Shown here: piece after piece, positions 1-39,402 of the stretch | Position numbering within the stretch: the first letter of the stretch is position 1 | Layout: every line of letters starts with the position of its first letter | NCBI GenBank assembly: GCA_027334715.1 | Contig: DAHWUG010000002.1 | Span: forward strand, 1 to 39,402 | Source: Nanobdellota archaeon | GTDB lineage: Archaea > Nanobdellota > Nanobdellia > Pacearchaeales > GW2011-AR1 | Direction of reading: 5' to 3' | Length of the DNA stretch: 39,402 nucleotides | Notes under the pieces: generated by a model | Told to the model about the DNA's origin: nothing | Database searches by the model: none | Seen by the model: only the letters and a program-made list of their open reading frames with translations | Position numbers and translations under genes: made by a program

Positions 1-155
1 ACAAGGTTTCAGTCCAATCCGCCCCTACCACCAAAGCGTCTTGAACCTAAGGTTATTCTACGTGCTATGGCAGACTGTTTTTATTCATCAGACTTACAAG
101 GGCTTGACGTTTCTCGCCCGTTAGGTCTTCGTGTGACCTCGTCGAATATGAATTT
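1..155. other. Possible structured non-coding RNA (strand and identity unresolved, truncated by window edge)
   Basis: About 47% GC against an AT-rich background, then an abrupt drop after ~150. Contains small inverted repeats AGGTC-N7-GACCT, GGGC-N12-GCCC and AACC-TTA-GGTT. No convincing protein reading in any frame. Confidence 0.3.
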
Positions 156-162
156 TTGGTTA

Positions 163-411
163 TCATTCTGTTTTTACTTCTCCTATTGCTTCGTGCAATC
201 TCTTGATTATTTCTTTGTCATCAGGGATAATTTTTAGTGACCCATTAGCAATAACCAAAACATTATCTCCTTCTTTTAATGCATATTGTTTCAACCATTC
301 AATAGGCACAGTTACAACTGTCGAACCACCAGAATTTTGTAGTTTCCTTCTTACTATTACTGGCAATCCATTTGCCTGCTCTTTTTTATCCTGTTCTTGT
401 CCTGACGCCAT
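163..411 (-). CDS. SpoVT/AbrB-domain (MazE-like) DNA-binding protein
   Basis: VIVRRKLQNSGGSTVVTVPIEWLKQYALKEGDNVLVIANGSLKIIP is AbrB-like; TATA-like TTTAAATAT upstream on the minus strand. Confidence 0.75.
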   Translation of the reverse strand: MASGQEQDKKEQANGLPVIVRRKLQNSGGSTVVTVPIEWLKQYALKEGDNVLVIANGSLKIIPDDKEIIKRLHEAIGEVKTE

Positions 412-510
412 ACATATTCAATATGGACGCTTATATTTAAAGTTTTCCCTTAGTCATTTATGGGGTCTTCAGAAGTCCCGTAGAATTAACAATATAGACG
501 AATAGAAACA

Positions 511-520
511 TTTTTAAACC
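511..520 (+). promoter_or_regulatory. Archaeal TATA-like promoter of the rpoH-rpoB-rpoA transcript
   Basis: aacaTTTTTAAACC resembles the promoters before rpsL and fusA, but lies ~120 nt upstream of rpoH, implying a ~95-nt leader. Confidence 0.5.
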
Positions 521-636
521 AAATTTTGATATCTTTTATTATTGATGAGTTATCAAAACTCTTCTGGAAAGTGTCTAAAACCCCCTGCCAGAAAAATTAA
601 ATTCACCGTCGGTAACTGTCTAAAACTTCCCAAAAT

Positions 637-849
637 ATGCATATTCTACAACCAAAACATACCAAGCTAAAAGAGAAAGAGGCCCAGGAATTACTTGCAA
701 AACTCAATATTTCTAAAGCTCAACTGCCAAAAATAATTTCAAGCGACCCTGCACTGCCTGAAGAATGTGCTGTGGGGGATGTCATAAAAATAGAAAGGAG
801 AGAGCATGACAGCGAAAAAACAAATCTATATTACAGGGTTGTTGTTTAA
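637..849 (+). CDS. rpoH: DNA-directed RNA polymerase subunit H (Rpb5-like)
   Basis: 70 aa with ...LPKIISSDPALPEECAVGDVIKIERRE...YYRVVV, typical archaeal RpoH; immediately upstream of rpoB. Confidence 0.95.
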   Translation: MHILQPKHTKLKEKEAQELLAKLNISKAQLPKIISSDPALPEECAVGDVIKIERREHDSEKTNLYYRVVV

Positions 850-924
850 GTAAAATTTTCACAAAAAAGCAAAAATGAAAGCAAATCAGAAATTTTCATT
901 CATTCATCATGGGAGAAATGCCAA

Positions 925-3900
925 ATGAAACCTGGAAAACACCTCATTGTAAAAAAATATCTTGAAGAGCACTCTTTGGTAGAGAGTAATATTATTTCAT
1001 TTAATAATTTTGTTGAAAAAAGGATGCAGGAAATAGTTAATGAAATTGCAGAAACAATAAATAACGAGGATTTTGAGATAACTCTTGGAAAAATAGAAAT
1101 TGGAAAGCCAAAAGTCATCGAAGCTGACGGCAGTTCCTCGCTTATAACCCCACAGGAGGCTAAACTAAGGGATTTGACATATGCCGCTCCAGTAAACCTA
1201 GAGCTGACTGTAAAGAAGGATGACCAGGTTGATTCAGAAACAGTCGAAATCGGAAAAATCCCAATAATGGTAAGAAGCAAATTCTGCAATACGTATGGAA
1301 TGTCAAAAGAACAGCTTATAGAAACATATCATGACCCTTTGGACCCAGGGGGATATTTTGTCATAAAGGGAAATGAGCGTGTAATGATCATGGCAGAGGA
1401 CCTTGCAGAAAACCAGCCATTTATAGAAGATAATTCCAAGGGTGATTTGACCTTAAAATTATTCTCATCAAAAGGAACTTACAGGATACCTGTCCTTATT
1501 TCTGAAAACAAGGAAGGAATAATTGATGTTTCATTCAGTAAATTCAAGGATGTTCCTGCTGTAATAATACTCAAGGCTCTTGGATTGATAAAAGAGTCAG
1601 ACATTGCAAAATACATAGGAAAGGAAACAGACGCTATGATAGTTAACCTGTATGAATTTGCCAATATAGCAACAAAAGAAGATGCCATGCTTTACATTTC
1701 CGAGAAAACGAGCCTTCAGGGAACAAAGAAAGAGATTCTTGACCGGGTAAAACAAAGAATAGACTCCTATCTTTTTCCCCACATTGGACAAAAGAAAGAA
1801 GACAGAATAAAAAAAGCTGTCACGCTCTGCAAGCTGATAAAACAGTTCCTTATTGCAAAGGAAAATCCAAAATTAAGAACAGACAAGGATCATTATGCAA
1901 ACAAAAGAGTCAGGCTTTCAGGAGACCTTTTGGCAACTTTGTTCAGGGTTAATCTTGGGATTTTGATAAGGGATATACAATACTCCCTGCAAAAATCAGC
2001 TAAGAGAAAGAAATTCTTTTCAATAAAAATAATCGCAAAATCAACATTATTCTCCCATAGGGTGGAATCAGCCATTGCAACAGGAAGCTGGACAGGAGAA
2101 AGAAGTGGAATAACGCAAAACATGGACAAGACAAATTATCTTGCTACAATTTCTCAGTTGCAGCGTGTTTCTTCCATGCTTGCAAGCGACCAGGAAAATT
2201 TCGCTGCAAGAACATTGCACCCGACACATTATGGAAGATTTTGCCCTATTGAAACTCCTGAAGGAACAGAAATAGGCCTCAGGAAAAACCTTGCAATTCT
2301 TAGCAGAGTCTCAACAAGAACAGACCTTAGCGAGGAAAAATTCCTGAAGGATCTTTCAGTCAGCGGACTTGAGATAGAAGGAACAGACGGAACAGAAGTT
2401 TCACTTAATGGTATTTTTATAGGCATGGCAAAAAGTCCAAAAGAATTCACAAGAGCAATAAGAGAAAAAAGAAGAAAGGGGGAACTTCCTATTGAAATGA
2501 ACATAAGATATGATGAAAATTTCCAGACAATAAATATTTACACAGAACCAGGAAGGGTTCTAAGGCCTTTAATAATAATTGACAATGGCGCTTCAAGATT
2601 AAAAAATGAGCACATGGTAAGAATTGAAAGCGGAGAAATAGGCTGGAAAGACCTTATCAGGGAAGGTATTATTGAGTATATCGACGCTGCAGAAGAAGAG
2701 GAAGCACTTGTTGCCCTGTATGAAGAGGACATAACTACCGAACATACCCATCTTGAAATTGACCCAACAGACTTGTTTGGTGTTATCACAAGCCTTGTTC
2801 CATATTCAAATCATGACCAAAGTTCCAGGTTGAACAGGGGAAGTAAGACACAAAAGCAGGCTCTTGGATTGTATGCTGCAAATTATTTGACAAGACTTGA
2901 CACAGATGTTTCCATCTTACAGTATCCGCAAAAACCAATTGTAAGGAGCTTTGTCTATGATACATTGCAGGCGTATCCTGCAGGACAAAATCTTGTCGTA
3001 GCTGTCATGACACATGAAGGATACAATATGGAAGATGCGCTTGTTTTCAACAAAGGAAGCCTTGACAGAGGGGTAGGAAGAAGTTTTTATTTCAGGCCTT
3101 ACAGCGCTGTTGAAATGAATTATGCAGGCGGATTAAAGGATGAAATAGTCATTCCTGAAAAAGATTCTTCAGGATACAAGACAGAAGAAAGCTACAGGCA
3201 TCTTGAATCAGACGGAATTGTCTCTCCTGAAGCAGAAGTTGACGAGGGAGAGGTAATGATTGGAAAAGTTTCCCCGCCAAAATTCCTTTCAGAAGCAAGG
3301 GAAATTTCTGTAAGGACAAAGAAAGAATCAAGCGTCTCAATGAAGCAGGAAGAAAAAGGAATTGTTGAGGGTGTTTTCATAACAGAGGATGACGACGGAA
3401 ACAAGATAGTGCAGGTTAAAACAAGGGATCAGAGAATTCCCGAGCTTGGGGACAAATTCGCAACATCACACGGACAAAAAGGAGTTATTGGCTTGATTGT
3501 TGATGAAGAAGATGTTCCTTTCACTTCAAAAGGAATAAGGCCAGATGTCATGTTCAATCCTCACGGTCTTCCAAGCAGAATGACAGTTGGTTATCTTCTT
3601 GAATTGCTTGCGGGAAAAGTAGGATGCCTGAAGGGGGAAGTAATGGACGGAACAGCTTTCTCTGGAACAGACAAGAAAGAGCTTGAAGAAGCCCTCAAAG
3701 AGCTTGGATTCAGTTATGATGGAAAAGAAACAATGTATTCTGGAATAACCGGCAAAAAAATGCAGACAAAAATATTCGTCGGTAATCTTTATTACTTGAA
3801 ACTTAAATATATGGTAGGAAATAAGCTTCATGGAAGAGCTTCCGGTAAAATCGCATTGCTTACAAGACAGCCTGTTGAGGGAAGGTCCCGTGGCGGTGCA

Positions 3901-4179
3901 TTGAGGCTTGGAGAAATGGAACAGCAGGCAATGGTTGCGCATGGAGCCTCTTTGCTATTGAAAGAGAGGTATGATTCTGACAAAGTTGTTCTTCATGTCT
4001 GCACAAAATGCGGAGCGCTTGCAATAGAGGATAACATAAGGGACAAGACAGTCTGCCCCATATGCAATTCAGAAGAAGTTGAGCCTGTTGAAGTATCATA
4101 TGCATTCAAACTTTTGATTGAAGAGCTTCAGGGTCTTCATATTCATACAAACTTTGACCTGAAAAATAAATATGAATAA
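925..4179 (+). CDS. rpoB: DNA-directed RNA polymerase subunit B (unsplit B''+B')
   Basis: 1084 aa; GRFCPIETPEGTEIGLRKNLA, GDKFATSHGQKGVIG, C-terminal zinc motif CTKCGALA...CPIC. Confidence 0.97.
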   Translation: MKPGKHLIVKKYLEEHSLVESNIISFNNFVEKRMQEIVNEIAETINNEDFEITLGKIEIGKPKVIEADGSSSLITPQEAKLRDLTYAAPVNLELTVKKDDQVDSETVEIGKIPIMVRSKFCNTYGMSKEQLIETYHDPLDPGGYFVIKGNERVMIMAEDLAENQPFIEDNSKGDLTLKLFSSKGTYRIPVLISENKEGIIDVSFSKFKDVPAVIILKALGLIKESDIAKYIGKETDAMIVNLYEFANIATKEDAMLYISEKTSLQGTKKEILDRVKQRIDSYLFPHIGQKKEDRIKKAVTLCKLIKQFLIAKENPKLRTDKDHYANKRVRLSGDLLATLFRVNLGILIRDIQYSLQKSAKRKKFFSIKIIAKSTLFSHRVESAIATGSWTGERSGITQNMDKTNYLATISQLQRVSSMLASDQENFAARTLHPTHYGRFCPIETPEGTEIGLRKNLAILSRVSTRTDLSEEKFLKDLSVSGLEIEGTDGTEVSLNGIFIGMAKSPKEFTRAIREKRRKGELPIEMNIRYDENFQTINIYTEPGRVLRPLIIIDNGASRLKNEHMVRIESGEIGWKDLIREGIIEYIDAAEEEEALVALYEEDITTEHTHLEIDPTDLFGVITSLVPYSNHDQSSRLNRGSKTQKQALGLYAANYLTRLDTDVSILQYPQKPIVRSFVYDTLQAYPAGQNLVVAVMTHEGYNMEDALVFNKGSLDRGVGRSFYFRPYSAVEMNYAGGLKDEIVIPEKDSSGYKTEESYRHLESDGIVSPEAEVDEGEVMIGKVSPPKFLSEAREISVRTKKESSVSMKQEEKGIVEGVFITEDDDGNKIVQVKTRDQRIPELGDKFATSHGQKGVIGLIVDEEDVPFTSKGIRPDVMFNPHGLPSRMTVGYLLELLAGKVGCLKGEVMDGTAFSGTDKKELEEALKELGFSYDGKETMYSGITGKKMQTKIFVGNLYYLKLKYMVGNKLHGRASGKIALLTRQPVEGRSRGGALRLGEMEQQAMVAHGASLLLKERYDSDKVVLHVCTKCGALAIEDNIRDKTVCPICNSEEVEPVEVSYAFKLLIEELQGLHIHTNFDLKNKYE

Positions 4180-4186
4180 ATAAAAA

Positions 4187-7100
4187 ATGTCAAAAACAAT
4201 CAGAAAAAAAATAAAATCAATAAGCTTTTCATTGCTTAGCCCTGAAAAGATAAAAAAGCTCTCTGTCGCAAAAATAGTCACGCCAGAACTTTATGACATA
4301 GATGGTTATCCTGTTGACGGTGGTCTGATGGATTTAAGGCTTGGAGCAATTGATCCTGGAGTGAGATGCAGAACATGCGGAGGCCGTTTGAAGGAATGCC
4401 TTGGGCATCCGGGCAGCATTGACCTTGCAAGATCTGTAATACATTTAAAATATGTTCCAATGATTGAACTTGGATTAAGATGCTTCTGCAAGCAATGCGG
4501 AAAATTAATGCTTTCTGAAAAAGACCTTGCAAAATACATACCAAGCCAGAGAATAAAAAAAGCAAAAGATGCCAAGAAATGCCCATACTGCAATACTGTT
4601 CAGGAAAAAATAAAGCTTGACAAGCCAACAACATTTTACAGGGGGAAAACAAGAATATTTCCAACAGAGATAAGAGAAACTCTTGTCAACATTCCTGATG
4701 ATGAACTTAAAAAAATAGGAATGAATCCGCATAATTTCAGGCCAGAATGGGCTGTGCTGACAATCCTTCTTGTTCCTCCAGTAACTGTGAGACCATCAAT
4801 CATACTTGAAACAGGTGAAAGAAGCGAGGATGATCTGACGCACAAGCTTTCAGACATAATAAGAGCCAACCAAAGACTCTGGGAAAATCTCAATGCAGGC
4901 GCTCCTGAAGTCATTATCGAGGATTTATGGGATTTATTGCAGTTCCATGTAACAACATTCTTTGACAACACAGTTACAAGAATACCTCCTGCAAGGCACA
5001 GAAGCGGCCAGCCACTGAAAACTATCACAGAAAGAATAAAAGGCAAAGAGGGAAGAATAAGAAAAAATCTTGCAGGCAAAAGGGTCAATTATTCAGGAAG
5101 AACAGTTATATCGCCTGATCCTTCAATGCAGATAAATGAAGTTGGCATTCCTTTTGAAATTGCAAAAATCGTAACTGTGGCAGAAACAGTCACAGACTTG
5201 AACATAGAAAGGCTGAAAAAGAAGGTAGAAAGCGGAGAAAATTATCCTGGCGCAAATTATGTAATAAGGCCTGACGGAAAACGTAAAAAAATAACACCTG
5301 AATTAAAAGAAGAAATAATCAATGAGCTTGTTCCCGGATATCAGGTTGAAAGGCATCTTGAAAATGGGGATATTGTTCTTTTCAACAGGCACCCCAGCCT
5401 TCACAAGGGAAGCCTTATGGCCCATTATGTAAAAGTTCTTCCTGGAAGGACATTCAGGCTTCATCCTGCAGCGAAAACTCCTTACAATGCTGATTTCGAC
5501 GGTGATGAAATGAATATTCACAGTCCACAGACAGAAGAAGCGCGTGCTGAGGCAAAAATCCTTCTTGAAGTAAAGAAAAATCTTATCTCTCCGAAAAATA
5601 ATACAAACTGGATTGGATGCCTTGGGGATGCAATAACAGGAGATTACTTGATGGGGCTTGAAGAATTTTCAAGGGAAGATGCAAACCAGCTTCTTTACAA
5701 TTCAGGAATTGACGGGGAAGTTTCAAAGAAGACAATCAGCGGAATAGAATTATTTTCAAAAGTGCTTCCTAAAATTGATTTCTCAGGAGAAACTGTGAAA
5801 ATAAAAGATGGGGAAATAATAAAGGGTGTTCCTGACAAGACCCTTTTCGGAGATGAAGACGGCATTTTGATAAGGGAGATAGACAAGAAATTCGGGAGAA
5901 ATGTTGCATTTGATTCAATAAGAAAGGCATTCAATATTGGAAAAAATTACCTGACTGGAAGAGGAATAAGCTTCTCTGTGGATGATTTTGATGTTGACCA
6001 GAAGATATTTGAGATGTCTGAAGAAATCGTCAAAAAAGCAGAGGAAAAAACTAATGAGATAATCGATGAATACAACAAAGGAACGCTTGAGATTATACAA
6101 GGAAAAACATCTGAGGAATCAAGGGAAATAAAGATTCTCAAGGTGCTTAATGAAGTAAGAACAAGAATCGGTGAAATTGTCAAAGAAGAGTTCCCTGCAG
6201 ACAGTCCGGTTACACACATGATAAAATCTGGTGGTGGGGGAAATATGCTTAATATAACGCAAATGGCTTGCTGCGTAGGCCAGCAGGATCTGGAAGGAAG
6301 AAGAATAGACCTTGGTTACAATGACAGAACACTTTCATTTTTCAAGAAAGGGGACTTAAATCCAAAAGCAAAGGGTTTCATAAGAAGCGCATTCATGAAA
6401 GGTCTTAAACCAGAGGAATTTTTCTTCCAGGCAATAACAGGTAGGTCCTCCCTTATGGACACTGCTCTCAGAACTCCAAAGTCTGGTTATTTGTACAGGA
6501 GGCTTGCAAATGCGCTTCAGGATTTAAGGATGGAATACGACAGCACTGTCCGCGACAGCAACAACAACATAATCCAGTTTGTTTATGGCGACGATGGAAT
6601 AGATGTTTCAAAGCTTCATACGGGTGGAAAACTTGAGCCTGGCGAAGCAATAGGAATAATCGCCGCTCAAAGCTTCGGTGAACCATCAACACAAATGGTA
6701 TTAAGAACTTTCCACTTTGCAGGTGTCTCTGAAATGCAGGTTACGCAGGGGCTTCCAAGGCTTATTGAAATATTCGACGCAAGAAAAAAGCCATCAAGCC
6801 CAAAAATGGAAATCTACCTGAAAAAAGAATTTAACAATGAGAAAGATGCAAGAATATTCGCAGAAAAAATAAAGGAAGTCACTGTCAGCGATTTTGCATC
6901 TGAGATAAACATTGATTTTACAGACAAAAGAATTGAAGTCAATATCGACAAGGAGGGGCTGCACCAAAGCCATACTTCTGTGAAAAAAATAGCCGAGAAG
7001 CTTAAGGAGCTTGGATTTTCATGCCATGATAAAACAGATTCAATATCAATTAAAGCACCTGGCGAGATAAGCTTCAAGGAGCTTTACAAGCTTAAGGAAA

Positions 7101-7678
7101 AACTTAAAAAAACAATTATTTCAGATATAAAAGGAGTAAAGCAGATTCTCATCGTTAAAAGAGGGGAAGATTACATTGTTATGACTTTGGGGACAAACCT
7201 GAAGAAAATACTTGAGCTGAAAGAAGTAAATACCCAGAGAACATTTTCAAATGACCTTCATGAAGTTGCAGATGTCCTTGGGATTGAAGCTGCAAGGCAG
7301 TTAATAATAAATGAAATCCAGGAAGTTTTGAACACGCAGGGTCTTGACATAGATAAGAGGCATCTAAAGCTTGTCTCAGATGCAATGACAAACATGGGCG
7401 AGGTAAAGGGTGTGACGAGAATTGGAATAATCGCGCAAAAATCATCAATACTTGCAAGGGCAACCTTCGAGACACCTGTAAAGCAGTTTGTAAATGCAAC
7501 AATAAAGGGAAACAAGGATCAGCTCACAAGCGTAATTGAAAATGTAATTCTTAATCAGCCAATTCCTGTTGGAACAGGGCTGCCAGGACTTCTTGTAAAG
7601 GTAGTAGGACCTCTTGTAAAGGAAGAATCAAAGAAGAAGTTTGCAAAAAAAGAAGTTGTAGATGAGATCGCAAAGTAA
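4187..7678 (+). CDS. rpoA: DNA-directed RNA polymerase subunit A (fused A'+A'')
   Basis: 1163 aa; NADFDGDEMNIH active-site motif, bridge-helix region GRSSLMDTALRTPKSGYLYRRL, and A''-type PGEAIGIIAAQSFGEPSTQMVLRTFHFAG in one frame. Confidence 0.97.
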   Translation: MSKTIRKKIKSISFSLLSPEKIKKLSVAKIVTPELYDIDGYPVDGGLMDLRLGAIDPGVRCRTCGGRLKECLGHPGSIDLARSVIHLKYVPMIELGLRCFCKQCGKLMLSEKDLAKYIPSQRIKKAKDAKKCPYCNTVQEKIKLDKPTTFYRGKTRIFPTEIRETLVNIPDDELKKIGMNPHNFRPEWAVLTILLVPPVTVRPSIILETGERSEDDLTHKLSDIIRANQRLWENLNAGAPEVIIEDLWDLLQFHVTTFFDNTVTRIPPARHRSGQPLKTITERIKGKEGRIRKNLAGKRVNYSGRTVISPDPSMQINEVGIPFEIAKIVTVAETVTDLNIERLKKKVESGENYPGANYVIRPDGKRKKITPELKEEIINELVPGYQVERHLENGDIVLFNRHPSLHKGSLMAHYVKVLPGRTFRLHPAAKTPYNADFDGDEMNIHSPQTEEARAEAKILLEVKKNLISPKNNTNWIGCLGDAITGDYLMGLEEFSREDANQLLYNSGIDGEVSKKTISGIELFSKVLPKIDFSGETVKIKDGEIIKGVPDKTLFGDEDGILIREIDKKFGRNVAFDSIRKAFNIGKNYLTGRGISFSVDDFDVDQKIFEMSEEIVKKAEEKTNEIIDEYNKGTLEIIQGKTSEESREIKILKVLNEVRTRIGEIVKEEFPADSPVTHMIKSGGGGNMLNITQMACCVGQQDLEGRRIDLGYNDRTLSFFKKGDLNPKAKGFIRSAFMKGLKPEEFFFQAITGRSSLMDTALRTPKSGYLYRRLANALQDLRMEYDSTVRDSNNNIIQFVYGDDGIDVSKLHTGGKLEPGEAIGIIAAQSFGEPSTQMVLRTFHFAGVSEMQVTQGLPRLIEIFDARKKPSSPKMEIYLKKEFNNEKDARIFAEKIKEVTVSDFASEINIDFTDKRIEVNIDKEGLHQSHTSVKKIAEKLKELGFSCHDKTDSISIKAPGEISFKELYKLKEKLKKTIISDIKGVKQILIVKRGEDYIVMTLGTNLKKILELKEVNTQRTFSNDLHEVADVLGIEAARQLIINEIQEVLNTQGLDIDKRHLKLVSDAMTNMGEVKGVTRIGIIAQKSSILARATFETPVKQFVNATIKGNKDQLTSVIENVILNQPIPVGTGLPGLLVKVVGPLVKEESKKKFAKKEVVDEIAK

Positions 7679-7751
7679 AGATAAATTTATAATACCAATA
7701 ATTTTAAAGTTCATATTAATAACAAAGAGGATAAAAAAATAATACAATAAA

Positions 7752-8162
7752 ATGCAGACAATAGACATGCAGGAGATGCGTTACCTGAACCTTTTTGAGC
7801 AAATGACTGGAGTGAGAACAAGATTCTGCTTTACATATAACGAAAATTTAATTTTTTGCGTGCCAAAACCCCTTGTTTCAAAAGCGGTCGGACAAGGCGG
7901 AAGAAATATAAGAAAAATGAGTGAAATTCTCGGAAAGAGAATAAGGGTGATTGCGGCGCCTAGAGGACTTTCAGATTCGGGGGATTTCATAAAAACAATA
8001 ATCAGCCCGTTAACTCTTAAGAATTTTGAAGTGACTGATACAGAAATAATTGCGGGCGGAGGAAAAAACAAGGCAGCCCTTATTGGAAGAAACAAGAGAA
8101 GGCTGCTTGAAATGCAAAAAATAGTTCATGATTTTTTCGAGAAAGATTTTAGGATTGCGTAA
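7752..8162 (+). CDS. nusA: NusA-like transcription factor (KH domains)
   Basis: 136 aa; VGQGGRNIRKMSEILGKRIRVI and GRNKRRLLEMQKI; canonical archaeal position before rpsL. Confidence 0.9.
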   Translation: MQTIDMQEMRYLNLFEQMTGVRTRFCFTYNENLIFCVPKPLVSKAVGQGGRNIRKMSEILGKRIRVIAAPRGLSDSGDFIKTIISPLTLKNFEVTDTEIIAGGGKNKAALIGRNKRRLLEMQKIVHDFFEKDFRIA

Positions 8163-8279
8163 TCATGAAATGACTAATATTTTAATGAAAAAAGATAATA
8201 ATTTGGTTTTAGACTTAGTATTTTATCGACAAGAATGTAATCAATAACATTTTTAAATCACTTTTAGCATCTAATTATC

Positions 8280-8702
8280 ATGGGATTAAAAAATGCAGCG
8301 AAGCTGAAGAAAAACAGAAAGAAATTCAGGTGGAAAGACAGAAACTTCAAAGTGAGAACTTTAGGTCTTTATGAAAAAGCAGATCCTTTGGAAGGCGCAA
8401 GCCAGGCAAAGGGAATTGTTTTGCAGAAAGTCCAGAAAGAGGCAAAGCAGCCAAATTCTGCAATGAGAAAATGCTGCAAGGTTCAGCTTAAGAAAAATTC
8501 AAAAATTGTAACAGCATTCATTCCGGGAAATCTGGCTCAGAGATTTATTGATGAGCATGATGAAGTTCTTATAGAAAGAATCGGGGGAAAGCAGGGAAGA
8601 ACAAAAGGAGATATACCTGGCGTCAGATTTCAGGTAATACAAGTAAATGACCAGCCGTTACATTTGCTTTGGCTTGGAAAGATAGAGAAAGGTAGAAGAT
8701 AA
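8280..8702 (+). CDS. rpsL: 30S ribosomal protein uS12
   Basis: [18 protein letters not shown]...[22 protein letters not shown]. Confidence 0.97.
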
Positions 8703-8704
8703 AA

Positions 8705-9046
8705 ATGAGTTTCATAATTTATACAACAACAGATATTGGAGAATTATCCCATTTATTGGATGGTCAGCTAGAAGGGACAATTGTAAAAGAACTTAACATT
8801 GAAGAGGGGGCTTTAGCTCAAAAAACCTTTGGCCTTAAGTACAATCCTGTTTTGTATATAAAAAGGGTGCATGAATCCAAAAGAAATAGCATTGTAAATA
8901 AATTAGTTGCAGAAGGATTGTTTGCGACAGTTGTTAATGAGCGGGGGAAGATTGTTGAGGATTACAGCGGAGAAGGCATTCATCATTATGGAATAATTGT
9001 TCCAATAGTAGAACCAACACAAATAGATGCAGGGGTTAATCCTTAA
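8705..9046 (+). CDS. Hypothetical protein inserted between uS12 and uS7
   Basis: 113 aa ORF starting 2 nt after the rpsL stop and ending 1 nt before the likely rpsG start; no recognised family. Confidence 0.7.
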   Translation: MSFIIYTTTDIGELSHLLDGQLEGTIVKELNIEEGALAQKTFGLKYNPVLYIKRVHESKRNSIVNKLVAEGLFATVVNERGKIVEDYSGEGIHHYGIIVPIVEPTQIDAGVNP

Positions 9047-9047
9047 A

Positions 9048-9656
9048 ATGGTAGAACAAACACAAACTTTCAAAATTTTTGACTTATATGACACAGAAGG
9101 AATTACTGTAGAAGACCCTGGATTGAAAAATGTTATAAATCTAAAGCCAAAATTAATTTTGAAAAGCAATGGAAGAAATTTTCAGAAATTCGGGCAGACA
9201 AAGGTAAATATTGTTGAAAGGCTGATAAATCATCTTGGTGTTGCGGGCCACAGGGGAAAAAAGCACAAAATAATCCTTGGACTCGGAACAGGAAAATATT
9301 CAAGAAATGCAAGAATAGTTTTGAATGCATTTGAGCAGGTTGCAAAAAAAACAGGAAAAAATCCTGTCTCAGTTTTCTTGAAAGCTGTTGAAAAATCAGC
9401 TCCAAGGGATGAAGTAACTGTCATTGAATATGGGGGAGCAAGATATCCCCAAGCAGTTGATGTTTCCCCTCTTAGAAGAGTTAATCTGGCAATAAAACAC
9501 ATTGTTCAGGGAGCTTCGGACAAGGCATTTGGGAAGAAAAAGGACATTGCCCAGGCATTGGCAGAGGAAATAATACTTGCCTCAGAGGAAAACGGAGACA
9601 GTTTTGCGTTCAAAAAAAAGAATGAATCAGAAAAGCAGGCAGACTCAGCACGATAA
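9048..9656 (+). CDS. rpsG: 30S ribosomal protein uS7
   Basis: NHLGVAGHRGKKHKI...GGARYPQAVDVSPLRRVNLAI. Start chosen at MVEQ (9048) rather than the listed 9027. Confidence 0.95.
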   Translation: MVEQTQTFKIFDLYDTEGITVEDPGLKNVINLKPKLILKSNGRNFQKFGQTKVNIVERLINHLGVAGHRGKKHKIILGLGTGKYSRNARIVLNAFEQVAKKTGKNPVSVFLKAVEKSAPRDEVTVIEYGGARYPQAVDVSPLRRVNLAIKHIVQGASDKAFGKKKDIAQALAEEIILASEENGDSFAFKKKNESEKQADSAR

Positions 9657-9687
9657 TTTTTATAAACTTTAATTGTAATAAGCTTAA

Positions 9688-9903
9688 ATGAGAAGAATAG
9701 AAATTGATTTCCCCTTAAGAAATGAAAATCATAATTATGAAGAATTAGAAGTAATATGCAAACAAAGTCCTGCTTTTGATAGAAAAATTGCAGGGAAAAG
9801 ACTTTACGATTTTTTAATGAGCATGCCAGTTAGTACATTAACAGAAGTTTTTGAAAACCCTGAATTTCAAGAGCTGTATAAAATATATACATCTTCTAGA
9901 TAA
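9688..9903 (+). CDS. Hypothetical small protein
   Basis: 71 aa ORF with same-strand operonic placement between rpsG and fusA. Confidence 0.55.
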   Translation: MRRIEIDFPLRNENHNYEELEVICKQSPAFDRKIAGKRLYDFLMSMPVSTLTEVFENPEFQELYKIYTSSR

Positions 9904-9962
9904 TTTTTTCTTACTAATAACATTTAAAAATGATTTTTTTCTTGATGTTATATTATTAAAAA

Positions 9963-12152
9963 ATGGCAGACAAAGAAACACAATTTGACAAAATAAAAAG
10001 AATTAGCAGCCAGCAAAAGCATATTCGCAATATTGCAACTTCTGCGCACATTCACCATGGAAAAACAGCTTTGACAGACAATCTTTTGGCAGCTTCCGGA
10101 CATATGGCTGCAAAATCCGCAGGAGATTTGGAAGCAGGAATGGCAACATGGCAGCACTCAGATGAACAGGAAAGGCTTATGACAGTTGATGCTGCAAATG
10201 TCTCAATGGTTCACAACTTCCATGGAAATGAATATTTAATCAACCTCATTGACACACCGGGACATGTTGACTTCTCAGGAAATGTTACAAGGGCCATGAG
10301 AGCTATCGACGGGACAATTGTCCTTGTCTGCGCTGTCGAGGGAATAATGCCGCAAACAGAAACAGTCATCAAACAGGCATTGAGGGAAAGAGTAAGACCT
10401 GTTCTTTTCATAAACAAAGTTGACAGGCTGATTAAGGAATTGAAATTAACTCCGGAACAAATGCAGAAAAGATTTGTCGAGATATTCCACGAGTTCAATG
10501 ACCTCATAAGAAAAATAGCTGAGAGTGATTTCAAGGAAAAATGGCAGGTTGACATAAAGGACGGGAGCGTTGCATTCGGCTCTGCCCGTGAAAACTGGGC
10601 ATTGTCTGTTCCCTTCATGGAAAAAGCAGGAATAACATTCAAGGATATTTTCAAATTATATGAAATGGATGAAGAAGAGAGGAAAGCATGGACCTGGAAA
10701 AATGCCCCTCTTTATGAAGTTCTTCTTGATATGGCAGTAAAGCATTTGCCTGATCCTTTGGAAGCACAAAAATACAGAATCCCAAAAATCTGGCATGGAG
10801 AAATTGACTCTGATTTTGGAAAAGGATTAATCAACTGCGATCCAAATGGAAAAGTTGCCTTTGTCATAACAAGAATCACCATAGATCCCAGAAGTGGGAA
10901 AGAAATATCTGCTGGAAGGCTTTTTTCAGGAACATTGCAGACAGGGCAGGAAGTCTATCTTAATCTTGCAAAGAAAAAGCAGAAGATACAGCAGCTTTTT
11001 ATTTACGATGGAGTCAAGCCAGAACAAATAGAACATATTGGCCCTGGAAATGTTCTTGCAATATCTGGAGTAACGGGAGAAGCAGGCGAAACAGTAACTC
11101 TTGAACCAGAAACACCATTTGAGGAATTGAAGCATATATTTGAGCCTGTAATAACAAAGGCCATTGAAGTCACAAAAACAGCTGACCTGCCAAAACTCGT
11201 CGACATTTTGAAAAAAGTTGCTAAGGAAGACCCATCAATAAAGATTGAAATCAATGAGCAGACAGGAGAATCATTAATGAGCGGAATGGGGGAGCTTCAT
11301 CTTGAAATTATAGAAAACAGAATAAAAACAGAAAAAGGCCTTGAAGTAAAAACTTCTGCACCAATAGTTGTTTACAGGGAAACAACAGGAAAAGAATCCC
11401 CTTCTGTAGAAGGAAGATCTCCAAACAAGCACAACAGCTTTTTCATAAGCGTTGAGCCTCTTGAAGAAAAGATTTACGATGCAATAAAATCAGGCGAGTT
11501 GCGTGAAGGAAGAGTGAAGAAAAAAAGCGACGAGCTTGCAAAGGTTCTTTCAAAGCTGGGATGGGATGGCGATCAGATAAGAGCAATAAGGGATGTTTAC
11601 AAGGGAAATATTTTCACAGACGAGACCAGAGGTGAAGTGCACATCGGAGAGGTAATTGATATGGTTCTCGACGCTTTTGAAATGGTCATGGACCAGGGTC
11701 CTATGGCAAGAGAGCCATGCATGAAGATGAAAGTCTCATTAACAGACATAAAGCTTCACGAAGATGCAATACACAGGGGTCCTGCACAGGTTTATCCTGC
11801 TGTAAGAGAAGCAATAACAGAAGCAATGAAGAAAGGGGGCTCATATTTGCTTGAGCCTATGCAGATTCATGTCATAGAAATACCTGAAAAATTCCTCGGA
11901 GAAGTGACAAAGCTCGTCGGAGGAAAAAGAGGGCAAATGCTTGAAATAAAGCACAACGAAGGGAATACAGAAGTTGAAGCAAAACTTCCTGTAGCTGAAA
12001 TGATTGGATGGAGCAGTGATTTGCGTTCTGCGACAGAAGGAAGAGGAACAAGCTCACTTTTGGATCAAAGTTTTGAAAAAATGCCGCAAAACCTTCAGCC
12101 AGATGTAATCAGGAAAATCAGGCAGAGGAAAGGGCTTGCGGAGAATCAGTAA
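9963..12152 (+). CDS. fusA: Translation elongation factor 2
   Basis: 729 aa; LIDTPGHVDFSGNVTRAMRAIDG, NKVDR, diphthamide-loop DAIHRGPAQVYPAVR; TATA-like aacATTTAAAAAT ~26-30 nt upstream. Confidence 0.97.
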   Translation: MADKETQFDKIKRISSQQKHIRNIATSAHIHHGKTALTDNLLAASGHMAAKSAGDLEAGMATWQHSDEQERLMTVDAANVSMVHNFHGNEYLINLIDTPGHVDFSGNVTRAMRAIDGTIVLVCAVEGIMPQTETVIKQALRERVRPVLFINKVDRLIKELKLTPEQMQKRFVEIFHEFNDLIRKIAESDFKEKWQVDIKDGSVAFGSARENWALSVPFMEKAGITFKDIFKLYEMDEEERKAWTWKNAPLYEVLLDMAVKHLPDPLEAQKYRIPKIWHGEIDSDFGKGLINCDPNGKVAFVITRITIDPRSGKEISAGRLFSGTLQTGQEVYLNLAKKKQKIQQLFIYDGVKPEQIEHIGPGNVLAISGVTGEAGETVTLEPETPFEELKHIFEPVITKAIEVTKTADLPKLVDILKKVAKEDPSIKIEINEQTGESLMSGMGELHLEIIENRIKTEKGLEVKTSAPIVVYRETTGKESPSVEGRSPNKHNSFFISVEPLEEKIYDAIKSGELREGRVKKKSDELAKVLSKLGWDGDQIRAIRDVYKGNIFTDETRGEVHIGEVIDMVLDAFEMVMDQGPMAREPCMKMKVSLTDIKLHEDAIHRGPAQVYPAVREAITEAMKKGGSYLLEPMQIHVIEIPEKFLGEVTKLVGGKRGQMLEIKHNEGNTEVEAKLPVAEMIGWSSDLRSATEGRGTSSLLDQSFEKMPQNLQPDVIRKIRQRKGLAENQ

Positions 12153-12186
12153 AGAAATAATAAAATTATTGAAGAAGTGATAAAAA

Positions 12187-12888
12187 ATGGAAAATGAAGA
12201 ATTTAATAAAGAGTTATTAAAAATATGGGAAAAACATAAAGATAATGTTAAAATTAAAACATATCCCTTATTTTTGCCAGAATTCAGAGAAAATTGTATT
12301 CTTTTTATAGGAATTAACCCTTCTTTTAGTGATAAAAGATTTGACAGAATCGCTAAAACAAATGGAATAAAATTAACTAAAGAGGATTTGAAATATCCCA
12401 ACAAAGAAAAAGAGGATTGGATAATTCAAGAAGCAATTAAAGGCGAGAAAGCTGCTAAAGATAAATTAGATTACTTTTCTAAGTTTAGAAAAATAGCTGA
12501 AGAAATTAAGCAAGAATGGGAACATTTAGATTTATTCTTCTTTAGAGAAACTTCACAAAATGAAGCAAAAAAGATAATAGAATACAAAAAGAAAAATGGT
12601 ATTATTAAAATGAATGATTTTGGCAAAAAACAGTTAAGATTATTTTTAGAAACTATAAAAAAATTGCATCCCAAAATTATAGTAGTATCAAATGCCCTTG
12701 CTTCAGATATACTTAGAGATGAATGGGGAATAAAGAAACTTAATCTTGATAATAAGGAAGGATTCCAAAAAGTGGATAATACACCTGTTTTTTTCTCTGG
12801 TATGTTAACAGGTCAAAGAGCATTAGATAATGGTTCTTATGAAAGATTAGTTTGGCATATTAATAGGGCTTTAATTTCTGTAAAATAA
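12187..12888 (+). CDS. Uracil-DNA glycosylase-superfamily-like protein (tentative)
   Basis: 233 aa; ILFIGINPSFSDKRFD resembles UDG-fold motif 1; later HPKIIVVSNALASDIL and FSGMLTGQRALDNGSYERLVW. Markedly more AT-rich than neighbours. Confidence 0.5.
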   Translation: MENEEFNKELLKIWEKHKDNVKIKTYPLFLPEFRENCILFIGINPSFSDKRFDRIAKTNGIKLTKEDLKYPNKEKEDWIIQEAIKGEKAAKDKLDYFSKFRKIAEEIKQEWEHLDLFFFRETSQNEAKKIIEYKKKNGIIKMNDFGKKQLRLFLETIKKLHPKIIVVSNALASDILRDEWGIKKLNLDNKEGFQKVDNTPVFFSGMLTGQRALDNGSYERLVWHINRALISVK

Positions 12889-12978
12889 GTAGCACAATTT
12901 AAGGACTTAATTTACTTTTAAACAAAAACTTTATAAACCTAATTTTTTATCACATATAATCAAACACAATGGCTAAGT

Positions 12979-12999
12979 TGAAATGCCAAAAGCATTTCA
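12979..12999 (+). promoter_or_regulatory. Leader hairpin upstream of EF-1A
   Basis: Perfect 8-bp inverted repeat TGAAATGC-CAAAA-GCATTTCA downstream of the TATA box CTTTATAAAC (12929-12938). Confidence 0.6.
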
Positions 13000-13022
13000 C
13001 AAATCCATTTTAGAAATCGAAA

Positions 13023-14309
13023 ATGGCTAAAGAAAAACCAAACATGAACGTCGTGTTCGTCGGACACGTCGATGCAGGCAAATCAACAGTAGTCGGGAGA
13101 CTTCTTTTTGATTCCGGGATTGTTTCAGAGCAGGAAATGGCAAAGTTAAAACAAGAGGCAGAGAAGCACGGAAAAATAGGTTTTGAATTCGCTTATGTCA
13201 TGGACAAAATCAAGGAAGAAAGGGAAAGAGGAGTTACAATTGACCTTGCTTACAGAAAAATTATGACACAGAAATATCAAATCACAATCATTGATGCACC
13301 AGGTCACAGGGACTTTGTCAAGAACATGATTACAGGTGCAAGTCAGGCAGACTGCGCTTTCCTTGTAATTGCTGCTCCCCAGGGAGTCCAGCCTCAGACA
13401 ACAGAGCATTTATGGCTTTTAAGAACAATGGGTGTTAAGAACATTGCTGTAATAATAAACAAAATGGATGCTGTCGGGTACAAAGAAGAGAATTTCAACA
13501 AAGTAAAGGATGAAGTCGGAAAATTACTTCAGGGTGTTGGAATAAACGCCGCAACAACTGTTTTCGTTGCAGCATCTGGATTAAAAGGGGATAATGTTGC
13601 CAAAAAATCAACAAACATGCAATGGTACAAGGGACCAACTGTTTTGGAACAGTTTGACTTGTTCCCGCAACCACAATTGCCTGTTGAATTACCAATGAGA
13701 ATGCCTGTACAGGATGTTTATGAAATTACAGGTATTGGAACAGTTCCTGTAGGAAAAATAGAGACAGGGACAATGAAAGTCGGACAAAAAGTAATTGTAC
13801 TACCTGGAAGAACAGGAAAGGGAATTGAAGGAGAAATAAAAACAATTGAAATGCACCATGAAACTCTTCCTGAAGCTATTGCAGGAGACAATGTCGGGAT
13901 AAATGTAAGGGGAATTGGAAAGAAAGACATAGCAAGAGGAGATGTTATCTGCGAAGCTGCAAGGCCTTCAAGCGTTGTTGAAGAGTTCATAGCTACAATC
14001 ACTGTCATAAATCACCCAACTGTCCTTGCAAAAGGATACACGCCTGTATTTCATGTTCATACTGCCCAGGTTCCATGCCAGTTTGTTGAACTTATCGAGC
14101 AAATTGACCCAAGATCTGGAGAAGTTATAAAGAAAAATCCTGATTTCCTGAAAAACGGCGACAGTGCGAAGGTAAGAATAAGGCCGCAGGGAAACCTATG
14201 CCTTGAAACCCAGAAGGAAAATTCTTACATGAGCAGATTTGCAGTAAGGGATGCAGGTTCAACAGTTGCTGCAGGAATATGCACAGAAATAGTAAAGAAG
14301 AAAAATTAA
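13023..14309 (+). CDS. tuf: Translation elongation factor 1-alpha
   Basis: VFVGHVDAGKSTVVGRLLF, ERGVTIDLAYRK, DAPGHRDFVKNMITGASQAD, NKMDA. Confidence 0.98.
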   Translation: MAKEKPNMNVVFVGHVDAGKSTVVGRLLFDSGIVSEQEMAKLKQEAEKHGKIGFEFAYVMDKIKEERERGVTIDLAYRKIMTQKYQITIIDAPGHRDFVKNMITGASQADCAFLVIAAPQGVQPQTTEHLWLLRTMGVKNIAVIINKMDAVGYKEENFNKVKDEVGKLLQGVGINAATTVFVAASGLKGDNVAKKSTNMQWYKGPTVLEQFDLFPQPQLPVELPMRMPVQDVYEITGIGTVPVGKIETGTMKVGQKVIVLPGRTGKGIEGEIKTIEMHHETLPEAIAGDNVGINVRGIGKKDIARGDVICEAARPSSVVEEFIATITVINHPTVLAKGYTPVFHVHTAQVPCQFVELIEQIDPRSGEVIKKNPDFLKNGDSAKVRIRPQGNLCLETQKENSYMSRFAVRDAGSTVAAGICTEIVKKKN

Positions 14310-14380
14310 AGAAAAAGAACTATGGATTGATTTCTTAGGTAAAGATTAGTTTTTTAAACAAGTACTTTTTTTTAGGTTAT

Positions 14381-14668
14381 ATGCCTGAAATTTACCCTAT
14401 TTATTATTTAAAATATGTTTCTCGTGATGAAGATGATGCGGTGGCACATGTGGGTGCACATTCCAAAAATAAGGCAGTACATTTGCTTAGAATTTATCTA
14501 AGAGATGAATGCGAAGATGTCTTGAGAAAGATAAAAACAGCTAATATGACTCTTAGAGCATCATTAATAGAAAAAGTTCTCTATGATTCAGGCCACCTGA
14601 CTGACCCTGACTGCGTTCCAGAAGGCTTTATGATAAGCCCAAAAGAAAATAATCCTAGAGGGCGTTAA
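14381..14668 (+). CDS. Hypothetical protein
   Basis: 95 aa ORF MPEIYPIYYLKYVSRDEDDAVAHVG...; occupies the position where rpsJ often follows tuf. Confidence 0.6.
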   Translation: MPEIYPIYYLKYVSRDEDDAVAHVGAHSKNKAVHLLRIYLRDECEDVLRKIKTANMTLRASLIEKVLYDSGHLTDPDCVPEGFMISPKENNPRGR

Positions 14669-14715
14669 AATTTCTGAATAACAATTCTTAAAAACCCCTT
14701 TTTGTTATTTTTCAT

Positions 14716-15279
14716 ATGTTAAAACTAGACCCAAAAATGAGCAAGTCAGAAATTGACCAATTTCTGAGCGGAAAAGGGGATTATGTCCAGATAGACCATT
14801 TGGGAAGATTCATAAAAGAGCAGATTCCAATGGACACAAAGAAATATGTCTTCCTGAAACTTGCTGTGCTTTATGAAAAAGCAAACATGAATCTGGAGGC
14901 TGCAAAGATGTACAATAATGCTGCGGACCTTTCTGTTGCATTTTCTGAGAAAATAAAGCATTACCTAAAGGAAGCAGAGCTTTACACAAAAGCAGGCAGC
15001 TTTGACAGGGTAGAAGCTGCAATGAAAAAGGCAATGTCAGAGGCAAACTCAAAAGAAAGGGAAATGATACAATCTTCTGTCAAAATGTTCTTTGAACAGC
15101 AGGCGCAGCTTAATGAAGCAGATTCAAAAAGAAACCAGGCAACAAGATACTATGAAAAACTGCTTGAGATGAAGATTTCTGACCAGGAAAGAAGGATAAT
15201 AAAGGAAAAACTTCTTGAATTGTACAAGCAGCTTGGAAGAGTAAGGGAATATTCCAATCTGGAAAAGATGTACAAGTAA
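14716..15279 (+). CDS. TPR/alpha-solenoid-like protein
   Basis: 187 aa all-helical with repeated A-x-Y/F patterns (LAVLYEKANMNLEAAKMYNNAADL...KHYLKEAELYTKAGSFDRVEAAMKKA). Confidence 0.6.
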   Translation: MLKLDPKMSKSEIDQFLSGKGDYVQIDHLGRFIKEQIPMDTKKYVFLKLAVLYEKANMNLEAAKMYNNAADLSVAFSEKIKHYLKEAELYTKAGSFDRVEAAMKKAMSEANSKEREMIQSSVKMFFEQQAQLNEADSKRNQATRYYEKLLEMKISDQERRIIKEKLLELYKQLGRVREYSNLEKMYK

Positions 15280-15460
15280 ATTAATTCCAATTCACAAGTT
15301 TTAAAAGGGGAAAAATCATCTAGTTTTGTAGAAAAATATAGTATGTAATTATCATAAGATAATCACTATCACATTCACTTTCATTGTTTAGTTTTGAAAG
15401 ATTCCAAGTACACTGGAAAAAATAAAGTGTCCAGTATTTTTCTATGAATTAAATTTTTAC

Positions 15461-15466
15461 GGAGGT
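15461..15466 (+). promoter_or_regulatory. Strong Shine-Dalgarno GGAGGT for dnaG
   Basis: acGGAGGTaaaaataaaaaATG, 11 nt upstream of the dnaG start. Confidence 0.7.
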
Positions 15467-15477
15467 AAAAATAAAAA

Positions 15478-16632
15478 ATGGCAAAAATAAGCCCTGTATC
15501 GATAAAATACATGATACACGCAAGCTTCAGGGTTGAGGGCGCTTTGGAAAAACCTGACGTAATCGGAGCCATATTCGGGCAGACAGAAGGCCTTTTGGGA
15601 GCTGATCTCGAGATGAGAGAGCTTCAGAAAGAAGGCAAAATCGGAAGAATTGAAGTCGAGCTTGAAAGAAAGGACAAGATTACAACAGGAAAAATAAAAA
15701 TTCCAACTGCACTTGACCAGTCAGAAACTACACTTATTGCTGCTGCTGTGGAAACAATTGAGAAAATTGGGCCATGCGATTCCCAGATAGAAGTCGAAAG
15801 GATTGAAGATGTAAGAGGGTCCAAAAGGGACTATATCATTGAAAGAGCAAAAAAGCTCATGGGAGAGCTAAAAGGCACAACTGACTCAAGGGAAATCTCA
15901 AAAGAGATAAAAGATTCTGCGAGAACAGCAGGAGTAAAAGAATACGGCGAGGAAAAGCTTCCTCACGGAGACATTTCTGGCGATGAAGTTATCGTTGTAG
16001 AAGGAAGAGCAGATGTTCTTAATCTTATGAGGGCAGGAGTCAGTAATGTTATTGCTATGAACGGAACAAAGCTGCCGGAAGCCGTAAAGGCATTGTCTCA
16101 GGAAAAAGAGATAACTCTTTTCATTGACGGTGATCGTGGCGGAAAGCTCATAGCCCAGAATGTTATGGAAAATGCAAGAATAAAGTACATTGCAGTTGCT
16201 CCTGATGGAAAAGAAGTAGAAGAACTGGCAGGCAAGGAAATACTTATGTGCCTGAGAAAGAAAGTTCCTGCAGAAGATTTTTTTTCAAGCAGGTTAGGTA
16301 GTAGAATTTCAGAAACAAAAACAGGAAATTCTACTGCTTCCTCTTCTTTTTTGAATGAAAAGAACAGAATAATAATTAAAGAAATAGCAAGGAAAAATGA
16401 AGGCACGGGAAAGGCGGTGCTGCTCAATGATTTTCTTGAAGAAATGAAAAATGTTCCGGCAAAAAGCCTGGCATCTTTCCTGAAAAAAACAAGGAGCAGT
16501 CCAAGTGTGATAATTCTTGATGGAACAGCAACAAAATCAACAATAGAATTTGCAGAGGATGCAGGGGTGAGGGTTCTTGCTGCAAAGAATTTTACGACAA
16601 CAGACACAAGCCTTGAACTGATGAGCTTCTGA
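15478..16632 (+). CDS. dnaG: Archaeal DnaG (TOPRIM primase-like protein)
   Basis: KYMIHASFRVEGALEKPDVIGAIFGQTEGLLG N-terminus; TOPRIM DEVIVVEGRADVLNLMRAGVSNVIAMNG and LFIDGDRGG. Confidence 0.95.
   Translation: MAKISPVSIKYMIHASFRVEGALEKPDVIGAIFGQTEGLLGADLEMRELQKEGKIGRIEVELERKDKITTGKIKIPTALDQSETTLIAAAVETIEKIGPCDSQIEVERIEDVRGSKRDYIIERAKKLMGELKGTTDSREISKEIKDSARTAGVKEYGEEKLPHGDISGDEVIVVEGRADVLNLMRAGVSNVIAMNGTKLPEAVKALSQEKEITLFIDGDRGGKLIAQNVMENARIKYIAVAPDGKEVEELAGKEILMCLRKKVPAEDFFSSRLGSRISETKTGNSTASSSFLNEKNRIIIKEIARKNEGTGKAVLLNDFLEEMKNVPAKSLASFLKKTRSSPSVIILDGTATKSTIEFAEDAGVRVLAAKNFTTTDTSLELMSF
16296..16339. repeat. Long imperfect palindrome inside dnaG
   Basis: AGGTAGTAGAATTTC-(14 nt)-GAAATTCTACTGCTT: 15-bp stem (13 Watson-Crick plus 2 G-U, 11 consecutive perfect). 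Confidence 0.85.
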
Positions 16633-16715
16633 TTTTAAAGATGAAAAAACAAATTAACTGGATGTTACTCACACTAAGTGCTATTGTAATTTTAAAGTTA
16701 CAACAACACCATAAA

Positions 16716-16725
16716 CTTTATAAAC
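16716..16725 (+). promoter_or_regulatory. TATA box of the surface-protein gene
   Basis: CTTTATAAAC, identical to the tuf promoter core at 12929-12938. Confidence 0.55.
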
Positions 16726-16798
16726 GAAAACCAAGTCCAATATTTTAACGGAAACATAGTTTCCATGCACGCAAAATAAACTAAAAATGATACAAAAT

Positions 16799-18007
16799 AT
16801 GGATAAGAAATTAATGGTTTCTTTCCTACTAGCGGTGAGCGTTTTATTCCTTCTTGCTAGTGTTAGTGCTACTTCACCATTGGCAACAATAACCAATGTC
16901 GAAGTCAACGGTGTCAGTGCAAGTTCAAATCCAGCAATAAGTGTTGGAGATACTGTAACTGTAAGAGTTGATTTCACTGGTTTGGCTAATGTGCAGGGCA
17001 TTACAGTACAAGCAACATTAGAAGGAAACAGTAAAAATGTCAATGCTGAGACAAATGTATTTGATGTTGAATCAGGATCTTTGTACACAAAGAGTCTTAA
17101 CATCAATGTTCCATTTGACTTGAAAGATGCACTTAGCGATAATGTGAATCTTCATATAAGGATAAGCGGAAACGGCTTCAGCACAGAAGCTGACTATCCT
17201 TTGAGAGTTCAGAGAAGTTCTTATGTTGCAGATATTTTATCTGTAATAACTCCTCAGCAAGTCAAAGCAGGACAACTTTTCCCTGTTGACTTTGTCATAC
17301 AGAATGACGGATACAACGACCTCACTGACCTTTATGTAACTGCAAGCATACCAGCATTGAGTGTTACACAAACAGTTTTTGTTGGAGACCTTGTTGCATT
17401 ACCATGCAACAAAGATGCTACTTCTGTTTCAAACTACAACGTCAACATTACAAGAAAATGTAATGAAAACGGCCAGGAAACAGTAAGCGGAAGGGTATTC
17501 CTTCAGTTGCCATACGGCGTCCAGACAGGAACATATGCAATCCAGTTGAATGCTTTCAACGGGGACACAAGTTCAAGTCAGATAGCACAGGTCAGCATAA
17601 GCAATGACTTTTCTTCAGGAAATTTCATTGTTTCAGGAAATCAGGTGCTTATCGTTAACCCTACAAACAATGTTGTTGTTTACAGGCTTGTTCCTGAATC
17701 AACAGGTTCTGCTTCAGTCAGCGTAAGCGATACAGTTGTCGCTGTTCCAGCTGGCGCAAGCAAGACAGTAACTACACAAGTTTCTGGAGCTGTTACAGGT
17801 CAGCCTTACATAGTAGACGTCTTTGATTCCAATGGGAATCTTGTTCAGAGAGTTAGCTTCACTGCACCACAAGTAGGCACATCTAGTCCAGTCATTGTAT
17901 TGACAATAATCCTTGCAATAATCTTTGTTGTATTGCTTGTTGTCCTTATAGTATTGATTGGAAAGAAACCTGAAAAAACAGAGGAATTCGGAGAAAGTTA
18001 CTACTAA
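16799..18007 (+). CDS. Secreted, membrane-anchored surface protein with Ig-like/S-layer-associated domains
   Basis: Signal peptide MDKKLMVSFLLAVSVLFLLASVSA; beta-rich Val/Thr/Ser ectodomain; C-terminal TM VIVLTIILAIIFVVLLVVLIVLIGKK and acidic tail. Confidence 0.75.
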   Translation: MDKKLMVSFLLAVSVLFLLASVSATSPLATITNVEVNGVSASSNPAISVGDTVTVRVDFTGLANVQGITVQATLEGNSKNVNAETNVFDVESGSLYTKSLNINVPFDLKDALSDNVNLHIRISGNGFSTEADYPLRVQRSSYVADILSVITPQQVKAGQLFPVDFVIQNDGYNDLTDLYVTASIPALSVTQTVFVGDLVALPCNKDATSVSNYNVNITRKCNENGQETVSGRVFLQLPYGVQTGTYAIQLNAFNGDTSSSQIAQVSISNDFSSGNFIVSGNQVLIVNPTNNVVVYRLVPESTGSASVSVSDTVVAVPAGASKTVTTQVSGAVTGQPYIVDVFDSNGNLVQRVSFTAPQVGTSSPVIVLTIILAIIFVVLLVVLIVLIGKKPEKTEEFGESYY

Positions 18008-18102
18008 ATATCTTTTTTTCTTTTTATTTTTTTATTTAGTCTTTCTCCATCCTCAATTTTATACTAAATAGTCAATATCTGGCGTATGCCAAAACTAGAC
18101 AA

Positions 18103-18420
18103 ATGATAACAAACACTAAAACTGTAATCCAAAGGATAAAGGAGCTGCATTACATTAATCTTGATGGAATACTTGATGAAGCAATAAGGGAGCATGATTC
18201 ACGTGTCTGTAATCTTGATAATGGACCATTGCATCATTCTATAGTTTATTGGGATTCAGTAATAGGATTATATACCCTGTCTCTTCCAGAACATGAAAGG
18301 GTTTCAGAAGAAAAATTAAAGAGAATGCTGGAAGGAAAAGCCAGGCGTCTGCGCATAAACAAATGCGCTGAATGCGAAAGAGTTGCAATACACCTTTTTG
18401 AAGCGTATAAATTAGATTAA
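18103..18420 (+). CDS. Hypothetical protein
   Basis: 105 aa ORF with archaeal-style coding content; CAECER near the C-terminus; no family recognised. Confidence 0.55.
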   Translation: MITNTKTVIQRIKELHYINLDGILDEAIREHDSRVCNLDNGPLHHSIVYWDSVIGLYTLSLPEHERVSEEKLKRMLEGKARRLRINKCAECERVAIHLFEAYKLD

Positions 18421-18438
18421 ATGTTTTATAGATATTTT

Positions 18439-19184
18439 TTATTTTAATTTTATAGACTTAAAAATGATTGTTGGTGGAGCCATTCTTAATAATTTTGGAG
18501 TATAATCCCATAATCCATACCAAGGATCATAAGAATATCTCTTTCTAGAATCCGGTTCAATTATTCTTTCAACTTTGAAACCAGATTTAATCAAGGGGTC
18601 ATATAATTCACTTGTTGTATGATTATACATTACAAATTTTTTTGATTTGTCTAAGAATGTCTCTACCCATTTTCCTGTATTAAAATAACTATCTTTTATT
18701 TTAAGTGATTTAGAATCAATCATCCTGTACATAGGGTGATCTAAACTGAATACAAAAAGTCCTTTCTTTTTTAAGACCCTATAAACTTCCTTAAAACAGG
18801 AGTATAAATCATCTATATAATGCAATGCAAATGCCGAAAAAACAATATCTTGACTGTTTGATTTTATCTGGGGTAATTTTTTTATATCACCTTGATAAAA
18901 GGTAATTTTAACATTATTCTTTTGCGCAAGTCTTTTTGCAAATTTTAACTGTTCTTCAGAAATATCAATTCCTGTAACAATTGCACCTTGTTTTGCAAAA
19001 GCTATAGAACATTGAGCCCACCACAGCCAATTTCTAAAATTTTTTTTCCTTTTACATTTCCTAATAATTTGAAATGTTTTTCGTTTGGGCTTCCTGGACC
19101 ATAATGAACATCTATGGGGATTTTAGATATTTTTTGGTAATATTCTGATGCCGACTCCCACCATTTTTTTGTTTCTTTAGTCAT
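18439..19184 (-). pseudogene. SAM-dependent methyltransferase interrupted by a -1 frameshift
   Basis: MTKETKKWWESASEYYQ...KKILEIGCGG then frameshift; the remainder (AQCSIAFAKQGAIVTGIDISEEQL...ALHYIDDLYSCFKEVYRVLKKKGLFVFSLDHPMYR) lies in the other frame. One extra G in GGTGGG near 19017-19021 restores it. Confidence 0.85.
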
Positions 19185-19224
19185 TTTATTAATAACAATT
19201 CTACAATTTTAAGGTTTTCTCTCC

Positions 19225-19851
19225 TTAACCTTCCTCAACAAACGGCACAAAAACAAATCCGGGCAGCCGTTTTTTTATCTCAAACTCGTTTTCTGAGCGC
19301 CTTTCAAGGACTATAATTTCCTGCTCGAAGCGGGATCCTTTAGGTGCAACGAGAATTCCATGATTCTTCAGCTGAGCCATTATCTTTTCAGGAACATCTC
19401 GCAAGGCAGCGCTGATTAAAATCCTGTCAAATTTTGCCTCATCCGAAAAACCATTTGAGCCGTTTCTTTTGAAAACACGCACATTCTTGTAGCCTTCATC
19501 CTCAAGATTTTCCCTTGATTTTCTTACAAGTTCTGGAACAACTTCAAGACCAATAACTTTTCCCGTTTTTCCGACAAGCTCTGAAATCAAGGCAAGGACA
19601 TAGCCTGAACCAGAGCCTATCTCAAGAACTTTCTGGCCTGGCTTAAGGTTCAGATTTGAAAGCATAAGCGCAATGGTATAGGGCTGTGAAGTTGTCTGGC
19701 CTTTTACAAGAGGAATTGGGGCATCATCATACGCCATTTTTCTCAGGTTGTATGATATGAAATTCTCCCTGTTTACTTTTGAAAAAGCATCAATAATTTT
19801 TTCCGGCGCGCCCCTTGTTCTGAGGCTCTGAAGCAGCTCTTTTTTGTCCAT
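19225..19851 (-). CDS. pcm: Protein-L-isoaspartate O-methyltransferase
   Basis: TTSQPYTIALMLSNLNLKPGQKVLEIGSGSGYVLALISELVGKTGKVIGLEVVPEL. Likely start MDKKELLQSLRTRG at 19851. Confidence 0.92.
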   Translation of the reverse strand: MDKKELLQSLRTRGAPEKIIDAFSKVNRENFISYNLRKMAYDDAPIPLVKGQTTSQPYTIALMLSNLNLKPGQKVLEIGSGSGYVLALISELVGKTGKVIGLEVVPELVRKSRENLEDEGYKNVRVFKRNGSNGFSDEAKFDRILISAALRDVPEKIMAQLKNHGILVAPKGSRFEQEIIVLERRSENEFEIKKRLPGFVFVPFVEEG

Positions 19852-19931
19852 TTCAGGAAAAAGTTTACATGGTTTAAATATCTTAATTACCACAATAAAG
19901 ATTATAAATAAAAAATCCAGTTTGGTTTGAT

Positions 19932-20282
19932 ATGGAAACAAGAGTCCAGATAGGAAACGGGCCTTCAACAACAATAGAAGAACTTGAAAGAATTGTTAGC
20001 GAGGTCAAGATGCTTAAAGCAAAGAAAATCAGGCATGACAGGAGGAAAATGAAGATACTTGGAAATCAAAACATTACAGAAAGGCTGATACATGTGCATT
20101 ACGATCCACTTTCCCCTGATTTTGGATATTCTGTTGATGATTCTGTCAGCAATGGCATAATGCCTGTAAATGTAGGGGAAGCTGAATACAACTCCAAAAA
20201 TCTTAAGGGAAGCGAATATTTTGGCAGCCACAAAACAGATGTAAAACTATTAGTTCCAGGGAAAGGAATAGTTGAAACTTAA
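19932..20282 (+). CDS. Hypothetical protein
   Basis: 116 aa ORF convergent with the SMC gene; its TAA stop abuts the 43-bp repeat. Confidence 0.55.
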   Translation: METRVQIGNGPSTTIEELERIVSEVKMLKAKKIRHDRRKMKILGNQNITERLIHVHYDPLSPDFGYSVDDSVSNGIMPVNVGEAEYNSKNLKGSEYFGSHKTDVKLLVPGKGIVET

Positions 20283-20324
20283 TCACACTTTCAGGCTTAT
20301 TATCTTGCTAATTCCTTCATGCAT
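20282..20324. repeat. 43-bp perfect direct repeat, copy 1 (duplicate of the SMC gene 3' end)
   Basis: atcacactttcaggcttattatcttgctaattccttcatgcat, identical to 20354-20396. Confidence 0.97.
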
Positions 20325-20353
20325 ACGACGACTTTCCTGGGCGAAGTCCATGC

Positions 20354-20396
20354 ATCACACTTTCAGGCTTATTATCTTGCTAATTCCTTCATGCAT
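20354..20396. repeat. 43-bp perfect direct repeat, copy 2 (true SMC gene 3' end)
   Basis: Same 43-mer; on the minus strand it encodes the C-terminal MHEGISKIISLKV-stop of the SMC protein. Confidence 0.97.
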
Positions 20397-23219
20397 GCTA
20401 ACACCATAAAGATTTGTAGCCTTGCTTATTACTTCATCATTGTGTGTTATGACAATATACTGGCCTTTCTGCATATATTTATTGAGAAGACCTGCTAGCC
20501 TTTCTGAATTTCTTTTGTCAAGAGCTGCATCTATTTCATCAACAAGATAGAAATAATACGGCCTGTATTCCTGAATTGCAAATATTAAGGACAAAGCAAC
20601 AAGTGTCTGCTCTCCTCCTGAAAGAGACTTTACATCGAAATATCTTCCATGACCTGTCTTAACTGTTATCAAAACTCCTGTTCCTTCTGCAAATGGGTCT
20701 TGCGTATTTTCAAGCTCAAGATAGACCTGGCCTTTTGTGCTAAGCTCTGAGAAATTTCTTGAGAAAAGCTCGTTTAGTATATTAAGCGTCTGCATGAAAA
20801 CTTTTTTCTTCTTCACATCTATTTCATGAACAATCTTCAGGATGCCTTCTTTCTCTTTCTCAATTGTTTCTGATTTTTCCTTTACAGCATCATACTCTTT
20901 TTTTATTGAGTCATAGACTTCAAGGGAGCGAAGATTGACTGTTCCAATTCCTGCAAATGCCTCCTGGCTACGAGCCAGTCTTTCTGTAAGTGAATTTCTA
21001 GGTAATTTTATAATTTCAATTTCGCCGAAACCTGCAAGCTCTGTGCCAAGGTTCTCTGCTTCTGCATCAATTCTTGCCTTTGAAATCTTTACTTCATTAA
21101 TTTCCTGCTCCTCTGCACGGATTTCAGTCTGCTTTTTTGAAATCTCCAGCTCTGTGTCCCTGTTTTTTTTCTGAAAACCATCACGATCTGATATAAGCTT
21201 CTGGAATTTTTCGCTTAACTTTTCTTCCTGAACCTTTTTCTTTTCAAGAATCTCCTCTTTTTCCATCAAAGTATCCATAAGGGAATTTATATCTTCATTA
21301 ATATCCTCTTCATTCCTTAATACCTGTTTCATAGAAGCGCGTATCCTTTCTGCCTCGCGCTCTTTAAACGCAAGATCTGAATCAAGTGTTTCTTTTGTCC
21401 TTGAGGATATCTCCTGAATCTCAATCCTAAGGTTTTCATATTTTTCATCAATGTTTGCATTGTCTGCAACTTCTTCTTCAAGATTCTTTCCTTTTTTAAC
21501 AAGCTCTGAAATTTCCCTTTTCAAATCGTCTGCCTTAATCTGCATTGTCTTTATCTGCTCTTTCTTCTCTTCTATTGAAAAAAGCTTTCCGATATCAATT
21601 TCTGTTTTTGAAATTTCTGAAGCCACTTGCTCAATGTCTTTAGATAACAATTGTTTTTTTTGTGAAATTTCCTTAAGCTCTTTGTCCATGGAATCAACTC
21701 CTTTTTTCAATGCGTCAATTATTGGAGCCATTTCTTTCTTTATCATTCCAAGATGCTCTTTTGTTATCTTGCTCTTGCATACAGGGCAAACATCCATGCT
21801 TGATATTTTTTCAAGAGTCTCTCTATGATGCTCTATCTCGGATTCATTTGCATATATTATCTTTTCAATCTCTGTTTCTCTTTTGAGAATGTTGTTCATT
21901 GAATCCTGCTTTTCCGCAAGTTTATGCCTTAAATCATCAAGCTTATTCTGTGAAGAATGCTTGTCAGAAAGAGCTATTGAAATAGTTTCTATCTGCCTTA
22001 AAAGGAAATCAGATTCATTTGTATAATTCTGGAAAAGGGAATTCTTGTCATCAAGCCTTTCCTTTACATTCTTAAGCTCTGCCTTTGAAGTGTAAAACTT
22101 TTTTCTGAGGCTTTCAATCTTTTCAAGCTCAAGCTTCTTTTTCTCCATTTCCTTTCCTTTGGTTTGTGAAGTCGGGGTTTCTTTCCTAAGGCTTCTGATT
22201 GTTGCCTCAATCGAATCAAGAGATTCCTGCATTTCCTTTTTCTGGTGCAGAAGCTCATTTAGCTTTGAATTATAATTTTCCTTTCTTACATTCAATCCTG
22301 CAAGCTCTGCCCTTAAATCAGCGATTTCCTGGTTGAGTTTTTCCTGCTCCAATCCTGTTGATTCCTGAATCTGCCTGTTTATTGCAGAAATTTTAAGTTC
22401 TGTGTTTTTAATCTCTGTTTCAAATCCAACAATTGTTTTCCTGAATTTTTCAACAATCCTGTTTTTTTCCTCTATTTCTGAATTTATTACTTCTACCTCT
22501 TTTTTCTTCTTTGACAAGTCATAGGATATTATGCTTGCCTTGAGTTTTTTTATGTCTTCCTCTAACTTTTTGTATTTCAAGGCCTGCTGCCTTTCTTTTT
22601 CAAGATTGTTAAGATAAGCTGTCCTTTCCCTTAAAATGGAAGTTATTTCCTTAAGCCTTTCATCTGTTTTTTCAAGCTCATGAAGGGATTTTTCCTTTCT
22701 TGTTTCATAAACTGAAATGCCTGAAACTTCCTCCAAAATTCCCCTTCTTTCCTCTGGCTGCATTCTTACAAAATTCTGAATCTCTCCCTGCAGAATTATG
22801 TTGAATCCCTGCGGGTCAATTCCAGCCTGCGCAAGCAAGGAAAGAATGTCCTGCCTTGTTTTTGTCTCGTCGTTTATCTTGTAAATACTCTGCCCATTTT
22901 TCCTGAGAATTCTTTTTATTGATATTTCCTGTGAATCAAGTGAAAATGTTTTTTGCGAGTTGTCAAAAACGATTTCAACAGAAGCCTCTTTTGCCGGCGC
23001 GATAGATTTGCTTCCTTGGAAAATAAGATCTTTTGTATGCGAAGCCCTGAGAGATTTCATGCTCATTCTTCCCAAAACAAAGCATATTGCATCGGAAATG
23101 TTGCTTTTTCCAGATCCATTAGGGCCAAGAATGACATTTATTCCTAGTGTGAATGGAATTTCTGTTTTTTGGGGGAAGCTTTTGAAGCCATGCATCACTA
23201 ATTTTTTTATATAAGACAT
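20355..23219 (-). CDS. SMC-family chromosome ATPase with Rad50-type zinc hook
   Basis: ~954 aa; Walker A GPNGSGKSN, GFKSF and EEVSGISVYE N-head motifs, LSGGEQTLVALSLIFAIQ signature, YLVDEIDAALD Walker B, long coiled coils, central CPVCKSKIT. Start MSYIKKLVMHGFKSF. Confidence 0.93.
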   Translation of the reverse strand: MSYIKKLVMHGFKSFPQKTEIPFTLGINVILGPNGSGKSNISDAICFVLGRMSMKSLRASHTKDLIFQGSKSIAPAKEASVEIVFDNSQKTFSLDSQEISIKRILRKNGQSIYKINDETKTRQDILSLLAQAGIDPQGFNIILQGEIQNFVRMQPEERRGILEEVSGISVYETRKEKSLHELEKTDERLKEITSILRERTAYLNNLEKERQQALKYKKLEEDIKKLKASIISYDLSKKKKEVEVINSEIEEKNRIVEKFRKTIVGFETEIKNTELKISAINRQIQESTGLEQEKLNQEIADLRAELAGLNVRKENYNSKLNELLHQKKEMQESLDSIEATIRSLRKETPTSQTKGKEMEKKKLELEKIESLRKKFYTSKAELKNVKERLDDKNSLFQNYTNESDFLLRQIETISIALSDKHSSQNKLDDLRHKLAEKQDSMNNILKRETEIEKIIYANESEIEHHRETLEKISSMDVCPVCKSKITKEHLGMIKKEMAPIIDALKKGVDSMDKELKEISQKKQLLSKDIEQVASEISKTEIDIGKLFSIEEKKEQIKTMQIKADDLKREISELVKKGKNLEEEVADNANIDEKYENLRIEIQEISSRTKETLDSDLAFKEREAERIRASMKQVLRNEEDINEDINSLMDTLMEKEEILEKKKVQEEKLSEKFQKLISDRDGFQKKNRDTELEISKKQTEIRAEEQEINEVKISKARIDAEAENLGTELAGFGEIEIIKLPRNSLTERLARSQEAFAGIGTVNLRSLEVYDSIKKEYDAVKEKSETIEKEKEGILKIVHEIDVKKKKVFMQTLNILNELFSRNFSELSTKGQVYLELENTQDPFAEGTGVLITVKTGHGRYFDVKSLSGGEQTLVALSLIFAIQEYRPYYFYLVDEIDAALDKRNSERLAGLLNKYMQKGQYIVITHNDEVISKATNLYGVSMHEGISKIISLKV

Positions 23220-23355
23220 ATTAAGGAACCAAGTTTCCTTGAAGTTCAACCTCTCTTATTTGAGCAAAGGCATATTTTTAAAGATTATTTAGAGATAAAC
23301 AAAATATATTTTCAAGTAGATTAATCTTTATAATATTCGTTTTTCTGTATTTACA

Positions 23356-23607
23356 ATGGATGTAAAGGTAAAAAAGGCAATTGGAAGCGGTGTCCACAGA
23401 TTTGAAGGCAAGGGGGATATTAAGGAGATTATGGTAAATGCGGATTTTTTCATGCCTGAAAAAGAGAAGATTGATGTATGCTTCAAGGGAGAGAACTCTT
23501 CTGGCATAATCCAGCTGTCTCTTGAAGAATCAAGAAACCTTGTTAAAGAGCTTAAAAGAGTGAACAGAATAAGAAGGAAAATAAAAGTTTTGAAGTTAAA
23601 GAAATAA
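23356..23607 (+). CDS. Hypothetical protein
   Basis: 83 aa ORF MDVKVKKAIGSGVHRFEGKGDIKEIMVNADFFMPEKEKIDVCFKG... with TATA-like sequence (atctttataatattc) upstream. Confidence 0.65.
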   Translation: MDVKVKKAIGSGVHRFEGKGDIKEIMVNADFFMPEKEKIDVCFKGENSSGIIQLSLEESRNLVKELKRVNRIRRKIKVLKLKK

Positions 23608-23608
23608 T

Positions 23609-24283
23609 TTAAAGGGATAATTTTCTCTGGTTGGAATCTGAGTGGGCTTTTTTCCATGTGCTCCAGCTCTTTCTGAAAATTCCATGGTCATCCAGTTTCT
23701 TTAAGTTTTTTTTCAGGAATTTTTTTGTTTTTGGATCAGATGCATAGCCTGAACCTATGCTTTCACCATATTTTTCCTTGAGCATTTCCATCTCTCTTTC
23801 CCTCTCTTCTTTTGCAAGTATTGAAGCTGCTGAAACAGCGACATGATTCACATCTGCCTTGTGCTCGCATGAAATCTCTAGGTTGGAAAGATTGTCTATA
23901 TGTGTTTTGACTGTTTCCGTCCATGCTGTCCTGTTTGTTGATGGACAGTCAATCACAACTTTCATTTTTGTAAAGCCTTTGTTTATTTCATTTATTATTT
24001 TTGCAGACATCTGAGCTTCTAAATCATTAAGGTTTATTCCGTCATTATTTTTCCCATCAATCTCCTCTGCCTGCGTCTTAACTACAAAAAATGCCTCTGC
24101 TTTTTCCTTGATTATTATTTCAAGAAATGCCCTCCTTTTTTTTGTAAGCTGCTTGCTGTCCTTTACACCCAGTCTCTTCAGCTCTTTTTCTGTTTCATCT
24201 GTTATAAGACAACCAGCGAGAACCATTGGTCCAATTACAGGACCTCTGCCTGCATCATCAATACCTAAAATAAGTTGTGGCAT
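23609..24283 (-). CDS. rnhB: Ribonuclease HII
   Basis: LILGIDDAGRGPVIGPMVLAG, LGVKDSKQLTKKRR, HVAVSAASILAKEERERE, GSGYASDPKT. Confidence 0.96.
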   Translation of the reverse strand: MPQLILGIDDAGRGPVIGPMVLAGCLITDETEKELKRLGVKDSKQLTKKRRAFLEIIIKEKAEAFFVVKTQAEEIDGKNNDGINLNDLEAQMSAKIINEINKGFTKMKVVIDCPSTNRTAWTETVKTHIDNLSNLEISCEHKADVNHVAVSAASILAKEEREREMEMLKEKYGESIGSGYASDPKTKKFLKKNLKKLDDHGIFRKSWSTWKKAHSDSNQRKLSL

Positions 24284-24409
24284 TAAAGGGAAAAAATGAT
24301 TTCATTTTTAAGCATTTCTAACTTCTAAAAAATAGTTAGTGTGATGATATTTCATTTTTATTTTCTTTTTTAGTTAGATTTATAAGCGTCTTGAAATTTG
24401 TTTTTTGAT

Positions 24410-24485
24410 AGCGGGGTAGAGGAGCCTGGAGTCCTCGCAGGGCCCATAACCCTGAGATCGTGCGGTTCAAATCCCACCCCCGCTA
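24410..24485 (+). tRNA. Initiator tRNA-Met (CAT)
   Basis: AGCGGGG...CCCCGCT acceptor; anticodon arm CAGGG-CCCATAA-CCCTG with initiator-type GGG/CCC pairs; T-loop TTCAAAT. Confidence 0.92.
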
Positions 24486-24535
24486 TTTTTTTGTAATCAA
24501 AAACTTTAAATTCTTAGAATAACAGTGGAAATTAT

Positions 24536-24616
24536 GCCCACTTCGCATAATGGTATTGCACGAGATTGCTAATCTCGGCCCTTCGGGGCTCGCAGGTTCG
24601 ATTCCTGCAGTGGGCG
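24536..24616 (+). tRNA. tRNA-Ser (GCT)
   Basis: GCCCACT/AGTGGGC acceptor; CGAGA-TTGCTAA-TCTCG anticodon arm; long variable arm GCCC-TTCG-GGGC; T-arm GCAGG-TTCGATT-CCTGC. Confidence 0.96.
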
Positions 24617-24617
24617 T

Positions 24618-26642
24618 TTATTTCTTATTTCTGCCGTTCATCATCTGAAGTTTTCTGACTTCATCTAACACCCTTATGTCTGGAGAAAGGATATAAACAT
24701 GGTCATTTACAGAACGCACAGCACGGTAAATTCTCTGGAGAAACTCCCTGAAAGCCTTGTCCTTATAAAAATCCCAGAAATAGTCAGGGTGTGTTTCATG
24801 TAAAACTTTCCAGAATGTATCTGTAACATTCGGATTTGGATATTTTGTGAATATAACAGACATGCAGGTATCTCCTGGAAAGTCAACACCTCTGGAGCAT
24901 TTTGTCGTGAAAAGCATGCTTGAAAATTTTGACTTGAACAGCTCCACGCTCTTCCCAACTTTATCCTCACTTTGTATTTGCCTTAATCTCTCAGAGGAAA
25001 GAAGGCCATCAAGCCTCAACCTTTTCTTTTCATCAACGCTGGGGAGATCCTGAAATGCATTGACATGCACAAGAGTCGGATTTACTGCTTTATTAACACA
25101 TAAAAGGAGGGCATTCAGATAGTCATCCCTTGAATATTTCTTTGTTGCAAAATTAGAATGCCTGCAATCAAACTCCTTTCCGGTTCTTATTACTTCCAAT
25201 GAACCCTGGTTCATCATCTCTGCCTCTACAATTTTGTAATTATTCAGTCCGAAAATTTTTCTTATAACATTTTCATTGTGTATTGTTCCTGACATAAATA
25301 CCAAAACTTTTGTTTTAGACATTAAATCCCTGAATTTTGAGGCAAGATTTGAACTGACAAGCTTTATCATGGTATTATCATCCTCTTTTCTATAAGTCAA
25401 ATAAACATCTTTGTAATCTCCCTGAAAATTTCTTGAGACTTCAAGAATTCTGTTTGAATAGTTAAGTTCATCTGTTTCAATTTCCGCTTCTAACTCATGG
25501 TTTTTTGTCATTAATTCCAGAATTTCCATTATTTTTGTTTCATCTATTCCAAATATCCTGTTTTCATCAAAACCCGTTGCTTTCTTGTTCTTTTCTTCAA
25601 GATCAATAAGCTCAAGAATTTTCCTAATTGCCTTTTTTGCTGGCTCACTGTCTGAATAAATTAGTTTTAAAGAAGATGCCAGTCTTGTGAGGTTTATCTC
25701 TTCCTGGTCAAACAAGCTGTCAAGAAATTCATCCCCTTCATCTATTATATCAACTTCTGTCAGTGGCTTTCTTCCAAGGCTTAATTCAGACCTGTATTTT
25801 GCAGAATTGAAGATTATTACATCTGCTTTTGTATATGCCAGATATTGATCATAGTAAGAACATCCGCTCTTTCTATGGTAAAAAACATAGTCCCTTCCAT
25901 CACATCCCTTGTATGCTATTTTTTTTGCATCCTTAAGGTTCGCTTCAAAATCTTTTGGGAGAATAGGGCTCCAGTAAGGATTTGCAGGAGCTATTGACAT
26001 CCTTCTCAAGTTAGGAATATCGGGCATATCCCCTGCTTTTCTGAATGGATTATTTTCATAGTATCCGAGAAGTTCCTTGTAGTTTTTTTCAGTTATTTTT
26101 ATGTTTTCAGGGAGATGCGGATCGGAAGAGGGAATTCCTGGAAGAAAGACAGAGTCATGGTTATCCCTTCCTGTAATCATTGCTATTTTCATTTTAATAT
26201 TATCCTTCAGGACATATTTTTTCTTTAGGTAATCATCTTCATATTGTTTCTGAAGGGCTTTAACAGGAACAACAATTGATGTTTTTCCGGCTATCCTGGC
26301 TATGTTAAGCGCTATTGCCGACTTTCCTGTTCCGCAAGCTCCATGAAGGAATATTATCTTCTCTCCTTTTTTTATCAGGTCAATAATCTCTTTAACAATA
26401 TCCTCCTGAGTTTTTCCGTTTGAGAATTTTAATGGCTCTGCAGGCTTTTTGTCAATGTAAAAATTCCAGTATTTCCTCTCCTCTGCGCCTTCAAGCAGAT
26501 CATCCTTCAGAAAATCAAGGGAATCTGAAGTTTTCAGATCTCTTTTTGATTCATCAATTGCTTTCCCGTCTTCTTCTCTCTTTATTTTCCGTCCTTTTAG
26601 CCCGACAAGTCTGCCAAAATCATCAAAAATTAATTTTTCCAC
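24618..26642 (-). CDS. SF2 helicase of the DinG/XPD type
   Basis: 674 aa; HGACGTGKSAIALNIARIAGKTSIVVPVKALQKQYEDD, VDIIDEGDEF, VFMSGTIHN, FTTKCSRGVDFPGDTCMSVIFTKYPNPN, FLQRIYRAVRSVNDH. Confidence 0.85.
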   Translation of the reverse strand: MEKLIFDDFGRLVGLKGRKIKREEDGKAIDESKRDLKTSDSLDFLKDDLLEGAEERKYWNFYIDKKPAEPLKFSNGKTQEDIVKEIIDLIKKGEKIIFLHGACGTGKSAIALNIARIAGKTSIVVPVKALQKQYEDDYLKKKYVLKDNIKMKIAMITGRDNHDSVFLPGIPSSDPHLPENIKITEKNYKELLGYYENNPFRKAGDMPDIPNLRRMSIAPANPYWSPILPKDFEANLKDAKKIAYKGCDGRDYVFYHRKSGCSYYDQYLAYTKADVIIFNSAKYRSELSLGRKPLTEVDIIDEGDEFLDSLFDQEEINLTRLASSLKLIYSDSEPAKKAIRKILELIDLEEKNKKATGFDENRIFGIDETKIMEILELMTKNHELEAEIETDELNYSNRILEVSRNFQGDYKDVYLTYRKEDDNTMIKLVSSNLASKFRDLMSKTKVLVFMSGTIHNENVIRKIFGLNNYKIVEAEMMNQGSLEVIRTGKEFDCRHSNFATKKYSRDDYLNALLLCVNKAVNPTLVHVNAFQDLPSVDEKKRLRLDGLLSSERLRQIQSEDKVGKSVELFKSKFSSMLFTTKCSRGVDFPGDTCMSVIFTKYPNPNVTDTFWKVLHETHPDYFWDFYKDKAFREFLQRIYRAVRSVNDHVYILSPDIRVLDEVRKLQMMNGRNKK

Positions 26643-26797
26643 AAATTTATTTATTAAAGAAGTTTAAAAACATGACTGGAGGAATATTTTACCTTAATGC
26701 ATGGAAATTGTAAATCTTTCTGCAGTTAGCATATTAACCTTTAGCCCATAAGCAAAAAAAGGCAATCTTTATAATAGCCTATTTTTATTTGTATAAT

Positions 26798-27256
26798 ATG
26801 GTGTCTGTAAAATTTGAAACAAATTATGGGAGCCTTTCAATAGAGATGTATGACAAGATGCCTATAACTTCCGGGAATTTCAAGAAGCTTGTTGAAAAAG
26901 GATTTTACAACAATGTAATTTTTCACAGAGTCATTGACGGATTTATGATTCAGGGCGGAGATCCAGGGGGAACAGGAACAGGCGGACCAGGTTATGAAAT
27001 AAAGGATGAATTCACCCATTCTTCTCTTGATAAGAATAACAGGGGCACGATTGCAATGGCAAATGCGGGACCGAATACAGGGGGGAGCCAGTTTTTCATA
27101 AACCTTGTCAATAACAATTTTCTTGATGGGAAGCATCCTGTTTTTGGAAAGGTTGTTCAGGGGATGGATGTTGCTGACAAAATAGCAAAAGTATCAACAG
27201 ATTCTCAGGACAGACCATTAAAACCTGTTGTAATCAAGAAAGCTTATGTGTTATAA
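26798..27256 (+). CDS. Cyclophilin-type peptidyl-prolyl cis-trans isomerase
   Basis: NNVIFHRVIDGFMIQGGDPGGTGTGGPGYEIKDEF...GTIAMANAGPNTGGSQFFINL. Confidence 0.97.
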   Translation: MVSVKFETNYGSLSIEMYDKMPITSGNFKKLVEKGFYNNVIFHRVIDGFMIQGGDPGGTGTGGPGYEIKDEFTHSSLDKNNRGTIAMANAGPNTGGSQFFINLVNNNFLDGKHPVFGKVVQGMDVADKIAKVSTDSQDRPLKPVVIKKAYVL

Positions 27257-27257
27257 A

Positions 27258-27809
27258 ATGCCTGAAATTTACCAGCCTGAAGAAGATTCATACCTCATTT
27301 CAGAAGTTCTGAAAAAAGAGCTGCCTAAAATTTTAAAGTTCAACCATGAGCTAAATTTTCTTGAGATTGGAATTGGGAGCGGGATAAATCTAAAAGCTGC
27401 ACTAAAGTCTGGAATAAAAAAAGAGAATATACTCGGAACAGATATTAACGAAGAAGCTGTAAATCACTGCATCAATCTTGGATTTGACTGCATAAAGTCT
27501 GATTTATTTGATAAAGTAAATGGCAAGTTCAATGTTATTGCTTTCAATCCGCCTTATCTTCCTGAAGATGAAAAAGAGCCTGTTGATTCAAGAAGAGAAA
27601 CAACAGGCGGCGAAAAAGGAAATGAGCTTACAATAAAATTCATTCAGGAAGCAGGGGATTATCTTAAGGAGAATGGGGTAATTTTTGTTGTGACAAGCTC
27701 GTTAAGCAAAAGAATAGGCTTTGATTATTTTGGCTACAATGCAGAAGAAGTAGGGCATAAAAATCTTTTTTTTGAAAAATTATCTGTTTGGAAATTGGAA
27801 GTTAAGTGA
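27258..27809 (+). CDS. HemK/PrmC-like N5-glutamine methyltransferase
   Basis: MPEIYQPEEDSYLISEVL, FLEIGIGSGINLKAAL, FNPPYLPEDE (NPPY motif). Confidence 0.9.
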   Translation: MPEIYQPEEDSYLISEVLKKELPKILKFNHELNFLEIGIGSGINLKAALKSGIKKENILGTDINEEAVNHCINLGFDCIKSDLFDKVNGKFNVIAFNPPYLPEDEKEPVDSRRETTGGEKGNELTIKFIQEAGDYLKENGVIFVVTSSLSKRIGFDYFGYNAEEVGHKNLFFEKLSVWKLEVK

Positions 27810-27928
27810 GTGTAATTCTTGCTTCGCTTGCTGTAAAAGCTAATATAAAAAAGTTTTTAGGATAACTTATGAATAAAATGATTTTTCATTAAAATTTTTG
27901 TAATTATCAATCAAATACCCATCAAAAA

Positions 27929-28519
27929 TCAGTCAAAAGCAACAAATTTGTCCCTGCCTGTTTGCTTTGCCTTGTAAAGCGCCCTGTCAACGCGCTCTTT
28001 AAGTGATTTCTCTGTATCTCCTTGCTTATATTCTGTAAGCCCGCCTGAAACAGTCAGTCCGTATTTCATTAATATAGAATCTGATTTTATTGAATCTCTA
28101 AGTCTGGAAGTTATTATCTTAGCCTTATCAAGATCTGTCTGCGGAAGGAGGATAATGAATTCCTCTCCACCAAAACGGGCTATAACATCTGGCGTCCTAA
28201 GCTTTTTTTTCAGTAGCTTTGAAAGCCTCACAAGAAATTCATCCGCTTTCATGTGTCCGTATTTGTCATTTATTTTTTTGAAAAAGTCAATGTCAATCAT
28301 AAAAATGGAAAGTTTTTCCTGGTTTCTTGATGCTTTCTCAATTTCCATGTTGAGTATGTTCTCAAAGAATTTCATGTTGTAAAGGCCTGTCTTCTCATCA
28401 TGGGTAGCAAGGTCATAAAGCCAAGAAACAAACTCTTTTTGTGAAGAATTTGCGCTTTTGAAAAGTTTCTCAACTTTTCCCCTTAAATCATGATCAAAAT
28501 TAAATTTTTTATCTGGCAT
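27929..28519 (-). CDS. GGDEF-domain protein (putative diguanylate cyclase)
   Basis: DEKTGLYNMKFFENIL, FMIDIDFFKKINDKYGHMKADEFLVRLSKLL, RFGGEEFIILLP, ALYKAKQTGRDKFV. Confidence 0.95.
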   Translation of the reverse strand: MPDKKFNFDHDLRGKVEKLFKSANSSQKEFVSWLYDLATHDEKTGLYNMKFFENILNMEIEKASRNQEKLSIFMIDIDFFKKINDKYGHMKADEFLVRLSKLLKKKLRTPDVIARFGGEEFIILLPQTDLDKAKIITSRLRDSIKSDSILMKYGLTVSGGLTEYKQGDTEKSLKERVDRALYKAKQTGRDKFVAFD

Positions 28520-28595
28520 TAAGAAAAGAATCTAGGTTATTTAATAAAACTTTTCCTACCCAAGATTTATAAGTTAAAATTCCATTTTTTTTAGT

Positions 28596-29048
28596 ATGTA
28601 TAACCCGACAAACGCTACGAATTACAGGGATTTTTTAATGAGCAGCACATTTGGCGCTTTTTTAGTTGCAGGAATCATAATGCTTCTGATTTTATTCGTT
28701 GTGTTATACATATACACCTCATTTGCATGGTATAAAATAGGGAAAAGAATGAAGTACAGGCATTCATGGCTTGCCTGGATTCCAGTAGCAAACATAGCAA
28801 TGTTTCTCCAACTTGGGCAATTCAACTGGGCATGGGTATTCCTTGCTTTAGCGCCAATACTCGGATGGATTCCCCTTCTTGTCCTGGTGACAATATCTTT
28901 GCGGAGAATCTTTGAGAAGAATAATCAGTCTGGATGGCTCGCGCTTGCTCTGCCATTTGTATTTGTCCCGGTCTTAAACTGGGTCGCATGGATAGTTTAT
29001 TTGGTAACTATTGGGATAATTGCATGGGGTAAGAATAAGAAAAGATAA
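28596..29048 (+). CDS. Multi-pass membrane protein of unknown function
   Basis: 150 aa with ~4 hydrophobic segments and Trp-rich loops; divergent from the GGDEF gene. Confidence 0.7.
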   Translation: MYNPTNATNYRDFLMSSTFGAFLVAGIIMLLILFVVLYIYTSFAWYKIGKRMKYRHSWLAWIPVANIAMFLQLGQFNWAWVFLALAPILGWIPLLVLVTISLRRIFEKNNQSGWLALALPFVFVPVLNWVAWIVYLVTIGIIAWGKNKKR

Positions 29049-29175
29049 GTATTATTCTGTTTTTTTTCCGCAATTTTGATCTTATTGTCTTTCCGGAATT
29101 TGTTTTAAGTACTGATTTTACAAACTCTGATAATTCTTCTATAAAGCGGTTTGAAGGAGAAACAAATTTCTCCAT
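29008..29175 (-). CDS. Possible small protein (55 aa)
   Basis: Minus-strand ORF MEKFVSPSNRFIEELSEFVKSVLKTNSGKTIRSKLRKKNRIILIFSYSYPMQLSQ, below the supplied track's length cutoff. Confidence 0.3.
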   Translation of the reverse strand: MEKFVSPSNRFIEELSEFVKSVLKTNSGKTIRSKLRKKNRIILIFSYSYPMQLSQ

Positions 29176-29208
29176 GAAAATTGGATAAATTTTTAGTTTA
29201 AATAATCA

Positions 29209-30786
29209 TTATAATGATAATCCTGAAAGGTCCCATACAGGATTCACTGATGTTGGAATGTCTGAAATGCTTTCTATTATTTTTGGCAATTCTTCTGGAA
29301 TTGAGCCCCATTTTTCCATGAATGTTTTTGCCCGTTCATAATTTCCAGAAACCTGGAGATTTAGAAACTCTGTGCTAAGATGGAATATTGCATCAATGCA
29401 ACGTTCAAAATCAATTTCATACTTTTTTGTTGATGAATTATAATGTAATGCGCGGGATTCTTTAAGCCAATTATATTCAACAAGATTTCCACGAGTATGT
29501 GCTCCTTTAAAGCCCTTGTTCCATCCTTGAAGAAATGAAACAATTTCTGTTGAGATAATCCCTTCAAGAGTTTTATCATCTATTAAGCCCTGATTTCCAA
29601 GATAACCAAGAAGTCTTGAGCCAAGCATATCTGCTTTTGCTTCTTCAATAGAAGAATGAAGATCTCCTAATGCAGTTTCAAATGGGATTTCTCTTCCATC
29701 AATTTTTACTTTACTTGGTCCAAGTCCATGGGCAAGCTCGTGTCCAAGAACAAATAATAATCTATTATCAAAAGTGCATAAATTTAGGGTATTTGAAGGT
29801 AAAATACGCTCAGCAATAGGCAAGACCATAGTTGAAAATTTTGCTTCCATCATTGTCCTAGAAAAAACTTTTTTTGATCCTTTAATTTCATGGATTCTCC
29901 TATCATTAGGCAAGTTATAAGCAACAAACATAGATCCAAATTTTCCTTCTCCACCACAGGTAACATCTGCAACAACTTCTAATGGAATTGCAGATCCTTT
30001 TGGGCTAAAATTAAATTCCTGGCTAAGCATCGCGTCAAAATCAGGGATTTTTGGGTTGAATCTAGCAAGAGCTATTGTTGAATCTCTATCGGGCAATGCA
30101 ATAAATGATTCAAAGGAAGATTTCAATCCAAGCAATCCGTCAAAATAAACTTCATAAGGGCCTATTGTTACTTCAAATGGATTTCCGTCTGTATCCACCC
30201 ATGCCAGATCACTCTCAAAATAATCATTAGTGTGAAAAGCATTTGCCCTCAACTGTAAAAATGTTTTCAGCCTTCCTTCGGGAAGATAAGATGCGCTAAG
30301 AAGCAAATCATTTTTTGCATCAGTAAGCCTTTCTCTGTATTCTTCAGAATAAGGAACTGAAACAAGCCTTCCATTTTCACGTTTTATCACAGTGTAAGGA
30401 CTTTCAAATCTTTCAAGGTCTTTAGGATTATTTTTCAACCATGAATTCCACTCTTCTTTTGTCAGATTATCAGGATAAAATGAACCAAATTTTTGTTTTT
30501 TTCCTACACCTTGAATAAAGGGGTCATCGCCATTGAATTCATCCCATGGAGATCCATGAATCATGAAATAACGAAGAAGGTCTCTTCCTTCAGAGTCACT
30601 CCTTCTTTGAAGTTCTCTATAAATTTCTTTATTTTTAGAATAAACTTGGTCAAGATAAATGTCTGTTATGACATCAGAAGCATCTATGCAATAGGAAATT
30701 GCAGTTTTTTCATTTTTATTCAGAGATGAAAAATCCGGTCTAATATCAAAAAAGCTTATTCTTGCCAAACGTTCTTGAATATTCAT
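29209..30786 (-). CDS. Dipeptidyl-peptidase III (M49)-like metallopeptidase
   Basis: 525 aa; VLGHELAHGLGP and SSIEEAKADMLG (EExxxD second metal-ligand motif) with M49-like overall layout. Confidence 0.7.
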   Translation of the reverse strand: MNIQERLARISFFDIRPDFSSLNKNEKTAISYCIDASDVITDIYLDQVYSKNKEIYRELQRRSDSEGRDLLRYFMIHGSPWDEFNGDDPFIQGVGKKQKFGSFYPDNLTKEEWNSWLKNNPKDLERFESPYTVIKRENGRLVSVPYSEEYRERLTDAKNDLLLSASYLPEGRLKTFLQLRANAFHTNDYFESDLAWVDTDGNPFEVTIGPYEVYFDGLLGLKSSFESFIALPDRDSTIALARFNPKIPDFDAMLSQEFNFSPKGSAIPLEVVADVTCGGEGKFGSMFVAYNLPNDRRIHEIKGSKKVFSRTMMEAKFSTMVLPIAERILPSNTLNLCTFDNRLLFVLGHELAHGLGPSKVKIDGREIPFETALGDLHSSIEEAKADMLGSRLLGYLGNQGLIDDKTLEGIISTEIVSFLQGWNKGFKGAHTRGNLVEYNWLKESRALHYNSSTKKYEIDFERCIDAIFHLSTEFLNLQVSGNYERAKTFMEKWGSIPEELPKIIESISDIPTSVNPVWDLSGLSL

Positions 30787-30831
30787 AATTCTTCTATAAA
30801 CTAACTCTTTTTAAGAATTATTGCGCTATAG

Positions 30832-31629
30832 TTATTCCTTGACTATGTCGCTTGTCTTTTTGTAATTTACATAAAGCTTGTCAAGAATGTTTGTAATTTC
30901 CTTCCTTTGCTCTGTGGTTCCCAATCCTTTCCAATCAAGCAACACCCAGTCAAGCTCTTCATCTGTCTTTTCAATTGCTTCCTTGACCATTTCTTCTGTA
31001 AGGGGAAAAGCATATTGTGGTATGACATGAGAGATTGCAATGTTTGATTTTGCCTGGATTTTGTTGAAACCCGGACAGTAATGGCCTCCGCCTATTGCAA
31101 TTGCAATTTCCCTATATGGGTTTTCCTTGAAGTCTGAAATTGCCTCGGTTATTGTGCGGGCAACGACAAATGCTGCTTTTGTGTCATTCCATTCTGTCTC
31201 AGACGGACCTATTTCTATGAAGACGCATGGCTTTTCAATCAATGGACCATGATGTGTTGCTTCCATTGTAACTTGATAATCATCCAAATGGAACTTCTTT
31301 GCATTTTCGTTCAGCTTTTCAAAAAGAAGTTTGGAAAAAAGAGCTGAGGACTTGCATACCTTGTTTTTTTCTCCGCCAAATTCAGCAAGTCTCCAATTTC
31401 CAGGAGCATGGACAGAAAGGGTCTTTTGCTTGCTTTCTGACTTATGCTTTGACGCAAAAATTATGAAATCATGCTGATTTATTTTTTCAAGGTCAAGATT
31501 TTCCGTGTAAATTATTTCTTTGTCTGCAAGATAAAAAGTGAACTGCCCGAACTGACTCAACTGCGTTGTTATTTTTATTCCTGCCTTGTCAAGCTTGCTA
31601 GCTACAATTAAAATCTTTGAATATGGCAT
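30832..31629 (-). CDS. dtdA: D-aminoacyl-tRNA deacylase (archaeal DTD2 type)
   Basis: FIIFASKHKSESKQKTLSVHAPGNW, EATHHGPLIEKPCVFIEIGPSETEW, IAIGGGHYCPGF. Confidence 0.95.
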   Translation of the reverse strand: MPYSKILIVASKLDKAGIKITTQLSQFGQFTFYLADKEIIYTENLDLEKINQHDFIIFASKHKSESKQKTLSVHAPGNWRLAEFGGEKNKVCKSSALFSKLLFEKLNENAKKFHLDDYQVTMEATHHGPLIEKPCVFIEIGPSETEWNDTKAAFVVARTITEAISDFKENPYREIAIAIGGGHYCPGFNKIQAKSNIAISHVIPQYAFPLTEEMVKEAIEKTDEELDWVLLDWKGLGTTEQRKEITNILDKLYVNYKKTSDIVKE

Positions 31630-31665
31630 GCTTAATTATAAAAACCATCTTTCTTAAATATTATT

Positions 31666-31911
31666 ATGCAGGAAATAATCAAATTGCTTGTGGGAATTGT
31701 TGTCCTTTTTCTAGGCATTCCTCTGGGAAATTATCTTGCAAAAGTTACAAAAGAAGAGCTGAAATCAGGGAAAAAATGGTTCAGGCGCCTTATTCTTTTA
31801 TGTTTAATCGGAATGCTTATTGGCTTGGTCATTGGGAATGACGTTGTTCTTTTCACATTTGCTTTTATGGCAGTCGTGACAAGCAGGAGTCTTGGGAGCG
31901 TGAAAAAATAA
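31666..31911 (+). CDS. Small membrane protein
   Basis: 81 aa with two or three hydrophobic helices; ends 1 nt before dph5. Confidence 0.65.
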   Translation: MQEIIKLLVGIVVLFLGIPLGNYLAKVTKEELKSGKKWFRRLILLCLIGMLIGLVIGNDVVLFTFAFMAVVTSRSLGSVKK

Positions 31912-31912
31912 A

Positions 31913-32632
31913 ATGTTATACTTAATTGGACTTGGATTAAACATCAAGGGAATTACAAAAGAAGGTCTTGAAATTGCAAAGAGATGTAAAAAAGTCTATC
32001 TTGAGAATTACACTGTTGAACTTCCTTACACAGCAGAAGATGTTTCAGATCTTGTAGGTAAAAAAGTTGCTCTTGCAGACAGGAAATTCATAGAGAGCCT
32101 TGAAATAGTTGATGAAGCAGAAAGAACAGATATTGCACTTTTGATTTACGGAAGCCCGCTTACAGCCACAACACATATTGCGCTTCTTCAGGAAGCAAAA
32201 AAAAGTGAAATTGCTGTTAAGGTTATTTATAGTGCCTCTGTTTTTGATGCTGTCGCAGAAACAGGTCTCCAGTTGTACAAATTCGGGAAAATAGCAAGCA
32301 TGCCAAAATGGCAGAAAAATTTTGAGCCGGACAGCTTTGTTGAGATAATCCAGCACAATCTTTCAATGAAAGCACACAGCCTGATTTTAGTTGACATTGG
32401 GATGAGATATAGGGATGCGTTGAAAGAACTTGAAGATTCGATGAAGAAAAATAATATTGAAATCGGAAAAATTGTTGTATGCCAGAGACTTGGGACAGAA
32501 AGGCAGAAAATAGTTTATGGAACAATCAGTGATGTCTGGAGCATCAATGGGATTGTTGCGCCTTTTTGCTTCATAATTCCTTCAAAGCTTCATTTTATGG
32601 AAGCAGAAGTTCTGGAAGGTTTTAAGTATTAA
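31913..32632 (+). CDS. dphB: Diphthine synthase
   Basis: MLYLIGLGLNIKGITKEGLEIAKRCKKVYLENYT, YGSPLTATTHIALL, RLGTERQKIVYGTI. Confidence 0.95.
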   Translation: MLYLIGLGLNIKGITKEGLEIAKRCKKVYLENYTVELPYTAEDVSDLVGKKVALADRKFIESLEIVDEAERTDIALLIYGSPLTATTHIALLQEAKKSEIAVKVIYSASVFDAVAETGLQLYKFGKIASMPKWQKNFEPDSFVEIIQHNLSMKAHSLILVDIGMRYRDALKELEDSMKKNNIEIGKIVVCQRLGTERQKIVYGTISDVWSINGIVAPFCFIIPSKLHFMEAEVLEGFKY

Positions 32633-33366
32633 AAATTAGCCATATTCCATAAGAAATCAAAATATATTTTAAACCCTTCTGCAACATTTCTGTTTTTTAT
32701 TCTTATTGCGTATGGATTTTCGTCCCAGATTAAAATATAAACTTTATCTTGAAAAATATCTATTGCGGCCGGGCTTTTAAAATTTCTACCCATAAATTTT
32801 ATCTTTGATATTTTCTCTTCTTTTCTTTCGGCGAAAAAAGTGTTCTCTTTATTATCAAGTATCATCTTAAATTTATGTTTCTTTTGAATAGATATCTTGT
32901 TAACATCTGTTAAAATCACAGATAATTTTTCATTTTTATAATTTTGATTTGAAAAACCGATAATACTAATTGTTTCATTTTTTGGGCATTCATTAGCAAG
33001 ATTAATCATTGCAGATTTAAAGCCATTCAAACCCTCGTATACAGATATATCTGCCAAATAGTTTGAATTATTCCTTAATTTTTGGAGATAAGTTACATAA
33101 TCTTGTAAAGTTTTGTTCCTTTTAGCCATTAGGTCAGTAATTATTATTGGGTCTGAAGTAAAATACTTCTTTCCTACTGAAGTTTTTTCATATATTATAA
33201 GTCCTTTATAAATAAGAGAATCTAAAGATGAGTATACTTGGGAATTTGAGATTTGAGTATTTTTTCTTATTTCTGTACCAGAACATCTTCCAAGTTTCAG
33301 TACTGCTAAATAAACCTTAATTTCATTATCTGTTAATCCCAAATCGTTGAGAATTTCTGATTCCAT
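32629..33366 (-). CDS. TrmB-family transcriptional regulator
   Basis: LTDNEIKVYLAVLKLGRCSGTEIRKNTQISNSQVYSSLDSLIYKGLI winged helix followed by an effector-like domain. Confidence 0.85.
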   Translation of the reverse strand: MESEILNDLGLTDNEIKVYLAVLKLGRCSGTEIRKNTQISNSQVYSSLDSLIYKGLIIYEKTSVGKKYFTSDPIIITDLMAKRNKTLQDYVTYLQKLRNNSNYLADISVYEGLNGFKSAMINLANECPKNETISIIGFSNQNYKNEKLSVILTDVNKISIQKKHKFKMILDNKENTFFAERKEEKISKIKFMGRNFKSPAAIDIFQDKVYILIWDENPYAIRIKNRNVAEGFKIYFDFLWNMANF

Positions 33367-33420
33367 GTTCTACTAAAAAGGAGAACATCTATTTAAATAT
33401 TACTTTTTTCCAGTTTTTGA

Positions 33421-33876
33421 ATGAAGAGAATTAGAAATAGACAATATGGAACAGGAAAGGCACTTTTTGATACCTTTGAAAAGCATGGCTATCATAATAC
33501 AAGGCAGATAGCTAGAGCTGTAATAGAAAAAGGTCTTATCCAATCATATAATCTAAATTCTCTTAGTAATTTTTATTACCAAATTTTTAGGGGGTTAAGA
33601 TCAATTCCAGAAATACATGAAAAAGCTTTTATAGAATTATGTGAAAAAGATCCTGATTTAGAAATAGCCATAAAAAAACTTAAAGAAGTAACAATTAAGA
33701 AAAATAGGCATACATCATTTTATCTTGTTAAGACATTTGAATCATTATGTGGGGACCTTCAAGATTATTTATTAGACCTGAAAGATGAGGAAAGATTCTG
33801 TTTGTTAGACAAATTTGGAAACTTTGTGTATGGAGAAAAAAATAGAAAATCCTTGGAAGGAAGAGTTTTAGAATAA
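33421..33876 (+). CDS. Hypothetical protein
   Basis: 151 aa AT-rich ORF MKRIRNRQYGTGKALFDTFEKHGYHNTRQIARAVIEKG... Confidence 0.6.
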   Translation: MKRIRNRQYGTGKALFDTFEKHGYHNTRQIARAVIEKGLIQSYNLNSLSNFYYQIFRGLRSIPEIHEKAFIELCEKDPDLEIAIKKLKEVTIKKNRHTSFYLVKTFESLCGDLQDYLLDLKDEERFCLLDKFGNFVYGEKNRKSLEGRVLE

Positions 33877-33905
33877 TTTATTAATTCTTTTTTTTATAAT
33901 AATTC

Positions 33906-34568
33906 ATGTTCGAACTGGATGAAAAAGAGGAAAAAATCCTGAGAAAATTGGACACGCCAAAAAAAATTCAGGATTTTCTGAATAAGATTCCTATCAATTT
34001 TGAGGAAAAAGGAGATACATGCATGTCTCCAAGAATGGTCCTGAAAAACTGGAAAGCACATTGTATTGAAGGGGCAATGCTGGCTGCGCTTGTCCTAAGA
34101 TTGCACGGGCAAAAACCACTTGTTGTTGATTTGACTGCAACAGACAGGGATTTTGACCATGTTATCTGCGTTTTCAAGAGAGATGGGAAATGGGGAGCAA
34201 TAGGAAAGACAAATCATGCTGTTCTAAGATACAGGGAACCTGTTTACAAAGACATTCGTGAACTGGTTATGAGCTTTTTTCATGAATACTTTGATGACAG
34301 CGGAAGAAAAAACCTAAGATCTTATTCTGCGCCTGTTGATTTATCAAGATTTGACAAATTTAATTGGATTGCAAGAGAAGATGATGTCTGGGAAATACCT
34401 GATTATCTTGCAAAAATAAAGCATTATAATATTCTCAACAGAAAGCAAATTTCAGGCTTGAGAAAAGCAGATGAGATTGAAATAGAAGCAGGAAAGCTTA
34501 CAGAATGGAAACGCTTTGGAAAGCATGATGAGATGCCTGAGCCTGAAAGAAAAAAGGTAAGTGAATAG
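33906..34568 (+). CDS. Transglutaminase-like domain protein (tentative)
   Basis: 220 aa; KAHCIEGAMLAALVLRLHGQKPLVVDLTATDRDFDHVICVFKRDGKWGAIGKTNH has C...DHV spacing typical of transglutaminase-like folds. Confidence 0.55.
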   Translation: MFELDEKEEKILRKLDTPKKIQDFLNKIPINFEEKGDTCMSPRMVLKNWKAHCIEGAMLAALVLRLHGQKPLVVDLTATDRDFDHVICVFKRDGKWGAIGKTNHAVLRYREPVYKDIRELVMSFFHEYFDDSGRKNLRSYSAPVDLSRFDKFNWIAREDDVWEIPDYLAKIKHYNILNRKQISGLRKADEIEIEAGKLTEWKRFGKHDEMPEPERKKVSE

Positions 34569-34600
34569 TTTAAAAATATTAAATTCTATGTGGAATTAAG

Positions 34601-37429
34601 ATGTATAATTTTGCGAAAACAGAAGAAGAAACCCTCAAATTCTGGAAGGAAAAGAAGATATTTGACAAGCTGAGAAAAAATAACAAGAATGGTAAAAAAT
34701 GGAGTTTTATAGATGGTCCAATAACTGCCAATAATCCTATGGGTGTTCATCATGCATGGGGAAGGACTTACAAAGACATGTTCCACAGGTTTAAGTCAAT
34801 GCAGGGCTTTGAGACAAGGTTCCAGAATGGATTTGACTGCCAGGGCTTATGGGTAGAAAGAGAGGAGGAAAAAGATCTTGGCCTGAAAGACAAAAGAGAC
34901 ATTGAGCAATTTGGGATATTGAATTTTGTGAATTCCTGCAAGAAAAGAGTTGAAAAATTCTCAAAAATCCAGAGAGATCAGTCAATAAGGCTTGGACAGT
35001 GGATGGATTGGGAAAATTCCTATTATACAATGTCTGACAACAATCAGCTTCACAACTGGTTTTTGATTAAAACATATTTCAAAAAAGGTTGGCTTTACAA
35101 GGGAAAAGACAGCGTTCCATGGTGCCCGAGATGCGGAACAGCAAGCTCAAAGCATGATATTGTTACAGAAGGTTACAGGGAAGTCACACATCCTGCATTG
35201 TTTATGAGATTTCCTGTTGCAGGAAAGAAAAATGAATTTTTCCTGATTTTCACTACAACGCCATGGACAGTTCCTGCAAATGTTGCAATTGCCGTCAATA
35301 AAGATATTGTTTATGTGAAGGCAGAAAAAGAAGGAAAATATTACTGGCTTGCTGAAAAAAGACTAAATGAATTAAACGGAAAATACAAAATAATTGAAAA
35401 GAAAAAAGGAAAACAGCTTGAAGGAATCAAATATGACATGCCTTACAGCAATCTTTCAGAACAGAAAAAATCGCAGCATTATGTTGTCCTCTGGGAATTA
35501 GCAAGCGAAGAAGAAGGAACGGGAATTGTTCATATTGCTCCCGGATGTGGTGCAGAGGATTTTGAATTGGGAAAGAAGATTCATTTAAATGCAATATCTC
35601 CTCTTGATGAAACAGGAATTTACAAGCAAGGCTTTGAAAATTTTTCTGGAAAGAAATATTCAGAAGTAAATAAGGAAGTTCTTGAAGATATGGAAAAGAA
35701 AGATTTTGTTTACAAAGTTGTTCCTTTAAAGCACAGATATCCTCATTGCTGGAGATGCGGGCATGAGCTTGTATTTCGCCTGGTTGATGAATGGTATGTA
35801 AAATCAGAGGAGATCAGGAAAAAGCTCATTGAAGAAAACAGAAAAGTCAACTGGTACCCTGAATATGGAAAAGTCAGGCAGGAAGAGTGGTTCAAAAACA
35901 TGGGAGACTGGCTTGTTTCAAGGGAAAGATTCTGGGGTTTGCCTTTGCCGATATGGGAATGCAAATGCGGAGAGATTTTTGTTGCAGAAAACCTGAAAGA
36001 ATTAAGGGAAAGAGCAATTAACAAAAAGAAAGTTGACGATCTTCCGGAAATACACAGGCCATGGATAGACGAAATCAAGGTAAAATGCGCAAAATGCGGA
36101 GAAGAAGTTTCAAGAATTCCGGATGTCGGAGATGCATGGCTTGATGCAGGAATTGTTCCTTTCTCGACATTAAATTATCTTAACGACAGAAAATATTGGG
36201 AAAAATGGTTCCCAGCTGACTTGATTTCTGAAAGCATGCCAGGGCAGTCTAGAGGATGGTTCAATGCACTTATGTGGGCAAGCGTTGCGCTGACAGGGAA
36301 GGTCCCTTTCAAATCTCTTTTTGGATATGAAACTCTTAAGGATGAAAAAGGCGAGGAAATGCACAAAAGCAAGGGAAATGCAATTCCTTTTGATGAAGCT
36401 GCTGAAAAAATAGGTGCAGATCCAATAAGGCTTTTATACTGCATGCAAGACCCAAGTCAGGAACTTAAATTTGGGTTCCATGTTTTGAAAGAGCCCGCAA
36501 ACAATCTAAACATTTTTTATAACATGAGCAATCTGACAAAAAAAACTGTAGCAAAATTAAAATTAAATAAGCCGGAAGATAAATGGATTTTAAGCAAACT
36601 TAATTCTTTGATAAAAAAGATGACAGAAGAAATGGATTTGCTTCATCCGCATCTGGCAATAAGGGCATTGCAGGATTTCTGGCTTAATGATTTCTCAAGA
36701 GGATATATTCAGTTTGCAAGAGAAAGGATTTCTGCGGGAAATAATGAAGTAGGGTTTGTCATAACAGAAACTTATGTTACTCTGGCAAAACTTCTTGCTC
36801 CTTTCTGCCCCTTTATAACAGAAAATGTCTGGCAGGCAATGAAGAAAAAGGGAATTGTAAAAGAGGAAAGCGTTCATCTGTGCGACTGGCCAAAGTATGA
36901 TGCAAAGAAAATTGACAAAAAACTTGAAGAAAAATTTGTTATAGCTCTGAAAGTAGTTGAAGTCGGTCTAGCAGAAAGGGATAAGCTAAAAATTGGACTG
37001 AGATGGCCATTAAAGTCTATTGAAGTTACATCTGATTTTTCAGTTGACAAGGAGGTTAATGAATTGATTAAAACACAGCTTAACGTCAAAGGAATAAAAA
37101 TGAAAAAAGGCAAAGAACTCAAGGTAGAACTTGACACAACAATGACTCCAGAGCTTGAATCAGAGGGTTTCGCCAGAGAGCTCAGCAGGCAAGTGCAGGA
37201 TTTCAGGAAAAAGCTAAGTTTGAAGAAGGAAAACATGATTGAGCTTTTTGTGATTACTGATGAGAAATTTGCAAAGACTCTTGAAACACAGAAAAATTTC
37301 ATTAAAGAAAGAACAAACTCAAGAAAAATTGAAATAGGGCAAAAGTTCAAGGAAACATTTAAAAACAAAACATCTTTTTCAATTAAAGATAAAAAGGGTG
37401 AACTGGCAATAATCGTTACTGAGGGGTAA
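34601..37429 (+). CDS. ileS: Isoleucyl-tRNA synthetase
   Basis: 942 aa; PMGVHHAWGRTYKD (HIGH variant), TTTPWTVPANVAIAV, WLVSRERFWGLPLPIW, EEMHKSKGNAI (KMSKS variant). Confidence 0.95.
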   Translation: MYNFAKTEEETLKFWKEKKIFDKLRKNNKNGKKWSFIDGPITANNPMGVHHAWGRTYKDMFHRFKSMQGFETRFQNGFDCQGLWVEREEEKDLGLKDKRDIEQFGILNFVNSCKKRVEKFSKIQRDQSIRLGQWMDWENSYYTMSDNNQLHNWFLIKTYFKKGWLYKGKDSVPWCPRCGTASSKHDIVTEGYREVTHPALFMRFPVAGKKNEFFLIFTTTPWTVPANVAIAVNKDIVYVKAEKEGKYYWLAEKRLNELNGKYKIIEKKKGKQLEGIKYDMPYSNLSEQKKSQHYVVLWELASEEEGTGIVHIAPGCGAEDFELGKKIHLNAISPLDETGIYKQGFENFSGKKYSEVNKEVLEDMEKKDFVYKVVPLKHRYPHCWRCGHELVFRLVDEWYVKSEEIRKKLIEENRKVNWYPEYGKVRQEEWFKNMGDWLVSRERFWGLPLPIWECKCGEIFVAENLKELRERAINKKKVDDLPEIHRPWIDEIKVKCAKCGEEVSRIPDVGDAWLDAGIVPFSTLNYLNDRKYWEKWFPADLISESMPGQSRGWFNALMWASVALTGKVPFKSLFGYETLKDEKGEEMHKSKGNAIPFDEAAEKIGADPIRLLYCMQDPSQELKFGFHVLKEPANNLNIFYNMSNLTKKTVAKLKLNKPEDKWILSKLNSLIKKMTEEMDLLHPHLAIRALQDFWLNDFSRGYIQFARERISAGNNEVGFVITETYVTLAKLLAPFCPFITENVWQAMKKKGIVKEESVHLCDWPKYDAKKIDKKLEEKFVIALKVVEVGLAERDKLKIGLRWPLKSIEVTSDFSVDKEVNELIKTQLNVKGIKMKKGKELKVELDTTMTPELESEGFARELSRQVQDFRKKLSLKKENMIELFVITDEKFAKTLETQKNFIKERTNSRKIEIGQKFKETFKNKTSFSIKDKKGELAIIVTEG

Positions 37430-37450
37430 GTCCATAACAGTTACCCTTTT
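37424..37450 (+). terminator. Hairpin plus T-run terminator-like element overlapping the ileS stop codon
   Basis: GGGTAA-(11 nt)-TTACCC followed by TTTT. Confidence 0.4.
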
Positions 37451-37503
37451 ACCATAACAATATTTAAAAATCAAAATAGTTATTTAAATATAAGAAAACA
37501 AAA

Positions 37504-38310
37504 ATGATAGTCAAAGAAGAATTTTTAAGCCGCCTCCGAAAGATTTTTGACCTTAATCTGTATGAAGTTAAGGTTTGGACAGCACTTCTCTCAAGAGGCA
37601 CTTCAACTGCCGGCGAATTAAGCAGCATTTCAGATGTTCCGCGTTCAAGAACATATGACATTCTTGAAAGCCTTGAGAAAAAAGGATTTATTGTAATGAA
37701 GCTTGGAAAGCCGATAAAATTTGTTGCTTTAAAGCCTGGAGAAGTTGTTGAGAGAGTCAAAAAAAATCTTTTGGTAGATGCAAAGGAAAAATCTAAAAGA
37801 CTTGAAACTTTGCGCGGCGATGAGGTTCTTGATGAACTTACAGCCCTGTTTACAAAAGGAGTAAAGTTTGTCGAGCCTTCTGATTTGTCAGGAAGCATAA
37901 AGGGAAGACAGAATTTGTATAATCACATGGACATGATGGTAAGAGATGCGGAGAGAACAATAACAATAATAACGACAGAAGAAGGTCTTAACAGAAAAAT
38001 GGAAGTTCTGATGCCAAGCCTTGAGAAGTGCAAAAAGCGCGGGGTTAAAGTGAGAATTGCAGCTCCAATAACAAAAAACAATCTTAAAGTCGCAAAAGAG
38101 TTCAAGAAAGTTGCAGAGGTCAGGGACTTGGATAAGCTTAAGGCGAGACTTGTAATAGTTGATTCAAATCAGATTATGTTTATGCTTCTTGATGACGAAA
38201 AATTCCATCCAAACTATGATGTTGGTGTATGGATAAACACAGAATTCTTCGCACAGGCACTTGAGGCATTGTTTGAACTGGCATGGAAAGACATGAAACA
38301 GGTGCATTAA
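37504..38310 (+). CDS. TrmB-family transcriptional regulator
   Basis: LNLYEVKVWTALLSRGTSTAGELSSISDVPRSRTYDILESLEKKGFIVMK plus C-terminal effector domain. Confidence 0.9.
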   Translation: MIVKEEFLSRLRKIFDLNLYEVKVWTALLSRGTSTAGELSSISDVPRSRTYDILESLEKKGFIVMKLGKPIKFVALKPGEVVERVKKNLLVDAKEKSKRLETLRGDEVLDELTALFTKGVKFVEPSDLSGSIKGRQNLYNHMDMMVRDAERTITIITTEEGLNRKMEVLMPSLEKCKKRGVKVRIAAPITKNNLKVAKEFKKVAEVRDLDKLKARLVIVDSNQIMFMLLDDEKFHPNYDVGVWINTEFFAQALEALFELAWKDMKQVH

Positions 38311-38323
38311 AAAATAATAAAAA

Positions 38324-38503
38324 ATGGGAGACGACTTAGAAAAAGAGGCATCTGAAGCTCCAATAGTACTTGATAAAGAAACTCTTGCAAGGCTGGAAAA
38401 AGAAAGAAAATACTGGAGAGAGCAAATGAGATGTTATACAGACCCTTTAAGGAAATCTAGAATTTTAACAGCAGAAGATTATATGACCACTATGAATTGC
38501 TAA
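38324..38503 (+). CDS. Possible small protein (59 aa)
   Basis: MGDDLEKEASEAPIVLDKETLARLEKERKYWREQMRCYTDPLRKSRILTAEDYMTTMNC, 13 nt after the TrmB stop; just under the ORF track cutoff. Confidence 0.45.
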   Translation: MGDDLEKEASEAPIVLDKETLARLEKERKYWREQMRCYTDPLRKSRILTAEDYMTTMNC

Positions 38504-38552
38504 AATATAGAATTACATTTCTTCTAAAGTTTTAACTAAGAATTTTTTTTCA

Positions 38553-38987
38553 TCACCATTCTCTTTTTTTAATTTCCCAATACTTCGTTTTTAGAACACT
38601 ATTAAGATAATCCAACATATTTCTTTGGGCTTTAATTTTTTTGAGAAATCTTATTTGCTCTTTTAGGCATAATTTTTCATGTTTTTCATAATTCTCTTTT
38701 TTCCATAAAAACCCTTTAACATTATGCAAAAAATAATGATGAGTATCATGAATAATTATAGATGCATACCATTCTATACTTTGAAATGCAGATTTTTTTC
38801 CAACGTTAAACTGACTTTTTTCCAAGTCCATCCCGCTACTTTTGCTGTATTTAATTGATTTTAGATAATTAGTTATTTTTGTAAAATCCCTTTTGCTTTT
38901 TTTCTTTATTAGCTCGAGAGCTTTTGTTGTTTGTTTAATAAATTCTTTAGGGCCTATTATAAGAATGCCATCATATTTTTTAATCAT
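38553..38987 (-). CDS. Hypothetical protein with IIHDTHHYFLH motif
   Basis: Starts just after the argS stop codon (same operon); MIKKYDGILIIGPKEF...; AT-rich. Confidence 0.55.
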   Translation of the reverse strand: MIKKYDGILIIGPKEFIKQTTKALELIKKKSKRDFTKITNYLKSIKYSKSSGMDLEKSQFNVGKKSAFQSIEWYASIIIHDTHHYFLHNVKGFLWKKENYEKHEKLCLKEQIRFLKKIKAQRNMLDYLNSVLKTKYWEIKKREW

Positions 38988-38988
38988 T

Positions 38989-39402
38989 TTACATCTCTTC
39001 AAGCGTTTCAATCCCTAGAAGCCATAATGCATTTTTCATGACTTGCCTGAATGATTCAATCAAAGCCAATCTGAAATTCTCCTTTTCTTCAGAACCAATT
39101 ACCTTGCATGAGTGGTAGAATTCATTGAAAATCTGGGAAAGTTGTAAGGAATAATTTGCAATCAGCGAAGGATTCATGCTTTTGTATGCGCTTTGGACAA
39201 TGCCGGGAAATTCAGACAATTTCATCGCGAGGCTAGTTTCTTTTTCCTCAAGCTCGCCTATTTCAAAATTCTTTGGTTGTTTTTTCGCTTTTTTGATTAT
39301 AGAGCTTGCCCTTGCATAGCTGTACATCAAGTATGGACCTGTGTCTCCCTCAAAGTTCAATGCCTCTTCGAGGTTAAAGTTTATTATTTTATTCGGGCTG
39401 TT
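38989..39402 (-). CDS. argS: Arginyl-tRNA synthetase, C-terminal part (truncated by window edge)
   Basis: NFEGDTGPYLMYSYARASSI...FNEFYHSCKVIG...VMKNALWLLGIETLEEM. Confidence 0.93.
   Translation of the reverse strand, partial: NSPNKIINFNLEEALNFEGDTGPYLMYSYARASSIIKKAKKQPKNFEIGELEEKETSLAMKLSEFPGIVQSAYKSMNPSLIANYSLQLSQIFNEFYHSCKVIGSEEKENFRLALIESFRQVMKNALWLLGIETLEEM

Follow-up and report, generated by a model that had tools for sequence, protein, structure and literature searches.

The only full SMC protein in the genome of this Nanobdellota archaeon is very likely the Smc subunit of a condensin-type Smc-ScpAB complex, in which the hinge has been replaced by a zinc hook of the Rad50 type. The hinge is regarded as a defining domain of SMC proteins and has been thought to be universal in the family. 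Here, a protein of 954 residues joins an SMC head to coiled-coil arms that meet in a CPxC-bearing hairpin, and this architecture is found in most genomes of the archaeon's order, which is probably Pacearchaeales.

The smc gene and its ATPase head

The window, that is, the whole stretch of 39,402 nucleotides that was analysed, carries smc on its minus strand (20355-23219, with an ATG at 23219 and a stop codon at 20355-20357; Table 1). The plus-strand frame across the same interval is riddled with stops. All head motifs named in the sequence-only reading can be read in the product (GFKSF, GPNGSGKSN, EEVSGISVYE, LSGGEQTLVALSLIFAIQ and YLVDEIDAALD), including the Walker A, signature and Walker B motifs of a prokaryotic SMC ATPase head. 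That reading had called them SMC-like rather than Rad50-like, and model scores agree. The NCBIfam prokaryotic SMC models TIGR02169 and TIGR02168 give 540 and 520 bits, which stay under the whole-protein cut-offs of 729 and 567, as expected because the hinge is missing, while the NCBIfam Rad50 models give at most 109 bits (cut-off 700). Pfam SMC_N matches at 187 bits, and the closest solved structures are the heads of Pyrococcus SMC (E 3.7e-104).

Head phylogeny gives the same placement. The SMCs of the order form one clade (support 100/99 and 100/100), which is sister to hinge-bearing Woesearchaeota SMCs (96/94 and 97/91) and lies inside the hinge-bearing SMCs of DPANN archaea. The heads thus nest in SMCs and not among Rad50, the outcome that the sequence-only reading had wanted checked; Rad50 rows formed very long branches in the first tree and were omitted from later ones. 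This position, beside hinge-bearing Woesearchaeota, indicates a vertically inherited SMC that has lost its hinge.

The protein had also been likened to the archaea-specific SMC-related proteins (ASRPs), of the coalescin or Sph type. It shares with them an archaeal host, membership of the SMC superfamily and a zinc hook. However, the ASRP model NF045487 gives 118 bits against its own cut-off of 300, with a best stretch of coiled coil only. The heads are also those of a canonical SMC, judged from the Pyrococcus match and from their position inside ordinary archaeal SMCs in a head tree that holds no ClsN or Sph rows. The likeness therefore does not hold up, and an identity as an ASRP is exceedingly improbable.

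Table 1. Features of smc, its product and its conserved neighbours in the window.
Feature	Position	Strand	Evidence or remark
RNase HII gene, upstream of smc (context, outside the complex)	23609..24283	-	adjacency kept across most of the order
smc, zinc-hook SMC, 954 aa	20355..23219	-	SMC_N 187 bits; Pyrococcus SMC head, 3.7e-104
ATPase head, N-terminal half, residues 1-168	22716..23219	-	Pyrococcus SMC head match; full-length model
Walker A GPNGSGKSN, residues 32-40	23100..23126	-	read in sequence; invariant in aligned orthologues
N-terminal coiled-coil arm, residues 169-473	21801..22715	-	predicted helices, globular domain absent
Zinc-hook loop, residues 474-486	21762..21800	-	AF2, Foldseek, PF04423
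CPVC, putative zinc ligands, residues 478-481	21777..21788	-	C478/P479/C481 invariant; aligns to PF04423
C-terminal coiled-coil arm, residues 487-730	21030..21761	-	structure models
Neck and ATPase head, C-terminal half, residues 741-954	20358..20999	-	Pyrococcus SMC head match; full-length model
LSGGE signature motif, residues 866-870	20610..20624	-	sequence and orthologue alignment
Walker B YLVDE, residues 891-895	20535..20549	-	sequence and orthologue alignment
Protein-L-isoaspartate methyltransferase gene, downstream of smc (context)	19225..19974	-	often kept in the same family

A predicted zinc hook at the site of the hinge

The toroidal hinge domain of prokaryotic SMCs (PF06470) has no match in the 954-residue protein under Pfam, nor anywhere in the source genome, and no true hinge was found in the middle of the protein. 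What lies there is the CPVC motif, exactly where it had first been placed (codons at 21777-21788, about residue 478 of 954). An alignment of 18 orthologues (40-64% identity) keeps C478, P479 and C481 without exception, in a coil region that is otherwise nearly devoid of invariant positions, and CPxC is present in every orthologue of about 950 residues that was examined. AlphaFold2 models residues 405-555 as a helix, a loop bearing CPVC and a second helix, with a mean pLDDT of 91.5, and a full-length model of lower confidence places no globular domain within residues 169-730. The proposal that a zinc hook replaces the hinge is well supported by these observations.

Comparisons with known hooks point in the same direction. 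In a Foldseek search with the hairpin, second and third place go to the Rad50 zinc hook 1L8D; lower in the ranking comes P. furiosus Rad50 (6ZFF), whose TM-scores, normalised to target length, are 0.73-0.76. None of the hits has an E-value below 0.001, as expected of a bare hairpin, and axonemal coils score alike; the search thus supports a likeness to Rad50 hooks and proves nothing. PF04423 (Rad50_zn_hook) scores 18.4 bits on the hook fragment, below its gathering score of 24.3, and passes that cut-off for L089, a hook SMC from Diapherotrites. Over the whole genome the tip of smc is the single place that matches this family. The hook is missing from the Pfam results for the entire protein and shows up in the fragment and whole-genome searches, and phmmer with the 84-residue hook segment against PDB sequences returned nothing meaningful. 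The apex of the coils is thus predicted to form a hairpin with CPxC in its loop, similar to a Rad50 zinc hook, which would bind zinc and dimerise.

The resemblance extends beyond the cysteines. A position-specific matrix that ignores the C, P and C columns was built from 42 Rad50 hooks. The SMC hooks have a mean score of 16.6 under this matrix, against -47.9 for windows elsewhere in the coils of these proteins, none of which exceeds 6.6; in 43 of 43 proteins the top-scoring window is the hook. SMC and Rad50 hooks from the same class are also alike by eye (for example, VSELDICPLCKTKIT in the SMC L052 and ISELDICPLCKQKVT in the Rad50 L235). Because of this likeness, the hook sequences suggest a graft from a Rad50, which would be a case of a domain moving between paralogues of the SMC superfamily; the likeness may also be convergence under shared structural demands.

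Genomic setting and partner genes

The sequence-only reading had raised the case of an SMC that is alone in its genome, and this applies to the source genome (588 kb, about 90% complete). It had also noted that no kleisin is recognisable nearby. This is correct for the neighbourhood, but the system is not kleisin-free, since ScpA and ScpB are both encoded elsewhere in the same genome (C2:320100-320732 and C2:133369-133806), with full reading frames scoring 49.6 and 120.5 bits, respectively. The scpA gene is on a different contig of the assembly from smc, so operon structure gives no support for the pairing of Smc with ScpAB.

Given a CPxC hook whose sequence is like that of Rad50 hooks, the smc product could be a Rad50 paralogue that acts with Mre11 in break repair. 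This is highly improbable. The genome has a distinct Rad50 (686 residues, with CPTC), and it is this gene that Mre11 adjoins, whereas smc has neither a Rad50-type head nor an Mre11 partner gene. The heads are those of SMCs (540 against 109 bits) and nest among SMCs in the head tree, and ScpA and ScpB are present.

Two small ORFs flanking smc (19932-20282 and 23356-23607) had been put forward for a test of co-occurrence. Neither has relatives beside orthologous smc genes, and they were dropped as candidate partners. The RNase HII gene (Table 1) also adjoins L060, an smc form that lacks the hook. Elsewhere in the window, two very long plus-strand frames lie next to each other at 925-4179 (1084 aa) and 4187-7678 (1163 aa).

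Distribution within the order

The hinge was searched for in 112 related genomes: 22 of the 25 that belong to other orders of the class have it, and no genome from the window's own order does. A second search found no hinge above the cut-off in 200 genomes of this order. Of 87 genomes of the order, 77 gave a match for ScpA and 81 for ScpB. A hook-region profile has matches in 176 of the 180 genomes of the order that were searched with it, and among the matches listed the best one falls in an SMC-type frame in about 146 of the 180, a count that includes several frames cut by contig ends; the remaining listed matches are Rad50 frames of about 690 residues. More than 40 orthologues from the order, each of the type with about 950-1000 residues, were seen by direct reading to carry CPxC. 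A Ca. Pacearchaeota genome (L087) has the same SMC architecture, and the hinge-bearing neighbours are Woesearchaeota; the probable naming of the order as Pacearchaeales rests on these two points. An assembly artefact was rejected, as the architecture is the same in more than 100 genomes.

Several genomes depart from this pattern in other respects. An insertion of about 520 residues, probably an intein, sits at the Walker A motif of smc in L065 and L066 and also in G025, G029, G034 and G076. One genome has a second, diverged SMC-like frame of 775 residues beside its hook SMC (G058:C22:16352-18607), which is either a paralogue or contamination. Two genomes of the class (G091 and G103, family f13), each nearly complete and in a single contig, lack both SMC and ScpA matches.

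Independent origins

Diapherotrites have a separate group of hook SMCs, in which 25 of 25 long frames checked have CPxC and no hinge, while other members of the class retain the hinge. One Diapherotrites genome (G225) was found to have ScpA and no hinge. A single origin of all hook SMCs was rejected by the AU test: forcing the two hook groups together gave p 9e-39 with one Diapherotrites row and p 3.3e-5 with a wider set. There have thus been at least two independent replacements of hinge by hook. Some Diapherotrites hook SMCs have much shorter arms and retain CPxC (L291 and L292, with 831 and 773 residues). Two others from this group, L295 and L296, have 1084 residues with neither a hinge match nor CxxC, and perhaps carry a diverged hinge.

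Arm lengths and forms without hinge or hook

In 45 hook SMCs, 446 residues (442-462) separate Walker A from the tip and 383 (382-447) separate the tip from the signature motif, against 475 and 425 in the hinge SMCs of the class. The hinge has therefore gone together with about 30-40 coil residues on each side.

Some families of the order have SMCs of about 780-810 residues with neither hinge nor CxxC, which emerge in the head tree at the root of the order clade as well as inside it. The zinc clasp is thus dispensable in those lineages. The tips of several such proteins (L060-L064 and L183-L185) resemble a short helical segment. Diapherotrites L287-L290 are likewise without hinge and CxxC. The same is true of SMCs of about 750-780 residues from the candidate phyla radiation (Patescibacteria-type; L111, L127 and L145), in whose genomes ScpA was found and the hinge was not.

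Because such relatives exist in both hook lineages, tip dimerisation may be unneeded, and CPVC could simply cap a monomeric hairpin through a disulphide or an internal zinc. This is very unlikely, as each tip has only two cysteines and could complete a four-cysteine site only with a second chain, and the hairpin and its register are the same as in Rad50 hooks, whose dimer is known.

Proposed function

On the reading of smc as the Smc subunit of Smc-ScpAB, two Smc chains would meet at the tip and share one Zn(II) between their CPVC motifs. ATP would engage the heads, and the kleisin ScpA, with ScpB, would bridge them to form a closed ring. This ring would load on chromosomal DNA and fold it as in canonical Smc-ScpAB. 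The binding of zinc, the dimer, the association with ScpAB and the role in the cell are inferred.

The hook could also link Smc chains of separate complexes, tethering two DNAs rather than closing a ring, since Rad50 hooks have been proposed to join separate complexes. This is unlikely. High-speed atomic force microscopy sees Rad50 hooks as a stable dimer within one complex that is interchangeable with a hinge (PMC6969161), and arm lengths in most orthologues keep to a narrow range, as expected for a ring.

Under ring closure by the hook, the absence of the toroid implies that roles of the hinge channel, namely single-strand entrapment and obstacle bypass, should be lacking. The hinge toroid was proposed in 2025 as a gate for bypassing obstacles, one that loop extrusion does not require (PMC12647877), and hook SMCs should therefore extrude loops without bypass. 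Channel-less SMCs tend toward longer arms (PMC12647877). The arms of hook SMCs are shorter than those of their hinge-bearing relatives, so arm lengthening is not the compensation here. A more far-reaching reading is distinctly unlikely: that the hook does more than stand in for the hinge and that Smc and Rad50, because both carry closely similar hooks in these cells, form hetero-dimers through a shared zinc that ties chromosome folding directly to break repair. These lineages would equally show that natural Smc-ScpAB can do without obstacle bypass through the hinge.

Relation to known systems

The hook SMCs share with canonical prokaryotic Smc-ScpAB the head, the signature and Walker motifs, the coiled arms, the presence of ScpA and ScpB in the genome and vertical descent. 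They differ in having a zinc hook and no hinge, and in their shorter arms. With Rad50 of the Mre11-Rad50 complex they share the helix, CPxC loop and helix of the tip and similar sequence flanking the cysteines, but the head is that of an SMC. ASRPs, including coalescin ClsN and Sph (PMC9389158), are likewise archaeal and most members have a zinc hook, whereas their heads belong to another family. The hinge-less SMC of marine actinobacteria has an SMC head and no hinge but, unlike the hook SMCs, lacks CXXC according to its authors (PMC12153180).

Exchanges of this kind have been made in the laboratory. When the hinge of B. subtilis Smc is replaced by the hook of P. furiosus Rad50, cells grow normally on rich medium (PMC5344682), and in fission yeast a Rad50 carrying the MukB hinge is functional (PMC6969161). 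The B. subtilis chimera has the same plan of SMC head and arms with a Rad50 hook at the tip. It is artificial, whereas the archaeal hook SMC is its natural counterpart, fixed in whole lineages and evolved twice. In the openly accessible papers that were searched, no report of a natural zinc-hook SMC was found.

Two lineages have independently replaced the hinge with a structurally unrelated clasp in genomes that retain ScpA and ScpB, which amounts to a natural experiment on the role of the hinge. The question of what the hinge is for thereby becomes a comparison between natural complexes.
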